This document shows positions 1 through 56,476 of a stretch of DNA of 56,476 bases, piece by piece (within the stretch, counting starts at the first letter, position 1; the number at the start of each line of letters is the position of its first letter). Source of the stretch: a virus; IMG/VR virus record IMGVR_UViG_3300034096_000849, positions 1 through 56,476 of that record, one strand, 5' to 3'. The translations under genes were made by a program, and so were the position numbers. The notes beneath the pieces were generated by a model that was not told the DNA's origin, made no database searches, and saw only the letters and a list, made by a program, of their open reading frames with translations.

Positions 1-401
1 CCTGGGAGATCTCGGATCGCGCCTGGCACATCCACGACGTGCTCGGCTGGCGCATCCTCAAGGTCCACGGCGACCAAGTGCGCGGCGGCTTCGCGGGCTT
101 CCCCTGGTACGGCGTCGGCCGGCGCGCATCCGGCTGGAAGGACGCCATCCCCGGCGGCTACGACATTCTCCTGCACGGCCACTTCCACACGCCGGCCATG
201 TTCGTGCAGAACTCCTCGATCGTCTTCGCCTGCGGCTCGCCCGAGTCGAGGAACGAGTACGCTCGCTCGGAGCTGGCTGCCTCGGGCGACCCGTCGCAGC
301 GGCTTCTGTTCGTTTCCAAGTCCCACGGCGTGGTCGCGGATCACCTGCTCTGGTGCGTCGAGCGCAAGCCGTTTAATGCACGCATCACGGAGGCTGGTTG
401 A
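1..401 (+). CDS. Calcineurin-like metallophosphoesterase, C-terminal part
   Basis: The reading frame is open from the window edge to the TGA at 399-401, so this is the 3' part of a gene that starts upstream. It encodes the metal-binding blocks HGD and LHGHFH of calcineurin-like phosphoesterases, which hydrolyse phosphomonoesters or phosphodiesters with two metal ions. It matches the C-terminal 133 residues of the complete copy at 54438-55520 almost exactly; most differences are synonymous, apart from a few substitutions such as KSH to KAH and the last residues. The nucleotide identity is roughly 95 %. The next gene starts on the last base of its stop codon. Family call is firm; the substrate is unknown. 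Confidence 0.85.
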   Translation, partial: WEISDRAWHIHDVLGWRILKVHGDQVRGGFAGFPWYGVGRRASGWKDAIPGGYDILLHGHFHTPAMFVQNSSIVFACGSPESRNEYARSELAASGDPSQRLLFVSKSHGVVADHLLWCVERKPFNARITEAG

Positions 402-799
402 TGGACGCTCGCCAGATCAAGGCCCGGGCTCGCGCTGCGCTTAAGGACTGGAGCGCGCGCCTTGGCCTGTCTGACTGGCACATCGACCTTGAGTTTGCCG
501 AGGGCGACGGCGGCACTTACGCAAGCAGCCTGTGCGATCCCGAGCTGCTGCGCATGGACCTCTCGTTTTTCGTGGGACTCCATCGAGCCGAGCCTCACCA
601 CATCGAGGCGACGATTGCGCACGAGCTAGTGCACGCCGTGCTGTCGCCGATCATGCACGCTCTCGACTCGGGCCTGACGCGCGAGGAGGCGATGAGCATC
701 GAGGAGCAAGCCGTCGTCCGCCTTGAACGTGCGATCTTCAACACCTACCCTGGCGCCAAGCGCGCGCGCCAGGGGAGCAGCCACAAGCGCGCATCCTGA
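401..799 (+). CDS. SprT-like putative zinc metallopeptidase
   Basis: This 132-residue protein contains AHELVHAVL, a clear HEXXH zinc-protease motif, followed by a conserved segment with EEQAVVRLERA that could give the third ligand. There is no signal peptide, so it should act in the cytoplasm. I chose ATG 401, which overlaps the stop of the phosphoesterase (TGATG), over TTG at 398. A second, clearly diverged copy lies at 55520-55960 in the same order behind the phosphoesterase. Small HEXXH proteins are common in phages, but their substrate is mostly unknown. Confidence 0.75.
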   Translation: MDARQIKARARAALKDWSARLGLSDWHIDLEFAEGDGGTYASSLCDPELLRMDLSFFVGLHRAEPHHIEATIAHELVHAVLSPIMHALDSGLTREEAMSIEEQAVVRLERAIFNTYPGAKRARQGSSHKRAS

Positions 800-807
800 C
801 CCTGACC

Positions 808-1203
808 ATGCAACAGATCGAACCCTACCTGGAGTGCGGCGCCGCGCCTGAGCCTCACGAAGTCGAGCTGATTCAGCCTGACATGATCGAGTGCCTCGAG
901 ACGCTCGCCGACCTCTGCCACACCATTGCCCGCTCGAAGGGCTTCTGGGACACGCCGCGCAACACCGGCGAGGCTATCGCGCTGATTCACTCCGAGCTGT
1001 CGGAGATGCTTGAAGCCTGCCGCAAGCCCGGCCAATCGAGCGACCACATCGAAGGCTTCCAGGCCGCCGAAGAGGAGGCCGCTGACGTGCTGATCCGACT
1101 TCTCGACCTTTCCCGCGGCATGCAACTCGACCTGGGCCGCGCCGTCATGGCCAAGCTCAAGTTCAACCTCTCGCGGCCGGCCAAGCACGGCAAGGCTTTT
1201 TGA
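808..1203 (+). CDS. MazG-like nucleotide pyrophosphohydrolase
   Basis: 131 residues. The middle carries the MazG helical metal-binding pattern: ALIHSELSEMLEA followed by an acidic helix EEEAADVLIRLLD, matching the EExxE and ExxD arrangement of the family. Such enzymes hydrolyse NTPs, dNTPs or (p)ppGpp to monophosphates and pyrophosphate; in phages they are thought to adjust the nucleotide pool or blunt starvation signalling. It sits between the metallopeptidase and SSB genes, and its stop is 2 bases before the SSB ATG. It is absent from the second copy of this locus at the right end. Confidence 0.85.
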   Translation: MQQIEPYLECGAAPEPHEVELIQPDMIECLETLADLCHTIARSKGFWDTPRNTGEAIALIHSELSEMLEACRKPGQSSDHIEGFQAAEEEAADVLIRLLDLSRGMQLDLGRAVMAKLKFNLSRPAKHGKAF

Positions 1204-1205
1204 CC

Positions 1206-1613
1206 ATGAACACAGTGACCCTCATCGGCCGACTGACCGCAGACCCGAAGGTCAAGAACCAAGGCGCGGACAACTGCATCGTCAACTTCTCGATCGCCGT
1301 GAACGAGCGCTGGCGCGACGAAGGAGGCGAGTGGAAGGACCGCGCTTCGTTCTTCGAGTGCACGATGTTCGGCAAGCGCGGCGAGAGCTTTCTGAAGTTC
1401 CACCAAAAAGGCTCGCTTGCTGCGATCACCGGGAAGCTGCGCCAGGAGCGCTGGACTTCGAAGGAGGGCGACAACCGCTCGAAGATCGTTGTCCTCGTCA
1501 ACGACTACACGCTGACGGGCAAGACCGAGCAGGCGCAAGGCTCTTCACCGCGCCAGCACACGGCGCCCGCCGAGGAACCCGCGGGCGACGATTGGGGCGA
1601 GACCCCGTTCTGA
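1206..1613 (+). CDS. ssb: Single-stranded DNA-binding protein
   Basis: 135 residues with the canonical bacterial SSB start MNTVTLIGRLTADPKV, the OB-fold core with the aromatic and basic DNA-binding positions, and a short acidic tail ending DDWGETPF that resembles the protein-interaction tip of SSB. It coats single-stranded DNA during replication and recombination and its tail probably recruits partners such as the clamp or helicase. ATG 1206 is preferred to TTG 1200 because it gives the exact family N-terminus. It lies far from the other replication genes at 41-51 kb on this linear view, but would be about 10 kb away on a circular map. Confidence 0.93.
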   Translation: MNTVTLIGRLTADPKVKNQGADNCIVNFSIAVNERWRDEGGEWKDRASFFECTMFGKRGESFLKFHQKGSLAAITGKLRQERWTSKEGDNRSKIVVLVNDYTLTGKTEQAQGSSPRQHTAPAEEPAGDDWGETPF

Positions 1614-1678
1614 GCGCATGGCAGGGGGCCTCGGAGGCCCGGGGCGGCGAGCCGGCGCCGCTACCTGCAACCCGGCGG

Positions 1679-1706
1679 GGCGGCCCTGGCATCGGCTGGG
1701 GCCGCC
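1679..1706 (+). terminator. Candidate intrinsic terminator after ssb
   Basis: An 8-bp GC stem (GGCGGCCC with GGGCCGCC) and a 12-base loop are followed by TTCTT. It lies in the 118-base gap between ssb and the next gene. The T tract is short, so termination may be weak or partial. Confidence 0.4.
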
Positions 1707-1731
1707 TTCTTACCACCTACCACGCGACCAC

Positions 1732-2052
1732 ATGACAGAGATCCCCGACGGAATGGATGGCCCGCTCGAGCTGCCGGCAGAGTGGCCCGAGGCGAGTCTG
1801 CGCGCGTTCGCGGAGACTCATGACGTGCGCGTTGCCTTCGACGGATTCCTCGATGAGGCCATGAAGTGCATGCACGACCGCCCAAATCCAAATCGTCGGT
1901 GGCAGGTGTCTTTGAACGTCGAGGTGCGTTCGCTTCCCAAAGACGAGCGGACTCCGGAGCACTCGCTTGGGCTTTTCGTGCATGTCCACTGCGACGATTG
2001 GGTTGGCCCATCCCATTTCATCTACAGGCCCGAAGACGAGGACGACCAGTGA
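1732..2052 (+). CDS. Hypothetical acidic protein
   Basis: 106 residues, acidic at the C-terminus (EDEDDQ), with no recognised domain, signal peptide or membrane segment. ATG 1732 is the first in-frame ATG with a phage-like initiation setting; an upstream GTG/ATG extension to 1618 would run through the hairpin region. Its stop overlaps the GTG start of the sigma-like gene by four bases (GTGA), so the two are likely translated together, which hints at a joint role in gene control, though nothing in the sequence proves it. Confidence 0.6.
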   Translation: MTEIPDGMDGPLELPAEWPEASLRAFAETHDVRVAFDGFLDEAMKCMHDRPNPNRRWQVSLNVEVRSLPKDERTPEHSLGLFVHVHCDDWVGPSHFIYRPEDEDDQ

Positions 2053-2675
2053 CTACCCACGAAGACCGCGCGCACATGATCGCGCTGGCGCAGGCGGGCG
2101 ATCGTGATGGGCTGGAGTGGCTGCACCGAGAGGCGACGCGCTACATCCAGCGCTATGCGCGTGGGCGGGTGCCCAAGCAAGACCAGTCCGACTTTGTTGC
2201 CGATGCGGTCTCCAGGACCATGATCGGGTTCCGCCGCTACGACCCCGCGCGCGGGAGCTTCTTCGCCTGGATCCACCGCGAGGCCTTCTATTGCCACATG
2301 GAGGCCCGCCGCAAGCACTACCGCGACGTTGTGCAGTCGCAGCGGGCATCCGCCCCCATCGTTGACGGGCAGCCCCAAGACGAGCTGGCTGGCATCGGCC
2401 ACGAGGACCAGAGATTCGGGTTCATCGGGTCGCTTGAGGAGTCCGAGGCCCTCCTTGCCATACTGCACCCGCGCGACGCCGAGATAGCCCGAGCCCACTG
2501 GATCTGCGATGAGCCCCGGGCATCAATCGCCGCGCGGCTGGGGCTCAACGCCTGGAACGTCAACGCCAGCCTGGCGCGGTCCAAGTCGCGACTGCGAGCT
2601 GCCGTCTTGGACCGCCTCGATGGCCGCTCAGGCCTTCCCCAGCACCCAGGCCAGAAGCTGCGTGCCCACGGCTAG
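2049..2675 (+). CDS. Sigma-70 family (ECF-like) RNA polymerase sigma factor
   Basis: 208 residues. The N-terminal half looks like sigma region 2: a buried aromatic/basic stretch FRRYDPARGSFFAWIHRE followed by an arginine/lysine-rich helix. The C-terminal part, around ASIAARLGLNAWNVNAS, fits the region 4 helix-turn-helix with a following basic recognition helix (LARSKSRLRAAV). Such proteins direct RNA polymerase to special promoters. The gene lies shortly before the non-coding region that precedes the late operon, so it is a candidate late-gene activator. Start GTG 2049 overlaps the previous stop; ATG 2076 is an alternative. Its 3' end overlaps the convergent gene at 2628 by 48 bases. Confidence 0.75.
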   Translation: MTTHEDRAHMIALAQAGDRDGLEWLHREATRYIQRYARGRVPKQDQSDFVADAVSRTMIGFRRYDPARGSFFAWIHREAFYCHMEARRKHYRDVVQSQRASAPIVDGQPQDELAGIGHEDQRFGFIGSLEESEALLAILHPRDAEIARAHWICDEPRASIAARLGLNAWNVNASLARSKSRLRAAVLDRLDGRSGLPQHPGQKLRAHG

Positions 2676-2918
2676 TGTCACCGCAGCGAGTATCGCCACG
2701 ACCCAGCGCAGCTTCTCGGCCGTCCGCTCGTTGGAGGCCTCGGCCCTTGCCAGGCGGGCGACCAGCCCGGCCTCGCCCTCGTTGGCGGCCTTGATCGACT
2801 GGAGCGCCTCGGACAGGTGCTCCAGGGTGTGCTTAACCCAGGCGCGCCATTCCGCGTCCTGGCGGATTTCAGCGAGGAGCTCGGGGCTGGGCTCTCCCTG
2901 CTGGCCGATCGGGTTCAT
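2628..2918 (-). CDS. Small coiled-coil membrane protein
   Basis: 96 residues from ATG 2918, which overlaps the upstream leftward gene by four bases (ATGA). A charged helical, coiled-coil-like N-terminal part is followed by one hydrophobic segment near the C-terminus (WVVAILAAVTLAVGTQLLAWV). A related 88-residue protein sits at 56034-56300 with the same topology and neighbour. The pair resembles two-gene membrane cassettes of phages that include holin or spanin components, so a lysis role is possible but is inference only. Confidence 0.65.
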   Translation of the reverse strand: MNPIGQQGEPSPELLAEIRQDAEWRAWVKHTLEHLSEALQSIKAANEGEAGLVARLARAEASNERTAEKLRWVVAILAAVTLAVGTQLLAWVLGKA

Positions 2919-3511
2919 TTGCCCTTGCCCCTGCGCAGCGTGCTGGCGACGCCGGCGGCCACGGTCGGAATAAGGAACGCGAGCCACGGCAGGCCAGTCA
3001 CGGCAGCGGCCGGCGCGGCAATCGCCTGGGCCCCGGCCTCGAGGACGGTGGTCACCGCCCCCGGCTCAGGCTGCGGGGGCTCATAGGTCACGGTCCCCGC
3101 GCCATCCGGCAGCGGCACCTCGACCGGCTTGGGCTCAGGCTTCACCAGCTCGCCGCTGGCCTGCGTGCCGTCCGGTAGCTGGATGGTCGCCTCTTGGGGG
3201 CCCACAGGCGCCAGGAGCGCATTCTGGAGCGCCTGGCAGCCAGGCAGTGCCAAGACCAGCGCGAGGGCCACCCCGGTAGCCACCGGAGCCGCGACCTTGG
3301 CCGCCGCCGCCGAGCCCGCCGGCAGCTGCTCGACCAGATCACCCTTGCCCCAGATCTTCACCGCGGCCCGGGCCAGCAAGTAGGCGATCAGGATGCCCCC
3401 GGTCCACGGGATCACCAGCTCGGGGCGATCGCCATAGACCTCCCACAGGTAAGCCAAGCCCACGGCTGCCAGGTGCATCTCAGAGGTGGTGTAGCCAGCG
3501 GTCGGTTTCAT
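2915..3511 (-). CDS. Multi-segment membrane protein with internal lipobox-like motif; possible lysis protein
   Basis: 198 residues. The N-terminus (MKPTAGYTTSEMHL) recalls phage membrane proteins that begin with KxGYKTTEFW. A first hydrophobic region covers about residues 15-52, a second one around residue 85 ends in LALPGC, a good lipobox, and a third lies near the C-terminus before the basic tail RRGKGK. The middle is proline-rich (PEPKPVEVPLP), as in outer-membrane spanin lipoproteins. It may be a holin-like part fused to a lipoprotein-like part. The incomplete gene at 56302-56476 is a diverged relative. No endolysin is adjacent. Confidence 0.6.
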   Translation of the reverse strand: MKPTAGYTTSEMHLAAVGLAYLWEVYGDRPELVIPWTGGILIAYLLARAAVKIWGKGDLVEQLPAGSAAAAKVAAPVATGVALALVLALPGCQALQNALLAPVGPQEATIQLPDGTQASGELVKPEPKPVEVPLPDGAGTVTYEPPQPEPGAVTTVLEAGAQAIAAPAAAVTGLPWLAFLIPTVAAGVASTLRRGKGK

Positions 3512-3580
3512 CGTTCGGTCCGTGGAAAGGCCTCAGGCCGTGTCTTGGGTAGAGGGACCCCACCTACTAGCTTCGGACGC

Positions 3581-3964
3581 ATGGCAAACCACCCGGCAGC
3601 GCGGAACACTGACCAAACCAAGGCCACGCAGGCGCCCAAGATTCACAGCGCTTGGCTCCCCGCCGGCGTCGGCATCACCGAGTGCGAGGTGCCGCTCCTG
3701 CTCTTCATCGGCCTATACCACCGGCGCACCGGCCTATGCCCGAACTACCCAGAGATCCAACGCGCCTTCGGCTACCGGTCGAAGCGCACCGTCTTCGACA
3801 AGCTCGAACGCCTCCGCCGATTCGGCCTGCTGCATCGGCCTCGAGTTGACGCCCGCCGAGCGATCTCCTTGACCGAGCGGGGGGCCTTGTTGTGCGCCCG
3901 CATCGAAGCGCTGGCGCCAAACCAGGGCCAAACAAGGGCATTGAGCGCCACCGAATCCGCCTAA
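3581..3964 (+). CDS. Winged helix-turn-helix regulator (LexA-N-like)
   Basis: 127 residues. Residues about 28-90 fit a winged helix of the LexA/MarR type: CPNYPEIQRAFGYRSKRTV supplies the recognition helix pattern, followed by KLERLRRFGLLHRP and a basic wing. No protease domain follows, so it is not a full LexA. It is transcribed away from the leftward membrane genes and lies directly before the 351-base non-coding region and the terminase operon, a fitting position for a local transcription regulator. ATG 3581 is the first start that gives the domain cleanly. Confidence 0.65.
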   Translation: MANHPAARNTDQTKATQAPKIHSAWLPAGVGITECEVPLLLFIGLYHRRTGLCPNYPEIQRAFGYRSKRTVFDKLERLRRFGLLHRPRVDARRAISLTERGALLCARIEALAPNQGQTRALSATESA

Positions 3965-4315
3965 CTTGCCCCTGCTCGGATCGCGCCACCAAGAGACCAG
4001 CTAGCAGGTCGGGCCTGCTGGCAGCCTCCCGGATCCTCCGGCATCTCTAGCCATCGGCTTGATCTCTCAGCTCTCGTGGAGCTTGGAGCCTCTAGCAGGT
4101 GAGAGAATCTCCAAGCGCTCTCTGTGAGAGACTGGATGAGAGCATCTCACATCAAGATGGTTGTTTGATAGCCAGGAGTCTAGCTCGGAGCTTCAACGCT
4201 TGGAGCTATTCACCTTGTGAGTATGTTGATGGTATTCAGCTAGCTAATACTTCTGCAATTGAGATTGCTTGAGTGTTGGTTGATTGGCTGAAGGTGATTC
4301 TGAGCAGGATTCAAT
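3965..4315. promoter_or_regulatory. AT-richer non-coding region before the terminase genes
   Basis: I see no gene here. Base composition is clearly less GC-rich than the surroundings. The motif TGAGAG occurs at 4100, 4125 and 4137 and inverted (CTCTCA) at 4064. There are inverted repeats such as TGAGA-GCA-TCTCA at 4137-4149 and AGCAGG-TCGGG-CCTGCT at about 4003-4019; CCAAGCG near 4111 has an inverted partner CGCTTGG near 4197. The location just upstream of the small terminase gene suits a late promoter, a pac/cos recognition site, or both. Confidence 0.5.
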
Positions 4316-4723
4316 ATGCTTAGTCGCGCCCGCGCATCCGAACAAGAAAACAAAGAACCCGAAGGGGGTCCGTTTACCGATCAAGAGCGTTCCGAGATCG
4401 AGCGCATGGCCTCGATCGGCCTGTCACGTGACGACATCGGATTCGTTCTCCGCCGATCGCCGAAAGAAATCGAGAAGCACTGCATGAACTCGCTCAGCCG
4501 TGGGCGAGCGATGGGCGTCGAAAAGGTCGGCGGCGCCCTGATGCGAGCCGCGATCCAATGCGAGCACGACCCGCGCTTCCTTCAGGCCGCAATGTTTTAC
4601 TTGCGCTGCATCGGCAAGTGGCGCGAGGAGTCCACGATCGACGTTCGTACCGGGCCCGAGGTGCAGACCGTCATCGTCCAGGTGCCAGGCAAGGCCAAGG
4701 CCGAGAAGGAACCCAAGCCTTGA
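4316..4723 (+). CDS. terS: Terminase small subunit (putative)
   Basis: 135 residues directly ahead of the large terminase. A helix-turn-helix-like segment GLSRDDIGFVLRRSPKEIEK is followed by a helical core and a basic/proline tail. Small terminases bind the packaging site and deliver DNA to the large subunit; the repeat-bearing region immediately upstream would be a natural binding site. The ATG is preceded by a weak AGCAGGA. The identification rests mostly on position, size and the HTH. The TTG start of the large subunit overlaps its last codons. Confidence 0.7.
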   Translation: MLSRARASEQENKEPEGGPFTDQERSEIERMASIGLSRDDIGFVLRRSPKEIEKHCMNSLSRGRAMGVEKVGGALMRAAIQCEHDPRFLQAAMFYLRCIGKWREESTIDVRTGPEVQTVIVQVPGKAKAEKEPKP

Positions 4724-6048
4724 CCGAGGCCGTCGCGGAATCCGAAGGACTGGTCCTGCGCTTCAACGAGGCGCAGGGCGCGGCCTGGATGGCAGAGGAG
4801 CCGTTCGTCGGCCTCTGCTTTGGTATCCGCGGCGGCAAGACCTACTTCGGGCGCAACTGGATCGTCGACCGCGCAGTCCGCTTCCCGCGGTCGCTGCACA
4901 TGGCCACGGCCAACAGTTACCCGCAGCTCGAGCTGGTCACGATCCCCAACCTGATCGAGGCGCTAGACCAATGGGGCGTTGACTGGCGGCACATGTCCAG
5001 CAAGCGGCGCTTCGAGATCAGCACGCCGCGGGGCGTCTCGCGCATCGAGTACCGCTCAACCGAGAAGGTCCACCACCTGCGCGGCGCCGAGCTTGGGTCG
5101 GTCTGGATGGACGAGGTGCGGGACGCCAAGCGCGGCGCCCTGGACGTGATGAAGGGCCGCCTTTCGTGCCCGCACGTGGACAAGCCGCGCATGCTCTGCA
5201 CGACCACGCCCAACGGCTTCGACGCGTTCTACGCCGAGTTCGTCGGCGAAGGGCGCCCAGGGACGCACGCCTTTTTTAAGTCCACGACGCGCGACAACCC
5301 ACACCTGCGCCCCGATTACATCCAGCGCATCTACGACGACTACGACCCAGACATGGCCGCGCAGGAGCTGGACGCGGACTTCAGGGTGATGGGCGTCGGC
5401 AAGGTCTATTCCTCGTACGCACGCGAGGTCAACGGCCGAGGCAACGACTACGACGCGAGTCTGCCGCTGTGGCTGTGCGTGGACTTTAACATCGGCTCGA
5501 TGGGCTGGGCGCTGGTGCAGATCACTGGATCGGGCGAGGTCCACGCTGTCGCCGAGGTCTTCGCCCGCGACTGCACGATCCCGCGCATGGCGAAGCTGCT
5601 CGCCGAAGGCGGCAACACCGGGCGCGCAGAGTATCCCGCCTGGGCGAAGCTCCACAAGGGCCCGTGGAATCTTGACGGCGACGCGACCGACGGGCGCAAC
5701 CGGGAGACCGGCGCGAGTGATTGGAAGGTGCTCACCGATGCGCTGCGCGCGCACGGCATCGTGCCCACGGTCCACAAGTCGCGCACTAACCCGGCAGTCA
5801 AGGATCGCGTGAACAGCGTGAACGCGCTACTGCGCTCCGCCACGGGCCGGCATCGGCTCTTCCATCATCCGCGCTGCACCGAGCTGCAAAAGGACTTTGA
5901 GCAGCTTGTGTGGAAGAACGGCGACATCGACAAGGCGCGCGACCCGATGCGTTCGCACCTGTCGGACGCCGTGGGCTATCTCGTGCACAACAAGTTCCCA
6001 GTCACCGGCTCGCCGCTGCTCCAAGGCCGCTTCACCACCGCCCAATGA
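4720..6048 (+). CDS. terL: Terminase large subunit
   Basis: 442 residues from TTG 4720, which overlaps the previous TGA by four bases. The ATPase has the Walker A-like GIRGGKT at residues 35-41, a Walker B-like VWMDE at 128-132 and the coupling motif TTTPNG. The C-terminal nuclease has acidic positions in CVDFN and in the HLSDAVGYL block. It is the motor that drives DNA into proheads and cuts concatemers. A start further upstream would read through terS in another frame. The order terS-terL-portal is classical. Confidence 0.93.
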   Translation: MTEAVAESEGLVLRFNEAQGAAWMAEEPFVGLCFGIRGGKTYFGRNWIVDRAVRFPRSLHMATANSYPQLELVTIPNLIEALDQWGVDWRHMSSKRRFEISTPRGVSRIEYRSTEKVHHLRGAELGSVWMDEVRDAKRGALDVMKGRLSCPHVDKPRMLCTTTPNGFDAFYAEFVGEGRPGTHAFFKSTTRDNPHLRPDYIQRIYDDYDPDMAAQELDADFRVMGVGKVYSSYAREVNGRGNDYDASLPLWLCVDFNIGSMGWALVQITGSGEVHAVAEVFARDCTIPRMAKLLAEGGNTGRAEYPAWAKLHKGPWNLDGDATDGRNRETGASDWKVLTDALRAHGIVPTVHKSRTNPAVKDRVNSVNALLRSATGRHRLFHHPRCTELQKDFEQLVWKNGDIDKARDPMRSHLSDAVGYLVHNKFPVTGSPLLQGRFTTAQ

Positions 6049-7547
6049 TCGCTGACAAAATCCCCTTCACGGACGGCTATGCGCCCGACCAGCACGCCAA
6101 GCTCCTAGGGCAGGGCAGCCAGTCGCAAGGACCCGGCACGCCGTCGCTGTGGTTCCTACGCATGAGCCCGCGCTGGCCGATGATCGACGCGCTGCTACAA
6201 AAGACCGAGGGGATGCGCGGCCTCAAGGAAAAGGCGCTGCCCAAGTGGCCCAAAGAGCCGCTCGATGCGTACTTCTACCGCCTGCACCGATCGACATGCC
6301 ACGGTTTTTTTTCTGACGCCGTTGACGGTCTCTCGCGCAAGCCGTTCGAGAAGACGCTGACTCTTAGCGACGATCTGCCGCCTGGGCTCGAGGTCCTGCT
6401 GAGAAACGCAAGCGGCGAGGGCGCCTCGCTCGAAGCCTTGGCTTGCGCCTGGCTCTCGCGCGCCATCGCCAAGGGCGTCGCTCACGTGTGGGTCGATTAC
6501 TCGGCCGAGGTTCCCGCCGCGACCCTGGCCGAGCAGCACCAGGCCGGCAATCGCCCACTGCTCAAGCTGCTTGACCTGTCGAGCGTCATCGCTGGCAATG
6601 CCAACGAAGCCGGGCAGATCAAGCACCTGCGCATCCGCGACCTGGAGATCTACTCCGAAGGCTACGCCGAGCGCGAGCGGCCGCGAATCATCGAGTTCAA
6701 CCTTCAGCCTGGCGGTGGATACGTTCGCACGGTCTGGAAGGTGATAAAGAACGGAGGCGACTGGGAGAAGATCGAGGAAGGCGAGTTTTCGCTGCCCGAG
6801 CTGCCGCTGGTGACGCTCAACCTCGGACACCTTGGGCGCTTCGAGGCCGAGCCGCCGCTGCAATCGCTGGCCGAGATCGAGGCCGCGCATTTCCAGCAGA
6901 CTTCCGACCACGAGAACAACCTCGCCTCGAGCGTGGGCGGCCTCTTCTTCGCCGGCGCGAGCGAGGACGAGGTGTCTAAGGGCATCGTGCTCGGGCCGAA
7001 CACGCTCAACGCCAGCCGCGACCCGAACGCCAAGCTGACGTTCGTTGAGCCCACCGGCGCCTGCTTGGAGCGGCGCGCAGAGTGGATCGCGCGGCTCGAA
7101 AGCAAGATGCGTGAGCTGGGCGCGCGCCCGATGGTCGAGCAGGCGGCCGCCAGGACCGCAACCGAGGTGAACAGCGGCGACAAGCGCTCGCAGACGGTCC
7201 TCCAATCGTGGGTGCGGCTGCTCGAGTCGCGTCTTGTCGAGGCCCTGCGCTTCGCCGCAATGTGGACTGGCGAGGCGCTCCCCGTAGACTTCGCGGTCGA
7301 GTGCTACTCCGATTGGAACTCGACCCTGGCGCAAGCTGAGCATCTGCGCACGCTCGAAGCCGGCCGCGCGCGGAAGGACATCGACCGCAAGACCTACCTG
7401 AACGAGCTGCAACGCCGCGGCGTCCTCGGCGAGTCGGTCAACGTCCAGGAGGTCATCGAGCTTGCCGAAGCCGAGGGCGAGCTGCCGGACATGCCGGACC
7501 TCGGCGACAACCCGCCGCCCCTGGGCCAGCCTGAGCCCCCGCAATGA
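6045..7547 (+). CDS. Portal protein (DUF4055 type)
   Basis: 500 residues following terL with an ATGA overlap. The N-terminal part (PSLWFLRMSPRWPMIDALL, then LPKWPKEPLDAYFYRLHRS) matches the DUF4055 portal family as I remember it. The portal forms the dodecameric ring at one capsid vertex, docks the terminase and passes DNA. Only its place between terL and the MuF-like gene and this family resemblance support the call. The C-terminus is acidic and proline-rich. The next gene starts in its last codon (ATGA). Confidence 0.88.
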   Translation: MIADKIPFTDGYAPDQHAKLLGQGSQSQGPGTPSLWFLRMSPRWPMIDALLQKTEGMRGLKEKALPKWPKEPLDAYFYRLHRSTCHGFFSDAVDGLSRKPFEKTLTLSDDLPPGLEVLLRNASGEGASLEALACAWLSRAIAKGVAHVWVDYSAEVPAATLAEQHQAGNRPLLKLLDLSSVIAGNANEAGQIKHLRIRDLEIYSEGYAERERPRIIEFNLQPGGGYVRTVWKVIKNGGDWEKIEEGEFSLPELPLVTLNLGHLGRFEAEPPLQSLAEIEAAHFQQTSDHENNLASSVGGLFFAGASEDEVSKGIVLGPNTLNASRDPNAKLTFVEPTGACLERRAEWIARLESKMRELGARPMVEQAAARTATEVNSGDKRSQTVLQSWVRLLESRLVEALRFAAMWTGEALPVDFAVECYSDWNSTLAQAEHLRTLEAGRARKDIDRKTYLNELQRRGVLGESVNVQEVIELAEAEGELPDMPDLGDNPPPLGQPEPPQ

Positions 7548-8608
7548 CCGACAACAAGACCGCGGCCGAGATCCTCCTGGACCAGATCATCCGGCGCCAG
7601 ATCGTGGCGCTGCGGGTCCGGGAGGGCTTCGCGCGTGAGCAGTCGCGGTTCTTTGACATGGAGTTTGCGCGGCCCCTGTTGGCCGAGGTCATGGCCAGGC
7701 TGCCGAACGTTCCGCAGCTCGGCCAGGACATCAGCGAGGCCACGAGCAAGCGCCTGGCGGCCCTGTACGAGAAGCTCGACAACATGACCGACGAGGCCTA
7801 TTCGTCGATGCGAGGTGCTGCGCAGAAGACGCTCCTCACGATCGCCAAGGTCGAATCGAGCTGGGCCGCATCTGCGCTTGCCCGATCGGTTCCGATCGAA
7901 TTCTCGTTCCAGAAGGCCTCTCCCGATTACCTTCGATCGATTGTCAGAGCGCGCCCGTTCCAGGGGAAGGTGCTCAAGGCGTGGTACTCCGAGCTTGGAG
8001 ATGCGACCAAGGCGCGCGTGCGTTCGGAGATCCAGCAGGGACTCCAGACCGGCCAGAGCGTCACGGACATCGCCAAGCGGCTCAGCGGGACCAAGGCAGC
8101 CGGCTATCAGGATGGGGCTCTGGCGATCAGCCGGCGGCATGCGGAGACGATCGCGGCGACGGCCGCCAACCACGTTTCGACGCACGCCAGGCAGGCCACC
8201 TACGAAGCCAACGCGGCGCTCATTAAGGGCTATCGGTTCGTCGCCACGCTGGACAGCCAGACCTCGAAGGTTTGCGCCAGCCTCGACCAAAAGACGTTCG
8301 AGCTGGGCAAGGGCCCGATGCCGCCGATGCACATGCGCTGCCGCTCGAGCACCGTGCCTTGGCTCAAGAGCCTCCGCGAGCTAGGCATCGACGTTGACGA
8401 TGCACCGCCAGGCGCGAGGGCTTCGATGAACGGCGCGGTCCCTGGCGACCTCAGCTTCGAGAGGTGGCTCAAGCAACAGCCTGAGGAGTTCCAGCGCAAG
8501 TGGCTGGGTCAGGGGCGATTCGAACTGTGGAGCAAGGGCTTGTCCATCGGCGACATGATCGGGCCCGGCCTTAAGCCGCTGCCGTTGTCGGCGCTGACCG
8601 CGGACTGA
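7544..8608 (+). CDS. Head morphogenesis protein, SPP1 gp7/MuF-like
   Basis: 354 residues. The C-terminal third has the MuF/gp7 signature: SRRHAETIAATAANH, then DSQTSKVCASLDQKTF and PPMHMRCRSSTVPW, with paired cysteines that suggest a bound metal. Proteins of this family are packaged in a few copies, bind the portal and help early head assembly or DNA ejection. The gene overlaps the portal gene by four bases. About 146 bases separate it from the scaffold start; that gap holds only two GCCAAACGC repeats. Confidence 0.87.
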   Translation: MTDNKTAAEILLDQIIRRQIVALRVREGFAREQSRFFDMEFARPLLAEVMARLPNVPQLGQDISEATSKRLAALYEKLDNMTDEAYSSMRGAAQKTLLTIAKVESSWAASALARSVPIEFSFQKASPDYLRSIVRARPFQGKVLKAWYSELGDATKARVRSEIQQGLQTGQSVTDIAKRLSGTKAAGYQDGALAISRRHAETIAATAANHVSTHARQATYEANAALIKGYRFVATLDSQTSKVCASLDQKTFELGKGPMPPMHMRCRSSTVPWLKSLRELGIDVDDAPPGARASMNGAVPGDLSFERWLKQQPEEFQRKWLGQGRFELWSKGLSIGDMIGPGLKPLPLSALTAD

Positions 8609-8754
8609 AAGCCAAACGCGGGCCAAACGCAAGCTTGGCGAGTGCGCGCCGCGCCTAAGACGGGGCAGCCGCGGCGCGTAGGCAGGGCCTTCGTTGCGCG
8701 CGGCGCTCCCGTTCTCTGCGGCCTGTGGCCGTGGGCAGTGCCCGAACGCCTCGA

Positions 8755-9543
8755 ATGTCTCTGAAACTCCAACTCGCCAGCAAAGACGGCGTGCCCGAGG
8801 GGCTCGCCCAATTCGTCAAGACCGACGGCAACGCCACGATCCTCGAGCTTCCCGATGGGTGGGGCATCGACAACGTGTCGGGTCTGCGGTCCAAAAACAG
8901 CGAACTGCTGGGCGAAGTCCGCCAGCTCAAGTCGAAGCTCGACCCGATCAAAGACCTCGATCCGTCCGACGTGCAAGCGAAGCTCGCGCGCCTGGCTGAG
9001 CTCGAGGCGCAACCTCCCGGCAGTGGCATCAAGGCCATCGAGGAGGCCCGCAAGCAGCTCGAGTCCCAGTACCGCAAGGATCTGGACCAGACCAAGGCCG
9101 AGGTGCTGACGCTGCGCGAAGAGCGCAAGCGCGCCGCGCTCGCCCAGGCGGAAGCCCAGGCGCTGCGCGAGAGCAAGCACAAGCCGCTGCCCGGTGTCGA
9201 GTACCTGCTCCGCGAGCACCTGAGCGTGCTCGAAGAGGACGGGCAGCTCCACGTCGTAGTGGTCGATCCCGCGAGCCGCAGGCCTCGCGTCACGACCAAG
9301 CCCGGCGGCTCTGGCTACATGCGCGCCGACGAGCTGATCGAAGAGCTGGCGACCAACGAGCGATTCGGCCACCTGTTCCAGGGGAACGGCAAGGTCGGAG
9401 CTGGAGTCACGGGACGCAACGGGGCTGCTGTGCCCAATCCCTGGATGAAAGGCCAGGTGAACGTCACGAAGCAGATGGAGCTGATGAGCACAAACCCCGA
9501 CCTCGCCAACCAGCTCAAGGCGCAAGCCGCTTCGAGCAAGTGA
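8755..9543 (+). CDS. Capsid scaffolding protein (putative)
   Basis: 262 residues with a long, charged coiled-coil centre (about residues 45-145, many KL, AEL, EEARKQLE-type heptads) and a C-terminal region rich in N, Q and basic residues. This architecture and the position between the MuF gene and the major capsid gene are typical of head scaffolds, which guide shell assembly and leave afterwards. No protease domain is visible in it or nearby. I chose ATG 8755 rather than the upstream GTG 8725. Confidence 0.75.
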   Translation: MSLKLQLASKDGVPEGLAQFVKTDGNATILELPDGWGIDNVSGLRSKNSELLGEVRQLKSKLDPIKDLDPSDVQAKLARLAELEAQPPGSGIKAIEEARKQLESQYRKDLDQTKAEVLTLREERKRAALAQAEAQALRESKHKPLPGVEYLLREHLSVLEEDGQLHVVVVDPASRRPRVTTKPGGSGYMRADELIEELATNERFGHLFQGNGKVGAGVTGRNGAAVPNPWMKGQVNVTKQMELMSTNPDLANQLKAQAASSK

Positions 9544-9557
9544 CCACCTACTGACAG

Positions 9558-10622
9558 ATGGCAACCGCAGTCACCAACGTGATCGTTCCGAGTGTGTTCG
9601 GCCAGTACATGGCCGAGCAGTCCACTCTCTCCTCTCGAATCATCCGCAGCGGCATCGCCCAAGCGGACTCGAGCATCGGAGCGCTCTTTCCCAACTCCTC
9701 GGGCATCATCGCCCGAATTCCCTTCTGGCAGCCGCTGGCCGACGCTGCCGCCAACGCTTCCAGCGACACCCTGGCCAACTCGGCGACCCCGCGGACTCTG
9801 ACCGCTGACGATCAGATCTGCCGCCGCATCGACCGCAACGACTCGTGGCGCACGATGGACCTGGCCGTGATGCTGGCCGGGGACGACCCCTTCGGCGCCC
9901 TGCTGTATGGCAACGGCGCAATGCAGGGTGGCGCGATGGAGTGGCTGTTCCAGCAGCAGCAGCGAGACCTCGTTGCGACCCTCACGGGTGTCGTTGCGGA
10001 CAACATCGCCAACGACTCGGGGGACATGGTGTTTACCGTCGGCGTCACCGGCACTTCTGCCGCCGGCGCTGCCGCTGCAACCGACAAGATCAGCCCGACC
10101 GCGATCGCTCTTTCCCGCCTGACCCGCGGGGACAAGGGCATGCAAGCGCCGATCTTCGTCTGCCACTCGGTTGTGGCCGCCGAGCTGGCGATTCAGGGCC
10201 TGCTCCAGAAGATCGACTCCAACGGCCGCGTGCTGTCGGAGTTCGAGTCGCTGTCCACCCAGACGCTGAACTACAGCCAAGCGCTGGGCATGACCATCTT
10301 CATCGACGACCGCTGCCCCGCGGTGGCCGACGGCGCCTCGCGCACCATGTACACCAGCTACCTGGTGGAGCCTGGCTTCATCCGGTACGCGCCGCTGGTG
10401 CCGAAGGTCCCGATCGAGTTCGACCGCCTGCCGCTTGTCGGCGATGGCGGCGGCGCGGATCAGATCACGATCCGCTTCGGCTACGTGATGCACCCGACCG
10501 GTTTCGAGTGCACGGTCTCCACTCCGACGATCTCTGCCGCCACCCTGGCGACCGCCACGACCTGGAACCGGGTTTGGGGCCGCAAAAACATCGGCTTCGT
10601 CGCCATCCGCTCGAACGGCTGA
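9558..10622 (+). CDS. Major capsid protein
   Basis: 354 residues, starting MATAVTNVIVPSVFGQYM; this N-terminus and the SGIIARIPFWQPL segment resemble a family of phage coat proteins encoded after MuF and scaffold genes. Expected fold is HK97-like. Length, location and lack of any enzymatic motif support the role of shell subunit. The gene is followed closely by a 71-residue small protein. No ribosomal frameshift or fused decoration domain was seen. Confidence 0.85.
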   Translation: MATAVTNVIVPSVFGQYMAEQSTLSSRIIRSGIAQADSSIGALFPNSSGIIARIPFWQPLADAAANASSDTLANSATPRTLTADDQICRRIDRNDSWRTMDLAVMLAGDDPFGALLYGNGAMQGGAMEWLFQQQQRDLVATLTGVVADNIANDSGDMVFTVGVTGTSAAGAAAATDKISPTAIALSRLTRGDKGMQAPIFVCHSVVAAELAIQGLLQKIDSNGRVLSEFESLSTQTLNYSQALGMTIFIDDRCPAVADGASRTMYTSYLVEPGFIRYAPLVPKVPIEFDRLPLVGDGGGADQITIRFGYVMHPTGFECTVSTPTISAATLATATTWNRVWGRKNIGFVAIRSNG

Positions 10623-10627
10623 TCCCC

Positions 10628-10843
10628 ATGACTGAACAACTCGACTTCTCGGAATGCGTCCAGCGCAAGCTGGCGGAAGAGCGCGCCGCGCTTCAGCTGC
10701 GCGCTCAGGCCCAAGCGGCAAACTCGCCCGAGGGCATCAGCAAGGCGATGCAGGCCGAAATCGCTGCTGTCGAGGCTCGCCTTGCCAAGCAGATCGATTC
10801 GGTCTTCGCCAAGATCGAGGCCGTGATCAAGGCCAAGGGCTGA
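10628..10843 (+). CDS. Small helical virion-module protein
   Basis: 71 residues, almost wholly predicted alpha-helical and rich in A, K, E and Q. It lies 5 bases after the capsid gene and 8 bases before the glycoside-hydrolase-like gene. Its place suggests a head accessory protein, but no family was recognised. Confidence 0.6.
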   Translation: MTEQLDFSECVQRKLAEERAALQLRAQAQAANSPEGISKAMQAEIAAVEARLAKQIDSVFAKIEAVIKAKG

Positions 10844-10851
10844 CCTGACGG

Positions 10852-13254
10852 ATGGCGCGCCCGCTGCTCCTGAACCAGGCGATCCTCGAGGACTTTGAGT
10901 CGGGGATCCCTTTCAAAAATCTGTTTCTCCAGAGCCGCCCCTGGCTCAGCGAAGCAGCGGGCACCTTCGGTCTTTTCGTTAGCAACGGCGGCACCGTTGC
11001 GACCGACGCGAACGGCTGGCAGACGCTCTCTGCCGGCCAGCGCGCGGGAACACTCATGTGCCGTGAGCTGCAAGTGTCCGGCGTGGACGGGGCTGGCCTG
11101 TACCCGCCGGGCAACTACGTTCTCACCTACACGGGCGTAGGCCGCATCATCCTGGGATTCGACGCTGTGCCCCAGGAGAAAGAATCGAACAACCTCTGGG
11201 CCAAGCCGCAGAGCCCTGGGCGGATTCTGTTCAGCGTCCCGGCGGCAACCGGCGCGGGCATCTATCTGGGGATCGACGAGCAGGACGCGGGGAACCCGGT
11301 CCGCAATATCGTCGTCACGCGCACCGAGTTCGAGGGGACGCTCGCCGCGAACCCGTGGGACCCGGCGTTCCTGATCGACATGGCGCCGTTCTCGTGCCAG
11401 CGGGTAATGAACTGGCAGCGGATCAACTATCACCCGTACGCCAACTGGAGCGACCGCGCGACGCTTTCCAGCGCACGCTACACCACGCGCCGCGGCGTGC
11501 CGTTGGAGCTGCTGATCGACCTGGCGAATCGCACCGGGGACGATCTGTACGTCTGCATCCCGCACAAGTACACGGACGCGGCTGTCCAGTCGATGGGGGA
11601 CCTCATCAACTCGACGCTGAATCCGCAGATCAACGTATGGGTCGAGTACTCCAACGAGATCTGGAACTCGCTATTTGACTTCAACCCTGGTTTTTCAGAC
11701 TGGGACGCGAGCGACGGCCAGGGCGCCTACTGCGAGACCCAAGGCCTCGCGCTTAGCCTTGACGCAAACGCATACCAGGCACGGCTCAAGTTCTACTCGC
11801 GGCGCGCACGGCAGGTGCTTGGGATCTTCCGCGCCCGATTCTCGAACCCTGCGCGCGTCAAGCGCGTAATCGGCGGCCACCACGAAGGCGACGACTCGAA
11901 CAACAACACGATCCTCGACTTCGAGTCGGCAAGCTCGAACGCTGAGGCCTTCGCCACTGCGCCGTACTGGGGTGACAACTCTGGCGGCCTGGCGAACGCG
12001 CAGAACACGATCAACTCGATGCAGACCGACCTGAACGGCACGGTCAGCGCGAAGATCGCAGACCACAAGGCGCGCTCATCGTCCCGCGGGCTCCAGTACA
12101 TCTACTACGAGGGGGGCACGTCCCCGATCCCGACGAACGGCGCGCAGGTGGAGGTCGTCAAGGAAGCCCTATACGACGTGCAGATGCTCGACCAGTACGA
12201 GCAGTTCTTCGCCACGAGCCTTGCTGCTGGCGTCGATCTTGTGGGGGTCTACAGCTACTGCACGAAGTACGGCACGAACGGGGCATTCGGCCACCTGCGC
12301 CGCGTTGGCGAGAGCCCGCGCCCGCCTCGTTGGATTGCGCTTGAGAATTTCGTCAACCAGACCGTCACCGCGCCCACGACTCCGCCGAGCCAAGCGCTTG
12401 TGGACGCCTACTACGGCTTCGACTTCGGGTCTTCCAAGTGGAAGGCCTTCGCTGGCCCGCAGCCGAAGACGACCTTCTTTGGCAGCGTCATCGACTTCTT
12501 TGGGCCGCTGTATCGCACGCAGATCCTAGCCTCGAACACGGAGTTCACCGTCTCGAACGCGCTCCGCGGCGCCCGCCTTGTGCTTGAACTGCAAGGGGAC
12601 TTCCAGGTGCGCTGGCCTTCGAGCTTCCGCATCCGCTCGGGGCGCTACGACGGCCGCGACAGCCGCCTGAACATCGTCAGCATCTATTGCGTCGAGCACT
12701 CGGGAACCCCTCAGTTCGACGTGACGATCGAGACGCTGCCGGCTGCGCAGACTGGCCTGCTGCTTCGCCAAGCGCTTGTGACTAACGACTTCACCACGCT
12801 CTTCGGGAGCTGGGCCGAAGTGTTGAGCACCACCGCGGCAACGCCGGCGACAGCGAACCGCTACAGCCGACTGGGCGAGATCGAGCGCTTCCGCCGCCGT
12901 GATGGCTTCTTCTATCTGCGCGTCCGCTACCCGCTCAGCAATGGCGGCGACAGCCAGCCCCAGTCAATCGCTTGGCGCCAGCGCAGCAGCCCGATAGAGC
13001 CGATCGCCCGCGAACGAGTCGTTGGCTACCAGCTCTTGGCGAACAACCTCATCAACGCCACGCCCTACGGCGGCCTGTGCCGTACCTCGGTCAACGAGGC
13101 GTGGCTCAGCTACGCCCCCGGGCAGATCGCGGCCTTCGTGCCGTTCCTCGCCATATCGAGGCACGGCCTGGCGCCTTTCTTGGCGCTCGGCAACTCGCTG
13201 ATCCTGAGCCCCAACCAGCTGCTTACCACGGCCGTCGAGCTGTACGCGGACTGA
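10852..13254 (+). CDS. Glycoside hydrolase-like protein (virion-associated depolymerase candidate)
   Basis: 800 residues. A TIM-barrel glycosidase-like core spans about residues 130-500. VEYSNEIWN places a likely acid/base Glu at 269 after Asn268, as in clan GH-A-type enzymes, and IYYEGGTSP offers Glu420 as the nucleophile. The N-terminal ~120 residues look like a beta carbohydrate-binding domain, and the last 300 residues (jelly-roll-like, many aromatic residues) may attach the protein to the particle. There is no signal peptide. It is located unusually between capsid and connector genes and is followed by two esterase-like genes, which suggests attack on an acylated host polysaccharide. Confidence 0.65.
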   Translation: MARPLLLNQAILEDFESGIPFKNLFLQSRPWLSEAAGTFGLFVSNGGTVATDANGWQTLSAGQRAGTLMCRELQVSGVDGAGLYPPGNYVLTYTGVGRIILGFDAVPQEKESNNLWAKPQSPGRILFSVPAATGAGIYLGIDEQDAGNPVRNIVVTRTEFEGTLAANPWDPAFLIDMAPFSCQRVMNWQRINYHPYANWSDRATLSSARYTTRRGVPLELLIDLANRTGDDLYVCIPHKYTDAAVQSMGDLINSTLNPQINVWVEYSNEIWNSLFDFNPGFSDWDASDGQGAYCETQGLALSLDANAYQARLKFYSRRARQVLGIFRARFSNPARVKRVIGGHHEGDDSNNNTILDFESASSNAEAFATAPYWGDNSGGLANAQNTINSMQTDLNGTVSAKIADHKARSSSRGLQYIYYEGGTSPIPTNGAQVEVVKEALYDVQMLDQYEQFFATSLAAGVDLVGVYSYCTKYGTNGAFGHLRRVGESPRPPRWIALENFVNQTVTAPTTPPSQALVDAYYGFDFGSSKWKAFAGPQPKTTFFGSVIDFFGPLYRTQILASNTEFTVSNALRGARLVLELQGDFQVRWPSSFRIRSGRYDGRDSRLNIVSIYCVEHSGTPQFDVTIETLPAAQTGLLLRQALVTNDFTTLFGSWAEVLSTTAATPATANRYSRLGEIERFRRRDGFFYLRVRYPLSNGGDSQPQSIAWRQRSSPIEPIARERVVGYQLLANNLINATPYGGLCRTSVNEAWLSYAPGQIAAFVPFLAISRHGLAPFLALGNSLILSPNQLLTTAVELYAD

Positions 13255-13257
13255 CCC

Positions 13258-14730
13258 ATGGCAGACGTCCTGATCCCCGAGGCCGGCGCGCCGATCGACT
13301 TCTGGCGCTTCATGGCCTCCAGCTCTGAGACCCCGCGGCGCCTGTGGGTGTTCCTCGGTCAAAGTAACATGGTCGGCTACAACTCGGGCCGGTCGGTGCT
13401 GACCATTGACCAGCTCTTGCCGAACATTGAGTGCCAGGACGTCGACGACGCGATCGTCCCCGCGCGCTACCCGTTCCCGTTTTACCTGCCGAACTCGACC
13501 GAGTACGAGCCGCTCTGGAGTATCGCCAACATCAACGTCTCGCCGGCGATGAGCTTCATGCAGTCGCTCGCGCGGACGAACACGGAGGCGCGTCTTGTCG
13601 CTTCGATGGGCGCGATCGGCGGCTCGAGCTTCACCGGCGCGCTCGCCGCGCGCAACTGTGCAAGCCCGGGCAGCACCTACAAGCTGGCGAACAATCTCCG
13701 CGATCGCATTGTCGCCAGGATCAACTCGGCGATCGGTCAAGGGTGCATCCTCGAAGGCTTCGTCTGGTGCCAGGGCGAAAACGACGCTGTGAACCTGCAC
13801 AACGCCGGCAACACGGCGGCGCAGACGCAGGCAATCTACAGCGCAGAGCTGATCCGCCTGATCGACGATCTGCGCGGCGGCGCGATCATCAACGACGCGT
13901 TCGGCAGCCATACGCACAAGCCGTTCCTCATCCTGGAGATGCCGCGGACGCTGACCGGCACGGCGTCTTCCGCGATCCCGGCGCCGACTCTCGCGCCGAC
14001 TCTGCCCGAGTCGATCCTTTTTGCCATCGAGGCCGCCAAGCGCGTGGTCGCCCGCGACGTGCCCTATTGCGCCTACGTGGAGAGCGGCGGCCTTGCCAGC
14101 GAAGCGGACGCGATCCACTACACCGGCGCTGCTGCCCGCGAGCTTGGGCACCGCGCATTTGGTGCCATCGACCGGGCGCGCCAAAACGTCACCAGCACCA
14201 CGACGAACGCGCGCCAAGGGCTCCCGACGCTGCCGCGCGCGCGCTACGTCACAGTCAACGGCCGCCGCTGCGAATTCGAGTTCGGCAACAACCTCCGCGG
14301 GGCAGGCTTCTCGGGCGCCGCGATCTCTGACTCCCTGGGCACGGTGGTGAACCAGCTCTGGGGTGGCACTGGAGTCGGCGCCCTCTTCAGTCAAGCGCTC
14401 GCGTTCGACGGCGCGCACCTCGTCAGCGTCAACCTGGGCACCGGCGCCAAGGTCAGCGAGTCGGCCGTTGCCGTTGGCACTGGCGGCGCTCCCGAGCACT
14501 GCATCCAAGTGGACGGTCTGTCTGGAGTTTTCGGAGACGTGCGCCTTCGCACTACGCCGACCGCGATCACGCTCGAGCGCAACGGCGCCGTCCTGTTCAC
14601 GTTCGCGCTGTCCACGGGCTCGGTCGAGAACCACACCAGCAATGGCCCGCTGATTCTCCGCAGCCCAAACGGCACGCGCTACGCGCTGCGGGTCACCAAC
14701 GCCGGCGTCCTCGACATCACTGCCGCCTGA
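13258..14730 (+). CDS. SGNH/sialate O-acetylesterase-like carbohydrate esterase
   Basis: 490 residues. The three SGNH/SASA blocks are visible: FLGQSNM with the nucleophile Ser36, WCQGEND around residues 170-176, and DAIHYTG with Asp284 and His287. This family removes O-acetyl groups from sugars. The C-terminal ~170 residues are beta-rich and may bind the virion or carbohydrate. The ATG is three bases after the previous stop, in the context TGACCCATG. It probably works with the neighbouring glycosidase-like and hydrolase-like proteins on a decorated capsule or exopolysaccharide. Confidence 0.75.
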   Translation: MADVLIPEAGAPIDFWRFMASSSETPRRLWVFLGQSNMVGYNSGRSVLTIDQLLPNIECQDVDDAIVPARYPFPFYLPNSTEYEPLWSIANINVSPAMSFMQSLARTNTEARLVASMGAIGGSSFTGALAARNCASPGSTYKLANNLRDRIVARINSAIGQGCILEGFVWCQGENDAVNLHNAGNTAAQTQAIYSAELIRLIDDLRGGAIINDAFGSHTHKPFLILEMPRTLTGTASSAIPAPTLAPTLPESILFAIEAAKRVVARDVPYCAYVESGGLASEADAIHYTGAAARELGHRAFGAIDRARQNVTSTTTNARQGLPTLPRARYVTVNGRRCEFEFGNNLRGAGFSGAAISDSLGTVVNQLWGGTGVGALFSQALAFDGAHLVSVNLGTGAKVSESAVAVGTGGAPEHCIQVDGLSGVFGDVRLRTTPTAITLERNGAVLFTFALSTGSVENHTSNGPLILRSPNGTRYALRVTNAGVLDITAA

Positions 14731-14732
14731 GC

Positions 14733-15815
14733 ATGGCACTTCTTCGACCCAATCACGTCGTAGCCTACGACCCGTCGGGCGTCTTGACTGCCAACCAGCA
14801 AGCGCGCGTCTACTACGACCCGACGATCAAGCCGGACACCGGCGGCCGTCGGCGCGTGTACGTGCTCCAAGGCGGCGGCTTCCTGCCTGGCTCTGGCACG
14901 CTGCCCGATGGCTGGGACCCTGACCTTGGTGGCGAGCTGGGGCTCTGCTACAAGGCCGGGGATGCCGTGGTGATGGTCGGCTATACGCCGCACTCGCCGA
15001 CGATCTTGGGCCAGGGGGCGTTCGACTATCAGCAGTGGAACCTCGGCCCTGGCGAGGTGCTGACGCTGGATAGCAGCAATCCGGCGAAGATGGCGCGCCG
15101 CTGCGCAGAACGCGACGTGGTGAACTGCCTGCAACACTTCGCCACGTTCCAGGTTGGCGACCTGTCGCGGAGCCCGCGGCGCGCGGCGCTGTGGGCAAAG
15201 AGCGCGGGATTCCTTGCTAGCAGCTTCGCAGTGTTCGGCCCTCAGCGCGGCGATTCGACCGCGACGATCGAGCGTTTCAGGGCCCCGACGCGCGTCGCCG
15301 CGTTCATGGGCCGCGCTTCGATCTCGAGCCCGCCGGCTTGGCTGCACACTCGCTTCTTGCGCCACTGGAGCAACGGCTTCGGTGTGGCGGCGCAGACGAT
15401 TGGCGGCGCGGTCAACGCATCGAACCCGGCCAACCTCTTCTCTGGCCTGATCAACATGCGCCAATCGTCGGCGCTTTGGATGATCGAGGCGAACAGCCCG
15501 CAGATGGCCCAGGCGCGCCGCGACAACGCCTCGATGCCCGTCTGGATCGAGAACACCGGCAGCGTGGCGTTCCAAGGACCCTACACCTACAGCGGCATGT
15601 GGAACGTCCTAACCGAGGATCACCCGCCCGAGGCCGTGATGTCGATCCAGACCGTGCTGCAAGCGCTCCAAGCGGAGTTCCCTGCCGAGTACGTCCACGA
15701 CGCAAAGTCGGCATTTGTGCTGACCGGGCCTGGCGAGACCGCGCCCACCGACGAAGACCGTTGGGCTTGGCTCGACCAGTCGATGGAGCAGGCCCCCTAC
15801 GTCAAGGTGCTCTGA
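14733..15815 (+). CDS. Alpha/beta-hydrolase-like esterase
   Basis: 360 residues. RRVYVLQGGGF at 40-50 resembles the oxyanion-hole HGGGF of carboxylesterases, and ALWAKSAGF puts Ser157 in a nucleophile-elbow position (AxSxG rather than GxSxG). A late His could come from EDHPPEA, but the triad is not certain. The protein shares the context and likely the target of the two enzymes before it, giving a three-enzyme cassette. There is no signal peptide. It overlaps the next gene's ATG by one base. Confidence 0.55.
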   Translation: MALLRPNHVVAYDPSGVLTANQQARVYYDPTIKPDTGGRRRVYVLQGGGFLPGSGTLPDGWDPDLGGELGLCYKAGDAVVMVGYTPHSPTILGQGAFDYQQWNLGPGEVLTLDSSNPAKMARRCAERDVVNCLQHFATFQVGDLSRSPRRAALWAKSAGFLASSFAVFGPQRGDSTATIERFRAPTRVAAFMGRASISSPPAWLHTRFLRHWSNGFGVAAQTIGGAVNASNPANLFSGLINMRQSSALWMIEANSPQMAQARRDNASMPVWIENTGSVAFQGPYTYSGMWNVLTEDHPPEAVMSIQTVLQALQAEFPAEYVHDAKSAFVLTGPGETAPTDEDRWAWLDQSMEQAPYVKVL

Positions 15816-16378
15816 TGGCTCTGATCGTCGAAGACGGCTCCGCGGTCGCTGGTGCAGAGAGCTACATCAGCGTGGCCGATGCGGACGACTACATCGGCAA
15901 GTGGGTCGCTGACCCTTCCGCGTGGCAGGCTCTTGCAACGTCGGCTAAGGAAAACAAGCTGCGCCAGGCTACGCAGTACCTGGATGCCGTGTTCGTGACT
16001 CGCTGGAAGGGCTACATCGCCACCAGCGGGCAATCGCTCAACTGGCCGCGCCAGTACGCCTACGATGAGCGCGGCAATAGCATCGAGGGGGCGGTCCCGC
16101 TTGAGCTGCGGCGCGCCACGGCGACGGTTGCGGCTGCTGCTGCTGCTGCTCCGCTCGTGCCGCTCGGTGGCAGCGCCACGACCGACAACCAAGCGATCGT
16201 CGAGCAGGAGGTCGAGGTCGGCCCGATCAAGCGGCGGACCAAGTACGCAGAGCCCGCAGCGCTCAGCTCTGGCGGATTCCCCAAGATCGGCGCGGCCGGC
16301 GGCATCATCGCCCTGGTCTCGTCCATGCTTTCGCCGCTCCTTGCGGGTGGTGGCAGCGGGAGCGTGATGCGCTCGTGA
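15815..16378 (+). CDS. Head-tail connector, DnaT-like family
   Basis: 187 residues beginning MALIVEDGSAVAGAESYISV, a hallmark of the phage family named DnaT-like ssDNA-binding protein, which in many siphoviruses sits where the head-tail adaptor gene is expected. LRQATQYLDAVFVTRWKG and LNWPRQ are further family blocks. The C-terminal part (about residues 145-187) adds a hydrophobic glycine-rich tail. Despite the family name, location argues for a connector rather than a replication role. Confidence 0.75.
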   Translation: MALIVEDGSAVAGAESYISVADADDYIGKWVADPSAWQALATSAKENKLRQATQYLDAVFVTRWKGYIATSGQSLNWPRQYAYDERGNSIEGAVPLELRRATATVAAAAAAAPLVPLGGSATTDNQAIVEQEVEVGPIKRRTKYAEPAALSSGGFPKIGAAGGIIALVSSMLSPLLAGGGSGSVMRS

Positions 16379-16740
16379 CTGAGCTAGACGACCAGATCCG
16401 GCCCGAGGTCTTGGATATCGTCCAGGAGCTCGGCAAGGCCATCGAGTTCAGGGTGACGACCGAGGCGTACGACGTCGCGTCGGGCGTGACCACGCCGCTG
16501 TCCATCCAGTGGGTGTCGGTTAAGTGCTCGCCGCCCAGCCAGTACCAGATCAGCCGCGACGGTGAGCCGGACAAGCTCATGGAGACGCTTGGCACGCTCG
16601 TGCCTGCGCTCGGGCTTACGTTCGAGCCCAAGGTCGAGCAGATCGTCCGCTTCGACGGTCGGGAGCGGCGCATCGTTTCCGTGGGCAAGATCTACTCGGG
16701 CGACCTGATCGCGGCTTTCGTCCTGGGGCTGTCCACGTGA
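16375..16740 (+). CDS. Head closure / head-tail joining protein (putative)
   Basis: 121 residues from GTG 16375, overlapping the connector stop. It is a small beta-rich protein with no named motif that I can assign firmly; the TLVPALGLTFEPK and RRIVSVGKIYSGD segments fit the short beta-barrel of head-closure proteins. Position between the adaptor and the gp10-like gene supports the call. Confidence 0.6.
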   Translation: MTELDDQIRPEVLDIVQELGKAIEFRVTTEAYDVASGVTTPLSIQWVSVKCSPPSQYQISRDGEPDKLMETLGTLVPALGLTFEPKVEQIVRFDGRERRIVSVGKIYSGDLIAAFVLGLST

Positions 16741-17234
16741 GCTTCCGCGACCTGAGCCTCCAATTGTCGGACGAGGGCGACAATCTCGAGCTGCGCTACC
16801 TGATCCTGGTGCGCCGGCTCGCGCTGGACGCGCTGACTCGCGTCGTGCTCCTGTCGCCCGTGCGGCTGCCGCCGAAGCCCGGGAGCAAGCGCCGGCGCAT
16901 CCCTGGAGGGCGGCTTCGCGGCGGCTGGCAGCTCGGGCTCAATGCGACGCCCCAGGGCGTGCCGCCGACCAAGGACCAGTCCGGCTCGGCCACTATCGCG
17001 GCGAACCAGGGCAAGGCCGAGTCCGTGAGCCTGGGCGACGTGGTGCACCTCGCCAACAACGTGGCATATGCCCCGATCATCGACGAGGGCCGCAAGGCCG
17101 CGACCGTGACCGTCCGCCGCGGGGGCAAGGCCGTGACCTTCTCGCGGCAGCAGGGCTCGATCCAGGCGCTCCGCGGCATGACGTTGGTGGCCGCCGAGGA
17201 GCTGCGCGCCAGCTACGGCGGGAGGGTGGTGTGA
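16737..17234 (+). CDS. HK97 gp10-like tail completion protein
   Basis: 165 residues from GTG 16737. The pattern of an arginine/proline-rich N-terminal half, then LANNVAYAPIIDEGRKA and a C-terminal amphipathic helix is that of the HK97 gp10 family, in which the phrase N-x-x-x-YA-x-x-x-E-G is typical. These proteins complete the neck or tail end before the tail terminator, which is what the next gene encodes. Confidence 0.72.
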   Translation: MSFRDLSLQLSDEGDNLELRYLILVRRLALDALTRVVLLSPVRLPPKPGSKRRRIPGGRLRGGWQLGLNATPQGVPPTKDQSGSATIAANQGKAESVSLGDVVHLANNVAYAPIIDEGRKAATVTVRRGGKAVTFSRQQGSIQALRGMTLVAAEELRASYGGRVV

Positions 17235-18082
17235 GCTACTCGGAGATCGCCTCCAGGCTTCGCCAGGCCATCCAGAGGCCGCTGGATGCCGCCATGCCCC
17301 CGGGAGCCGAAGTGCTGTGGCCGAATGCGCCAGGTGCCACGGCAGAAAGCCAGGAGGCCGGGCCCTGGGCCGCCGTGGACATCCAGTGGCTAGGCGTTGA
17401 CTCCCTAGCCTTCGGTGCGGGGCTGAGGCTGCGCCACCGGGGCATCCTCGAGGCCGTCCTGGTCTGGCCGGCGGGCGCCGGCGAGGGCGGCCTGTTCGCT
17501 GCCGCCGATCAGCTGGCCTCGGCGCTGACCGAGACCACGGCGGGGCCGGTGCGCATCCGCCAGCCCGAGCTGGTCGATGCCGATGCGGGCGAAGGGTGGG
17601 CAGCGAGAGCGTTTCGCCTCGCCTGGACGGCCGATGAAACCAAAAGCAAACCTTCGGAGATTGAAGCGCCCGAGGAGGGTACATGGGCGCTTGGATCTGC
17701 TGCGATCAGGCAGGCACTCTCCGCAGTCGTCGCCGCGAGTACAGGCCTCACGGTGGTCTACGGGAACGCTCCGCAGGAGTCGCCGCCCGTGACCGAGGCC
17801 AGCGTCTACGCGAGAGTCCTGACTGGCGCGCAGATCCCTAACCAAGCATCCGAGTCCAGCGACGCAACGAAGATCGGCGCCTTCCTTGCCGACATCGTGA
17901 CGCCCGCTGGCACCGGAACCGGACTAGCTTTCTCGATCGCCGACAAGATCTCGAATGCCCTCTCGATGGCCAAGGCTGGCCGCATCGAGCTGGGCGCCGC
18001 GACCTTGACCGATCAGAGCCTAGTAGGCCCCTCGTGGGTCACCACGATCCAGATCCCGTACCGCTTGACCCACGCTCACTGA
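17231..18082 (+). CDS. Tail terminator with two fused domains
   Basis: 283 residues. Both halves look like tail terminator subunits: residues ~7-36 (IASRLRQAIQRPLDAAM, VLWPNAP) and residues ~155-185 (AAIRQALSAVVAASTG, VVYGNAP) share the opening helix and the following strand. Each half has the usual ~140-residue length. A tandem fusion could form a hexameric ring as a pseudo-trimer of dimers. The gene lies between the gp10-like and tail tube genes, as expected. The GTG start overlaps the previous stop by four bases. Confidence 0.7.
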   Translation: MSYSEIASRLRQAIQRPLDAAMPPGAEVLWPNAPGATAESQEAGPWAAVDIQWLGVDSLAFGAGLRLRHRGILEAVLVWPAGAGEGGLFAAADQLASALTETTAGPVRIRQPELVDADAGEGWAARAFRLAWTADETKSKPSEIEAPEEGTWALGSAAIRQALSAVVAASTGLTVVYGNAPQESPPVTEASVYARVLTGAQIPNQASESSDATKIGAFLADIVTPAGTGTGLAFSIADKISNALSMAKAGRIELGAATLTDQSLVGPSWVTTIQIPYRLTHAH

Positions 18083-18088
18083 CCAGAC

Positions 18089-19543
18089 ATGGCTCTCATT
18101 AACGCGCCCGCAGTCGCCGAAGGCACCCGAGTCGCCATCGCCAAGGAGACGACCTACAAGGTCGCGCCGACCGGCGAGGCCAACGTCCTGCCGATCTCCG
18201 GCGAGAGTCTGCGCCTCGACAAGCGCTACACCGACAGCCCGACGATTTCGAGCAACCGCCGCTCGCAAGGCCAGACCCAAACCGGGCAAGGCGTGAGCGG
18301 TGGCGTCAACTTCGCTCTGCGCGCAAAGGCCTTCGACGAGTACTTGGGCGCCGCGCTGTGGGCCCCCAACTGGACCTCGGGCGTCGCCGCGTTCCCCTCT
18401 GGCACGCCGCTCGATGCGACGATCGCGGTTAACTTGACCCGCTTCGAGTTCTTTTCGGCCGGCAATCAGCTGCCGGTGTTCGCCGCTGACGACGTGGTGA
18501 GCGTGACCGATGCGCGCAACTGGAACCACGTCGGCACCTACCGCGTGGCCACTGGCAGCACGCCGACCGCCGGCACCTTCCTGGCGCTCAAGCTGGACGG
18601 CACCGCGCCCTTCGCCGATGCCGTGGCTCAATCGCTGCGCATCGTCAAGGTTGGCGAGTTTGGGAGCTTCACCCTGACCGCGACCGTGGGCGGCACGAAG
18701 GCCACGATTGACATCCTCGACTCGAACGGCGCCGCTGCGGCTGTAGCTCAGGGCTGGATCAAGCTGGGCGGGTTCACTACCAACCAGGGCAACAACGGCA
18801 TCTGGCAGGTCGAGTCTGCGAGCACCACGACCCTGACGCTGGTGCGAAACGACGGCAGCTCTCTGTTCGTCACCGAGACTGACGCTTCCTCCTGGTGGGC
18901 CATCGGCGAGTACGCGCAGGACGGCCAGACCCGCAGCTCGTACTCGATCGAGAAGCGCTTCGACCTCGCGTCCGATGTGTTCGAGCTGCACCTCGGCTGC
19001 GTCGTGGACCAAGGGACGCTCAACTTCAGCGTGGGCGAGCCGATTTCTGGCACCTTCGCGTTCCAGGGTGCGACCATGACCTCGCCGGCCGCGGCGCAGT
19101 TCTCGACCTACATCGCCCAGCCTCAGACCACCGAGTACGGGCCTGCTCAGGACGTGCGCGCCGTGCTGGCTGGTGGCGTCGGTGTGAGCCTGCGTTCGGC
19201 CAGCTTTCAGGTTGCCAACAACGTGCGGCCGATCGAGGAGCTGGGCGTGCTCGGCGCGTCGCAAGTCGTGCCCGGCACCTTCGCGCTGACTGGCACGCTC
19301 CAGGCCTACATCGAGGATGGCTCGCTGCTGTCGCGCTTCGCCAACGGGACCTTCACCCGCATTGACCTCTTGGCCTTCGACTCGCAGGCGAACGGCTACC
19401 TCATCGTCCTGCCGCGCACCAAGTTCACCGAGGCGCCGGCCAATGCCACGGGCAAGAACACCGACGTGTTTGCCCAGGTGGCGTTTGCCAGCGAGGAAGA
19501 CCTTGCCGCCGGCTACCAGGCCCGGATCTACCGCTACCTCTGA
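18089..19543 (+). CDS. Major tail tube protein
   Basis: 484 residues, longer than a minimal tube protein. The N-terminus (APAVAEGTRVAIAKETTY) and the TDSPTISSNRRSQGQ block resemble siphovirus tail tube proteins. The central part, about residues 125-290, has Ig-like or fibronectin-like character and may be a decorating insertion. It stacks into hexameric rings around the tape measure. Placement directly before the G/GT chaperones is classical. Confidence 0.82.
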   Translation: MALINAPAVAEGTRVAIAKETTYKVAPTGEANVLPISGESLRLDKRYTDSPTISSNRRSQGQTQTGQGVSGGVNFALRAKAFDEYLGAALWAPNWTSGVAAFPSGTPLDATIAVNLTRFEFFSAGNQLPVFAADDVVSVTDARNWNHVGTYRVATGSTPTAGTFLALKLDGTAPFADAVAQSLRIVKVGEFGSFTLTATVGGTKATIDILDSNGAAAAVAQGWIKLGGFTTNQGNNGIWQVESASTTTLTLVRNDGSSLFVTETDASSWWAIGEYAQDGQTRSSYSIEKRFDLASDVFELHLGCVVDQGTLNFSVGEPISGTFAFQGATMTSPAAAQFSTYIAQPQTTEYGPAQDVRAVLAGGVGVSLRSASFQVANNVRPIEELGVLGASQVVPGTFALTGTLQAYIEDGSLLSRFANGTFTRIDLLAFDSQANGYLIVLPRTKFTEAPANATGKNTDVFAQVAFASEEDLAAGYQARIYRYL

Positions 19544-19546
19544 CCA

Positions 19547-19963
19547 ATGCCCAGCCTCCAGAAGATCAAGCTCTCGACCGTCGCGCTCGACAACGGCGCG
19601 TGGTTCACGCACGCGCTCGGCTTCAAGTTTCGCGTTCGCCGGCTGACCTACAAGCCGTACCGCGAAGCGCTTGAAGGCGCTCTCCGTGAGCTGCGCGGCC
19701 GCGGGCTTGAAGCCGCGGAGCTGTCGGCGGCGATCGACAAGACCGTTGCCGTCCTGTTCGCTACGCACGTCGTGGTGGACTGGGCGGAGGTCACCGAGCC
19801 CGGCCCCGATGGCGTCGAGGTCTCGGTGCCATTCAGCGCTGAGCGGCTCAAGGCCATGCTGTGCGATCGGGCCTACTCCGATCTGTACGACTGGCTGACC
19901 GACTGCGCGCGCACCGGCGAAGCCTTCCGCGAGAAAGCCGCCGCGGAGACGCTGGGAAAGTAG
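19547..19963 (+). CDS. Tail assembly chaperone G
   Basis: 138 residues ending LGK at TAG 19961. Position between tail tube and tape measure genes and a small helical composition match the G protein of lambda-type tails. The last codons contain the slippery heptamer G GGA AAG at 19954-19960, immediately followed by the stop, so that a small share of ribosomes can shift to -1 and make the longer GT protein. G and GT bind the tape measure and are absent from the mature tail. Confidence 0.8.
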   Translation: MPSLQKIKLSTVALDNGAWFTHALGFKFRVRRLTYKPYREALEGALRELRGRGLEAAELSAAIDKTVAVLFATHVVVDWAEVTEPGPDGVEVSVPFSAERLKAMLCDRAYSDLYDWLTDCARTGEAFREKAAAETLGK

Positions 19964-20295
19964 CCAAGCGGCTGCGCTGGTTTCGCAAGTGGGGCGCCGA
20001 GCTGGATGCCTTGCGAGTCGAAGCCAAGCGCGGCCGCAAGCGGCAGGGCTGGATCGAGTATCTGGCCCTGCCCGAGCTGCAACGAGACGAGGCCTGGTTC
20101 GAGAGCGCATTCCTCGAGCTGAGCGCGCAACGCGGCATGGGCTTCAGCGGGCCTGAGGCCCTCAAGTTTACCGAGATCGAGTCCTACCTGAGACTCGCCG
20201 ACGTCACCAGCTACGACTCGCGCCGCGAAGCCCTAACGATCCTCCTGGCCCTGGACCGCGACTACCTCAATGACCTCCGTCGAGCTCAAGATTGA
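19547..20295 (+). CDS. Tail assembly chaperone GT (by -1 frameshift)
   Basis: Predicted -1 frameshift product of about 249 residues. After the slip on GGGAAAG, reading resumes at 19960 with V-A-K-R and continues to the stop at 20293-20295. The T extension includes ELQRDEAWFESAF and a helical segment. The T frame has no independent start near the junction that would give this protein, and its stop overlaps the tape measure start by 26 bases. Heptamer, frame relation (frame 2 to frame 1) and gene order all agree with lambda G-T. Confidence 0.78.
19954..19960 (+). other. Slippery heptamer for -1 ribosomal frameshift
   Basis: GGGAAAG read as G GGA AAG in the G frame, directly before TAG. It is the same heptamer as in lambda G-T. 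No Shine-Dalgarno-like stimulator was obvious; the following GC-rich sequence could form a stem. Confidence 0.8.
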
Positions 20296-23200
20296 CAGCC
20301 GGCCGGCGTCGGAGGGCATCGAGAGACTTAAGGGCAGCCTCGAGAGCGCGGCGAAAGCTGCTGACACTGCGCAGGCCGCGACCGAAAAGCTAGTCGAGGA
20401 GCTGATCGACACGGCGCAGGTGTCGAAGACCACGGCCACCAACCTAGAAGAGGTGGCGCAGGCCAGCAGGCGCACTGCTGAGCGGCAGAGAGACGCCGCA
20501 AGCAAGATCACGACCACGACCGATGCCGCTGCCAAGGCGTCAAGCGCCTACAAGGACACGACCGGGCGCTTGGTCGAGATGGACCGCAAGCTAGTCTCTG
20601 CCGGCAACTCGGCCCAGGTGATGGGCCAGAAGATCAGCGAGTCTGCCCAGGGCGGCATCGAAGACCTGAAGCGGATCGCGCTCCAAGCCGCTGCCGTAGC
20701 CGGTGCGTTTGTCGGAGTCCGCGCGTCTGTCGAGGCGTTCTCGGGCTTCGAGCGGACTCTTGCCCAGGTCGGATCCGTTGCCGGCGCAACCGAGGGTGAG
20801 CTGCGCCAGCTTGAAGCTGCGGCGCGCGAAGCCGGGGCTTCGACTGAGTTCTCCGCGCGCCAGGCGGGCGAGGGCCTGCTGCTGCTGGCACGTGCCGGCT
20901 TCACTTCGCAGCAGGCGATCCAGGCGCTACCCGGCGTGCTCAACTTGGCCATCGCCGACGCTGTGGAGCTTGGGGAAGCCGCGGACATTGCCGGCTCGGC
21001 GCTCAACATCTTCGGGCTCCAGGCGGCCGAGCTGAACCGCATCGCCGACGTGCTGGTGCAGACCAGCAACAAAAGCAACACGGGCGTGCGCCAGCTTGGC
21101 GAGGCGCTCTCGTACGTCGGTCCCATCGCCAAGGTTACGGGCCTGTCGATCGAAGAGACGGGCGCGCTTGTGGGCGTGCTTGGCAACGCCGGCATTCAGG
21201 CCAGCCGCGCTGGCACGGCGCTCTCGAACATCCTGCGCGGGCTGGCGAGCATCTCGGGGCCTGCCGCGGAGACGCTCCGCCGTCTTGGCCTGTCGCAGCG
21301 CGACGTGTCGCTCGAAAGCAACACGCTCGTTGAGGTTCTGCGCAAGCTGCGGGATGCGCAGATCGGGGCCTTCGACGCTGAGCAGCTATTCGGCGCCTAC
21401 GGTCAAGCCGCCGCGCTGGCGTTGTCGGCCAACGTCGAAAAGGTAGTCGAGCTGACGGCGGCCAACCGCGCCAGCGAGGGCGTGGCCGATGCTGCCGCCA
21501 AGGCTGTCGGCGACAACCTGACGGGCAGTTATCGAAACTTGCAGTCCGCAATCGAAGCGGCGCAGATCGAAATCGTTGGCGGGATCAACCCGGCGCTGCG
21601 CGGGCTCACGGACACCGCGACCGAGGCCGTGCGCGGCGTGTTTAATCTTGGCGACACGCTCGAAGAGACTGGCACTGGCGCCCGTGTGCTGGCGACCGGC
21701 CTTGCTGTGCTTACCGGCGTTGGCGGATTCGTGGGCCTCGTATCTGGAGCCAAGGGCGCCAACATCGCTCTGACCGCGCTCACGGCCACGATCAAGGCAA
21801 ACCCCTACACCGCCGCGGCGTCTGCGGTGCTGACGCTGGCTGGCGCTTATGCGACTTGGCGTGGCTCCATTAGTCAAGTCGATCAAGCCGTCATCGGCAA
21901 CGTCGCCCTGCTTGAGTCGCTAAAGGACGTGACTGCTGCGCTGCCGCGGCAGATCGCCAACTTCAATTCGTCGCTTGCCAGTGACGGCCAGGATGGGGCG
22001 CAGCAGCAGCTCCAAACCGTAATCCAACTGCTGGACATTGTGAAAACCCGCGCTGAGCAGGCGGGCACGGCAGTCAATCTCGACAACCTGGCAAAGCTGA
22101 CCGGCGGCGGCGACCTTGAGCGTTTCCTGCTTGAGCAGGAACGCCTCGCAGAGTCTCGCCTTATCGGCGCCCTCTCTGGCCCGATTCGATCCGAGAACTT
22201 TGACGCATTCCAAGCCGCGCTTGCTGACATTGGCGCGCAGGTCGAAACCATCGCCGAGTCCAACTTCGATCGCAAGGTTGATGAGCTAAAAAGCGCGGCT
22301 AGCCTGCTGCGCTCGGCCGAGGAAAACTTTGACCGCCAGCCGAACGCGGGCAACCTTGAGCGGCTTGAGGAGCGCAAAGAGCGCTTCCGCCTGGCGAGCC
22401 AGGAGCTTGCCTCCGAAATCGTCTCGGGCGTTCGCCTTGTCGCGCTCGACTCCGAAGCCTTTTCCGCCGCCGTCGAAGTCGTTAAGGGCCAACTCCGCGA
22501 GAGCTTTAACGCCGCGCCCGAGAACGGCCAGGCTCAAGGCGCTGGCCTGCCCCGCGGCGCATCCATCGGCGAGGAGCTGGACGAAGAGACTAAGAAGCGC
22601 GACAAGCTGCGCCAAGAGCTGAGCGCGTACCTGTCCGCGCAGCAGCTCGAGCTTGACCTGCTTAACCTGTCCGAGCGAGATCGGGCAATCGCAACGGCGC
22701 AGATCGAAGCGATGGCAAAGGCGATGGGCCTCGGCACCCAGGCCGCTATCGCCATCGGCGCGGCCAACGGGCTATTCGCTCGCCAGCTCTTCGATGCGAG
22801 GGACGATCTCTCGGCCTACAACGAGGCGCTCGCGCGGCAAGCGCAGCTTCAAGACGAGCAGGACAACGCGCGGCTTCGCGGCAAGCGCGCGCTGGCTGAA
22901 AACCTCGTCACTGTCCAGCAGGAGATCGACCTGCTCAAACTGGGCAACCGAGAGCGCTTCATCGAGCTGGAGCTGCTTCGCGCTCGCCAGCAGTTCGACG
23001 GGGCGCCGCTGGATGAACAAGACCAGGCCGAGCTTGAGCGGCTTCGCAAGGCGCTTGGAGAGCTTGCCGATGGCGATGCCGCGGCGCGCGCAGCCCAGAA
23101 CCTCTCCCGCTCTTTCGGCCAAGCATTCGCCGACATCATCCAGCAGGCCGAGAGCGCGAACGACATCCTGCGCGGGCTGTTCTCCAACCTGGGCAACCAA

Positions 23201-23659
23201 CTTATCTCCGGCTTTGCGGCGCAGGGGTTCCAGGCGTTCTTCACTGGCGCAGGATCGCCGATCGCTGGCGCCTTCGCCAGCGCAGCCGGAAACGCCAACG
23301 GCAACGCCTTCTCGAACGGCTCCGCTTCGCCGCTGCCCAACTGGACGATGGCTAAAGCCTTCGGGATGGGCGGCGTGTTCAGCGGACCGACGTTCTTGCA
23401 AGGAGCCCAGGGGCTCAACCTTTTCGGCGAAGCCGGGCTCGAGCTTGCGGCGCCGGCTGTGCGCAACGCCCGCGGGCAGGTCGCGATCTCGATCGCCGAC
23501 AACGTGCGGGCCATCGCTCAAGCGATGCAGCCGAACGTCACGGTCATCAACAACTTTTCCGGTGGCGCTGGCGGTCCCCGCTCCTCGAATGGCGTCGGCG
23601 GCCTGGGGCTGTCCGAGCGCCAAATGGTCAACAACGCGCTTCGCCGCGCCGCGATCTGA
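20270..23659 (+). CDS. Tape measure protein (TP901 type)
   Basis: 1129 residues. Residues about 140-400 match the TP901-type tape measure domain: ERTLAQVGSVAGATEGELRQ, then the GEALSYVGPIAKVTG block and the GNAGIQASRAGTALSN block. The centre and C-terminal parts are long amphipathic and coiled-coil helices, with hydrophobic stretches near 480-540. The length would correspond to a tail of roughly 170 nm by the usual 1.5 angstrom per residue rule. It determines tail length and is ejected during infection. The GT gene overlaps its start. Confidence 0.92.
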   Translation: MTSVELKIDSRPASEGIERLKGSLESAAKAADTAQAATEKLVEELIDTAQVSKTTATNLEEVAQASRRTAERQRDAASKITTTTDAAAKASSAYKDTTGRLVEMDRKLVSAGNSAQVMGQKISESAQGGIEDLKRIALQAAAVAGAFVGVRASVEAFSGFERTLAQVGSVAGATEGELRQLEAAAREAGASTEFSARQAGEGLLLLARAGFTSQQAIQALPGVLNLAIADAVELGEAADIAGSALNIFGLQAAELNRIADVLVQTSNKSNTGVRQLGEALSYVGPIAKVTGLSIEETGALVGVLGNAGIQASRAGTALSNILRGLASISGPAAETLRRLGLSQRDVSLESNTLVEVLRKLRDAQIGAFDAEQLFGAYGQAAALALSANVEKVVELTAANRASEGVADAAAKAVGDNLTGSYRNLQSAIEAAQIEIVGGINPALRGLTDTATEAVRGVFNLGDTLEETGTGARVLATGLAVLTGVGGFVGLVSGAKGANIALTALTATIKANPYTAAASAVLTLAGAYATWRGSISQVDQAVIGNVALLESLKDVTAALPRQIANFNSSLASDGQDGAQQQLQTVIQLLDIVKTRAEQAGTAVNLDNLAKLTGGGDLERFLLEQERLAESRLIGALSGPIRSENFDAFQAALADIGAQVETIAESNFDRKVDELKSAASLLRSAEENFDRQPNAGNLERLEERKERFRLASQELASEIVSGVRLVALDSEAFSAAVEVVKGQLRESFNAAPENGQAQGAGLPRGASIGEELDEETKKRDKLRQELSAYLSAQQLELDLLNLSERDRAIATAQIEAMAKAMGLGTQAAIAIGAANGLFARQLFDARDDLSAYNEALARQAQLQDEQDNARLRGKRALAENLVTVQQEIDLLKLGNRERFIELELLRARQQFDGAPLDEQDQAELERLRKALGELADGDAAARAAQNLSRSFGQAFADIIQQAESANDILRGLFSNLGNQLISGFAAQGFQAFFTGAGSPIAGAFASAAGNANGNAFSNGSASPLPNWTMAKAFGMGGVFSGPTFLQGAQGLNLFGEAGLELAAPAVRNARGQVAISIADNVRAIAQAMQPNVTVINNFSGGAGGPRSSNGVGGLGLSERQMVNNALRRAAI

Positions 23660-24615
23660 TGGGCTTTCACGAAGTCAGCTTCCCGCTTCCGCTCGCCTAT
23701 GGCACCAGCGCAGGCCCCGGCTACAGCTCCTCCGTGGTTCAGCTTCGCAGCGGGGCCACGCAGCGAGTCGCAACGTGGGAGGATCCGTTGCACGTCTACG
23801 ACGCGCTGGACGCTGTGCGCGACGAGGCGTCCATGTCCACGCTCAAAGCGTTCTACATTGCGCGGCGCGGCGCGCTCAACGGTTTCAGGCTTAAGGACCC
23901 CGGCGACTATTCGACGGGCGCCAATGACCGGGGCGCGCCTTCCGCTGGCGACGTGCTGCTCGGCTACGGGGACGGCTCCAACACCGAGTTTCAGTTGGTC
24001 AAGCGCTACAACCCGGCCACGGATTACGAGTGGGAGCGGACGATTCGCAAGCCGGCATCCGGTTCTGTGCTTGTGTCTGTCGCCGGCGTGACGACCTCGG
24101 GCTTTACCCTCGACACGACCACTGGCAAGGTCACGCTGTCCACGCCTCCGGCGAATGGCGCGGCCGTACGCGCGGGCTTCCAATTCGACGTGCCGGTCTT
24201 CTTTGCCCCCGAAGCTGACCGGCTGCTGTCGATCAGCTTTGCCCAGTTCAACGACCATCGCGTGCAGGTGCCGATGATCGAAGACCGGGCCGACTATCAG
24301 ACGCCTGCCGGCTACTTGTACGGGCAGGCTCAAGAGTCGTTTAACCCTGGGGCGGACATCCAGGTCTCGCCGCTTGTCGCGCGGCTGTGGATCATTTCGG
24401 GCAGCGTAAGCAACGGCGCCGGCTGGCGACTGCCTAACGCATCCGGGCTCAAGCTGGGCGGGCCTCTGTTTGCGCTGTCGAATCAGACCTCTGATTTGCT
24501 GGCAATCCGCGACGCAAGCGGCACTCTTGTGCAGACTATCCCCGGGCTGACGACCTATCAGGTGTATTTGGGCCAGTTGGCGTCGGGGCAAAAACGCTGG
24601 GTGTTTGCCCGATGA
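23659..24615 (+). CDS. Distal tail protein, DUF2460 family
   Basis: 318 residues. The first ~200 residues carry DUF2460 blocks (EVSFPLPLAYGTSAGPGY, FYIARRGALNGFRLKDPGD, LLGYGDGSNTEFQLVKRY). In phages and gene transfer agents this protein forms the distal tail ring that joins tube and hub. The remaining ~110 residues are beta-rich and not part of the usual family length, so they may be an added receptor or carbohydrate-binding module. Confidence 0.87.
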   Translation: MGFHEVSFPLPLAYGTSAGPGYSSSVVQLRSGATQRVATWEDPLHVYDALDAVRDEASMSTLKAFYIARRGALNGFRLKDPGDYSTGANDRGAPSAGDVLLGYGDGSNTEFQLVKRYNPATDYEWERTIRKPASGSVLVSVAGVTTSGFTLDTTTGKVTLSTPPANGAAVRAGFQFDVPVFFAPEADRLLSISFAQFNDHRVQVPMIEDRADYQTPAGYLYGQAQESFNPGADIQVSPLVARLWIISGSVSNGAGWRLPNASGLKLGGPLFALSNQTSDLLAIRDASGTLVQTIPGLTTYQVYLGQLASGQKRWVFAR

Positions 24616-26057
24616 AAGCCGGCGAATACTACGGCGGGTGGATGATCGTCTCTGGGCGGGATGATCTGGTGGTCATCCCCGGGCGGCGATTCGTTGACGT
24701 GGACTGCGGCGGCGGCGAGATTCCGCTTGTGCTGCCGGATCCGCAAGACTTGGCGCCTGGTCTGGAGCACTGGCGTATCTTCGTCCGCAACGGCTCGCTG
24801 AGCTTCGGCAACGTCGTTTTCGAGCCCCCGGCCCTGCCCGTGGACTTCGGCGGCGGAGTCGTGGTGCTGCTTCAACCAATCAACGCCGCGGGCGACTTCG
24901 AACTCCGCGACAACGTGACCGGCTTCGATACCGTGCTGCAATCTCAGACCCGCGGCACGGTCTCGCCTTTCGTCGTGCGCGACGGGGCCGAGCAGCTCAT
25001 GCTGTTCCAGGAGGGCGAGCTAGTCGAGGAAGGCACGGCATCGGCCGGCCAGTGGCTCAGCGTCAGCTTCGCCGGCTACCAAGGCGGGGCGCCGCGCTGG
25101 GTCTATCAGGTGGGCGACTACACCGACGCCAAGGCGCTCGATAGCACGCCGGGGCTGGTGTTCTCGCACGGCATTGACGGTGCTGCTGCGCCGAACAACC
25201 AGGCTTTCCGTTTTGATGCGGGCCTCGCGTCGTGGCGCAATCTCCCCGCTGCGCCGACGAATCGCGCAGAGGCGCATGCATTCGCTCTGCCGGCAAGCGG
25301 CCAGGATTGGCACTTCGTGTGCGGGGGAGACGGGCCGCTAAGCAGCGCCGAGCGCTACCTGCTCGACACCTGGGGCACCATGACGGCGCTGCCCGCTGCA
25401 ATCACCGGCGGGGCATCGTGGGACGCCAACGCGCTGGGCTATGTCCACGGCGGGGTGGGGCAGAGCGGCAAACTCAGGGAGTTCCTGGCGACGGCCGGCT
25501 TCGGCGCATGGACTGAGCGCTCGACCTCGTTGCAGGCGCGGGTCTCGCACACCGGGGGACGACTCGGCGGCGCGCCGCTGCCGTTCGGTTACCTGTCCGG
25601 CGGCGCCATGGGGCAGGATGCATCGCTGGTGCAGCGTTACCAGTCTGGACTCGATGCCTGGGGCCTCGCGCCGCATCGGCCGAGCGGCACGGCGATCGGG
25701 GTCTCCAGCGCGGCCTACGTCTCGGACCAGGGCGTCGGCTGCCGGGTGTTCCTGGGCGGCCGGCATCAGTGGCAGGGGACCGACCTCGCCGATGGATCGC
25801 GGCAGGCCTGGGAGCTGTCGGCCTCTCCGGTCGAGGGCTGGCGCTCGCTCCCGTCTGCGCCCGCTGTTGTGGCGCGCGCCGCGGGGGCCGGACCTGGCGT
25901 CGGCGGCCGGGTCTACTTCGCCGCAGGCGGCCTGAGCAATCCCATCTCCGCTGCCTGGAGTTACGGGCCGCTGGAAACCTGGAGGGCTGAGCCTAGCGCG
26001 CCGGCTCCGCGGACGGGTATCTCCCAACATGGCACCTCGGGGAGGAGCCAGGCATGA
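24612..26057 (+). CDS. Kelch-like beta-propeller tail protein
   Basis: 481 residues, overlapping the DUF2460 gene by four bases. The region from about residue 170 to 470 has repeating units with W-x-x-LP-x-AP or related turns and GG/GGD motifs (SWRNLPAAPTNRAEA, FVCGGDGP, TMTALPAAITGGASW, EGWRSLPSAPAVVARA), which is the signature of a Kelch-type propeller. It is a likely tail-tip or receptor-binding protein. The N-terminal ~160 residues look like a separate beta domain for attachment. Confidence 0.65.
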   Translation: MKAGEYYGGWMIVSGRDDLVVIPGRRFVDVDCGGGEIPLVLPDPQDLAPGLEHWRIFVRNGSLSFGNVVFEPPALPVDFGGGVVVLLQPINAAGDFELRDNVTGFDTVLQSQTRGTVSPFVVRDGAEQLMLFQEGELVEEGTASAGQWLSVSFAGYQGGAPRWVYQVGDYTDAKALDSTPGLVFSHGIDGAAAPNNQAFRFDAGLASWRNLPAAPTNRAEAHAFALPASGQDWHFVCGGDGPLSSAERYLLDTWGTMTALPAAITGGASWDANALGYVHGGVGQSGKLREFLATAGFGAWTERSTSLQARVSHTGGRLGGAPLPFGYLSGGAMGQDASLVQRYQSGLDAWGLAPHRPSGTAIGVSSAAYVSDQGVGCRVFLGGRHQWQGTDLADGSRQAWELSASPVEGWRSLPSAPAVVARAAGAGPGVGGRVYFAAGGLSNPISAAWSYGPLETWRAEPSAPAPRTGISQHGTSGRSQA

Positions 26058-26671
26058 CCAGCCACACGCTCGCAGAGATGCTCCAGGACCTCCGGCGGAT
26101 GAACTCTGCCTGGGAGGTCGATCAGGTCGTCCTGCTGCCGCAGGCGGCCACGCCGTGGGGCCTGTACCGCCAGATCCTCCGGGAGATCGACGCTCGCCGC
26201 GGGGCGATCCGGGACCAGGCGATTGCGGCCGAGGGCCATCGCCGGGGCGCCCTGTGGGCGGCGCTCACGCTGAGGCCCCTGCGCGCGCGCGGGCTGCGCC
26301 TGGCCGCTCAGGAGGCTGAGAGGCATGCCCAGGAGCTGGCGTCGATCCTAGCGCATCTGGAAGCGCGGGCGCGGGCTGTTCGCCTGATGCTGCCCGAGCG
26401 CCTAGACGATCGAGCCGTTGCCCAGCTCGAGGCTGAGGATGGCATCGCCAGGCTGGCTCGCAGCGTGCGCGCGGCCGCTGCCCGTGGGATGCTGCCGGCC
26501 CAGGAGATCGAGCAGGCTATCGCCGCGCTGCCGGCACCGATGCGCGGGCGCGTCCAGGAGCTCGCGGCGCCCGGGGCTGATTCCTGGCGCGAGAGCTGGC
26601 TGGTGCAGGTCCACGAGGCGCCTGGGCTGCCCGCGGTCGAGCCGCGGCGCGCACTGGAGGCGGCATGGTGA
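26054..26671 (+). CDS. Hypothetical helical tail-tip protein
   Basis: 205 residues, strongly helical, with many Arg, Ala and Glu and coiled-coil heptads around residues 60-150. No named domain. It overlaps the Kelch-like gene and the DUF2163 gene, so it is part of the tail operon. Related unnamed helical proteins occur between DUF2460 and DUF2163 genes of other phages, but I cannot give a function. Confidence 0.6.
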   Translation: MTSHTLAEMLQDLRRMNSAWEVDQVVLLPQAATPWGLYRQILREIDARRGAIRDQAIAAEGHRRGALWAALTLRPLRARGLRLAAQEAERHAQELASILAHLEARARAVRLMLPERLDDRAVAQLEAEDGIARLARSVRAAAARGMLPAQEIEQAIAALPAPMRGRVQELAAPGADSWRESWLVQVHEAPGLPAVEPRRALEAAW

Positions 26672-27525
26672 CCCTGGCGCCCAAGAGTCTGCGGGACGAG
26701 CTGCTGGCCACCTTCGCGCACCGGCACGCGCGGCTCTACCGGATCGCGCGCCGGGATGGCGTGGTGATTCGCCTCACCGAGCACTCTGCGCCGATCGAGT
26801 TCGACGGCGAGCAGTATCTGCCGACGCAATCGGCCAACGCCTCGGCCGCGATTTCGCGCGCCGGCCTGGCCGAGACCAGCCTAGACACGCAAGGCGCCAT
26901 CACCTCCGACCTCATCACCGAGGCCGACCTAAGGGCCGGGCGATACCGCGGCGCCGAGGTGTTGGAGATTCTGGTGGACTTCCGCTTTCCGTTCCTTGGC
27001 GCGCTCGAAGTCAACCGCACGTGGGTCGAAGCAACCAAGCAGGACGGCGCCATTTGGCAAGCGCAATGCGGCGGCATCGGCTCGCGGCTCAAGCGCAAGG
27101 TCGGGCGCTACCTAGAGAAGAGCTGCTGGAAGGTCTTGGGCGATCCGCTGACCTGCAAGCTCGACATCGTGCCGCTGTCGAACTACTACGCGCCGATCTC
27201 GCACGTGCTGGACCCGCGGAGCTTCCGAGTCCAGGATCTTGGCAACACTCGGCCGCTCGGCTGGTTTGCTTACGGCTCCGCGATATTCCGCAGCGGGCCG
27301 AACGATGGCATTGAGTTGCTCATCCAGTCCTACGACAACGCCAACCAACTCATTGTCCTGGCTCAGCAGCCGCCGTTCGCGCTCCAAGTCGGCCACCGAG
27401 TGGACCTAATCGTTGGCTGCAACCGTACACAAGCAAAGTGCAACAGCTTAGGCAACTACATCAACTTCGGAGGCCTGCCGTTCCTGCCCACGACGGACGA
27501 GCAGATCAAGCCGGCAACGAACTGA
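26665..27525 (+). CDS. Tail tip protein, DUF2163 family
   Basis: 286 residues. The C-terminal signature CNRTQAKCNSLGNYINFGG with two cysteines and PFLPT is diagnostic of the DUF2163 (TIGR02218) family, which in GTA-type tails forms part of the hub with DUF2460 and NlpC/P60 proteins. IEFDGEQYLPT near residue 48 is a second family block. The cysteines may hold a metal site. The following NlpC/P60 gene starts at its stop codon. Confidence 0.88.
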   Translation: MVTLAPKSLRDELLATFAHRHARLYRIARRDGVVIRLTEHSAPIEFDGEQYLPTQSANASAAISRAGLAETSLDTQGAITSDLITEADLRAGRYRGAEVLEILVDFRFPFLGALEVNRTWVEATKQDGAIWQAQCGGIGSRLKRKVGRYLEKSCWKVLGDPLTCKLDIVPLSNYYAPISHVLDPRSFRVQDLGNTRPLGWFAYGSAIFRSGPNDGIELLIQSYDNANQLIVLAQQPPFALQVGHRVDLIVGCNRTQAKCNSLGNYINFGGLPFLPTTDEQIKPATN

Positions 27526-27944
27526 TCGACGCGGCCACCGGCGAGGCGATCGCGGCGGCTGCCGTGCGCCTTGTCGGCGCGCCGTTCCAGCATCAAGGCC
27601 GGGATCCGCAGTTTGGCCTCGATTGCGCGGGCGTGGTTATCGCCGCGCTGCAAGCTGTCGGCCTGACGATCAAGAACGAGGAAGCCTATCGCATGGACCC
27701 ATCTGCCTTCGTCTTGATGCGTAGCTTGCTCGCAACGTGCGTGCCGGTCGAATCGCCGCGCGCGGGCGACGTGCTTGCGCTGCGCACGAACGGCTCGGAG
27801 CCAAAGCACCTTGCCGTGGTGGTCGATCATTCGAGCATCGTCCACGTCTTCGGCCGATGCTCGCGTGTGCGGCTCGATTCGATTGCCACCTGGTGGCCCA
27901 ACGTTCATTCCATCTGGAGGCCCAAATGGCGTCCATCGCTCTAG
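27522..27944 (+). CDS. NlpC/P60 cell-wall peptidase, tail-associated
   Basis: About 140 residues. FGLDCAGVV supplies the catalytic Cys and PKHLAVVVD the His of NlpC/P60 cysteine peptidases, which cleave peptidoglycan stem peptides; as a tail component it should open the wall at entry. No ATG, GTG or TTG start exists at the usual position: the family N-terminus is reached from a CTG at 27522 that overlaps the previous stop (CTGA), while GTG 27438 would add 28 residues in a shadow frame. The start is therefore uncertain. Confidence 0.8.
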   Translation: MIDAATGEAIAAAAVRLVGAPFQHQGRDPQFGLDCAGVVIAALQAVGLTIKNEEAYRMDPSAFVLMRSLLATCVPVESPRAGDVLALRTNGSEPKHLAVVVDHSSIVHVFGRCSRVRLDSIATWWPNVHSIWRPKWRPSL

Positions 27945-29611
27945 TCGCTGCTCTCGGCACTTCGACCGCTGGCCTCACTGGCGGCGCGCTTACTGGCGCG
28001 ATTCTGACCAACCTTGGCCTGTCGGTCGCCGGCTCGATCCTTGACCAGACGGTCATCTTCCCCGCGCTGTTCCCGCGTGAAGCGCAGGACGGCCAGCGCG
28101 TGGACGATTGGCCGATTGGCCAGAGCTTCGAGGGCGCGCCGATGGGCTGGGTCGATGGCACGGCGCGGATCGAGGGCGTGCCGATTTACCTTGGCGAGCC
28201 GGTCGAGGAACAGGTGACGATCGGTGGCGGCAAGGCCGGCCCCGATTCGACGCAGTTCCGCTACAAGCGGGACGTGGTGGTGCTGTTCTCGAGCGACGTG
28301 CCGCCGCAGGGTGGGATCATCACGGATCTGTGGATCAACGGCGAGCGGGTGTTCCAGCTTTCGCCGGATATCAACCTCGCTTCAAACCAGATTAGCGCGA
28401 CCACCTCCGTTAACCCTGGGACGAACAACAGCAAACCGTACGCTTATCTGAGGGTGACTTCTCCGCCGTCTGGACCGAACCTTGCCTTGCTCCAGATCGG
28501 CTACCCTGTGACGGTTTCCGGATTCGCTCATCCTGGAAACAACTTCACTACTGGCACGGACCAGTTCGATGTCACGCTACAGCAAGTCTTCACCGACAAG
28601 CAGGGGAACCGTATCGCCGTATTCGCCAAGCAGCTATTTCTTGCCGGCAGCCCGAACCCCTTCGCCGCCGCCACCGCTGGCCCCACGATCACGATTTCGC
28701 AGGACTTGCCCCAACTCGTGCCCGATGTTGCCGAGTCGCTCGAACTCTACACCGGCGAGCAGCTCCAGGGCGCAGACCCGTACATCGAGGCCGCTGTTGG
28801 CAGCGGCAACGTGCCGAGCTACGAGGGCCTGGTGTGCATGCGCTTCGGCGGGCTAAACATGACCCGCTATGGCAACGGCGTTGCTCAGTATCAGGCCATC
28901 GTCCTGACGATCAGCCCGACGAATCTCGGCGAGCACATCGGCCGGGTGATGAAGCGGGCTGGCATCCAAGCGGGTCTATTCGACACGTTCGGCATGGCCG
29001 GCAATTTCATCGGCGCCGTGGCGCGTGGCCCGCAGGAGGCGAGCGCGCTTCTCGGCACTGCGCTCCAGGCGACCAACAACGTCGCTGCCGAGGTCGATGG
29101 CCGCCTCATCTTCAAGCGCCGGCCTGTGCTGGTGGATTACGAGCTGGCGGCTGACGAGCTGGGCGCTGTCGAGGTCGGCCAAGCGATCCCCGCTGCGCCT
29201 TTCCCGATCGACGATGCCGGCCCGCTTAGCCTGCCGCGCGCGGTCACGGTGCAGCACATGGACCCCAATCTTGAGTACCAGACCGGGGCACCGCGGCAGT
29301 TTTCGCCGCCTGGCAGCGAGGGCGAAGAGCTGAAGCTCAGCCTGCGCACCTGGGCCATGACACGGCAGGATGCGGCGAAAGCCGGTTGGAGCGCCGTGTG
29401 GAATGCGCAGAGCACGCGCCAGTCTGTGCGCTTTACGCTCCCGCCTTCGCGGCGAATGATTCGGCCTGGGCACCTGGTCTCGCTGCCTGTCGATGGCGGG
29501 GCGCCGCTCCGCGTGTTGATCCAAGAGCGCACGGCCGGGATCAACGGCATCCTCGAGTTCGTGGGCGTTGTCGAATCGCCCGAGGTCCACCTGTTCACCC
29601 CAGCCGCATGA
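27926..29611 (+). CDS. Tail hub / tip attachment protein, N-terminal gene
   Basis: 561 residues. A hydrophobic N-terminal stretch (residues 2-45) is followed by a beta-rich central hub with GAPMGWVDGTARIEGVPIYL and a long segment matching the lambda J / GTA gp15-type phage tail hub family (WAMTRQDAAKAGWSA). It begins inside the end of the NlpC gene. In most relatives the downstream part is in the same polypeptide, here it is the next gene, joined by an ATGA overlap. Confidence 0.75.
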   Translation: MASIALVAALGTSTAGLTGGALTGAILTNLGLSVAGSILDQTVIFPALFPREAQDGQRVDDWPIGQSFEGAPMGWVDGTARIEGVPIYLGEPVEEQVTIGGGKAGPDSTQFRYKRDVVVLFSSDVPPQGGIITDLWINGERVFQLSPDINLASNQISATTSVNPGTNNSKPYAYLRVTSPPSGPNLALLQIGYPVTVSGFAHPGNNFTTGTDQFDVTLQQVFTDKQGNRIAVFAKQLFLAGSPNPFAAATAGPTITISQDLPQLVPDVAESLELYTGEQLQGADPYIEAAVGSGNVPSYEGLVCMRFGGLNMTRYGNGVAQYQAIVLTISPTNLGEHIGRVMKRAGIQAGLFDTFGMAGNFIGAVARGPQEASALLGTALQATNNVAAEVDGRLIFKRRPVLVDYELAADELGAVEVGQAIPAAPFPIDDAGPLSLPRAVTVQHMDPNLEYQTGAPRQFSPPGSEGEELKLSLRTWAMTRQDAAKAGWSAVWNAQSTRQSVRFTLPPSRRMIRPGHLVSLPVDGGAPLRVLIQERTAGINGILEFVGVVESPEVHLFTPAA

Positions 29612-30474
29612 TCGCCACCTATCCGCAGACTCCGCACGTCGTGGTCTGCGATCTGCCCCACGGCCCCGAAATGTCGATGCGCATCGGGTGCGCGACGCCA
29701 AGGCATGCTCAGGCGCGCAAGCCGTCGGCCGTGTTCCTGCGCCGTGCAGATGGCGCGGGCTGGGAGCACGTCGAAACCACGTCGGGGCAGGCTGTCATCG
29801 GCGAGGTGGTGGACTTCGCGGACGTGTCGAAGCCGTACCAAGGCGAGTGCACAGTCGATTCGGCCTCGCGGCTTCGCGTGCGCCTGTTCGCAGGCCGGCT
29901 CTACTCGACCCCGATCGTGGACGCGGTTCTCGGCGCGTCGATGCTCATGGTCGGGTCTGAGCTGCTGGCGTTCACTAAGGCCGAGCAGATCGAGTCCTCC
30001 GAGTGGATGCTGTCCGGCATGGTGCGCGGCCTCAGGGACACCTCGACCTCTTGCGGCGGCCACATGCCGAGCGAGCCCGTGATGCTTATGTCCTCGGCAT
30101 CGGTGCGCATCCCCTATGACCCGAGTCAGGTGGGCCAGCGCTGGGCGATCAAGGCCGCGGCCGCCGGCCAGTCGCTCGCGGACGTGCCGATCGTTTGGGA
30201 GGGCGTCTTGTCCGGCGCCAGCGGGGTGCCGATGCGCCCGGCGATCATTGACGGCCGGCCCGTGGCGCGGTCTCGCTGGGTCGGTACCTGCTACGACGAT
30301 CGGACCGAGCTGCCTGCGTCGGAGATCGTGGAGCGTTGGGAGTGGTCGATCGCAGGCGGGCGGCCGATCGTGCGCCAGATCGGTGCGATGGGCGCGGGGC
30401 GCTGGACCGAGCGCGATGCGCCGTGGGTGTGTCTGCTGCCGCGCGAGCCGGCCCCGCTCAGCGCCCCGCGATGA
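29608..30474 (+). CDS. Tail hub C-terminal part encoded separately
   Basis: 288 residues. The segment GSELLAFTKAEQIESSEW with MLSGMVRGLRDT matches the C-terminal domain of GTA gp15-like hub proteins (typical GxELLQF ... LRGRxGT). The division from the previous gene is a clean stop-start overlap, and both ORFs have intact codon usage, so I read it as a natural gene split rather than a sequencing frameshift. The end overlaps a convergent small gene by 17 bases. Confidence 0.7.
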   Translation: MIATYPQTPHVVVCDLPHGPEMSMRIGCATPRHAQARKPSAVFLRRADGAGWEHVETTSGQAVIGEVVDFADVSKPYQGECTVDSASRLRVRLFAGRLYSTPIVDAVLGASMLMVGSELLAFTKAEQIESSEWMLSGMVRGLRDTSTSCGGHMPSEPVMLMSSASVRIPYDPSQVGQRWAIKAAAAGQSLADVPIVWEGVLSGASGVPMRPAIIDGRPVARSRWVGTCYDDRTELPASEIVERWEWSIAGGRPIVRQIGAMGAGRWTERDAPWVCLLPREPAPLSAPR

Positions 30475-30760
30475 ACCGGGGGACGCGGGTGGTGTACATG
30501 CCCCCGCATCGGTTGCACCCAACCCACAGCGGCGCCCAGGACTGGTCGGCCATCTCCAGGAGCTGAGCCTCCTGGCGCTCGTCCAGGCCGGGGTGCTTCT
30601 CCCGCAGCTCCTCGAGCAGCATGTCGGGCGGGAAGCGCTGCCCCGGGTGGATGCAGACCCCGCCGCACTGGGGGCACACCCAACGCCAGGCGACGCGCAG
30701 CTCTACCTCGCCGTGAGACGGCAGCGCCTCGAACTCGCGCCGCATCTTCTCAGGATCCAC
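30458..30760 (-). CDS. Small zinc-ribbon protein
   Basis: 100 residues from GTG 30760. Two CxxC pairs (CPQCGGVC near residue 29 and CNRCGG near residue 82) could bind one zinc. It is the last gene of the leftward operon and overlaps both the tail hub gene (convergent) and the HTH gene upstream. DNA- or RNA-binding is likely but unproven. Confidence 0.65.
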   Translation of the reverse strand: MDPEKMRREFEALPSHGEVELRVAWRWVCPQCGGVCIHPGQRFPPDMLLEELREKHPGLDERQEAQLLEMADQSWAPLWVGCNRCGGMYTTRVPRFIAGR

Positions 30761-31154
30761 GCTGGCCCCCGCGCTTGCCCAGCCGGCGCAGTCTGTCCAT
30801 GACCTCCTGAGGCGGCCCGTAGCGCTCCAGGGTCCAGCCGAGAGCTGAGAGCCTGGAGATCGTGGCGCGGCTCACTCCGAGCGCGTCCGCGGCCTCCTGG
30901 TGGGTCGCACCGCCCTGGACCATCTCGCGGGCCCGCTCCACGGCCTCGCGGCTCATCCTGGACTGCTGCGGGTAGGCCGTGCCGTCGGCTGACCTCGAGG
31001 CCCGCGCGTAGTGGGTCGCGCACAGAGGGAGGTCGGTCCAGGCCCAGCCGGAGTCGGTCAGGAGCCTGACGTGGCGCCAGTGCTTGGCGGGCTGGCCGCA
31101 GGGCGGCGCGCCCGGGGTGTCGGTCCAGGCGCAGATGGAGGCGTCGCGGGGCAT
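30750..31154 (-). CDS. HTH DNA-binding protein with N-terminal Cys/His cluster
   Basis: 134 residues from ATG 31154. The C-terminal part has a helix-turn-helix, GATHQEAADALGVSRATISR, of the resolvase/Hin-type. The N-terminal half has scattered Cys/His (SICAW, APPCGQPAKHWRHV, LCATHYA), perhaps a zinc site. An in-frame ORF extends up to 31400 but it crosses a large hairpin, so the internal ATG is preferred. It overlaps the next gene by 11 bases. A regulatory role is likely. Confidence 0.65.
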   Translation of the reverse strand: MPRDASICAWTDTPGAPPCGQPAKHWRHVRLLTDSGWAWTDLPLCATHYARASRSADGTAYPQQSRMSREAVERAREMVQGGATHQEAADALGVSRATISRLSALGWTLERYGPPQEVMDRLRRLGKRGGQRGS

Positions 31155-31389
31155 GCGGGCAGCCTCGCAGGGCTGCCGCGGGGCCGCAAGGGGTGGCCCG
31201 GGATTGGGAGCGCGGGGGCATTTTCCGGCGCCGGCGAAATGGCCGCAAAAGACCGAGGCCCTGGGTTCCGTTACGGATCCCAGGGCCTCTGTTGGATGCG
31301 GCCGGCCCCCCCTTTCTTGGCGGATCGCGGGGGCTCGGCGCGGGCGTCGTTCTGGGGACCAGTCTAGCTGGTGCCCCAGTGCCAAGACC
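31155..31389. other. Intergenic region of the leftward operon
   Basis: 235 bases with no supported gene. It contains the large two-level hairpin at 31241-31303 and a CCGGCGCCGG palindrome at about 31225-31234. It separates the RHH gene from the HTH gene, so it may hold a terminator followed by a promoter for the two last genes. Confidence 0.5.
31241..31303 (-). terminator. Large two-level hairpin, likely leftward terminator or structured RNA
   Basis: An outer 7-bp stem (GGCCGCA 31241-31247 with TGCGGCC 31297-31303) encloses a 16-bp inner stem with one mismatch (31255-31270 with 31274-31289, loop TTA). In the leftward RNA, the inner stem is followed by GGUCUUUU, which is terminator-like. The additional outer stem is not usual for a simple terminator. 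Confidence 0.5.
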
Positions 31390-31587
31390 CTACTCGCCAT
31401 GCCGGGCGGCAGTCAATAGCGCCGCCAGCACCTCTTCCCGGGACGCGGACTGGAGCCCCCGAGCCGAAGCCCAGGCCTCGATCTGGGCCGCCAGCCCGGC
31501 CGGCAGGCGGACCTCCCAGCGGACCTTGGGCGCGGGCGGCGGGTCCAGGCGCGGCCGGCCGGGGCGGCGCTTGGGGGGTGTGGTCAC
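31390..31587 (-). CDS. Ribbon-helix-helix-like DNA-binding protein
   Basis: 65 residues from GTG 31587, overlapping the upstream stop (GTGA). VRWEVRLPAGLAAQIEAWA and SREEVLAALLTAA fit the strand-helix-helix pattern of Arc/MetJ/CopG-type proteins, after a basic AT-hook-like lead with RRPGRPRL. It could autoregulate this operon. Short length and high R/P content limit certainty. Confidence 0.6.
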   Translation of the reverse strand: MTTPPKRRPGRPRLDPPPAPKVRWEVRLPAGLAAQIEAWASARGLQSASREEVLAALLTAARHGE

Positions 31588-31841
31588 TGAGACACCCCCA
31601 GATCGTCTGCGCAGACGGCAGCCCATTCGGCGGGGGGCACGCTGGACATCGGCGCGGTCAGCTCCCGGTCGCAGACGTGGAGCAGCCACCGGTCAGAGAG
31701 CTGCTCCGCATAGCCGTAGCAGCCCTCGGCAAGCTCCACGCGCCAGAGCTGGACGCACTCGGGCGAGGGGGTGTAGCCAGGCTGGTCAGCGCCGCAGGGC
31801 CCCCAGGCGGAGGGCAGGTCGGTCGTGGCTTGGGTGGTCAT
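31584..31841 (-). CDS. Unknown small protein downstream of ribozyme A
   Basis: 85 residues beginning MTTQATTDLPSAWG at ATG 31841. Acidic, cysteine-containing, no known domain. Its start codon is the end of the 92-bp repeat that contains a hammerhead ribozyme, and its leader is C/A-rich with no Shine-Dalgarno sequence. After ribozyme cleavage, this gene's RNA would carry a 5' hydroxyl and a short leader. Confidence 0.6.
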   Translation of the reverse strand: MTTQATTDLPSAWGPCGADQPGYTPSPECVQLWRVELAEGCYGYAEQLSDRWLLHVCDRELTAPMSSVPPAEWAAVCADDLGVSQ

Positions 31842-31929
31842 GGCTTGGTGGGGTCTGTGGTGGTCTTGGCTTGCCTCATCAGTGCGCCGGGGGCCACCCG
31901 AGCGCAGACCGGCCGGGGCCGGTTTCGGC
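31838..31929 (-). repeat. 92-bp direct repeat, copy A (ribozyme plus leader)
   Basis: 91 of 92 bases match the copy at 32307-32398. In leftward reading it comprises the hammerhead ribozyme, then a C/A-rich leader and the ATG of the next gene. The single difference lies in the stem I loop of the ribozyme. Confidence 0.9.
31873..31929 (-). ncRNA. Type II hammerhead ribozyme A
   Basis: Read leftward, the order is GCC (stem II), GAAA, stem III hairpin CCGGCC/GGCCGG, UC, stem I hairpin UGCGC/GCGCA extended by CGGG/CCCG, CUGAUGA, GGC (stem II). All conserved core bases of a hammerhead are present: CUGAUGA, GAA plus the A15.1-U16.1 pair, and C17 at a GUC site. Predicted cleavage lies between bases 31907 and 31906. 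It begins 6 bases after the stop of the preceding gene and ends 31 bases before the next start codon. Stem II is only 3 bp, as in several natural type II forms. Confidence 0.88.
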
Positions 31930-31935
31930 GGGGGT

Positions 31936-32310
31936 TTAGGCCCCCAGGAGTTGGGTCGGGTGCGGCTGGAACCCTTGCGCCTCATATTCGGCGGCGCGGG
32001 CTGCGATCAGGCTTCGAGCAAAGTGCGCAGCCTGGTCGGCACTCGCGCACTTGAAAAGAACCCGGCCGGACTTCTGCCCAACCAGCCAGCCGCGCACCGA
32101 GTAACCCTCGCCAAGCGGCTCGACCTGGAGGCGCTGGAGGTTGGGGCTGCCCTCCCAGCGCCAGGCCTTAGCGGCTTGCACTTTGCCGGCCCAGCCGCGA
32201 GGCATAGCAAGGTCGGATGGCATGAATTGTCCGCCCTCATAAAACAGCTTGTTGACCTCGGAGAAGGCGCCGCCGATAGGGGCTTGCTCGGGAAGGGCTT
32301 GGGCGTTCAT
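31936..32310 (-). CDS. Unknown protein between the two ribozymes
   Basis: 124 residues from ATG 32310. It has aromatic and basic residues and a helical C-terminal half (ASADQAAHFARSLIAARAAE), no recognised family. Ribozyme B precedes its start and ribozyme A follows its stop, so both ends of its mRNA would be made by self-cleavage. It has a C/A-rich leader with no Shine-Dalgarno. The stop codon lies in a GGGGG-CCUAAA-CCCCC hairpin. Confidence 0.6.
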   Translation of the reverse strand: MNAQALPEQAPIGGAFSEVNKLFYEGGQFMPSDLAMPRGWAGKVQAAKAWRWEGSPNLQRLQVEPLGEGYSVRGWLVGQKSGRVLFKCASADQAAHFARSLIAARAAEYEAQGFQPHPTQLLGA

Positions 32311-32398
32311 GGCTTGGTGGGGTCTGTGGTGGTCTTGGCTTGCCTCATCAGTGCGCCGGGAGCCACCCGAGCGCAGACCGGCCGGGGCCGGTTTCGGC
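32307..32398 (-). repeat. 92-bp direct repeat, copy B (ribozyme plus leader)
   Basis: Partner of 31838-31929 with one mismatch. Its upstream edge abuts the stop codon of the gene at 32399. Confidence 0.9.
32342..32398 (-). ncRNA. Type II hammerhead ribozyme B
   Basis: Identical in all core and stem bases to ribozyme A; one C-to-U change (in RNA) is in the 5-base loop of stem I, where it does not alter pairing. Predicted cleavage lies between bases 32376 and 32375. The 5' GCC of stem II follows immediately after the UGA stop of the upstream gene, and the ATG of the next gene lies 32 bases beyond the 3' GGC. Confidence 0.88.
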
Positions 32399-32668
32399 TC
32401 AGTCGGTGCGCCGCACGTACCGGCCCTCGGAATCCACGTCGAGGGTGGCCACCAGGAACTGATAGGGGATGTAGTCGCGCTCCCGTTCGCCAGGCAGCAG
32501 GGATGCCATGAGGCGAAAGTTGTCCCGGGCAGCAACCCCACCTTCGACCAGCGTGCCCACCAGGACGCCCACAGCTTTGTGGTGCAGGCTGCCCTCAATG
32601 CGGGCCAACTGGACAGCTTGGGCGAGGGTTTGCTGGGGCAGGCAGGTGGCTTGGGCGCTGGCGTTCAT
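32399..32668 (-). CDS. Unknown first protein of the ribozyme operon
   Basis: 89 residues from ATG 32668 (MNASAQATCLPQQTLAQ). It is helical and without a known domain. Like the other genes in this operon, it has a leader ending in a C/A-rich stretch and GCC-ATG. Its stop codon touches ribozyme B. Expression probably starts from the promoter-like element at 32726-32758. Confidence 0.58.
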   Translation of the reverse strand: MNASAQATCLPQQTLAQAVQLARIEGSLHHKAVGVLVGTLVEGGVAARDNFRLMASLLPGERERDYIPYQFLVATLDVDSEGRYVRRTD

Positions 32669-32725
32669 GGCTTTGGGCTTGCTGGGGTCAGGTGGTCTGT
32701 CAGGCCGCGGCGTCAACCGCGATGG

Positions 32726-32758
32726 GAGTACCTTCGCACGGCCGCGCCGGCCAGTCAA
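32726..32758 (-). promoter_or_regulatory. Promoter-like element shared with 45161-45194
   Basis: Leftward TTGACTG, 15 bases, CGAAGGTACTC. The same two blocks, 16 bases apart, precede the rightward recombination operon. TTGACT fits a -35 box; the second block is not a consensus -10, so a special sigma factor or an operator is possible. Confidence 0.45.
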
Positions 32759-32944
32759 TACAAAACCGGCCGGAAAATATCTGGCAGCCGCAAACGTGGG
32801 CCAGAACGTCACTTAGGGCCTTCCCAGCCGCCCCGCCTAGCCCCCGGAGTGTAAGGGATGCGCAAAAACAGGGCTCCTAGGGGGCTCCGGTGGCCGTCTC
32901 GGAATCAGAATTGGGCAGTCCGCACCCTCATATCTGCCCCTGTC

Positions 32945-33394
32945 ATGGTCTCAACCTCTGCCCACATGGCCCGTCCCGAGGCTGCCGCGCGCCTGATCCA
33001 GTCCCTCCTGCTCCAGTCCTACCGCTCGGACCTGCCTCGCCTGGCCGACCTGCTCGCCAGCCCACGCCTGCGAGCCGGTCTCGATCCCGACGACTCCCAG
33101 CGGCTCCAGGAGCTGGCCGGGATCCTCGCCGATGCGGCGCAGTTGGGCGGCGCAGCAAACCAAGCGCAAACCTTGGCCCCCTCCGAGGGCCTAGATCGTG
33201 CTGCCCGGTGGATCGCGCGCGAAAAGCGTCTAGCTATCTCGATGCTCGCCGCCGTGGTGGTCATCGTCGCCGGCCTCGTGGCCTACCTCGCGGCATCGCA
33301 TCGGGTCTCCGAGCGGCTGCGGATCGTCGAGGCGAACATCGACGAGCTGCGCGGCACCGCTGACACCCTCTCCCGCCTCGTTGCGGATCGCTGA
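32945..33394 (+). CDS. Small membrane protein
   Basis: 149 residues. One clear transmembrane segment (LAISMLAAVVVIVAGLVAYL, about residues 98-117) follows a helical cytoplasmic part; the C-terminal end is coiled-coil-like (IVEANIDELRGTADTL). ATG 32945 was chosen; ATG 32966 is an alternative with no better ribosome site. It is the first gene of a rightward group that ends in the collagen-like fibre. Function unknown; a role in lysis or superinfection cannot be excluded. Confidence 0.6.
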   Translation: MVSTSAHMARPEAAARLIQSLLLQSYRSDLPRLADLLASPRLRAGLDPDDSQRLQELAGILADAAQLGGAANQAQTLAPSEGLDRAARWIAREKRLAISMLAAVVVIVAGLVAYLAASHRVSERLRIVEANIDELRGTADTLSRLVADR

Positions 33395-33395
33395 C

Positions 33396-33683
33396 ATGGC
33401 TTCGAAGAACATCTCCGGCTCCTGGTCTCCCGCGAATCCGCCGAGCCCTGGCAGCCTCGCCAGCGTCTACGACGACTACACCGACTCGCAGGTCGTCGAA
33501 GCGCACCTGCTAGGCGTCGGCGGGATGCTCGGCAGCTCGGTCGATGCGATCTCGACCACCTGGCCGGGATTGCCTGCTCCCGTGCTTACGGCCAAGCTGA
33601 CCGGGGAATCGGCAACTGCCACGCTGCGCCGGCACAAGAGCGCGTGCCTGCTCGCCGTGGCGCAGCACCCCATCACTGGCTGA
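33396..33683 (+). CDS. Hypothetical protein in the fibre gene group
   Basis: 95 residues, no known domain, mixed alpha/beta composition. It starts one base after the membrane gene's stop and ends three bases before the next gene, so it belongs to the same operon. Similar short proteins often accompany fibre genes, perhaps as a structural adaptor, but nothing in the sequence shows this. Confidence 0.6.
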   Translation: MASKNISGSWSPANPPSPGSLASVYDDYTDSQVVEAHLLGVGGMLGSSVDAISTTWPGLPAPVLTAKLTGESATATLRRHKSACLLAVAQHPITG

Positions 33684-33686
33684 GCC

Positions 33687-34043
33687 ATGCCCAAGGTCTC
33701 GAACCTGCCCGAGTCGCTCGAGCTTCAAGCGCTGCTCGGTGCCACGTTGACGTTCGCGGTCGCGCCGAAGAACAGCGACGGGTCCGCGATCGACATGACC
33801 GGCCAGACGCTCACGCTGACCGTTCGCCGGCAGGGCCAAACCGCGGCGCTGCTCACGCTGACCTCGCCTAGCGGCGGCATCTCGGCGCCTGGCACGTCGG
33901 CCACCGTCACGCTGACCCCAGCCAACACCGCGACGCTAGGCGCCGGCGAGTTCGTGTACACGCTGAACCGCGCATCGGGTGGCGTTGTCCTCCCCCTGCT
34001 GTCCGGTCCGCTCTCGGTGCGCGCCGAGTCGATCTACCCGTGA
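33687..34043 (+). CDS. Beta-rich virion protein, BppU-like
   Basis: 118 residues, largely beta strands. The run [19 protein letters not shown] followed by [10 protein letters not shown] matches the N-terminal module found in baseplate upper proteins and similar fibre adaptors (typically K-N-x-DG-x-x-DLTG-x-T). It probably anchors the collagen-like fibre encoded next, with which it overlaps by four bases. Confidence 0.65.
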
Positions 34044-35527
34044 CGGTCCAGGTCATCGCATCGCCGGTCCTGGTCGAGGTCACGGGGCTGCCCGTGGGCC
34101 CGGTTACGGTCGAGACCGCGGGCCCGGTGTCGGTCGAGGTCACAGGCGGCGGCAGCGGGGGCGCTGTCGGCCCGCAGGGCCCGCCTGGCCCCGAGGGGCC
34201 TGCTGGCCCTCAAGGCCCTGCCGGGCCTGCCGGAGCGACCGGCGCCCAGGGCCCGCAAGGCGTCGCTGGACCCGCCGGCGCAACCGGACCGCAAGGTTCC
34301 GTCGGAGCCACGGGCGCGACCGGGCCCGCTGGCCCGAAGGGAGACACGGGAGACACGGGCCCCCAGGGTCCGCAGGGCACCCAAGGACTCCAGGGGATCC
34401 AGGGCCCGGCCGGCCCTGCCGGCGCAACCGGGGCGACCGGCCCGGCCGGCCCCGAGGGTCCCCAGGGTCCGCAAGGGCCCGCGGGCGCAGCAGGCGCGAC
34501 GGGCGCCACTGGCCCCCAGGGCCCGGCCGGCCCGCAAGGTGACCCCGGCCCGACTGGTCCTCAGGGCCCGGCCGGTGCAAATGGTGCCACGGGAGCCCAG
34601 GGCATCCAGGGGCCAGCCGGACCCACTGGCCCGACGGGCGCCACAGGTCCAGCCGGACCCGAAGGCCCGCAAGGTCCAGCAGGCCCGACGGGTCCGACTG
34701 GAGCGGCCGGCGCCACGGGCCCGGCGGGAGCAACTGGGGCCACCGGCCCCGCAGGACCCGGCTTGCCCGTCGGCGGCATCGCCGGCCAACTGCCGGTCAA
34801 GTTGAGCTCCACCGACTACGCGACGGCCTGGCGCTTCCTGACGCACCTGCCGAGGCTGCAACTCGGCTACTGGCCGACTGCCAGCGGCGCGGGCACCGGC
34901 ATCGGCACCGCCTGGACCAACGCAGGCTCAGCCAGCACTCCGGCGCTCGGCTCGGGATCGGTCTGGGACAGCACGGCAAGGAATCGACTTTCCACCACCG
35001 CGGCCACAGGCCAAAACGCGTCCACTCGCAGCTCGCTCAAGGTCATCCCCGGCAGTTTCGACGCGCTTCCCGGCTTCCGCTTGCGCGCCCTGTTCGGCTT
35101 CAACTCCATGATTGCGGGCCATCGCTGCTTCGTCGGCCTGCAAGGGTCCGCCACTGCCATCGGCAACGTAGAGCCTCAGACGATCGCAAGCTCAATCGCG
35201 TTCATTTCAAGATCGACAGACACTCAATACCAGCTAATGTCGCGGCGCGCCGGCAGCACCGACTTTGTGCCGCTTGGCGCCGACTTTGAAGTTGGCTCGC
35301 TGACGAATGTGCCTCTCGATCTGCTCATCGCGCATGCCCCGAACAGCGCAACCTACGAATGGCGCGTGACCAGGCTAGACACGGGCGCGACGCAAAGCGG
35401 CACCGTGACCAGCGAGAACAGCCCAGGGGTTAACACGCAGCTTGCGTTCCACGCTTGGGTGAACACCGCAAGCTCTTCGACCGCAGCCGTCATTGAGCTT
35501 GCGTCGGTGCTGGCGTACGACTACTAA
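34040..35527 (+). CDS. Collagen-like tail fibre
   Basis: 495 residues from GTG 34040. Residues about 35-240 are almost unbroken Gly-X-Y triplets (G-P-Q, G-P-A, G-A-T), forming a trimeric collagen helix as in other phage fibres. A short beta N-terminal part should attach to the virion. The C-terminal ~240 residues are beta-rich, with no chaperone or lyase signature, and form the likely receptor head. Repeat-rich DNA here is prone to recombination and copy number change. It ends overlapping the convergent repressor gene. Confidence 0.88.
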
Positions 35528-36276
35528 CCTCCGTGCCGCGAGTGGTCGCCATCGCTCCACTCGTACTTTTCGGGGCCTGTCTGGATGATCTTCTCGACCT
35601 GGATCCGAACCAGCTTGATGCAGGTCTCAAAAATCGTCTTGTCTTTTTTCGTCTCGATCGCGTCGCGGCGCCGTTGCAGCTCGAGAATCTGAGCATCGAG
35701 CCGCGCCAGCTCGTCTAGCCAGGGCTGGATATCGCGCTTGGCCGTGGCGATCAGCGCCTCGGCGTCCTCCATGCTGTGCGGCTGTGCGCAGCCGTCGCCT
35801 GTCACTAGGTGGCGGCCTAGGTCCTCCGGCATCCACGACTTGCCGCAGACTGGGCAAACGAGCCGGTAGCGACGCGGGGCCCCCGGCGCAAGGGGCGGGC
35901 GCAGCGGGTAGGGGGGCGGCACGTCCGGCGGGGGTTCCGGGTAGCGGACGGCTTGATCCGACACCCGGGAGGCGATCGGCTCGGGCAGGGCCGCTGGCGC
36001 GCTGCCGGGGCCGGGGCCTTCGCCGGTCTGGAGCCATTGGACGGACACGCCGTAGAGCCTGGACAGCACCCGCAGCGCGTAGGGCGTGGGGTGGTTGTCG
36101 GCCCGCTCGTAAGCCCAGATCGTGGCGGAGCTTCGGGCCAACTCTCTGCCGGCCTGGGCTGCGCCAATTCCTGCCGCCTCCCTGGCCTCACGAAGGCGCC
36201 TGCCCAGCTCCTGGGAGTGCTCCGTCTTCTGCTGGTCCTGGGGAGCCGACACGGGGTCGGCGATGCTAGGCGGCAT
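35524..36276 (-). CDS. XRE-family repressor with a C-terminal zinc-finger-like part
   Basis: 250 residues. The XRE helix-turn-helix is at about residues 22-80 ([35 protein letters not shown]). A proline-rich linker leads to CPVCGKSW with a later His/Cys pair (HLVTGDGC), a zinc finger, then a coiled coil. There is no LexA/CI-type autoprotease motif. It is divergent from the excisionase-integrase genes and is the best lysogeny repressor candidate. It likely binds the operator-like palindrome at 36299-36329. Confidence 0.75.
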
Positions 36277-36298
36277 GCTGGCGTGATTTTCCGCGCTG

Positions 36299-36329
36299 TC
36301 GCCAATTCCCGCAACCGGAACGGTGGCGA
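36299..36329. promoter_or_regulatory. Candidate repressor operator
   Basis: Imperfect palindrome TCGCCA...TGGCGA with inner TTCC/GGAA, 31 bases long, in the 108-base gap between the divergent repressor and excisionase genes. A direct repeat GTTCAGTCAGTTCAG follows near 36354. Confidence 0.45.
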
Positions 36330-36384
36330 AAAAATACGCTCTGAGGCTTGCTGAGTTCAGTCAGTTCAGGAAAGCTGAGCCTCC

Positions 36385-36594
36385 ATGAAGCCCTCGCCCG
36401 CCGACCTGCCGCCCATGCACACGCCCCGGAGCGCCGCCGAGGCCCTCGGGGTGAGCGTGAGCTGCATTCACAAGTGGATCACCTCTGGAGCCCTGCCCGC
36501 CGTCCGCGTGGGCAGCCGCTATCGCATCCCCGAGTCCAGCCTGGCCGCCGTCGTGAGCCAGGTCCCCGCCCCCGCCGGCCAGCCCGGCAACTGA
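36385..36594 (+). CDS. Excisionase-like MerR-type HTH protein
   Basis: 69 residues. RSAAEALGVSVSCIHKWITS followed by GALPAVRVGSRYRIPES is the classical excisionase/MerR-type winged HTH, in which Arg-rich wing residues contact DNA. It likely steers the integrase toward excision, or loads transcription of the integrase. It lies 20 bases before the integrase ATG. Confidence 0.82.
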   Translation: MKPSPADLPPMHTPRSAAEALGVSVSCIHKWITSGALPAVRVGSRYRIPESSLAAVVSQVPAPAGQPGN

Positions 36595-36614
36595 CCCCGA
36601 GACCCCATCCCGCC

Positions 36615-37994
36615 ATGCAAGCAACCATCGAGACCACCCGCCTGGCCGAGGCGATCGCCGCCCTCGTCCAGGCCCCGGCCAGGCCCAGCGCCCGGCTGGA
36701 ATCCGTCGTCCAGGCCTACCTGGAGGCCCAGGCGCCCCACGTGGGGGCCGAGCATCACCGATTCACCCAGCGCAAGATCCGCGACCTCCTGGGAGCGCTC
36801 CAGGCCACGGCGCGAGCCGCCGGCCGCCGGCTGGAGCTCGTCGCCGACCTCGAGGCCGGCCAGGTCTCGGCCTGGATGCGGGCCCGCCTGGACCAGGGCA
36901 TGGCCAGCGCGACCGTCCGGGGCCACGTGGCGGCGCTCAAGACCGCGCTGGCCTGGGCAGTCGAGCAGGAGATCATCGAGCGCAGCCCCCTGGGCAAACT
37001 GCGCCTGCCGGCCATCGGGCGGGCGCGCCAGACTCGGCCCCGGGGCCGCCCGGACTCCGAGCAGATCGCCGCGCTGATCGGGGCCGCCAGCGCCCAGGAC
37101 CATGCAGCCGCCGACGGCATCCCCCAGCTCCCGCTGCTGTGGACGATGATCCGGACCGGCATCCGCCGGGGCGAGGCCATCGCCGCGCGCCGTGGCGATT
37201 ACGACCGCCGCGCCAGGGTGCTCCGAATCCGCGCGGAGAGCGCCAAGACCAAGCGCGGCCGGGTGCTGCCGCTGGAGGACGAGGACTGCGCCGCCATCGA
37301 TGGGGCGATTGCCGCGACGGATCGCCTCCTGGGCCGCCAGCTCGACACCGCGCCGCTATTCCGCTCGCGCCGCGGGGCGAAGCTCCAGCCGCGCAACGTC
37401 TCACGCTGGATGGACCAGCTCTTGCGCGCCGCCGGCGTCCCCAAGCGCAACGCCGCGGGCGAGGCCATCTGCCTGCACTCGCTGCGCCACGCCGCGGCCG
37501 ACAGCCTCGCGGCCACCAACCTGCGCGCCGCCCAGCTCCTGCTCGGGCACACGACCAGCCGCACGACCGAGGGCTACCTGCACTCGACCGATGCTGACTA
37601 TCTGCGCGCCGCGATCCAGGGCCTGCCGCGGCCCGATGTGCAGAACCTGCTCACAACTGGTGTCCCAGGACTCGCAGTCGAGGCTCAGGTGTCCACCGGA
37701 GGAGGCGGCAAAAAACCGCCCCGCAGGGCCACTGGAATGGGTGAGCGAGGGGACTCGAACCCCCGACCCCGAGAACCACAATCTGGGGACGGTTTTCCGG
37801 CATCTTCCAGACAAACCGCCCAGACGAAACCCGAACAGCTGGCCGTCGAAATCCAGGTCCAGTGGCTCCGGGAAGGCCAGGAGATCCTGCTCCCGACTGT
37901 CGAGGCGCTCCGCGCGCTCCTGCTCGCCCAGGAGCCGCTCGCCACGCTTCTTCGCCGCGGCGCCGTGCGCATCAAGGGGGTGGCCCGTGGCTGA
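36615..37994 (+). CDS. int: Tyrosine integrase
   Basis: 459 residues. Catalytic residues are visible: Arg in GIRRGEA (Arg184), HSLR (His288, Arg291), LLGHT (His312) and EGYLH (Tyr321). A SAM-like core-binding domain spans residues ~20-130. The catalytic domain ends near residue 360. The remainder (VPGLAVEAQ onwards) is antisense to a tRNA-like 3' half at 37738-37796, typical of an attP that overlaps the integrase 3' end. The enzyme would integrate the phage at a host tRNA-His gene. Confidence 0.92.
   Translation: MQATIETTRLAEAIAALVQAPARPSARLESVVQAYLEAQAPHVGAEHHRFTQRKIRDLLGALQATARAAGRRLELVADLEAGQVSAWMRARLDQGMASATVRGHVAALKTALAWAVEQEIIERSPLGKLRLPAIGRARQTRPRGRPDSEQIAALIGAASAQDHAAADGIPQLPLLWTMIRTGIRRGEAIAARRGDYDRRARVLRIRAESAKTKRGRVLPLEDEDCAAIDGAIAATDRLLGRQLDTAPLFRSRRGAKLQPRNVSRWMDQLLRAAGVPKRNAAGEAICLHSLRHAAADSLAATNLRAAQLLLGHTTSRTTEGYLHSTDADYLRAAIQGLPRPDVQNLLTTGVPGLAVEAQVSTGGGGKKPPRRATGMGERGDSNPRPREPQSGDGFPASSRQTAQTKPEQLAVEIQVQWLREGQEILLPTVEALRALLLAQEPLATLLRRGAVRIKGVARG
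37738..37796 (-). other. Candidate attP: tRNA-His-like 3' half
   Basis: Leftward, the sequence reads as the 3' half of a tRNA: anticodon loop TTGTGGT (anticodon GTG, His) with 3' stem TCTCG, a variable region, T-arm GGGGG-TTCGAGT-CCCCT and acceptor strand CGCTCAC. No 5' half exists in the phage, so it is not a tRNA gene but probably the crossover core matching host tRNA-His. Confidence 0.75.
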
Positions 37995-38319
37995 GCCCAA
38001 GACCTGCTTCTCGTGCCGGCGAGAGTTCACCGGCTCGCAGCTCCTGCGGACGCACGCCCTAGTCCAGGGCTTCGCCGTCCGGGTCTGCCCGATGTGCCTG
38101 GACGAGCGCCTCCGCCGCGAGCCGCGACTCGGTGCCGAGCGCGAGGCCGTGCTGTGGCGCGGGTTCGCTCTCGTGCTCATGGAGTCACTGGAGCGGCCGT
38201 CGCCTCTGAGCACGGCGGGTGACCGTGCGGCGCGCGAGCTGGCGCTCGAGCGCCTCGGGTGCGAGACGACCCGCTCGGCGATCCTGGCCCTGCTGACGAG
38301 TGAGGAGGTGGTGTGGTGA
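37987..38319 (+). CDS. Small zinc-ribbon protein
   Basis: 110 residues from GTG 37987, overlapping the integrase end by 8 bases. CFSCRREF and CPMCLDE form a CxxC...CxxC zinc site within the first 40 residues. The rest is helical. Head of a chain of small overlapping genes leading to the helicase. Function unknown; nucleic-acid binding is plausible. Confidence 0.65.
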   Translation: MAEPKTCFSCRREFTGSQLLRTHALVQGFAVRVCPMCLDERLRREPRLGAEREAVLWRGFALVLMESLERPSPLSTAGDRAARELALERLGCETTRSAILALLTSEEVVW

Positions 38320-38546
38320 GCGACCTACTGAGCTACGAGAGGATCGAGATCGGCGGAGGCCGCGCACTGAGCGTCTCTGCGCACCCGACTAGCGCCAGAT
38401 GCGTCTGCATCTACGTCTCCTCCGATGGGGTGCAGGCCTACCTCCACCTGGGACCGGATGAAGCGCTGTGGCTCGCCAAAGCCCTGGAGGCGGCTGCGAA
38501 GGTGGCTATCGCCGCGAGGGCAGAGCAGCAGGAGGTGGCGTCGTGA
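38316..38546 (+). CDS. Hypothetical protein
   Basis: 76 residues from GTG 38316 (GTGA overlap), preceded by GAGGAGGTG. It has a beta part followed by a helix (PDEALWLAKALEAAAKVAIA). No family recognised. Its C-terminal helix resembles that of the next small gene (PQAAYELGLYLCEAADAVGR), so these two may be paralogues. Confidence 0.6.
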   Translation: MSDLLSYERIEIGGGRALSVSAHPTSARCVCIYVSSDGVQAYLHLGPDEALWLAKALEAAAKVAIAARAEQQEVAS

Positions 38547-38773
38547 GCAAGAAAGCGCAGCAAGCCAAGATCGGCAAGGTGAAGAGTAGCGATAGGCTTT
38601 CTATCGACGTGCACGCCACCTACCAAGGCTATGGGGATGGCCTTGTGCCGGTGCTCTTCCAGGGCGACGGCATCATGTTCTTCACTTTGCCGCCTCAAGC
38701 GGCCTACGAGCTTGGCCTCTACCTCTGTGAAGCTGCCGATGCAGTGGGCAGGATGAAGGAAGGTGCGTGGTGA
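38543..38773 (+). CDS. Hypothetical protein, possible paralogue of the preceding gene
   Basis: 76 residues from GTG 38543 (GTGA overlap). Basic N-terminus, beta-rich middle, helical end. Shares length and layout with the gene at 38316. Overlaps the helicase start. Confidence 0.6.
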   Translation: MSKKAQQAKIGKVKSSDRLSIDVHATYQGYGDGLVPVLFQGDGIMFFTLPPQAAYELGLYLCEAADAVGRMKEGAW

Positions 38774-40173
38774 CCAACCTCGACGACTACCGCCGCCTCA
38801 TCGCATCCAAGTCCCGGCTCTACCGCGGCGACGGCATCAAGCACTGGGACAGCGTGGAGCTGCACCCTTCGCTGAAGCCGCACCAGGAGCACGGCGTCCG
38901 CTTCGCCCTTCGCACGGGACGCAGCGCCGCGTTCTACGACACCGGCTTGGGCAAGACTCGCATCTTCCTGGAGTTTGCCAGGGTCATGCGGCAGGTCACC
39001 GGCCGCCCCGCGCTTGTGCTTACGCCGATCGCCTGCGGACGGCAGCACGCCCGCGAGGCTCAGAGCATCGGCGTCGATGCCGAGGTGTGCCGAGACGGCA
39101 ACTCGGGACGGCACGACATCGACATCACCAACTACGAGCGGCTCGACAAGTTCGACTTGGGCCGCTACGGGACGGTCGTGCTCGATGAAAGCTCGGTGCT
39201 CAAGGCCTTCACTGGATCGACTAGCCGCTCGCTGATCCAGGCATTCGCCAAGACCCCTGCGAGGCTCGCAGCTACCGCCACGCCTGCGCCGAACGACTAC
39301 ATGGAGCTGGGCCAGCATTGCTCCTTCCTCGGAGTGATGGAATCCAACGAGATGCTCTCTCGCTGGTTCATCGCCGACCAGACGGAGATGGGGCGCTATC
39401 GGCTCAAACGGCCCGCGATCCAGGACTTCTGGGACTGGGTTTCGTCCTGGGCGCGATGCGTGTCGAAGCCGTCGGACCTTGGCTTCGACGATGCGGGATA
39501 CGACCTGCCGCCGCTCCAGATTCTGCGCGCAGTCGTGCCTGCTGAGGACTCCGAAGTGCTGCTCGAAAGCGGCGGGCAAGCTTCGCTCTGGGGCGCCAGC
39601 ATCAACGCAACGAGCATCCACAAGAGCAAGCGCCGCTCTGCCGAGGCGCGCGCAGAGCGAACCGCTGAGATCCTGGCGAGCGAGCCGCGCGAGTCCTGGA
39701 TTGTCTGGGTCGATACCGACTACGAGGCCGACGCCATCATGGCGATCCTCGGCGACTCGGCGATCGAGGTCCGCGGCTCGATGGATCCCGACGAAAAGGA
39801 GGACCGCCTCATGGCGTTCGCCGACCAGAAGGCGCGGATCCTCGTATCGAAGGTCCGCATCTGCGGCTTCGGACTCAACTTCCAGCACTGCGCGCGACAG
39901 GTGTTCATGGGCCCGAGCTACTCCTACGAGCAGTTCTATCAGGCCGTTCGCCGCTCCTGGCGATTCGGGCAGCAGCGGCCCGTGAACGTCTGGCGAGTGA
40001 TGGCCGAAGACGAGGCCTTCGTGGCCGCGACGGTCGATCGCAAGGCCGGCGACCACGAGGCCATGAAGGCCGAGATGCGCGGCGCAATGGCCCGTTCCTT
40101 GGAGCGCACCAGCGAGACGCTCCGCACCTACCAACCAACCCAAAACGTCCGAATCCCCCAATGGCTCAACTGA
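38770..40173 (+). CDS. SNF2-like DEAD/H helicase
   Basis: 467 residues from GTG 38770. Motif I DTGLGKTRIF near residue 57, motif II VLDESS near residue 137, motif III ATATPAPND, and a C-terminal part with the SNF2-like motif VI YQAVRRSWRFGQQRPV. It is shorter than cellular SNF2 proteins. It uses ATP to translocate on DNA. Its direct partner gene encodes a DNA methyltransferase, overlapping by 13 bases, so the pair may act jointly in DNA modification or transcription/replication. Confidence 0.85.
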   Translation: MTNLDDYRRLIASKSRLYRGDGIKHWDSVELHPSLKPHQEHGVRFALRTGRSAAFYDTGLGKTRIFLEFARVMRQVTGRPALVLTPIACGRQHAREAQSIGVDAEVCRDGNSGRHDIDITNYERLDKFDLGRYGTVVLDESSVLKAFTGSTSRSLIQAFAKTPARLAATATPAPNDYMELGQHCSFLGVMESNEMLSRWFIADQTEMGRYRLKRPAIQDFWDWVSSWARCVSKPSDLGFDDAGYDLPPLQILRAVVPAEDSEVLLESGGQASLWGASINATSIHKSKRRSAEARAERTAEILASEPRESWIVWVDTDYEADAIMAILGDSAIEVRGSMDPDEKEDRLMAFADQKARILVSKVRICGFGLNFQHCARQVFMGPSYSYEQFYQAVRRSWRFGQQRPVNVWRVMAEDEAFVAATVDRKAGDHEAMKAEMRGAMARSLERTSETLRTYQPTQNVRIPQWLN

Positions 40174-41072
40174 CCCCCACGATCATCGACCAGCAGTCCG
40201 GCGAGAACTGGACCGCGATCCACGGCGATTGCGTCGAGGCACTGCGCGACATCCCCGAGAACAGCGTCGGCCTGTCGGTCTTCTCGCCACCCTTCAGCTC
40301 GCTGTACATCTACAGCCAGAGCGAGCGGGACATGGGCAACGTGGACGACGATGAGCAGTTCCAGGCGAGCTATCGCCACGTCTGCGAACAGCTCTACCGC
40401 GTTACCAAGCCCGGCCGGCTGTGCGCGATCCACGTCAAGGATCTGGTCTACTACAGCAACAGCAGCGACAAGGGCGACCGGGGCATCCGTGACTTCACCG
40501 GCGAGTGCATCCGCACCCACCAGGCCGCGGGCTGGACCTATCACACGCGGATCACGATCTGGCGCTGCCCGGTCAGGGAGATGCAGAAGACCAAGCCGGA
40601 CGGGCTGCTGTTTCGCAACTTCCGACTCGATGCCGCTCGCGTGCGCGTCGGGATGCCCGAGTACCTGATCCTCTTCCGCAAGTGGGCCGATGGCGAGCAG
40701 GCGCCGCCTGTGGTGCACGACCCTGCGCAGTTCCCGCTCGAGACCTGGCAGGAGTGGGCGTCGCCGGTGTGGATGGACACCGACCAGATGGACGTGCTCA
40801 ACGTCCGCACGGCTCGCAGCGATGAGGCTGAGCGCCACCTGTGCCCGATGCCGCTCGATCTGTCCGCCCGCGCGATCCAGCTCTGGAGCAACCCTGGAGA
40901 CATCGTGCTCACTCCGTTCATGGGCATCGGCTCGGAGGTTGTCGCCGCGCTGCGCCACGGTCGCAAGGCCATCGGCATCGAGCTGAACCCCAACTACTAC
41001 GCGCAGGCCGTCAAGTACGCCCGCGAAGCCGAGGCCAACGCCCGCACGCTGTTCGACGGGGTGCCCGCGTGA
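40161..41072 (+). CDS. DNA methyltransferase (N4/N6 type)
   Basis: 303 residues. The catalytic motif IV is SPPF, and motif I is near the C-terminus as PFMGIGSEVVAALRHGR followed by AIGIELNPNYY, i.e. the beta-class order used by N4-cytosine and N6-adenine methylases. A central helical insert likely recognises DNA. It probably protects phage DNA from host restriction. No matching restriction enzyme gene is nearby. Confidence 0.85.
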   Translation: MAQLTPTIIDQQSGENWTAIHGDCVEALRDIPENSVGLSVFSPPFSSLYIYSQSERDMGNVDDDEQFQASYRHVCEQLYRVTKPGRLCAIHVKDLVYYSNSSDKGDRGIRDFTGECIRTHQAAGWTYHTRITIWRCPVREMQKTKPDGLLFRNFRLDAARVRVGMPEYLILFRKWADGEQAPPVVHDPAQFPLETWQEWASPVWMDTDQMDVLNVRTARSDEAERHLCPMPLDLSARAIQLWSNPGDIVLTPFMGIGSEVVAALRHGRKAIGIELNPNYYAQAVKYAREAEANARTLFDGVPA

Positions 41073-41179
41073 TGCTCCTGCACACGATCGGTATCCTGGC
41101 CATCAGCGCCGCGGCTGCGCTGCTGATTGGCTTCGGGCTGTGGCGCGCGGCTGAGTGGCTCCTGGATCGCTCAGAGTGA
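41072..41179 (+). CDS. Tiny single-pass membrane protein
   Basis: 35 residues: a hydrophobic segment (IGILAISAAAALLIGFGLW) and a short charged tail ending DRSE. ATG overlaps the stop of the methyltransferase by one base; GTG 41069 is the alternative. Coding is supported by tight operon packing and by the absence of any gap. Confidence 0.55.
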   Translation: MLLHTIGILAISAAAALLIGFGLWRAAEWLLDRSE

Positions 41180-41180
41180 C

Positions 41181-41579
41181 ATGCCGTCCTGCGCAGGCTG
41201 CGGCATCGAGGGGCCTTCGTCGCTCTTCGCATCGCTCGAATGGCTAGACCAGTCGAGGCCGCCGGCCAAGGCCTGCGCTTGCTGCGCCGCTCGTCTCATG
41301 GTGGGCGGCAAGATGCGGCGGTCCGCCGCTAACTGGCTCTCCCTGGCCGTCGCCCTCGACTGCGCCAGGGAAGATGTGGACAACCCCTTGCGCGAGCTGG
41401 CGTCGAAGCCTGAGGCCTTGGAGGCCGCTAGGCAGGTGCGCCTGCTCGTCCCCTGGGCGCTGTGGCTGGAGCGCTACTGGTCCGAGACCGAGAGCGAGCT
41501 GAAAGAGCTAGACCGACTGGCAGAGGAGCGCCGCCGGGCCGCCGAAAGGCGCGCCAGGATGGCGAGTGAGATCGCATGA
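41181..41579 (+). CDS. Cysteine-rich small protein
   Basis: 132 residues. CAGC near the start and CACCAAR around residue 33 suggest a zinc site; the rest is a charged, helical coiled coil (DRLAEERRRAAERRARMA). It precedes the initiator gene with an ATGA overlap. Possibly a replication accessory; unproven. Confidence 0.6.
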   Translation: MPSCAGCGIEGPSSLFASLEWLDQSRPPAKACACCAARLMVGGKMRRSAANWLSLAVALDCAREDVDNPLRELASKPEALEAARQVRLLVPWALWLERYWSETESELKELDRLAEERRRAAERRARMASEIA

Positions 41580-42748
41580 AGAAGACGAGTAACGAAACGC
41601 CGGACATCCGAGTTAGCCTCGCCGAACTGAGCGAGTCTCCCCAGTTCATGCGGCTCAGTTTCCACGAGCAGGGCGTCTATTTTGCCCTGATCCTGGCCTG
41701 CATCAAGGCCGGTGGCAGCATCGGCGCCGACCGGGAGAGCCTGGCCGAGGCGCTGCTGGTGATGCCGGATGAGGTGGCGAGCCTCGTGTCTAGCGCGGTC
41801 CGCGTGTGCTTCGAGGAGGCCGGCGGGAAGCTGACGCACCGGGCGCTCCAGGTCGAGCTGGCGAAGCTCCAGCAGGCTCTCCGCGACAAGGCCGCGGCTG
41901 GCCGGAAGTCGGCTGAAGCGCGCCGCGCGACGGGCAAACTCCAGCCCAAGAGGGACCCGAGGAAGCCCCGATCCGTCGAACAGGTGTTCGATCCTGCCGA
42001 ACAGGTGTTCGAAAAAAAGCAACAGCTGTTCGGCGCCACCGAACAGGTGTTCGAGAAAATCGAACAGCTGTTCGAGCCCACCGAACAGATGTTCGGCGCC
42101 GTCGAACAGGTGTTCGAAAAAAATGAACAGCTGTTCGACGGCCAAAAACCGCGAATTTCCCCCCACGCCACAATTCTCCCCTATCCGATCACCCCCTCTA
42201 TAGTCTCCCCCACGCCGCCGTCGTCGCCGACGCCGGATCCGACCCCGCCGCCGCTGCCGCAGTCGGTCCTGGACCTGGCCTCGCGGCTCGCCGTGCTCGG
42301 CCTGCGGAACACCCACGAGGCCGAGCGGCTGCTGCTGTGGCTGACCCGGCCGGCCTGGGCTCAGCACCCGCCGGAGCTCTGGGTCGCAGCGATCGAGCGC
42401 TGGGTCAGCCGGTCCCGCGACACCGGCGAGTGGTCCCCGGTCCAGGCCATCCGCAAGTGCCTGCTCGGTCGGTCGAGCCGCGCCGGCCACCCGCTGACCG
42501 AGGGCGACCTCGCGGCCTGGATCCAGACCGACGCGGACGCCATCGCGGCGGAGCGCCAGGCCGCCCAGCGAGCCGCTCAGCCGGCGCTCCCCGCGGAGCC
42601 GGCCAAGCCCGCCGAATCGCCGATCGCGCGCCTTCGCCGGGAGCGGGCCGAAGCGACCAAGGCCGCCAAGGCCTCTGCCGCTGCGCCTGGGGCGCGCGGA
42701 GTATCTCCGATGGCCTCGGAGTCAATCCCGGCCCCCGTCGCGTCCTAG
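41576..42748 (+). CDS. Replication initiator with internal iteron origin
   Basis: 390 residues. The N-terminal ~115 residues resemble the winged-helix DUF1376/initiator-type domain (FHEQGVYFALILACI). Residues ~134-189 consist of eight 7-residue repeats of the type EQVFEPA, encoded by palindromic 14-mers at exact 21-bp spacing. A proline-rich linker follows, then a helical C-terminal part that may bind DnaB helicase, which is encoded next. The arrangement of iterons inside an initiator gene is like lambda O. The helicase gene begins 23 bases after the stop. Confidence 0.78.
   Translation: MKKTSNETPDIRVSLAELSESPQFMRLSFHEQGVYFALILACIKAGGSIGADRESLAEALLVMPDEVASLVSSAVRVCFEEAGGKLTHRALQVELAKLQQALRDKAAAGRKSAEARRATGKLQPKRDPRKPRSVEQVFDPAEQVFEKKQQLFGATEQVFEKIEQLFEPTEQMFGAVEQVFEKNEQLFDGQKPRISPHATILPYPITPSIVSPTPPSSPTPDPTPPPLPQSVLDLASRLAVLGLRNTHEAERLLLWLTRPAWAQHPPELWVAAIERWVSRSRDTGEWSPVQAIRKCLLGRSSRAGHPLTEGDLAAWIQTDADAIAAERQAAQRAAQPALPAEPAKPAESPIARLRRERAEATKAAKASAAAPGARGVSPMASESIPAPVAS
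41977..42137 (+). repeat. Eight 14-bp palindromic iterons, candidate origin
   Basis: Copies start at 41977, 41998, 42019, 42040, 42061, 42082, 42103 and 42124, so the period is exactly 21 bp, two helical turns. The consensus is CGAACAGSTGTTCG, itself a near-perfect palindrome. Downstream, 42140-42215 is a low-GC stretch (AAAAA, GAATTT, ACAATT, TATAG) suited to unwinding. Related in form to lambda ori within gene O. Confidence 0.85.
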
Positions 42749-42771
42749 CGCATCCCAGGAGGCCTGAGGCT

Positions 42772-44181
42772 ATGACCAACCAAACCGAGGAACGGCCGGC
42801 TTTGGATGCCGATGCGGCCCGCCTGGCGCTCGCCTGGCTGATCCGCGAGCCGCGGAACGTCCTGGGAGTGCTCGAGGACCTGGAGCCTGCCAGGTGGCCG
42901 ACCCGCGACTCCCGCGAGATGGCCTACGCCATGCACTCGCTGGCTCTCGCAGGCCGGCAGGTCACGGTATTCGCCGTGGTCGATGAGCTGCGCCAGCGGG
43001 CGCGCCTGTCAGAGACCCTGACGCCCCAGGCCATCAACGAAATGCACCGGGAGGGGGTGCTCGAGGAGGAGGGGCGCGCCTACCTGGCGACCGTCCGAGC
43101 GGCGGCCGACCTCCGAGATGTCCGCTCAGCCCTGGACAACCTCCTACGCCGCGCGGAACTGGCTAAGCCGCGCCCGAAGGAGGTCCAGTCCCTACGGGAG
43201 GCCGCTGGCGAGGCCATGCTGCGCCTGGCGAACGCAGGCGGGCAGAAGGCCCGCGGGATCCAGACGCTCACCGAGGCCGGCCGCCGGCACATTGCGCAGC
43301 TAGTCGAGGCCCGCGAGGAGGGCAGGCGGCCCGCGTACAGCTCGGGATTTACTTCGGTGGACGACATGCTCCGCGGTGGATTTCGTCCAGGTCAGCTCGT
43401 AGTCGTTGGCGGTCGGCCTGGAATGGGCAAGTCGGCGATCGCGCTTGATTTCATTCAGCGCCCCGCAGCGAGACTCGGAATTCAACCTGTCGTGTTGATG
43501 CAATCTCTGGAGATGATCTCTGAAGAGGTTGCATCGCGTGTTTTTTCTCGTGAGCTTGGCGAACAACACGGGCGAATGTTAATCGAAGGGGCAACAGCTC
43601 AAGATGCGGAAGTCTTGAATCGCATCCTCGATGAGGCTGCGCCTTCGATGGACGGCGTCCGGATCATGGACGACCCGAAGGCCGGCATCCCGGCGCTCGA
43701 AGCCCAGGCGCGGGCGCTCAAGATGCAGACCGGCCGGCTGGACCTGGTGATCGTGGACTATCTCCAGCTCGTGCGGAGCAACAAGCGGATCGACAACCGC
43801 GTGCAGGAGGTTTCGGGCATCACACGCGACCTCAAGAACCTGGCGCAGAGTCTGCGCGTGCCGGTGATCGCGCTGTCGCAGCTCTCGCGCGCCGTGGAGA
43901 TGCGGCCGGACAAGCGGCCCAACCTCTCAGACCTCCGCGAGTCGGGCACGATCGAGCAGGACGCGGACATCGTGCTCCTCATGTACCGGCCAGGCTACTA
44001 CGGCCTGAAAGCCGATCAGGACGAGGCCTATGCCATTTGCGCCAAGCACCGCAACGGACGCACGGGCGATATCCGACTGCGCTGGATCGGCGAAACGATG
44101 AGCTTCGACGACCCGAAGCTGCACACCGAGAACTTGAACGCCACGATGATCCGCAACGGCGTCTACTCGGAGGAAGACTGA
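42772..44181 (+). CDS. dnaB: DnaB-like replicative helicase
   Basis: 469 residues after AGGAGG at 42757. N-terminal DnaB domain over residues 1-110; the RecA-like C-domain has Walker A GGRPGMGKSA with Lys220, Walker B VIVDYLQL, and SQLSRAVE with LRESGTIEQDAD. It unwinds DNA at the fork and should be loaded at the iteron origin. Residues about 205-285 are encoded by DNA of clearly lower GC than the rest of the gene. It ends 5 bases before the convergent RuvC gene. Confidence 0.94.
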   Translation: MTNQTEERPALDADAARLALAWLIREPRNVLGVLEDLEPARWPTRDSREMAYAMHSLALAGRQVTVFAVVDELRQRARLSETLTPQAINEMHREGVLEEEGRAYLATVRAAADLRDVRSALDNLLRRAELAKPRPKEVQSLREAAGEAMLRLANAGGQKARGIQTLTEAGRRHIAQLVEAREEGRRPAYSSGFTSVDDMLRGGFRPGQLVVVGGRPGMGKSAIALDFIQRPAARLGIQPVVLMQSLEMISEEVASRVFSRELGEQHGRMLIEGATAQDAEVLNRILDEAAPSMDGVRIMDDPKAGIPALEAQARALKMQTGRLDLVIVDYLQLVRSNKRIDNRVQEVSGITRDLKNLAQSLRVPVIALSQLSRAVEMRPDKRPNLSDLRESGTIEQDADIVLLMYRPGYYGLKADQDEAYAICAKHRNGRTGDIRLRWIGETMSFDDPKLHTENLNATMIRNGVYSEED

Positions 44182-44186
44182 TGCGC

Positions 44187-44666
44187 CTAGCCCGCGGCCT
44201 TGAGCGGCTGGATGCTGACCGCGAGCGCCAGCAGCACGGCATCTGTCATGTCGAGCGGCGCGCCGGCGAAGTCTTGCCGGAGCATCCGGCCGACCACATC
44301 GCGGACCTGTTCCTTGGTCGCCGACCGGCTGCCGCAGAATCGAGCGCGGAGGTTGGGCACCGCGAAGTTTTCGAGCGCGATCCTGCGCCGGCCGACCGAT
44401 GCCAAGACGATGCCGCGAGCGCAGCCAACCGCCAACGCGGCCTGCGGGCCCTTGCCCACGTAGGCCATTTCTACGCCAGCACGCTCGACTGTGTGCTCGC
44501 CGAGCAGCACGTCAAGCTCGCCTTGCAGGAACGCCAGGCGCTCCTCGATGGGCCGCGCCGCCTTGGCCTTGATGATGCCGCCGTCCACGAAGCGCGGAGC
44601 TGGCGTCCGCTCAATGATCGCGTAGCCGAGGACTTTCGTGCCGGGGTCGAGTCCGATGACAAGCAT
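44187..44666 (-). CDS. ruvC: RuvC-like Holliday junction resolvase
   Basis: 159 residues from ATG 44666, with AGGGTGG upstream; an in-frame GTG at 44720 is less likely. IGLDPGTKVLGYAII carries the first catalytic Asp; VEMAYVG offers Glu and DMTDAVLLAL the C-terminal Asp pair. It resolves branched recombination intermediates before packaging. Second and last gene of a leftward pair. Confidence 0.88.
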   Translation of the reverse strand: MLVIGLDPGTKVLGYAIIERTPAPRFVDGGIIKAKAARPIEERLAFLQGELDVLLGEHTVERAGVEMAYVGKGPQAALAVGCARGIVLASVGRRRIALENFAVPNLRARFCGSRSATKEQVRDVVGRMLRQDFAGAPLDMTDAVLLALAVSIQPLKAAG

Positions 44667-44732
44667 GTGGCCACCCTGGACGCTGGTGCCGCGCGAGCGC
44701 AACACCGGACCGACCCGCATTCCGCGCGTCGC

Positions 44733-45083
44733 TCAGTCGCCGGCGGCAAGCCTGGCCTCAAGGCGCGCCAGCTCCTCGGCCCAGGACGCGACCACGGCCC
44801 CGCGGCGATCGTCGGGCATCTCGAGCTGATCCACGTCCGCGAGGCAGCGGCGCAGCGCCAGCGCCCGCTCGGCCAGCTCGCCCGCCTTGCGCTCGGACTC
44901 GCCCAGCTCCCGGAACTCCTCGATCAGCGCGCCGAACCGCGCCGCCGGCACGCCGTGGGCCTCCATGCACCGCACGAGGTGCTGGCGCCGGCCGCGGGCC
45001 CCGACTATCTCGGAGCAGACGGGGCAGCGACTCGGCCGCTCGGGGCTGGCCGAGCGACCACTAGGCAGGCGGGGGCGGGGCAT
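44733..45083 (-). CDS. Zinc-finger helical protein
   Basis: 116 residues from ATG 45083. CPVCSEIV and HLVRCMEAHG give a C2-HC finger near the N-terminus; the rest is a helical coiled coil. It precedes ruvC and is divergent from the recombination operon at 45197. Possibly DNA-binding; role unknown. Confidence 0.6.
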   Translation of the reverse strand: MPRPRLPSGRSASPERPSRCPVCSEIVGARGRRQHLVRCMEAHGVPAARFGALIEEFRELGESERKAGELAERALALRRCLADVDQLEMPDDRRGAVVASWAEELARLEARLAAGD

Positions 45084-45160
45084 TGGGGACAGAGTGGGCC
45101 CGGCCGACCCCGCGGGCAAGTCTCAGCTCCGAGATTCCCGAAAGTTCTCCAAGATTACCC

Positions 45161-45194
45161 TTGACTGCGCCCCCGAACATCGCCGAAGGTACTC
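45161..45194 (+). promoter_or_regulatory. Promoter-like element before the recombination operon
   Basis: TTGACTG, 16 bases, CGAAGGTACTC, the second copy of the element at 32726-32758 on the other strand. It ends 2 bases before the ATG at 45197; if it is a promoter, the message would be leaderless or nearly so. Confidence 0.45.
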
Positions 45195-45196
45195 GC

Positions 45197-45418
45197 ATGC
45201 TGACCAAGCAAACCGCCCTGATCGACGGCCGCGAGTGGCTCCTCGAGCCGCGCCCCGTCACCGCGCGCTGGGCTGCCCGCCTCGCCGCCGCCGGCTGCCG
45301 CGCTGAGCTGTGGTCGGTCCGCACCCTGGCGACCGACGACGACCGGCCGACTCGGTACGGCTGGGCGGCGCCCGCAAAGACCACCGGCGAGCTGCGCCTG
45401 CTGAGCGTCGCCGGCTGA
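45197..45418 (+). CDS. Hypothetical protein
   Basis: 73 residues. Mixed beta/alpha, rich in Arg; no known domain. The ATG is directly behind the promoter-like element and the annotation of a longer ORF (from 45083) would run through it. First gene of the rightward recombination operon. Role unknown. Confidence 0.55.
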   Translation: MLTKQTALIDGREWLLEPRPVTARWAARLAAAGCRAELWSVRTLATDDDRPTRYGWAAPAKTTGELRLLSVAG

Positions 45419-45446
45419 CCCGACACACCACACCCCACCCCAAGCC

Positions 45447-46895
45447 ATGCAAACCACCGAGACCGCTCCCGAGATCCGCATCGTCAACGTCGGCCCGATC
45501 CAGCGCCTGGAGATCCCGATCCCCCGAGATGGGGGAGTCGTGGTCCTCCGCGGCCACAACGGCGCGGGCAAGTCCACGGCCCTGGCCGCCGTGTCGGCCC
45601 TGGGCGGCACCGCGAGCGCCAAGGACTCGCTGACCGCTCGCTACGGCGCCAAGGAGGGCACGATCGAGGCCCCCGGCATCCGCATGCGCATCGGCCAGCG
45701 GACGACCGCCCAGGGCGACCTGGCAGTCCAACAGATCGAGGCCAGCGCCCCGGCGCGCCTGGTCGATCCCGCCATCAAGGACCCCGAGCGGGCCGATGCA
45801 GCTCGCGCCCGCGCCCTGTGCCAGATCCTCGGGATCGAGCCGCCTGTTGTGGCCTGGGGCCGCCTGCTAGCCGATCCGACCCGCATCGATGATGCGTTGG
45901 CCGGCGCCGACCGCGGCGACGCCACCGAGTGCGCCGCGCAGGTCAAGCGCTACCTGGAGTCTCAGGCCCGCACCGAGGAGACGCTGGCCGAGCGCGACAA
46001 GACCCGCGCGGAGGCTGCCCGCCTCGCAGCGAAGGACTCGATGGCTGGAGTCACGCCGTACAGCGGCGACCCGACTGCGGACGCCGTGGACGCCGCGGGC
46101 AAGCTCCGCGACCTCGAATCCCGCGTCAAGGCCGCGACCGATGCGGCGACCCAGCTCCCGGCTCTGCGCGCCCGCGTCGAGGCCATGCCTGGCCTGTCGA
46201 TCGAGGCTGCGACCGCCGCCGCAAGACATGCCGCAGTGGCCGTGGTCCTGGCCGAGGACGCTCTCCGCGAGGCGCAGCGGGTGATGGCCGAGCGCAAGAG
46301 CGCCGCGAAGGCCGCCGCCGATGCGCTGTCCCTGGCGCAGGCCCGCCACGCAATGGTCCCGCAGCTCGCGGCGCTCGAATCGGCCAGCGCGGCCATGCCG
46401 AGCCTGGACGAGCTGCAAGCGCAGCGGGCACGACTTGCCGCCGCGAAGGAGGCGATGGCCCAGCAGGCGCGGCTCGCCGATGCCGAGCGCCGCAACTCCG
46501 AGGCTGGCGAGCTGTCGGCGAGCGCCGAGAAGCACGCGCAGTCCGCCAAGGTCTACCGCGACTCGGCTGCTCAAGTCGAGCCGATGCTGTTTTCTGGCCT
46601 TCGCTCGGGCCTGGTCGAGATCCGCGATGGCCTGCTGTACGGCCGGCATCACACGCTCGGCATGGTCCGATTCGGCTCGCTGTCGCACGGCGAGCGCTGG
46701 CGCTTGGCGCTCGAACTGGTGCTCGCCCATCAGCAGCCTGGCACTGAGACGCCGATCCTCGCCGTCGCTCAAGAGGCCTGGGAAGGCCTCGATCCGAAGA
46801 ACCGCGAGGAGCTGGTCGATATCGCGCGCCGCTACCGCGTGGCGATCCTGACGGCCGAGGCTGCAACCGGCGAGCTGGCTGTTTCCCAGGCCTGA
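45447..46895 (+). CDS. SMC/RecF-like ATPase with reduced C-terminal lobe
   Basis: 482 residues. Walker A is RGHNGAGKST at residues ~34-44, followed by a long coiled coil (about residues 155-355, many EA/AR heptads), and a C-terminal ABC-type signature LSHGERWRLAL. The usual Walker B (hydrophobic-LDEP) is not evident; the equivalent is AVAQEAWEGLDPKN, with Gln-Glu instead of Asp-Glu. It resembles SbcC/RecF/RecN-type proteins. It is followed by YqaJ and Bet genes, so a role in processing DNA ends is likely. Confidence 0.75.
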   Translation: MQTTETAPEIRIVNVGPIQRLEIPIPRDGGVVVLRGHNGAGKSTALAAVSALGGTASAKDSLTARYGAKEGTIEAPGIRMRIGQRTTAQGDLAVQQIEASAPARLVDPAIKDPERADAARARALCQILGIEPPVVAWGRLLADPTRIDDALAGADRGDATECAAQVKRYLESQARTEETLAERDKTRAEAARLAAKDSMAGVTPYSGDPTADAVDAAGKLRDLESRVKAATDAATQLPALRARVEAMPGLSIEAATAAARHAAVAVVLAEDALREAQRVMAERKSAAKAAADALSLAQARHAMVPQLAALESASAAMPSLDELQAQRARLAAAKEAMAQQARLADAERRNSEAGELSASAEKHAQSAKVYRDSAAQVEPMLFSGLRSGLVEIRDGLLYGRHHTLGMVRFGSLSHGERWRLALELVLAHQQPGTETPILAVAQEAWEGLDPKNREELVDIARRYRVAILTAEAATGELAVSQA

Positions 46896-46917
46896 CCCAA
46901 CCCCGATTTTTTCGCGC

Positions 46918-46952
46918 CCTTGCGCTTGCACGCTTAGCCTGCAAGCGCAAGG
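46918..46952. promoter_or_regulatory. Perfect 13-bp hairpin between the ATPase and zinc-protein genes
   Basis: CCTTGCGCTTGCA and TGCAAGCGCAAGG pair perfectly around a 9-base loop. A T-rich run (ATTTTTTC) precedes it on the + strand, and no T-run follows, so a classic + strand terminator is not indicated. Possible operator or RNA element for the downstream gene. Confidence 0.5.
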
Positions 46953-46976
46953 ATTGCCCCTAGCCCCAAACCTCCG

Positions 46977-47276
46977 ATGAAACACGAACTGATGCGCTGC
47001 GCCGAGTGCGCGGCAGTCCAGCAGATCGGCCCCGTGGCCGAGTGCCGCGAGTGTGGCTCGCGCCAAGTGCGCGCCTACCACCCGATCCCGACGATCAGCC
47101 TGCGCTCGATCGCCGGCCAGGTCCACGACATCGACCCGGTAGGCGTGGTGTCGATGCGCCGCTTCGGCCAGATCACCGTCCTGGAGCTGTCCAGCGGCGA
47201 GGAGGTCGAGACGTACGCCCACGAGGCTCTGATCGCCGCGAAGATCCAGCGGGCGCTGGTGGGAGGTGCGGCGTGA
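46977..47276 (+). CDS. Zinc-ribbon protein
   Basis: 99 residues. Two pairs, RCAEC near residue 7 and ECRECG near residue 22, form a rubredoxin-like knuckle; the rest is beta-rich with a C-terminal helix. Overlaps the following GTG start by four bases. Part of the recombination operon; role unknown. Confidence 0.65.
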   Translation: MKHELMRCAECAAVQQIGPVAECRECGSRQVRAYHPIPTISLRSIAGQVHDIDPVGVVSMRRFGQITVLELSSGEEVETYAHEALIAAKIQRALVGGAA

Positions 47277-47488
47277 CCGACAACCGCGACATCTGCGAGT
47301 GCGAGGCCGGCAACATCTGCACGAAGCTGGTTCGCCGCGGCGGCTCTCAGCTCGCCAGCCTGGAGGTCCGCGAACTCGGCTACAGCCCGAGCGTGGCGTC
47401 GATCGAGCTGTCCCTCGATGAGGTGCGCCGCCTGCGCGACCGCCTGCTCGACATCGAAGCCCTGCTCGAAGAGGAGGCCGGCAAGTGA
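47273..47488 (+). CDS. Hypothetical protein with an N-terminal Cys cluster
   Basis: 71 residues from GTG 47273. CECEAGNIC at the start and a helical C-terminus (VRRLRDRLLDIEALLEEEAG). No family known. Directly overlaps the exonuclease start, so probably a partner in the same pathway. Confidence 0.58.
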   Translation: MTDNRDICECEAGNICTKLVRRGGSQLASLEVRELGYSPSVASIELSLDEVRRLRDRLLDIEALLEEEAGK

Positions 47489-48414
47489 GCACCCAAGCCG
47501 ATTGGCTGGCCGATCGCCGCACGGGCATCGGGTCGAGCGAGATTGCCGCAGTCTTCGGCGTGAGCCCCTACCTGAGCGCCTATCAGCTCTGGGCCGACAA
47601 GTCGGGGCTCGCGGAAAACGTCGTCACCGAGACCGAGGCGATGGCCTGGGGCAAGCGCCTGGAGCCGATCGTGGCCGCCGAGTTCGCTGCTCGAACCGGC
47701 TACGAGGTCGAGCTGAACGGCCACCAGATCCACCGCAGCGCCGCGCATCCGTGGCTGATCGCCACGCCTGACGCGATCATCACGCGGCCGGACGGCTCCC
47801 GCGGCGTCCTGGAGATCAAGGTCGCATCGGGCTTTGCCGACGGCTGGGAAGAGGAACTGCCGCCGATGCACTATCGGCTCCAGATCGCTCACCAGATGCT
47901 CGCGCTTGGCCTCGGCTGGGGCTCGGTCTGCTGCTTCGACGGCGCGGAACTGAGGCTCAAAGTCTGGGAGTGCATCCTCCCGACCGAGCTGGGCAAGGCG
48001 ATCATTGCCCGCGGCTCCGAGTTCTGGTCCAAGGTCGAGCTGGCGCGCTCGATCCTGACCTCTGGCAACCTCGGCACCGGCAAGCTCCGCGAAGTCGAGC
48101 TGAGCCTTGGCCCGACCGCGCGCGACGTGGCGACGATCCAGCGCGTGCACAGCGGCGGCAAGGACGTTGCCGACTTGAGCGAGCACGAGCAGACCCTGCT
48201 CGAATGGGCCGGCGGATCGGCCCGCGCCAAGCAGGTCGAAGAGGCTGCGATGGACGCCAAGGCTAAGGCGCTGGTTCACGCCGGCGAGGCCGACATGATC
48301 GTCTCGGACGGTCGCACGGTCGCCAAGAAAGACAAGCGCGGAGCCTGGCGCCTCAATGACGACTACCGGAGCCGCGCGCTGGAGATTCTCGAGTCTCGCC
48401 GCGCGAGCGCGTGA
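47485..48414 (+). CDS. YqaJ-family 5'-3' exonuclease
   Basis: 309 residues from GTG 47485. Family blocks: GIGSSEIAAVFGVSP, EAMAWGKRLEPIVA, ATPDAII and VLEIKVAS, which hold the PD-(D/E)XK active-site residues. It is the lambda-exo equivalent and creates 3' overhangs for the annealing protein encoded next. The C-terminal ~90 residues are helical and may contact Bet. Confidence 0.9.
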   Translation: MSTQADWLADRRTGIGSSEIAAVFGVSPYLSAYQLWADKSGLAENVVTETEAMAWGKRLEPIVAAEFAARTGYEVELNGHQIHRSAAHPWLIATPDAIITRPDGSRGVLEIKVASGFADGWEEELPPMHYRLQIAHQMLALGLGWGSVCCFDGAELRLKVWECILPTELGKAIIARGSEFWSKVELARSILTSGNLGTGKLREVELSLGPTARDVATIQRVHSGGKDVADLSEHEQTLLEWAGGSARAKQVEEAAMDAKAKALVHAGEADMIVSDGRTVAKKDKRGAWRLNDDYRSRALEILESRRASA

Positions 48415-48440
48415 CAGCAGACCCCCAACCAACCCCAGCC

Positions 48441-49175
48441 ATGCAACCGAACCAACAACAGCTCCAGGCCCAGAAGGCCGCGCCCACGACCGCCATCCCC
48501 CAAGTCTGGCAACGCTTCGCCGACGTGCTCGGAGTGACGCCGAGCGAGGCCAAGCAAGTCTTGGTCCAGCAAATCATGCCGAAGGGCACGCCGGCCGAGG
48601 TGCTGGCCTTCGTCGCCGTGGCCGGCCAGTACGGCCTGAACCCGCTCACGAAGCAGATCTACGCCTTCCCCAGCAAGGCCGGCGGCATCGTGCCGATGGT
48701 CTCGATTGACGGCTGGCTGCGCCTGATCCAAGGCCACCCCGACTTCGATGGCGTGGAGTTCGCTTACACGGACGCTGACAACGGCAGGCCGATCAGCGTC
48801 ACCTGCACGATGCACCGAAAGGGCATGGGCCACCCCGTCCAGGTGACCGAGTACCTCGAGGAGTGCCACCGCAACACCGACCCGTGGAACAAGAGCCCAC
48901 GGCGTATGCTGCGACACCGCGCGATCATCCAAGCGGCCCGCATCGCCTTCGGCTTCGGCGGCCTGACGGATGAGGAGGACTTCGGCACGCCTGCCCCGGC
49001 CGAGAAGCCGGAGCCGCGTCATGCCGAGGTCGAGGCGCTGACCCGCGCCATGGATCCCAAGCGTGCGCCGGCGGCCCAAGTCGAGCCGGAGATCGTGGTC
49101 GAGACCGAGCCTGAGCCCGATGTGCAGCCCCAAGCTGAGCAGCCGGCCGCCAACTTCGAGGATCGCTTCCAGTGA
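48441..49175 (+). CDS. bet: Single-strand annealing protein, Bet/RecT family
   Basis: 244 residues. FVAVAGQYGLNPLTKQIYAF and GGIVPMVSIDGWLRLI match the lambda Bet core. The C-terminal part is acidic and proline-rich, possibly binding SSB or other partners. ATG 48441 is preferred to GTG 48411, which overlaps the exonuclease stop; a C/A-rich leader precedes the ATG. With YqaJ it forms a phage recombination pair. Confidence 0.9.
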   Translation: MQPNQQQLQAQKAAPTTAIPQVWQRFADVLGVTPSEAKQVLVQQIMPKGTPAEVLAFVAVAGQYGLNPLTKQIYAFPSKAGGIVPMVSIDGWLRLIQGHPDFDGVEFAYTDADNGRPISVTCTMHRKGMGHPVQVTEYLEECHRNTDPWNKSPRRMLRHRAIIQAARIAFGFGGLTDEEDFGTPAPAEKPEPRHAEVEALTRAMDPKRAPAAQVEPEIVVETEPEPDVQPQAEQPAANFEDRFQ

Positions 49176-49366
49176 TTCCCTTCGATCGGCTTGCAATTGA
49201 TGCCTTGGCGATGCGCGCGAAGATCGTGGCGATCGCCGGGCAGTTCCTTGAATCGCTGGCTCGCCGCGAGCCCAAGCATTACGAGCGCGAGCTGGCGGCC
49301 GAGCTGGAACGAAGCGACGAGCTGCAACCCCTGACCCAAGAGGAGCTCGACCGATGGTCCACCTGA
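49172..49366 (+). CDS. Small helical protein
   Basis: 64 residues from GTG 49172 (GTGA overlap with Bet). Helical, charged C-terminus. No domain recognised. Its coding end overlaps the next gene by 13 bases. Confidence 0.55.
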   Translation: MIPFDRLAIDALAMRAKIVAIAGQFLESLARREPKHYERELAAELERSDELQPLTQEELDRWST

Positions 49367-49602
49367 TGCACGCCTGCGATCCTGGGCGCCTGGAGCGCTC
49401 ATCCTTCGTCATCGTGGTCTATGGCCTGATCCCGATGTTCCGCGAGGCTCGCCGTACCCTCCACGAGGCGCGGCCCCTGATCGAGCGGGCGGCAAGACTT
49501 GACGCCGACGCCCGCGAAGCCCTGCGCATCATCGACCGGACGCTCAACCGCCAAGCCCGAGTCATCGAAGCCGCGGAGGTGGATCATGCATCGACTGTCT
49601 GA
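49354..49602 (+). CDS. Small helical protein
   Basis: 82 residues with a hydrophobic stretch near the N-terminus (SSFVIVVYGLIPM) and amphipathic helices afterwards. No domain recognised. Overlaps both neighbours, so it belongs to this operon. Confidence 0.55.
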   Translation: MVHLMHACDPGRLERSSFVIVVYGLIPMFREARRTLHEARPLIERAARLDADAREALRIIDRTLNRQARVIEAAEVDHASTV

Positions 49603-49810
49603 CGGCATCGACGTTGACGCGATGGCCGGCCTTTGGGCCCGCCTCGAAGCCCTGCGCGATTCCCTGTCTCGCCTGCGCGCCAAGCTCCGCACTCAAGAGG
49701 AGCCGATCTGGCGCCGGCAAGAGGCGGAAATGCAGCGCGACCTCGACATCCTCGAATCCGAGTGGCTGCTGGCCTGCTTGGCCGAAGCGGCTGCCCAACC
49801 GAACACCTGA
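49586..49810 (+). CDS. Small coiled-coil protein
   Basis: 74 residues, helical throughout (EALRDSLSRLRAKL, RRQEAEMQRDLDIL). Nine bases before the clamp gene. No domain recognised. Confidence 0.55.
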   Translation: MHRLSDGIDVDAMAGLWARLEALRDSLSRLRAKLRTQEEPIWRRQEAEMQRDLDILESEWLLACLAEAAAQPNT

Positions 49811-49819
49811 CCCCACCCG

Positions 49820-50935
49820 ATGAAGCTCCACCGAACCGACCTGCTCGAAGCCCTGGGCTGCGCCTTGCTCGCACAGAAGGGCAAAAGCCCACGCGCTATC
49901 GACACGCTGTCCATGATCTCGCCGAAGGGCGAAGGTTTCGCGCTCCAGGCTCACGGCTCCATGCTGGCGATCGAGGCCGTGGGCCGCGCCGAAGGCCCGG
50001 TGCTGCCGTTCGTCGTCCAAACGCAACAGCTCCGCGAATTCGTGGCCGGCGCCCGTGGCGAGCTGATCGAGGCCGAGCTGGCCGAGCAGTATATCAAGCT
50101 CCAAGTCGGCGCCCAGTCCGCCAAGGTGCCCACGCTCACGATCACGCCCGAGGAAATGCCGACGCTGCCCGAGCTGCCGGCGGCGGACTCGGACGAGTGG
50201 ACGTTCCGTGTCGAGTACGCCGACCTGACGTCGCTGATCGCCCGCACGATCCACGCGGCATCCCGCGAGGGCGGCCGCTACGCGATGAACGCGCTGCGGA
50301 TCAAGACCGACGGCCCGAAGCTCCAGATTGCGGCGACCGATGGGCGCATGTTGGTCATCGACTCGACCGCGATCGAGGAGACCGACTGGGCCGCGCAATC
50401 GCTGCTGCCCGTCGAAGCCGGCAGCGCCATCAAGGCGATCTTCCAGGGCCCCGCGACGCTCTCCTGTTTCGTCTCCGACGATGGCCGCACCTTCGCCCTC
50501 CGCGGCGGCGGCCGGACGATGATCGCGCGCCCGATCGAAGGCCAGTTTCCGCGCGTCGAATCGGTGGTCCCCAAGGGTAAGCTGCCTGGCTTCGAGGCCA
50601 GGCGATCCGATCTGATCGCCGCGATCAAATTCGCCAAGGGCGCGGCGACGATCGACAACATGGCCGTGAAGCTGGTCCCGGCCGAGGGCGGCAAGCTCGA
50701 GATCTGGTCGCGCGGCTCCGGCGCTGAAGCGCGCGAGCTGGTCGATGCGGATCTCGACTCCGGCTGGGTTGGCGTCACGCTTAACCCTGACTTTGCGCTG
50801 TCGATGCTCTCGGCCGTGTCGTCTGACCGCGTGCGCATCGCCGGCGACAGCAAGACCTCTCCTCACCTGATCCGCCACCTTGCGGACGATTCGCCCTGGG
50901 TGGGCGTCCTCATGCCGATTACGGTGGACACGTGA
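49820..50935 (+). CDS. dnaN: Sliding clamp, DNA polymerase III beta-like
   Basis: 371 residues, the usual DnaN length. ALRIKTDGPKLQIAATDGRML corresponds to the LELxxxxLRLVATDGHRL block, GQFPRVESVVP to the GEFPDYxxxIP block, and the C-terminus DDSPWVGVLMPI to the clamp-ending LMPxR motif. The fold would be three repeated domains forming a dimeric ring. It probably recruits host Pol III and the phage's repair enzymes. A CCTGACCCCACCCG leader precedes the ATG. Confidence 0.82.
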   Translation: MKLHRTDLLEALGCALLAQKGKSPRAIDTLSMISPKGEGFALQAHGSMLAIEAVGRAEGPVLPFVVQTQQLREFVAGARGELIEAELAEQYIKLQVGAQSAKVPTLTITPEEMPTLPELPAADSDEWTFRVEYADLTSLIARTIHAASREGGRYAMNALRIKTDGPKLQIAATDGRMLVIDSTAIEETDWAAQSLLPVEAGSAIKAIFQGPATLSCFVSDDGRTFALRGGGRTMIARPIEGQFPRVESVVPKGKLPGFEARRSDLIAAIKFAKGAATIDNMAVKLVPAEGGKLEIWSRGSGAEARELVDADLDSGWVGVTLNPDFALSMLSAVSSDRVRIAGDSKTSPHLIRHLADDSPWVGVLMPITVDT

Positions 50936-51183
50936 GAGACGATCGCAGCGAATTGCGGATGGCGTGGGGGACATTGGCTGTGATCTCCTGCGCGTCGATT
51001 GTCGGCCTGATCGTCTGCTGCATCGTGCTTTGGATTTCGCGCTGGCACGCCACCAAGCTCACCGAAACCGAGACCCAACAGATCCGCGATCGACTGCAAG
51101 CCATCGAACGCCAGCTCAACGAGCCGCGGCCGACGTGGGTTGAGGTGATCGACGAAGTGAGGCAAGGAAAGGAAAGCCAATGA
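50932..51183 (+). CDS. Small membrane protein
   Basis: 83 residues from GTG 50932. One hydrophobic segment (GTLAVISCASIVGLIVCCIVL) after a charged N-terminus, followed by a coiled-coil tail. Role unknown. Confidence 0.6.
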   Translation: MRDDRSELRMAWGTLAVISCASIVGLIVCCIVLWISRWHATKLTETETQQIRDRLQAIERQLNEPRPTWVEVIDEVRQGKESQ

Positions 51184-51578
51184 CCCTCGCCAACAAACCC
51201 GCGTCGGAGATGACGCTGCTGGAGCACTACGCAGGCATAGCCTTGCAAGGGCTGCTGGTCGATGGCGGCGAAGTCCACTACGACGATTACGCTCACGACG
51301 CTTGCTGCCTGGCCGCCCGCCTCATCGCCGAGCTGGAGAAGTGGCAGCCGAAGGCCGAGGCCCGCATCGCAGAGCTGGAGGCGGAGAACGCCTGGCTCAA
51401 GAACCTACCACGCCATGCCTTTAACGAAGGCTTTGACCAGTGCTGCGGGCTTGGTCCATACAGCGCAAGCGCGATCAAGCCTGACGACCCCGACTTCATT
51501 AGAGATTTGGAGGCAGAGGGCATGCTCTGGCGAGATTCGCTTAGTTGGAAGCTGCTGAACAAGGAGCCCAAGCCGTGA
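51180..51578 (+). CDS. Hypothetical protein
   Basis: 132 residues with a helical centre (AEARIAELEAENAWLK), two cysteine pairs (CCLA, CCGL), and an acidic-polar C-terminal part. Resembles short phage proteins of unknown function often found near recombination genes. The next gene starts in its stop codon. Confidence 0.55.
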   Translation: MTLANKPASEMTLLEHYAGIALQGLLVDGGEVHYDDYAHDACCLAARLIAELEKWQPKAEARIAELEAENAWLKNLPRHAFNEGFDQCCGLGPYSASAIKPDDPDFIRDLEAEGMLWRDSLSWKLLNKEPKP

Positions 51579-51799
51579 AGCTCTCCGAAGCTCAGATCCG
51601 CGGGCTGCGGGCGATAGCGGAAGGGCGTGCCGGCTGGAGCGCTGGATCGCCGGCTGGCATCTTCGAGCCTGCTCGCTGGTGGGGCATCCACGCAGGAACG
51701 GCTGAGGCGCTTGTTCGCCTGGGCTATCTGCTGCGCCGCTCCAAGGAGCCCCTCACCCCAGCCGGCCGCGAGGCGCTGTCGAAGGCCCTCGGGGCCTGA
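51575..51799 (+). CDS. Small winged-helix-like protein
   Basis: 74 residues from GTG 51575. LSEAQIRGLRAIAEG, then TAEALVRLGYLLRRS and LTPAGREAL show a compact winged-helix pattern as in small phage HTH proteins. DNA-binding or nucleic-acid adaptor role is possible. Confidence 0.55.
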   Translation: MKLSEAQIRGLRAIAEGRAGWSAGSPAGIFEPARWWGIHAGTAEALVRLGYLLRRSKEPLTPAGREALSKALGA

Positions 51800-51864
51800 T
51801 CCGAGCCCGCCCCTGGGAGACTGGGGGCGGGTCTTACCCCCCCCCGAATAGCTCGCGCGACCCC

Positions 51865-53526
51865 ATGCTTTACGCCAAGATCCTCCCCGTACCCCCCAGC
51901 TCCCCGCAGATCCTCGACGGCCACGCGATCCCCGTGGGCTCGCACATTGCGCAAGCGCAGCCGCTGACATGGCGTGGCGACACGCTGGAGCTGTGCAAGC
52001 TGACCGTGGACACGCGCGCCGTGCCCGACTGGTCACAGGTCCGCTGGGGCGAGGCGCGGGCGCTGACGTTCGCGGAGATCCTGGAGCTGCACGAGGAGGC
52101 GATCGCCTGGGGTGTGGCCGAGATTGGCGAGTCGCTGGAGGCCGTGGTCGCCGGGCCTCTCATGATCGAGTCGAGCTGGTGGCAGCCTGTGGCGCAGCGG
52201 CGGAACTGGGAGCGTTGGCGGGCGAAAGCCGACGAGTATGCCGACGTGGTGTCCGTCTGGAACAACCATGAGGTGACCGGGCCAATCGCGGCGGTCAACG
52301 CGGATCCGCAGCGCGTGCGCTTTATCCACGACGCCTTCGCGCCCTGGGGCCGCAGCGCCCTCTACGGCCCGCTGGGGCTACCGGGGGCCCTGCTGCGCGA
52401 CGCGGACAACGACGAGACTCCCTTCCCCTACGACAGCCCCTACGGAGCTGTGGGCAGCGGCGAGGGAGCTAACCCCTGGGGCCTGGTGCAAGGCAACCGC
52501 TACCTGACTCGCTCGCTGGCCATGGAGCAGCTTGAACTGCGCGGCACCGGCGCCCTCTACGAGCGCGGCCTGCCGCCGTCGAAGCTCCCCGATGGCGCGA
52601 TCTACCGCCTTGACGGTCCGTCGCACGTCCCCGTCTGCCACGGCTGGGACAAGCACCACGACCCGCTTGGGTGGCACCAACGGGACTACGCCAAGACCAC
52701 CCACGGCGTGATCGACTCGCAGCACATGAGCCGCACGCTGGGGCTGTTGTATCCGGCGGCGTATTTCGGGGGCGAGCGCTGGGCGATCAACGAGATCCGC
52801 TGCATGGCGCAGACGATCGTGCTGTGCTATGACCCCGCCCAGCAGCAGCGTTTCGGCCGCGAGGACGCCTGGCGGATGCACGCGGTTGCGGCCGCGGTCC
52901 ACCTGACGCCGCCGAGCGATCCGATGCGCCCGGGGTGGACCCGCTGGCTCGAAGATATGGCCGTGTGCATCGCGGAGGCGGTCGATAGGGACGGCTTCTT
53001 GGACGTGCAATGGGGCCATCACCACCTCCCCGCCGATATGCAGGGCCCCGGTTTCGGCCTCTGCGCCTCCTGGGAGTGGATCTTGCTTTTGTCGGGGCTG
53101 ACGGCGGCGCGCCGGGTCACGATGCTGGGCAGCAGGGTGGACGAGTTCCACCTTTCGGCGCGGCGCTTGCTGGAGAACCTGGACGAAGCCTGGGGCCGCG
53201 GCGAAGAAGGGCGCCTGCCCTACAAGTTCGTCGTGACGCGCGCTGCGCCCAGCCAGATCCACCACGCCATCAACCAGCACCCCAACGGCACCCCGCAGAC
53301 CGACGGCGAGTTCTACATGGGCCTCCTCGGCTGCCTCTACCTGCCCGAGCACACCGGCCTCGACCTGCGCAGGACCCCCGAGCTGGAGATGCTGACCAAG
53401 CGCCTCCAATCCTGGGCCGCCGCGCAGGGCAAGACCCTGGCGCAGTGCTTCCCGGCGGCCCCGCACAGCCCGAGCTTCGGCAACGAGATCGTGGCGAAAC
53501 TGGCGTTGGGAGGTGCGGGGGCGTGA
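51865..53526 (+). CDS. Large protein of unknown function, alpha-helix-rich
   Basis: 553 residues with no domain I can assign. It is rich in W, H and R. The middle has GWDKHHDPLGWHQRD, GVIDSQHMSR and a helical repeat-like stretch (WAINEIRCMAQTIVLCY), features that recall (alpha/alpha)6-type enzymes such as some lyases and glycosidases; the order of His-, Asp- and Trp-rich loops could form an active site. No signal peptide. The start is ATG 51865 in a GCGACCCCATG setting. It lies in the early region between small genes, so a virion role is not implied. Confidence 0.6.
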   Translation: MLYAKILPVPPSSPQILDGHAIPVGSHIAQAQPLTWRGDTLELCKLTVDTRAVPDWSQVRWGEARALTFAEILELHEEAIAWGVAEIGESLEAVVAGPLMIESSWWQPVAQRRNWERWRAKADEYADVVSVWNNHEVTGPIAAVNADPQRVRFIHDAFAPWGRSALYGPLGLPGALLRDADNDETPFPYDSPYGAVGSGEGANPWGLVQGNRYLTRSLAMEQLELRGTGALYERGLPPSKLPDGAIYRLDGPSHVPVCHGWDKHHDPLGWHQRDYAKTTHGVIDSQHMSRTLGLLYPAAYFGGERWAINEIRCMAQTIVLCYDPAQQQRFGREDAWRMHAVAAAVHLTPPSDPMRPGWTRWLEDMAVCIAEAVDRDGFLDVQWGHHHLPADMQGPGFGLCASWEWILLLSGLTAARRVTMLGSRVDEFHLSARRLLENLDEAWGRGEEGRLPYKFVVTRAAPSQIHHAINQHPNGTPQTDGEFYMGLLGCLYLPEHTGLDLRRTPELEMLTKRLQSWAAAQGKTLAQCFPAAPHSPSFGNEIVAKLALGGAGA

Positions 53527-54152
53527 TCGCCGCGCTGTTTGTTTGCCGGGGCGGCCCCTACTGGGGCCTGCCTGGCGTCGATCCTTGGGACGAGCAGCGC
53601 GACGCCAGGCTGTACGGCGGCCCCTATCCAGTCGTGGCACATCCCCCGTGCTCAAGATGGTGCCGTCTCGCTGGCCTGGTCGAGGCCCGCTGGGGCCACC
53701 GCCGCGGCGACGATGGAGGCTGCTTTGAGGCCGCTTTGCGTGCCGTGCGCACATGGGGGGGGGTGCTTGAACACCCCGCCTACTCCGATGCATGGGCGGC
53801 CTTTGGACTCGCTCGGCCAGCCACGACTCGGGGCTGGACCCGCGATATCAGCGGCGGGGTCACCTGCTACGTCGAGCAGCATCGCTACGGGCACCCGGCC
53901 AAAAAAGCGACGTGGCTCTACGCCTACGGTGTCGAGCCCTTGCCGGAGCTCCGCTGGGGCTTCGTCCACGACCACAAGACCGGCGCCCCGGTCTCCTGGT
54001 GCGGCAACCACGTCGCGTCCGGGGAGGTCCGGCCGAGGGTCGGCAAGGCGAAAGCGTCAGAGACGCCTACCGAGTTCCGAGACGCGCTGATTCGGATTGC
54101 CGAGCTTGCGGCTGATTCCGCGGCCGCGGAAAGCCCGCTCGCGCCCCGTTGA
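53523..54152 (+). CDS. Hypothetical protein with HPPC motif
   Basis: 209 residues from GTG 53523. AHPPCSRWCRL carries a Pro-Cys dipeptide reminiscent of C5-methyltransferase motif IV, and GGVLEHPAYSD, WLYAYGVEP and RDISGGVTCYVEQHRYGHPAKK are blocks I have seen in unannotated phage proteins. There is no clear SAM-binding motif. The fold and activity are unknown; nucleotide or base modification is a conjecture. Confidence 0.6.
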   Translation: MIAALFVCRGGPYWGLPGVDPWDEQRDARLYGGPYPVVAHPPCSRWCRLAGLVEARWGHRRGDDGGCFEAALRAVRTWGGVLEHPAYSDAWAAFGLARPATTRGWTRDISGGVTCYVEQHRYGHPAKKATWLYAYGVEPLPELRWGFVHDHKTGAPVSWCGNHVASGEVRPRVGKAKASETPTEFRDALIRIAELAADSAAAESPLAPR

Positions 54153-54184
54153 CCGCCCCTTGTCCGCCGGCCCAGATAGATCCC

Positions 54185-54451
54185 ATGACCAAACGACCTC
54201 CCAAGCCGACAGGCCTGGACGCATGGGCCGCCACCCCGAAGACCCGCCGCGGTGGCCCGCCGTCCGACTTCGACAGGCCGCAGATCCGCGAACTGATCGA
54301 GCGTTACGTTTCGATGGTGATGGAAGGCAAGACCGTTCGCTCGGCAGCCGAGTTTGCGGCCTGGCTTCGTGCCGAGCACGGCGTGACGTCGGGAGACAAC
54401 ACTGTGCAGGCATGGGTCCGCAAGGTGAGGGAGTCTCGTGGCAAGCGTTGA
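54185..54451 (+). CDS. HTH-like protein upstream of the phosphoesterase
   Basis: 88 residues from ATG 54185. The region RQ/IRELIERYVSMVMEGKT and SAAEFAAWLRAEHGVT with DNTVQAWVRKV looks like a helix-turn-helix of the kind seen in phage regulatory or terminase-like proteins. It overlaps the GTG of the phosphoesterase gene by 14 bases. Confidence 0.55.
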   Translation: MTKRPPKPTGLDAWAATPKTRRGGPPSDFDRPQIRELIERYVSMVMEGKTVRSAAEFAAWLRAEHGVTSGDNTVQAWVRKVRESRGKR

Positions 54452-55520
54452 CGAGTGGGCGGCCGAGCCGCCGGATGAGCTGGTCAGGCTGCGCGAGGAG
54501 AACTCAGCGCTCAAGGCCCGCGTGCGCAAGGCCGAGCGCATGGCAGCGCGGCACGCAAGGATCGAGGAGGCTGTGATCGAGGCCACGCGGCAATCGCTCG
54601 AGGACACGCCGCCGAAGGTTTGGGTTGCTCCGCCGATCAAGTTGACCCCGAAGGCCAAGACGTGGGAGGAGGTCCCGCAGCTCTTGCTGTCCGACTGGCA
54701 GGGCGGCAAGCGAACCGAGGATTACGACCTCGACGTGATGGCCGAGCGCATCGCGCGCGTGACCACGAAGGCGCTGCACCTTGTTGCGGACCGCCGGCAC
54801 AGCGCCCGGATCGAGCAGCTGGACTTGTGCCTACTCGGCGATATGGTCGAGGGCGAAACGATCTTTGCCCACCAGCCGTGGGAGGTGATCGCGCCTGTGA
54901 TTGACCAGACGCAGCGGGTGGCCCAAGTGATTCAGGAAGCGATCGGCACACTGGCCCCGCAGTTCAAGCGCCTGCGCGTGTTTGGAATCTGCGGCAACCA
55001 CGGGCGGACGGGATCGAAGCACAGCAGCGGTTCACCGTTCACGAATTGGGATCGGATGAGCTACCGGGTGGCCTCGATGCTGACCGAGCAGCTCCCCCGG
55101 TCGGTGAGGCGCAAGGTCACCTGGGAGATCTCGGATCGCGCCTGGCACATCCACGACGTGCTCGGCTGGCGCATCCTCAAGGTCCACGGCGACCAAGTGC
55201 GCGGCGGCTTCGCGGGCTTCCCCTGGTACGGCGTCGGCCGGCGCGCGTCCGGCTGGAAAGACGCCATCCCCGGCGGCTACGACATTCTCCTGCACGGCCA
55301 CTTCCACACGCCGGCCATGTTCGTGCAGAACAGCTCGATCGTCTTCGCCTGCGGCTCGCCCGAGTCGAGGAACGAGTACGCTCGCTCCGAGCTGGCGGCC
55401 TCAGGCGACCCTTCGCAGCGGCTCCTGTTCGTTTCCAAGGCCCACGGCGTGGTCGCCGACCACCTGCTCTGGTGCGTCGAGCGCAAGCCGTTCAGCGCCC
55501 GTGTGACGGAGGCGAGCTGA
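54438..55520 (+). CDS. Calcineurin-like metallophosphoesterase, complete copy
   Basis: 360 residues from GTG 54438. Metal-binding blocks in order: SDWQGGK near residue 90, LGDMVEG near 133, GNHGR near 187, HGD near 247, LHGHFH near 285. An N-terminal coiled coil (residues 12-45) is outside the catalytic domain. The metal-dependent phosphoesterase may act on DNA ends or nucleotides. The last 133 residues are almost identical to those of the fragment at 1-401, so the locus is duplicated or the window has two alleles. Confidence 0.88.
   Translation: MASVDEWAAEPPDELVRLREENSALKARVRKAERMAARHARIEEAVIEATRQSLEDTPPKVWVAPPIKLTPKAKTWEEVPQLLLSDWQGGKRTEDYDLDVMAERIARVTTKALHLVADRRHSARIEQLDLCLLGDMVEGETIFAHQPWEVIAPVIDQTQRVAQVIQEAIGTLAPQFKRLRVFGICGNHGRTGSKHSSGSPFTNWDRMSYRVASMLTEQLPRSVRRKVTWEISDRAWHIHDVLGWRILKVHGDQVRGGFAGFPWYGVGRRASGWKDAIPGGYDILLHGHFHTPAMFVQNSSIVFACGSPESRNEYARSELAASGDPSQRLLFVSKAHGVVADHLLWCVERKPFSARVTEAS
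55120..55520 (+). repeat. Near-identical partner of positions 1-401
   Basis: Bases 1-401 align to 55120-55520 without gaps and with about 95 % identity; most differences are at third codon positions. Beyond this, the copies share gene order but not close sequence. Confidence 0.9.
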
Positions 55521-55960
55521 TGAACAGCCGGCAGGTCATGGCGAGGGCCCGGGCGGCGCTCAAGGTGTGGCGCGTGCGCCTCGGGCTGTCGGACTGGGAC
55601 ATCGGCCTTGAGTTCGACGAAGCCGGCGAGCTCGACGCGGAGGGGACCTACGCCATGTGCACGCCGGACCCCGAGCGGCTGGCCATGACGATCACCTTCC
55701 ACCTGGCGCCGCACCGGGCCGAGCCCCACCACATCGAGGCGACAATCGCGCACGAGCTGGTCCACGCCGTGCTGTCGCCGATCATGCACGCGCTCGACGC
55801 GGGGCTCACCCGCGAGGAGGCGATGGGCATCGAAGAGCAGGCGGTTGTCCGCATCGAGCGAGCGATGTTCGAGACCTACCCGGGGGCGACGCGCCGCCGG
55901 GTGAAAGAGCACCGGAGCACAGCCGGACCGCGGCGCCGGGGGGCGACGCGGTTGGGTTAG
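55520..55960 (+). CDS. SprT-like putative metallopeptidase, second copy
   Basis: 146 residues with the same AHELVHAVLSPIMHAL zinc motif as the protein at 401-799, but clearly diverged in the N-terminal third and C-terminus (an added basic tail RRRGATRLG). It starts in the phosphoesterase stop (ATGA-type overlap). Residues around the motif are almost unchanged, which suggests that both copies are or were functional. Confidence 0.72.
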   Translation: MNSRQVMARARAALKVWRVRLGLSDWDIGLEFDEAGELDAEGTYAMCTPDPERLAMTITFHLAPHRAEPHHIEATIAHELVHAVLSPIMHALDAGLTREEAMGIEEQAVVRIERAMFETYPGATRRRVKEHRSTAGPRRRGATRLG

Positions 55961-55993
55961 GAGGGGGCGCGCGTCCCCCACTGTGCAGCGCGC

Positions 55994-56029
55994 AGGGGGC
56001 CGGCCGTTCAGCAGACGGGCCGGCCCCCT
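55994..56029 (+). terminator. Strong terminator hairpin between convergent genes
   Basis: AGGGGGCCGGCC pairs with GGCCGGCCCCCT, extended by GT/AC with a one-base bulge, around a short loop, followed by CCTTTC. It lies between the convergent metallopeptidase and coiled-coil genes and probably works in both directions. Confidence 0.65.
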
Positions 56030-56033
56030 CCTT

Positions 56034-56300
56034 TCACCCAAGCCGGCCGAGCGACTCGATCACCCACATGGTGGCCTTGATGGCCACCGCGGAGCCGACG
56101 AGCCAGAGCCAGCGCAGGGCCGTGCTCTGGCTGGACTTGAGGGAGCGGCAGTCCTCCTCGAGCTGGCGCACGCGCGCCTTGAGCCCGTCGTCGCTGTGCA
56201 GGGCCACCTTCATCTCGCGCACGTCCGCGGCTGCGGTCTCCATGAGGACCTCGATGCGGATCAGCCGCTCTTCGGTCGATTGCTTCGGAGCCCCCTCCAC
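56034..56300 (-). CDS. Coiled-coil membrane protein, second copy
   Basis: 88 residues from GTG 56300. The layout, a charged coiled coil followed by a hydrophobic C-terminal segment (LRWLWLVGSAVAIKATMWVI), is that of the protein at 2628-2918, and LRWxW... is shared. Same neighbour on its 5' side. Confidence 0.65.
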   Translation of the reverse strand: MEGAPKQSTEERLIRIEVLMETAAADVREMKVALHSDDGLKARVRQLEEDCRSLKSSQSTALRWLWLVGSAVAIKATMWVIESLGRLG

Positions 56301-56301
56301 G

Positions 56302-56476
56302 TCACTTGCCTCCCTTGCGCCGGCCCGCGGCGCGGGCGGCCAAACCCGTCAGCACGAGGCTCAGGACCGCCCCCAAGGCCGGCTGCCCGGTGACGGCGCC
56401 GATGATGCCGCCGACGGCCCCGCCGAGCTCCGAGCCGACGGTGGGCTGTGCCGGCGGGGTCGGGGGGGTGTAGGTG
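56302..56476 (-). CDS. Membrane protein, second copy, 5' end outside the window
   Basis: At least 57 residues, open to the window edge. It carries a proline-rich stretch (YTPPTPPAQP), a glycine-rich hydrophobic segment and ends RKGGK, which matches the C-terminus of the protein at 2915-3511 (ends RRGKGK). The truncation is due to the window end. Confidence 0.6.
   Translation of the reverse strand, partial: TYTPPTPPAQPTVGSELGGAVGGIIGAVTGQPALGAVLSLVLTGLAARAAGRRKGGK

Follow-up and report, generated by a model that had tools for sequence, protein, structure and literature searches.

The analysed stretch of DNA (the window) comprises the 56,476 nt of IMG/VR virus record IMGVR_UViG_3300034096_000849, a siphovirus-type phage. 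Three in-frame ORFs of 800, 490 and 360 aa lie on its + strand at 10852-15815, flanked by the major capsid gene on the 5' side and the gene of head-tail adaptor Ad1 on the 3' side (Table 1). The intergenic gaps are 3 nt (genes 1/2) and 2 nt (genes 2/3), and the stop codon of gene 3 overlaps the Ad1 start in TGATG at 15813-15817. An earlier sequence-only reading had taken the three genes as one block among head genes, and the matches of the flanking genes to phrog_247 and phrog_477 bear this out; the residues that it named (Glu269/Glu420, Ser36/Asp284/His287 and Ser157) are all present in the translations.

Table 1. Features from the capsid gene to the tail terminator gene of the window
Feature	Position	Strand	Basis or remark
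Major capsid (head) protein, upstream border of interval	9558..10622	+	phrog_247, E 1e-56
71-aa protein, coiled-coil-like by eye	10628..10843	+	between capsid gene and block
Protein 1 (GH): predicted N-terminal beta domain and (beta/alpha)8 barrel, clan GH-A	10852..13254	+	AlphaFold, Foldseek, VIA
Protein 2: putative SASA/CE6-type SGNH carbohydrate acetylesterase	13258..14730	+	PF03629
Protein 3: 360-aa orphan with alpha/beta-hydrolase-like motifs	14733..15815	+	motifs by eye
Head-tail adaptor Ad1, downstream border	15815..16378	+	phrog_477, E 5.4e-33 (scan began 15812)
Head closure Hc1, Neck1 and tail terminator genes	16375..18082	+	phrog_161, phrog_169, phrog_179

Since two other metagenome assemblies (L001 and L003) independently run through the block at 99.99-100% identity, an assembly join was ruled out. 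In L003, 39 bp are missing within gene 1. No promoter-like match was found within 8400-18200, where there were two terminator-like matches vs a chance expectation of 5.5. The 71-aa protein had no PHROG match, and Pfam gave only PF05597 (E 0.031, below the cut-off). Its gene has the same position as that of a 62-aa 'putative head fiber protein' in Xanthomonas phage XAJ2; homology between the two was not supported, as the sequence comparison showed no similarity. The capsid protein matched 364 of 50,697 phage records by tblastn, every match being at <60% identity. No relative of protein 1, 2 or 3 was found in the 50,697 phage records searched, in agreement with the earlier suggestion that the combination is unusual.

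To place the block among related phages, 16 relative records were fetched, and the capsid-to-adaptor interval was measured in 14 of them. The interval was 368-2137 bp in 13 records and 4132 bp in Alteromonas phage R7M, where it contains a gene for a 1155-aa protein with PKD and Ig-like domains (L094 8231-11695); in the window it is about 5.2 kb. The annotations found there in the relatives were 'putative head fiber protein', 'putative head protein' and 'Ig-like domain-containing protein'. The interval is a variable accessory site among the relatives, and the block lies within it, as would be expected of head fibre or decoration genes. A check for modular gain had been proposed with the sequence-only reading. 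A recent foreign origin was not supported by base make-up: GC and GC3 were like those of the neighbours, GC3 being 0.84-0.86 in the block genes vs 0.79-0.93 in the other listed structural genes (0.76 in the 71-aa gene).

The AlphaFold model of protein 1 was confident across most of residues 1-505, with pLDDT <50 from residue 508 on. A Foldseek search against the PDB gave 66 matches at E<=1e-3, and the top rows were GH10, GH5, GH51 and GH53. By VIA, the model aligned with the GH51 structure 6zt9 at Z 23.3 (rmsd 3.8, 311 aligned residues) and with the GH79 structure 5bwi at Z 23.0; among the matches listed, the barrel gave Z 19-23 and 7-13% identity with clan GH-A structures. Glu269 lies within EYSNEIWN and Glu420 within YYEGG, and in the predicted structure N268-E269 come after strand 262-266 and E420 after strand 415-418. 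When counted backward from the last strand of the model, these are strands 4 and 7, so that the model shows the Glu pair of clan GH-A, with Asn preceding the acid/base. E420 was kept in 90% or more of the 33 GH rows in the alignment. The model thus assigns protein 1 to the clan GH-A glycosidase fold, with Glu269/Glu420 as the predicted pair. It had no family match in Pfam (only PF19342, E 0.029, below the cut-off), in NCBIfam and PHROGs (0 matches in each) or among PDB sequences (no match, even using the 33-row profile). The match to family relatives starts at about residue 4, and the protein carries an extra 300-aa C-terminal part that had no predicted fold and no relatives.

Protein 2 matched PF03629 at 56.5 bits (gathering score 24.8), the domain starting at residue 28. 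Its SGNH-type residues are S36 in GQSN, Q172-G173-E174 in WCQGEND (170-176), and D284 and H287 in DAIH. The best PDB row was esterase 2apj, at E 0.11 and at the same motifs, and a weak PHROG match to the tail fibre family phrog_4201 (E 4e-4) covered the SASA domain only. By its sequence, protein 2 is assigned to the SASA/CE6-type carbohydrate acetylesterases. The C-terminal part of 180 aa was without relatives or fold, and a search by motif pattern for SASA relatives gave near-identical copies only. When 40 viral records were searched for SASA co-occurring with the GH family, one had both, the podophage-like record that contains L059; its SASA match was in a frame of 1092 aa.

For protein 3, no named family was found (0 matches in Pfam at E up to 10, 0 in NCBIfam and 0 in PHROGs), and the mean pLDDT of its AlphaFold model was 34, too low for any reading of the fold. 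Thus, of the three hydrolases that the sequence-only reading had proposed, together with structure prediction and fold search as checks, the glycosidase was supported as a clan GH-A barrel and the acetylesterase by PF03629, whereas the alpha/beta-hydrolase assignment was not confirmed. Relatives of protein 3 were sought by tblastn against phages and against plasmids, by viral scans and by a genome scan, with tblastn and phmmer as cross-checks; these gave near-identical contigs or none, and there was no match in seven records including L091, L094 and L103. It is quite possible, though somewhat less than probable, that protein 3 is a structural or decayed protein and that the block is a two-enzyme set. 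Besides the lack of family and relatives and the low pLDDT, this is favoured by the elbow AKSAG, which contains S157 and departs from the classic GxSxG, and by the seven His residues, none of which lies within a known motif; no acid or certain His partner of S157 was recognised. When protein 3 was compared by hhalign with six alpha/beta-hydrolase loci from Shinella, the score was 12.3, within the range of 60 shuffles (mean 13.2), but three of the six loci were in the wrong frame, which makes the comparison uninformative. Against a non-enzymatic role, QGGGF (46-50), the GDAVVMVGY strand and the Ser elbow follow one another by eye in the order of HSL-type esterases.

Members of the GH family were found on many viral contigs and also on bacterial plasmids. 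On two of these plasmids, from Shinella zoogloeoides and Shinella sp. PSBB067, the GH-family gene lies between an O-antigen-ligase gene and a polysaccharide-export gene. In a tree built after setting aside 13 loci whose matches were weak or fragmentary, L015 included, the window row had a long terminal branch, and its precise position was uncertain. One viral locus, L041, encodes a diverged family member between a capsid gene (PF05065) and an adaptor gene (phrog_442); its GH was on a separate branch, grouped with a Paracoccus protein (SH-aLRT 97). The portal, protease and capsid genes of L041 belong to other families than those of the window phage, and the phages are unrelated. To survey the neighbourhoods, chosen neighbours of 14 of 57 diverged GH loci were typed with PHROGs (the L041 capsid with Pfam); since these had been chosen by eye for looking phage-like, the counts are biased. 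Head, packaging or connector genes were present in the fetched stretch in eight of the 14 (L059, L037, L015, L041, L030, L035, L054 and L049), tail genes only in two (L045 and L019), and neither in four (L044, with one 'DNA ejection' match, L016, L014 and L056). A further genome scan, in which a longer GH motif served as a probably too strict pattern, found none. Other phages, too, were seen to have a single carbohydrate-active gene among or close to their head genes.

We then considered how the proteins might leave the cell. The best 12-residue N-terminal hydropathy, a heuristic rather than a signal-peptide predictor, was 1.27, 1.07 and 0.98 for proteins 1, 2 and 3, respectively. The capsid protein gave 1.58, and signal-bearing relatives (e.g. 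L059, L037 and L058) gave 2.3-3.5. By this heuristic, none of the three has a hydrophobic N-terminus, as the sequence-only reading had held in stating that signal peptides were absent. A hydrophobic N-terminus was seen in 27 of 38 listed viral GH rows, and bacterial GH-family rows begin, by eye, with leaders of a Tat- or Sec-like kind. PHROGs and Pfam searches of proteins 1-3 found no known capsid- or tail-binding domain.

Gene order, near-continuous reading through the block, the GH-A fold with its Glu pair, the SASA family and the variable site were obtained by computation; enzyme activity, substrate, virion attachment and the role of protein 3 are what we infer from them. With moderate confidence, we read the block as an exopolysaccharide deacetylase/glycosidase set, co-made with head proteins and probably virion-borne, less likely freed at lysis. 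The target may fairly be taken to be an acylated polysaccharide, since an acetylesterase is combined with a glycosidase that has Shinella relatives beside polysaccharide genes. The SASA enzyme would strip O-acetyl groups off a host surface or matrix polysaccharide, the GH-A enzyme would cleave its sugar backbone with two glutamates in the usual way, and protein 3 might be a second esterase. The set would be translated together with capsid and neck proteins, at a site where other phages encode accessory proteins. As there is no export signal, the proteins would most likely leave the cell on the virion, bound to its head or neck, and the C-terminal parts that are unique to proteins 1 and 2 might hold them there; such an anchor role is a guess, because these parts have no relatives and no fold. 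On the virion, the enzymes could aid entry of the particle into, or exit from, an exopolysaccharide layer, and the block probably serves passage through or out of the host's slimy coat.

Several phage GH-family members bear export-like N-termini and may therefore act without a virion, which counts against virion carriage. It is possible, if rather doubtful, that the window proteins are free late enzymes, made in bulk from the head operon in soluble form; once set free by lysis, they would dissolve the matrix and let progeny spread, and their placement would reflect strong late expression only. This would fit the lack of both an export signal and a known virion-binding domain, and elsewhere in phages the GH family occurs as a stand-alone enzyme of 495-517 aa, in many cases with an export-like N-terminus. 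However, the block splits the capsid from the adaptor genes, where several relatives have proteins annotated as structural, and the extra C-terminal parts of GH and SASA were unmatched among the loci fetched at that stage. It is unlikely that the enzymes are docked to the tail or neck as tailspike-like depolymerases and merely encoded early in the operon. The weak match of the SASA domain to phrog_4201, the GH relatives adjoining tail genes in L045 and L019, which also count against a head or neck site, and the structural tailspike deacetylases described in part of PMC11126041 point in that direction; against it, GH and SASA match their families from about residue 4 and from residue 28, leaving no tail-binding N-terminal domain, and PHROGs and Pfam gave no tail-domain match in either protein outside the SASA domain. 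Changing O-acetylation is a known phage strategy, but that the enzymes alter the infected cell's own surface (e.g. as a barrier to superinfection or later adsorption), with no role in entry, is very improbable, as an outside polymer would be out of reach before lysis without export and the late head-operon position would be poor timing.

The placement of GH and SASA among head genes is unusual, because such enzymes are usually tail parts, and depolymerases are sought and annotated as such. If the preferred reading of virion-borne enzymes holds, the picture of the tail alone handling the host coat needs widening, and if enzymes also ride heads or necks, many 'hypothetical' genes of the capsid-adaptor interval become candidate biofilm-dissolving enzymes. 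More tentatively, some siphovirus-type phages may bear polysaccharide-degrading enzymes on the capsid or neck rather than the tail, and enzymes and adhesins may be swapped in and out at the interval; the window would then hold a glycosidase of an undescribed GH-A family with one or two deacylases, and unrelated phages such as L041 would have converged on this independently. Since the GH family is unmatched in the four resources searched, yet widespread and twice beside exopolysaccharide genes, it is a lead for a new enzyme specificity.

Among known systems, the head proteins Hoc, pb10, SPP1 gp12 and phi29 gp8.5 bind host-surface carbohydrates according to sections of a review (PMC7602432), and similarly annotated genes occupy the capsid-to-adaptor interval in relatives of the window phage. 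The decoration proteins in those sections bind carbohydrates and do not cut them, whereas the window block encodes predicted cutters; the words hydrolase and depolymerase have 0 occurrences in the review. In Vibrio phage Peru-2, the GDSL esterase P2_42 was abundant in purified virions and absent from the resolved structure, and its location in the internal core is the authors' speculation (preprint PMC13320782, in part). The gene of this lipase/esterase, unlike the window block, adjoins the tailspike gene, in a T7-like phage, and the sections consulted mention no glycosidase partner. The tailspike deacetylases of Acinetobacter phage Aristophanes (gp41) and others are SGNH/SASA-like esterases, likened in PMC11126041 to sialic acid-specific acetylesterases. 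As in the window, they are virus-encoded carbohydrate esterases of the SGNH kind, and their targets are O-acetyl groups on the host capsule; unlike them, the window SASA comes without a tail domain, between capsid and adaptor genes and with a glycosidase.

In phage XAJ2, a GDSL/SGNH-like esterase (L091 4495-6201; phrog_8480, E 1.4e-29) lies inside the head cluster, like the window SASA, but it is a single gene of another fold and precedes the scaffold gene rather than following the capsid gene. The 1155-aa R7M protein is large and multidomain and occupies exactly the same interval as the block, yet it is also a single gene of another fold. Clan GH-A families (GH51, GH79, GH5 and GH10) share with the modelled window GH the barrel and the Glu residues after the two expected strands, and differ from it in their low identity and in that the window GH has no Pfam or NCBIfam match above the cut-off. 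The Shinella GH relatives belong to the same family; bacterial relatives have leader-like N-termini, whereas the window GH has none and bears the extra C-terminal part. PslG of the psl cluster is an analogue of those relatives that lie beside exopolysaccharide genes. Phage depolymerases and deacetylases are already known as a kind, and the window presents a variant of it that is unusual in its placement among head genes.

The window covers an entire IMG/VR virus record, 56,476 bases long. Its left part is the structural operon of a long-tailed phage, with the gene order terminase large subunit, portal, Mu-F-like head protein, scaffold, major capsid protein, three-gene block, adaptor Ad1, head closure, Neck1, tail terminator, tail tube, assembly chaperone and tape measure. 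A sequence-only reading had placed three carbohydrate enzymes at 10852–15815, and all three open reading frames were found there, separated by gaps of 3 and 2 bases; the stop of the third gene overlaps the Ad1 start codon. The distal tail genes matched DUF2460, phrog_778 and phrog_4271 and resemble gene transfer agent (GTA) tail genes. Two hammerhead ribozymes lie downstream of the tail genes in a 103-nt direct repeat (97% identity, spacing 469 bases).

Features of the window and of related loci
Feature	Location	Remarks
71-aa gene	window 10628–10843	between capsid gene and block
Glycosidase (GH) gene, protein 1	window 10852–13254 (+)	800 aa
Bases missing in contig L003	window 12677–12715	39 bases, in frame; C-terminal part of gene 1
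Bases missing in contig L005	window 12730–12731	2 bases; C-terminal part of gene 1
Polymorphic or assembly-prone spot	window 12677–12731	spans the bases missing in L003 and L005
Acetylesterase (SASA) gene, protein 2	window 13258–14730 (+)	490 aa
Third gene, protein 3	window 14733–15815 (+)	360 aa
Type II hammerhead ribozymes	window 31864–31930, 32333–32399 (−)	44.1 and 44.4 bits (gathering 37)
tRNA-His(GTG)	window 37739–37817 (−)	single; opposite to the listed structural genes
XAJ2 ‘putative head fiber protein’	interval	annotation
590B ‘putative head protein’, ‘Ig-like domain-containing protein’	interval	annotation
Shewanella phage 3/49 HNH gene	interval	
R7M ‘hypothetical protein’	L094 8231–11695	1155 aa; PKD and Ig-like domains; fills interval; stop overlaps Ad1 start
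XAJ2 GDSL/SGNH-like gene	L091 4495–6201	between head morphogenesis and scaffold genes; phrog_8480, E 1.4e-29; PF13472, 30.1 bits, just below cut-off; annotated ‘hemagglutinin-like’, PHROGs match says SGNH/GDSL-like esterase
GH gene, viral locus L059	7044–8594	head cluster, between phrog_332 adaptor and capsid genes; lipoprotein-like N-terminus
GH gene, viral locus L037	4051–5706	head cluster, between terminase and portal genes; lipoprotein-like N-terminus

At the DNA level the window was 96.6–100% identical to nine contigs, and the whole block was crossed by L001 (6908–18002) and L003 (4146–22251). The block itself holds few differences between the window and the near-identical contigs; in contig L011, codon differences numbered 1 of 189 in the SASA gene, 5 of 361 in the third gene and 25 of 189 in Ad1. 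Recombination seems to swap capsid and neck alleles on either side of the block. Contig L008 equals the window exactly up to 9629 and then carries 91 differences within the capsid gene (9630–10373). L011 is near-identical over the SASA and third genes and then divergent through the neck genes; the strain-mosaic stretch between the window and L011 and L012 starts at about 15539.

Protein 1 had no match above cut-off in Pfam, none in NCBIfam, PHROGs or PDB sequences, and no relative among 50,697 phage records. Scanning viral contigs with the pattern EYSNE[I/V/M]WN gave 68 stretches, which, near-identical ones being excluded, left 57 loci with diverged tblastn matches; 25 plasmid relatives showed 25–30% identity. 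The AlphaFold2 model was mostly confident for residues 1–505, with no usable model past 508. Foldseek against the PDB gave 66 hits at E ≤ 1e-3 headed by GH10, GH5, GH51 and GH53 enzymes, a list that also includes a pyruvate carboxylase and other questionable entries; against viral models there was one hit at this level, of low TM-score. VIA-align scored Z 23.3 with GH51 arabinofuranosidase, 23.0 with GH79 heparanase and about 20 with GH5_4. E269 and E420 are predicted to follow strands 262–266 and 415–418, a placement like that of the Glu pair in clan GH-A. In 33 aligned GH rows E269 was invariant, but it is part of the search pattern; E420, absent from the pattern, was kept in at least 90%. 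The proposed glycosidase-like protein with Glu269/Glu420 is thus supported by a predicted GH-A-type fold.

The reading of protein 2 as SGNH acetylesterase-like agrees with a PF03629 match of 56.5 bits (cut-off 24.8) and with S36, QGE 172–174, D284 and H287 being in place. The best PDB row, 2apj, was weak (E 0.11) and aligned at the same motifs; the C-terminal 180 residues had no significant match. Protein 3 had been called alpha/beta-hydrolase-like, and S157 indeed lies in AKSAG, preceded by QGGGF, giving it that look; however, every search for families, and for relatives beyond near-identical copies, was empty and the predicted model was unusable. We put the chance that it is a second esterase at about even.

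The capsid-to-adaptor interval was compared in 16 phage records fetched from the 364 whose capsid protein matched that of the window. Taken from capsid stop to Ad1 frame start, it was measured in 14, since BUCT626 (where the stretch ends early) and 000TH010 gave no Ad1 match. It spanned 368–2137 bp in 13 of these; Alteromonas phage R7M reached 4132 bp, and the window 5192 bp up to the Ad1 start codon (10623–15814). Its contents differ among the fetched relatives (table). The middle part of the R7M protein looks propeller-like by eye. A relative of the SGNH protein of Xanthomonas phage XAJ2 lies upstream of terminase in Xp15. The claim that the combination is unusual stands in so far as no other case of two or three enzymes together among head genes was found in the records searched; single enzymes do occur among head genes elsewhere, as in XAJ2.

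The GH family recurs at this position in viral locus L041, whose gene order is portal (phrog_12), protease (phrog_1684), capsid (PF05065), a 592-aa protein, GH, adaptor (phrog_442), head closure (phrog_161), a phrog_16336 gene, tail terminator (phrog_179) and tube (phrog_290). The 592-aa protein has repeats that are cadherin- or Ig-like by eye, with no Pfam match, and the GH start overlaps the end of its gene. The GH occupies the same interval as in the window, among portal, protease and capsid of other families, and in a quick tree with long branches it groups with a Paracoccus protein, apart from the window GH (SH-aLRT 97). From the separate branches, it is likely that the GH reached the interval independently in the two phages. 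Among 14 GH loci picked by eye, a biased selection, head, packaging or connector genes were present in the fetched stretch in eight, tail genes only in two, and neither in four.

Of the 38 viral GH rows whose start is listed, many of them near copies, 27 showed an N-terminal stretch exceeding the capsid-protein control in hydrophobicity (threshold 1.6, chosen afterwards) and 11 showed none. The L059 start, LLLFACVLASC, is lipoprotein-signal-like; in loci L048 and L070, which have identical sequences, the stretch resembles a plain helix. Judged by their N-termini, members of the family may leave the cell in two ways, by an export-like stretch or by virion or lysis. Since the GH proteins of the window and L041 lack the stretch, they would take the latter route.

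In Shinella zoogloeoides the family GH gene is flanked by O-antigen-ligase and polysaccharide-export genes, an order shared by Shinella sp. PSBB067 (identity 72–76%), and the fetched neighbourhood of a Sulfitobacter copy holds a mannose-1-phosphate guanylyltransferase gene; the other fetched records with the GH had no polysaccharide neighbours or were without annotation. Glycosidases are well known in exopolysaccharide clusters (PMC9894940). Because an acetylesterase gene adjoins such a glycosidase gene, the arrangement suggests an O-acetylated exopolysaccharide or capsule as substrate. Our guess at an alphaproteobacterial host comes from the GH relatives in that class and the GTA-like tail.

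A bolder reading, that head-carried enzymes are a recurring scheme, we consider less likely than not. No paper found by literature searches on capsid-linked depolymerases or esterases describes the window's arrangement in title or abstract opening. Carbohydrate-binding decoration proteins are known, and the consulted passages of review PMC7602432 mention no cutting enzyme. Carbohydrate esterases are known as phage structural proteins in tailspikes (PMC11126041), and Peru-2 virions contain a GDSL esterase in abundance (PMC13320782).

Follow-up and report, generated by a model that had tools for sequence, protein, structure and literature searches.

What do self-cleaving ribozymes do between the genes of a phage operon? 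The window, a single virus record of 56,476 bases, encodes portal, head-morphogenesis and tape-measure proteins (Pfam/PHROG matches), by which it is judged to be a tailed phage. Amid its plus-strand tail genes sits a minus-strand operon that reads, in order, promoter-like stretch, gene 1, ribozyme B, gene 2, ribozyme A, genes 3 and 4, and a terminator-like hairpin:

32725 to 32758, minus strand: promoter-like region, tentatively recognized by eye, with TTGACT at 32758-32753 and GTACTCCC downstream
32676 to 32688, minus strand: leader motif ACCCCAGCAAGCC before gene 1, without a ribozyme
32399 to 32668, minus strand: gene 1, 89 residues, no family match, 99% identical in contig L022
32333 to 32399, minus strand: type II hammerhead ribozyme B (RF02276, 44.4 bits, E 7e-6)
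32296 to 32398, minus strand: copy 2 of a 103-bp direct repeat (ribozyme B, leader, start codon)
32311 to 32323, minus strand: leader motif ACCCCACCAAGCC before gene 2
31936 to 32310, minus strand: gene 2, 124 residues, no family match, N-terminal 31 residues common to contigs L124 and L125
31864 to 31930, minus strand: type II hammerhead ribozyme A (RF02276, 44.1 bits, E 8.5e-6)
31827 to 31929, minus strand: copy 1 of the 103-bp direct repeat (ribozyme A, leader, start codon)
31842 to 31854, minus strand: leader motif ACCCCACCAAGCC before gene 3
31584 to 31841, minus strand: gene 3, an open reading frame of 85 residues, no family match
31390 to 31587, minus strand: gene 4, 65 residues, GTG start overlapping the gene 3 stop, RHH-like by eye, without a family match
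31241 to 31303, minus strand: terminator-like hairpin followed by UCUUUU at the operon end (inverted repeat I1 and fold)

Genes 1 to 3 belong to no known family in Pfam, PHROGs or PADLOC, as the original prediction had held; the best match of gene 2 is DUF5768 at E 0.088, below the cut-off of that family. The RHH-like regulator assigned to gene 4 does not hold up beyond a likeness by eye, as no Pfam or PHROG family, the RHH families included, matches at E 0.01. Small proteins of other phages share with gene 2 its first 31 residues (motif FYEGGQFMP) but have other C-termini (L124:4971-5054, L125:5001-5093). A small helix-turn-helix protein is encoded just past the terminator-like hairpin (30750-31154, minus strand; PHROG 664, E 4.9e-9) and perhaps regulates the operon island. 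A consensus promoter scan found no sigma-70-type site in the operon; a promoter-like layout resembling that of the window also precedes the gene 1 homologue in L022, judged by eye. The terminator scan did not call the hairpin at the operon end, which has only a short T run; the fold of 31241-31310 reaches -46.9 kcal/mol (z -6.0). Leader motif ACCCCANCAAGCC stands immediately 5' of the ATGs of genes 1 to 3, these three being its exact copies in the window, and gene 1 carries it although no ribozyme lies upstream. Both gaps consist of a single direct repeat, the copies of which are 97% identical; a repeat had been predicted there and is present, but its length is 103 bp rather than 92 bp.

Near-identity search with window positions 20-44 kb, a distant search with the operon and tblastn of genes 1 to 3 each returned no match among 50,697 phage records. 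The 10,147-bp contig L123 is identical to the window, comes from the same phage and so provides no independent case. Scanning genome contigs for a hammerhead with an AAGCC tail gave five stretches, all in MAGs of mixed taxa, and indicated no host.

Ribozymes A and B each match RF02276 (Hammerhead_II; gathering cut-off 37 bits, E-values for the whole window and Rfam) over its full length (model 1-66 of 66), and they are the sole Rfam matches in the window. The invariant core CUGAUGA, GAAA and the UH cleavage site are present in both, stems I and III are closed and stem II is open. Loop I pairs with the tail in a pseudoknot of 5 bp in B (UGGCU with AGCCA) and 4 bp in A. The minimum free energy structure of both gap stretches is the hammerhead secondary structure, at values ordinary for the G+C content (z -0.08 and 0.25). 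A structure-aware hammerhead detector (core plus three stems) found none in about 1.16 Mb of shuffled sequence, in a run that was repeated. The two operon-gap hammerheads are not chance matches, and the placement of ribozymes in the stop-to-start gaps of a small-gene operon, as originally proposed, is borne out: the first base of ribozyme B is the last base of the gene 1 stop codon.

In type II hammerheads, the stems on either side of the cut are both closed hairpins. The predicted cuts, read from the sequence, follow GUC at 32376/32375 in B and 31907/31906 in A. We consider it quite likely that the operon runs from one promoter-like region to the terminator-like hairpin and that its hammerheads self-cleave the polycistronic RNA, such slots in general holding a 'cut here' signal. 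Each ribozyme would cut 24 nt into itself as this RNA is made, so that the stop codon would stay on the upstream message; for ribozyme B, the cut would fall about 23 nt past the gene 1 stop codon. Together, the cuts would yield gene 1 on its own, gene 2 as an RNA of 469 nt, and genes 3 and 4 still joined. The upstream RNA would end in the stem III hairpin with a 2',3'-cyclic phosphate and the downstream RNA would begin with the stem I hairpin and a 5'-OH, so that both new ends would be structured, as expected from the closed hairpins that flank the cut. Every message would thereby retain its stop codon and start region and gain a structured end. The analysis shows the sequences, structures, spacing and orientation, together with the slot exchange described below; that cutting takes place in the infected cell, with any effect that it may have on expression, we infer.

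The pairing of ribozymes around one gene, with 469 nt between the two predicted cut sites, also fits a circular RNA, in which both cuts would free gene 2 with 5'-OH and cyclic-phosphate ends joinable by a ligase such as RtcB. This is very unlikely: many loci hold a single hammerhead only, the tRNA-like element of related phages described below would not leave such ends, and Perreault et al. (2011), in the accessible part of their paper, sought spliced or circular products and found none (PMC3088659). The flanking of gene 2 by A and B places the locus among the clustered phage hammerheads of that study, in which at least two ribozymes surround a single gene. The design had been put forward as possibly unrecognised, an idea that has to be withdrawn: the accessible part of the same paper already describes multiple hammerheads flanking individual prophage genes and proposes processing into single-gene mRNAs, with three tandem arrangements tested in vitro and one in E. 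coli, where the triple hammerhead of A. tumefaciens cleaves (PMC3088659). The window shares with those clusters the type II architecture, the loop I-tail pseudoknot and the grouping of several ribozymes around single genes or short blocks. New here are a stop-codon spacing rule, the exchange of a gene together with its ribozyme, and the replacement of hammerheads by a tRNA-like element in related phages, which were found neither in that part of the paper (PMC3088659) nor in the portion of the open-licence PMC literature covered.

Beyond the window, a hammerhead pattern scan of viral contigs, which required GCC...GGC in stem II, returned at least 120 stretches; together with later fetches, at least 185 hammerheads in at least 119 loci passed the detector. 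Among the matches listed, 164 of 185 lie between co-directional genes on their own strand, and a single one has both neighbour genes opposed. Spacing was determined with a G+C-aware gene caller that regained 42 of 42 annotated stops in the phages VieEnRose and Izzy. Over the 185 hammerheads among the matches listed, near-identical contigs kept, the median distance is 1 nt from the stop codon to the hammerhead start and 27 nt from the hammerhead end to the next start codon, and 113 fit snugly at either side. With an earlier gene caller, a stop codon was placed 2-6 nt 5' of the GAAA core in 98 of the 185 among the matches listed. A distance of 2 nt is the practical minimum, at which the G of a TAG stop doubles as a stem II base. 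Hammerheads mostly begin as near the upstream stop codon as possible. Genome compaction alone could produce so tight a fit of the element in its gap.

Across 175 non-redundant hammerheads, loop I and tail form a mean of 3.82 Watson-Crick pairs in the pseudoknot, and exchanging tails among loci lowers this mean to 2.99 (sd 0.06). In contig L075, which repeats the plan of the window (promoter, gene, ribozyme, gene, ribozyme, gene), two hammerheads keep the pseudoknot with differing letters, GGCU/AGCC and GGUU/AACC. That the ribozymes are decay remnants carried as inactive passengers is extremely unlikely given their intact cores, a pseudoknot far above the swapped controls, and strict orientation and position.

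Contig L022, an independent case, has 360 bp in common with window positions 32335-32694 at 99% identity, comprising the leader, gene 1, its stop and ribozyme B. The gene after the ribozyme differs from gene 2 of the window, and beyond the 360 bp there is one further similar stretch (70%). This pattern suggests that gene 1 and the ribozyme that follows it travel as a unit. No hammerhead reaches the gathering threshold in contigs L124 and L125, which hold relatives of the gene 2 N-terminus; hence there is no fixed link between the ribozyme and the gene 2 family. Near-identical copies could instead act as recombination or cassette boundaries by which phages swap or add genes, with cleavage incidental. 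The 97% identity of the window copies is consistent with this, as is the sharing by L022 of just leader, gene 1 and ribozyme before a different gene. Copies within VieEnRose, Izzy or phiScoe55, however, vary in sequence and keep their structure, which argues for an RNA function rather than homologous recombination, and leaves the cassette explanation unlikely.

The cultured Streptomyces phages VieEnRose and Celia (Celiavirus) each have 10 hammerheads at E up to 0.001, of which 8 and 7, respectively, exceed the Rfam cut-off, and these occupy the gaps of one small-gene operon. All 8 above-threshold hammerheads of VieEnRose lie in this operon at 41-49 kb, and its remaining 39.6 kb hold none at the gathering threshold. 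An Rfam scan of 10 loci found no hammerhead at that threshold in Rhodococcus phage Trogglehumper (L134). VieEnRose gp72 and Celia gp71 are annotated with starts that precede or fall within sub-threshold hammerheads (L133:4010-4080, L137:3541-3610); the true start codons probably lie further downstream.

A second device occupies similar gaps of the same small-gene operon in Izzy (Likavirus) and in Conan and phiScoe55 (Camvirus). In this mini tRNA-like element of about 40 nt, a 5-bp helix encloses an 11-nt linker that contains GGCA and a T stem of 6 bp capped by a TTCGAG loop. Structurally, it resembles an acceptor-like helix stacked on a T arm (TTCGA loop) with a GG-bearing, D-loop-like segment, features predicted to make a substrate for RNase P or RNase Z; the helix stack measures 11 bp, against the 12 of tRNA. 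There is no full cloverleaf with an anticodon arm, and ARAGORN called no tRNA in loci L133 and L138-L140. In Rfam, four phage loci gave two sub-threshold matches to mascRNA/menRNA (RF01684; 26.9 and 26.4 bits, cut-off 42.5) and no other match to the elements, and five element-rich contigs gave no tRNA-like match. The element appears to be undescribed within open-licence PMC papers and Rfam 15, the latter searched over 8 loci that hold it.

The tRNA-like element repeats between small genes in L138, L139, L140, L266, L267, L268 and contigs L141-L260. A scan with several fixed bases returned at least 120 contigs; among the matches listed, at least one element occurs in 103 of 120 scanned contigs and three or more in 37. 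Of 332 copies, 311 have an 11-nt linker, and co-directional genes stand on both sides of 289 of the 311 canonical copies, again among the matches listed. By blastn, one Izzy spacer matched 131 records of Streptomyces and Mycobacterium phages, counted as sequence matches only. Covariation was assessed in an alignment (A1) of 78 of the 207 distinct canonical copies, picked to differ at six or more positions. Standard pairs fill 99.8% of its pair cells, and the covariation score is 0.853, compared with 0.188 when shuffled and at most 0.152 when slid; since the detector demands paired stems, covariation in the two main helices arises partly by selection. The linker-internal pair 8-14, which the detector does not select, also covaries, as does the pair 15-30 between linker and T loop; the detector does not demand this second pair, but the scan pattern limited it in seed copies. 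GGCA and TTCGAG are invariant. A search over 26 sources found no tRNA-like element in the window, in Trogglehumper or in Xanthomonas phage AhaSv (L135), and a single irregular match in L045 was taken as chance. One element with a longer, tRNA-like D arm (L140:7986-8033) is perhaps intermediate between tRNA and the short element. Rather than sitting between annotated genes, the elements at L139:752-796 and L140:739-784 lie 5' of the promoter-like motif that precedes the first such gene. A viral contig (L165:7022-7096) gave a sub-threshold bacterial SSU rRNA match (27.9 bits, cut-off 50).

Comparison of homologous gaps connects the two devices. Where a Celiavirus slot holds a hammerhead, a tRNA-like element follows the homologous gene of Izzy, Conan or phiScoe55 in 15 of 21 comparisons; where the slot has no hammerhead, this is so in 0 of 7 (Fisher p 0.0014, the phages being related and the comparisons not independent). 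Of the six misses, three fall after the dNMP kinase gene, where no comparison showed the element; two others follow gene index 13 and one follows the OCR-like gene. Two VieEnRose genes are omitted from the slot table: index 10, because the Izzy sequence covered ends with its homologue, and index 14, which is paralogous to 13 and has the same best matches. If index 14 is counted, the 0 of 7 becomes 1 of 10 (p 0.0021). The homology of index 7 is weak (24-33%), and p is 0.0052 without it. The slot after index 6 was taken from Celia, its hammerheads being sub-threshold (VieEnRose record 46115-46183, 30.2 bits; Celia, 32.2 bits). Across five phages, an element is present in 45 of 56 gaps of at least 60 nt and in 1 of 59 shorter ones. 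Covariance models run on whole records found 10 hammerheads and no tRNA-like element each in VieEnRose and Celia; they found no hammerhead in Izzy, Conan, phiScoe55, Papyrus, Endor1 and Cborch11, with 10, 9, 11, 11, 8 and 6 tRNA-like elements, respectively. In these eight phages, the two devices are mutually exclusive per genome. Two gaps of similar size (L133:1701-1785, L138:1478-1568) hold neither device; each includes a stretch resembling a hairpin, with GGGTACCCG, and a third type of element may be present there.

The same slot would carry its 'cut here' signal as a hammerhead in some phages and as a mini tRNA-like element in related ones, the latter a probable target of host RNase P, RNase Z or both. 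The presence of two unrelated predicted cleavage signals in one slot supports the cutting of polycistronic mRNA as the function. If the tRNA-like element is cut likewise and the slot serves message separation, the 5'-OH and cyclic-phosphate ends left by a hammerhead would not be essential, and the replacement suggests as much for the 5'-OH chemistry. The original prediction, that cleavage separates the messages and that the 5'-OH end matters in itself, is accordingly divided. Its first part gains from the intact ribozymes, gene orientation, the stop-start fit, recurrence in many phages and slot replacement, whereas its second part is weakened, because a tRNA-like substitute would give another end chemistry.

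Promoter-like motifs of the CTTGACA type stand before first genes and just 5' of some hammerheads and tRNA-like elements; with TGATAGTGT, TACCTTCGC or TGTGACAGTGTGA, such boxes recur in L133, L137, L138, L139, L140 and L268. Because a promoter-like motif lies just 5' of the element in several slots, the separation of co-transcribed genes does not account for everything. A ribozyme could serve the downstream gene only, as a leader insulator that trims its RNA to a uniform hairpin-plus-leader start. RiboJ is a synthetic insulator that trims upstream RNA so that messages share the same start. The distance from element to start codon is tight (median 27 nt among the matches listed), and an element right behind a promoter-like motif may give read-through and locally started RNA one shared 5' end. 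Against this, the element start mostly hugs the upstream stop codon, gene 1 travels with a ribozyme 3' of itself, and in the first genes of these operons (window, VieEnRose, Izzy, L022, L075) a plain leader, free of any element, runs from the promoter-like motif to the start. Leader insulation is a possibility of some weight, although the balance tilts away from it; cutting between genes is the reading preferred here.

Other RNA-processing systems offer parallels, taken here from the accessible parts of the cited papers. RNase P gauges the stack of T arm and acceptor from the tRNA elbow (PMC4919913). It also cuts other bacterial RNAs, polycistronic mRNAs included, and tRNA-like signals for RNA processing are known in mascRNA and in the t-elements of plants (PMC4919922). 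By analogy, we infer that the phage element may work like other tRNA-like RNase P or processing signals. In mitochondrial tRNA punctuation and plant mitochondrial t-elements, tRNAs or tRNA-like structures are likewise cut in polycistronic transcripts to free mRNAs; unlike these, the element of Streptomyces and Mycobacterium phages is about 40 nt, lacks an anticodon arm, is interchangeable with a self-cleaving ribozyme and is cut by prediction (PMC9181182, PMC4919922). RNase P acts on individual structures in bacterial operon mRNAs, whereas a repeated, dedicated element is proposed for the phages (PMC4919922). The mascRNA/menRNA family also uses a tRNA-like fold as an RNA-processing signal and is the only Rfam family that weakly matches the phage elements, but it belongs to the 3' ends of human lncRNAs, and in the scanned phage loci only two elements match it, both below threshold. 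HDV-like theta ribozymes of gut phages are self-cleaving, phage-borne and tied to RNA processing as well, but they are another ribozyme class, linked to tRNA processing and not to gaps between protein genes (PMC10879173).

The role of prokaryotic and phage hammerheads is called an open question in the accessible part of a review (PMC6155905). That a different predicted cleavage signal takes the place of the hammerhead in the same slot provides comparative evidence, independent of ribozyme chemistry, that the role lies in mRNA processing. Cultured phages are available for testing, with hammerheads in VieEnRose and Celia and tRNA-like elements in Izzy (host S. griseus), Endor1 (S. coelicolor M600) and Papyrus (M. 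smegmatis mc2 155). On balance, it seems reasonably probable that phages of unrelated hosts punctuate small-gene operons with exchangeable RNA-cutting modules, either a type II hammerhead or a tRNA mimic of about 40 nt without an anticodon arm that would recruit host tRNA-processing enzymes, that one or the other fills homologous gaps within one subfamily, and that selection acts on the cut between genes. If true, this selection for a cut between genes would answer what phage hammerheads are for.

Follow-up and report, generated by a model that had tools for sequence, protein, structure and literature searches.

Type II hammerhead ribozymes at the gene junctions of a phage operon and a possible role in separating its mRNAs

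The stretch of DNA analysed here (the window) is the complete sequence of an IMG/VR virus record (56,476 bases). Its minus strand carries two type II hammerhead ribozymes, one at each of the two boundaries between the genes of a three-gene operon. They are assigned to this class by covariance model, core, topology, cut-site position and pseudoknot, and from their sequence they are predicted to cleave themselves. The pair is real and correctly identified, and its kind has been known since 2011. We consider it probable that the two ribozymes split one transcript of the operon into single-gene mRNAs. This reading is built on their structure, their exact placement and the recurrence of the same placement across many phages; cleavage in the cell, as well as its effects on stability, dosage and translation, would follow from it, and the chemistry of the ends would be that of the established hammerhead mechanism.

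The ribozyme pair and its operon

A scan of the window against Rfam (cmscan) returned two matches to Hammerhead_II (RF02276), both above the gathering score of 37 and spanning the full model (1–66 of 66). Copy 1 matched at 32333–32399 (minus strand, 44.4 bits, E 7e-6) and copy 2 at 31864–31930 (minus strand, 44.1 bits, E 8.5e-6), and these are the sole matches to the family in the whole 56,476-base record. Two weak matches in the window, to Prion_pknot and mascRNA (E 3.5), were taken as chance. Delimited from stem II to stem II, the ribozymes occupy 32342–32398 and 31873–31929 of the minus strand and, read from 32398 and 31929, present the core in the order GCC-GAAA-stem III-GUC-stem I-CUGAUGA-GGC, with the invariant GAAA, CUGANGA and U-H cut triplet occurring in both copies as GAAA, CUGAUGA and GUC. 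A preliminary description had proposed type II hammerheads with the full core in this order and had suggested the covariance-model search as a check; core sequence and model agree on that identity. The cut sites that it predicted from sequence, between 32376 and 32375 in copy 1 and between 31907 and 31906 in copy 2, are also correct as predictions, whereas its perfect stem I helix of 5 plus 4 bp is in fact made of 5 bp, one bulged U and 4 bp.

Folding and model alignment gave the same topology for both copies, with stems I and III closed by loops and stem II open. The minimum-energy structure of each 67-nt element is the expected three-stem structure, although the folding energies (z of -0.3 and -0.1 versus shuffled sequences) are uninformative in DNA of 67% GC. 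With a strict structural descriptor, the same two elements were recovered in the window and 1.5 Mb of reversed sequence yielded 0 hits, which excludes chance as the origin of the pair. The same pair is also present in an independent, near-identical contig (IMGVR_UViG_3300035187_004226), and it is therefore not an assembly error of a single sample.

In both copies, loop I can pair with the tail that follows the ribozyme. This pseudoknot has 5 bp in copy 1 (UGGCU at 32361–32365 with AGCCA at 32336–32340, minus strand) and 4 bp in copy 2 (UGGC at 31893–31896 with GCCA at 31867–31870, minus strand). The single base that differs between the ribozymes does lie in the loop of stem I, as first described, but it is not neutral for pairing since it shortens the pseudoknot from 5 to 4 bp, and copy 2 may be a slow cutter. 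Each ribozyme is part of a 103-nt direct repeat (32296–32398 and 31827–31929, minus strand, 97% identity); since the repeated unit comprises ribozyme, leader and start codon, it probably arose by recent duplication.

The order of transcription is P0002 (89 aa, 32399–32668), copy 1, P0001 (124 aa, 31936–32310), copy 2 and P0003 (85 aa, 31584–31841), all on the minus strand. Stem II of copy 1 follows directly on the TGA stop codon of P0002, and 6 nt separate the end of the P0001 stop codon (TAA) from copy 2. The same leader separates copy 1 from the start of P0001 (32311–32341, minus strand) and copy 2 from the start of P0003 (31842–31872, minus strand); P0002 is not preceded by a hammerhead, but its leader is related to these two. 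The three genes have in common the start context AAGCCATGA, which is found nowhere else in the record, and no Shine-Dalgarno sequence was seen ahead of any of them, unlike in most relatives. Many gene starts across the whole record lack one as well, unlike those of most surveyed hammerhead phages, and the host of this phage may initiate translation differently. In both copies, the AUG of the CUGAUGA core also opens a 13-codon frame (MRQAKTTTDPTKP; 32355–32311 and 31886–31842, minus strand), whose stop codon overlaps, within an ATGA, the start codon of the gene that follows; this could be a translational coupling that replaces the Shine-Dalgarno sequence, or chance. No promoter-like site was recognised upstream of the operon, so that we infer the single transcript. 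A further gene downstream (30750–31400, minus strand), with a helix-turn-helix region (PHROG 664, E 1e-8), possibly belongs to the same transcript.

Protein-family searches assigned no function to P0002, P0001 or P0003, the first and the last being devoid of any family match. The N-terminus of P0001 has relatives in other phages: its motif FYEGGQFMP (32310–32218, minus strand) recurs in proteins with dissimilar remainders (L078, L079), and this region would constitute a small unnamed domain.

The record looks like that of a tailed temperate phage, judging from its genes for terminase, head morphogenesis, major head protein, tape measure, tail and integrase, to which are added a helicase, recombination genes and a repressor-like protein. 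The phage setting of the preliminary description is thus borne out by the terminase, major head protein, tape measure and integrase genes, and the ribozymes sit in a minus-strand island amid plus-strand genes. No close relative was found by nucleotide search of the phage collection or by protein search with P0001, nor were relatives of P0001 found in the genome collection; the nearest public phages have only short stretches in common with the window, chiefly in the collagen-like tail region. This region (34187–34695) consists of 9-base units in a tail-fibre-like gene and is similar to public phages at the nucleotide level. A tRNA-His at 37739–37817 (minus strand) lies inside the end of the integrase frame (36348–37994, plus strand), with a genuine-looking 3' half and a 5' half that is not. 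Its 3' half is probably the phage attachment site (attP) for a host tRNA-His gene, and no exact copy of it was found in the genome collection.

Placement of type II hammerheads in phage genomes

Type II hammerheads of other phages were surveyed by IMG/VR pattern scans followed by Rfam scans of whole records; the records having been picked by pattern, their counts carry no information on prevalence. The strict descriptor yielded 270 copies in 153 loci plus the window, against 0 in reversed sequence. Hammerheads whose stems contain a bulge escape it (3 of the 9 Rfam matches of phage R4 were recovered), and copy numbers were therefore taken from the Rfam scans, which gave 12 copies in one record (G040), 11 in two (G108 and G125), 9 in G097, 8 in G011 and G023, and 7 in G005 and G014. 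None of the 52 multi-copy loci defined by the strict descriptor had copies on mixed strands.

The position of the ribozymes relative to genes was measured on 236 non-redundant copies. An upstream stop codon lay between -6 and +20 nt from stem II in 84% of them, versus 10% of random positions, and a Shine-Dalgarno sequence with a start codon followed within 40 nt in 73%, versus 8% of controls; both placements were combined in 59% of the copies and in 1% of the controls. The commonest spacing from the stop codon to stem II was 0–3 nt, and the commonest distance from the hammerhead to the start codon 23–26 nt. These distances are within the reach of a ribosome: termination at the upstream gene would place a ribosome over stem II and GAAA, and initiation at the downstream gene would place one over the tail. 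Folding and cleavage might then happen only at a ribosome-free junction and be set by the translation level of the genes. Identical spacing is nevertheless expected if the element is merely packed between two genes, and we hold such a translation-sensing switch to be unlikely.

The pseudoknot seen in the window recurs in the survey, where loop I and the tail can form at least 4 bp in 81% of 240 phage copies, compared with 28% when loops and tails are swapped between copies. Within other phage genomes, the stem sequences of the copies diverge widely while the core and the placement are kept. This bears on two alternatives. First, the window pair could be a passenger, that is, a recently duplicated repeat whose ribozymes serve no purpose for the phage, as the 97% identity over 103 nt and the occurrence in one phage only, its near-identical contig aside, might suggest; the persistence of core and placement elsewhere and the strong strand and junction bias speak against this, and we find it quite unlikely. 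Second, the inverted repeats could act on DNA as repressor (stoperator) sites, known between the genes of R4-like phages (PMC10276819), or as transcription terminators. A DNA site would be expected to keep the letters of its stems, whereas it is the catalytic core, the cut site and the pseudoknot that are kept while the stems change; moreover, no U-tract follows stem III and a terminator scan found none there. We regard either of these roles as extremely improbable.

Type II hammerheads that occur in clusters around phage genes have been known since 2011, when their cleavage in vitro, and that of one in Escherichia coli, was described and a role in mRNA processing proposed (Perreault et al. 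2011, Figure 3, PMC3088659). The clusters of A. tumefaciens, A. caulinodans and C. scindens consist, as in the window, of same-strand ribozymes flanking individual phage or prophage genes; the window differs by its genes and phage, and by near-identical copies with a common leader and start codon. P0001 is flanked in this way by two same-strand copies, on a record with integrase and structural genes. The preliminary description was right that the two copies are clustered on one strand, but the weight that it gave to their occurrence has to be tempered in view of the 2011 clusters and of the arrays of 7–14 copies found here. Since the two active-looking copies are exactly 469 nt apart on the same strand, two cuts would excise a 469-nt P0001 RNA with ligatable ends, which could be circular or otherwise protected like viroid-like RNAs. 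This outcome appears very improbable to us, given that multi-copy arrays mostly have many copies with uneven spacing and that, in the 2011 study, circular and spliced products were sought and neither was detected (PMC3088659).

One IMG/VR array led to cultured Streptomyces phages. Rfam scans found 9 Hammerhead_II matches in R4, 10 in Celia, 9 in Omar, 9 in Diane, 11 in Janus, 14 in Jevington, 11 in Alvy and 11 in Issmi, so that arrays of this group comprise 9–14 copies within one gene block and are longer than the clusters in the accessible portions of Perreault et al. (2011). In R4 (NC_019414), the mini-genes gp60.1, gp67.1 and gp75.1 overlie hammerheads (41762–41845, 44125–44217 and 47073–47174, respectively); they are probably not real genes, and the starts of some of their neighbours may be misannotated too. 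We found no literature relevantly linking hammerheads to Streptomyces phages, subscription papers being mostly outside the search.

A tRNA-like element at orthologous junctions

The related Streptomyces phages Lika, Hydra, Joe and phiHau3 gave no hammerhead match in Rfam. Their gene gaps are similar in size to those of the hammerhead phages and are filled by a regular 40-nt element, which begins with an acceptor-like stem of 5 bp whose first base is G, continues with an 11-nt linker (A-N-YGGCA-N'-N-C-A) and ends with a 6-bp T-stem and the loop TTCGAGN, usually followed by ACT. We counted 29 copies in these four phages (L245, L246, L247 and L249) and 0 in the eight hammerhead phages, plus 188 distinct copies in 69 IMG/VR stretches (L252–L320), with up to 11 per locus. 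The element is absent from the window, and phiC31 has none besides its own tRNA-Thr.

The four phage stretches with the 29 elements gave 0 tRNA genes with ARAGORN, and an ordinary tRNA with an anticodon arm was rejected on this basis. No Rfam family matched above its cut-off, the best at an element being mascRNA-menRNA with 26.9 bits versus 42.5 (E 0.19). The RNAs of that family are themselves tRNA-like, and both RNase P and RNase Z cleave them. Across the pairs of the element, 99.6% of cells were paired, and the covariation score was 0.742, compared with 0.165 for shuffled and at most 0.147 for slid alignments. Two covarying pairs involve the linker, one closing the YGGCA loop and the other joining the linker to the T-loop. 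The descriptor used to collect the copies required the two stems and set no condition on these two pairs, which therefore are independent evidence, with the limit that the IMG/VR scan pattern constrained letters at their sites in one copy per locus. The element is possibly a new structured RNA, mimicking the tRNA elbow, and a substrate for which RNase P cleavage is predicted; possibly it is itself a ribozyme.

As with the hammerheads, many same-strand copies of the element are found between stop and start codons (70% versus 7% of controls) and ahead of the same gene families, with an unrelated structure, no hammerhead core and a predicted RNase P cut. Among reciprocal-best orthologue pairs, a hammerhead stands ahead of the gene in one group for 47 of the 59 genes that have the tRNA-like element ahead of them in the other, versus 43 of the 213 that lack it. 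After collapsing to gene families, an R4-group hammerhead was present in 7 of 9 families with the element and in 2 of 13 others (Fisher p = 0.007), an agreement that may be explained in part by roomy junctions, given that both elements need spacer. The swap of one element for the other at orthologous genes is consistent with a common cutting task. Three IMG/VR stretches (G145, G146 and G147; L280, L300 and L308) combine tRNA-like elements with a type II hammerhead whose match is weak (31.7 bits, under the cut-off) and could represent phages carrying both systems.

Proposed role in the processing of phage mRNAs

The window pair has the core, the open stem II, the GUC site, the short stem II and the loop I-tail pseudoknot of RF02276 type II hammerheads and no structural difference from them, its sequence and phage being new to the searched phage collection. 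In the mechanism that we propose, the operon would be transcribed as one RNA and each hammerhead would cut itself after GUC. The upstream mRNA would be left with the stem III hairpin and a 2',3'-cyclic phosphate end shortly past its stop codon, and the downstream mRNA would start, about 65 nt ahead of its start codon, at the stem I hairpin with a 5'-OH. The transcript of the window would thereby be turned into three short mRNAs with hairpins at their new ends, and the cuts would uncouple the stability and the dosage of neighbouring genes.

Separation of the operon into single-gene mRNAs is supported by the full-model matches, the placement at junctions, the strand uniformity over 52 loci and the matching of the pseudoknots, as well as by the R4-group arrays, the exchange of elements at orthologous genes and the published cleavage of other phage clusters. 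It is weakened by the window itself, where the downstream genes lack a Shine-Dalgarno sequence, no promoter-like site was recognised and the pseudoknot of copy 2 is shorter. More generally, we are slightly inclined to think that phages punctuate their polycistronic mRNAs with exchangeable cutters, hammerheads in the R4 group and an undescribed mimic of the tRNA elbow in the Lika/Joe/phiHau3 group, with the window pair as a small instance. The same cutting job between genes would then be done by self-cleavage in one group and, likely, by RNase P in the other.

In 2023, the reason for the gene associations of hammerheads was still called unknown (PMC10085705). Aminoglycosides bind hammerheads and block phages (PMC9239200), and a link between the two in phages is speculation. 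What is added here to the clusters known since 2011 is a placement rule, long arrays in R4, a cultured laboratory phage, and the exchange of hammerheads for a tRNA-like element that is apparently undescribed. Together, the rule, the R4 arrays and the exchange make the separation of phage mRNAs by hammerheads a hypothesis that is directly testable in one phage, and the tRNA-like element would in its own right count as a new structured RNA.
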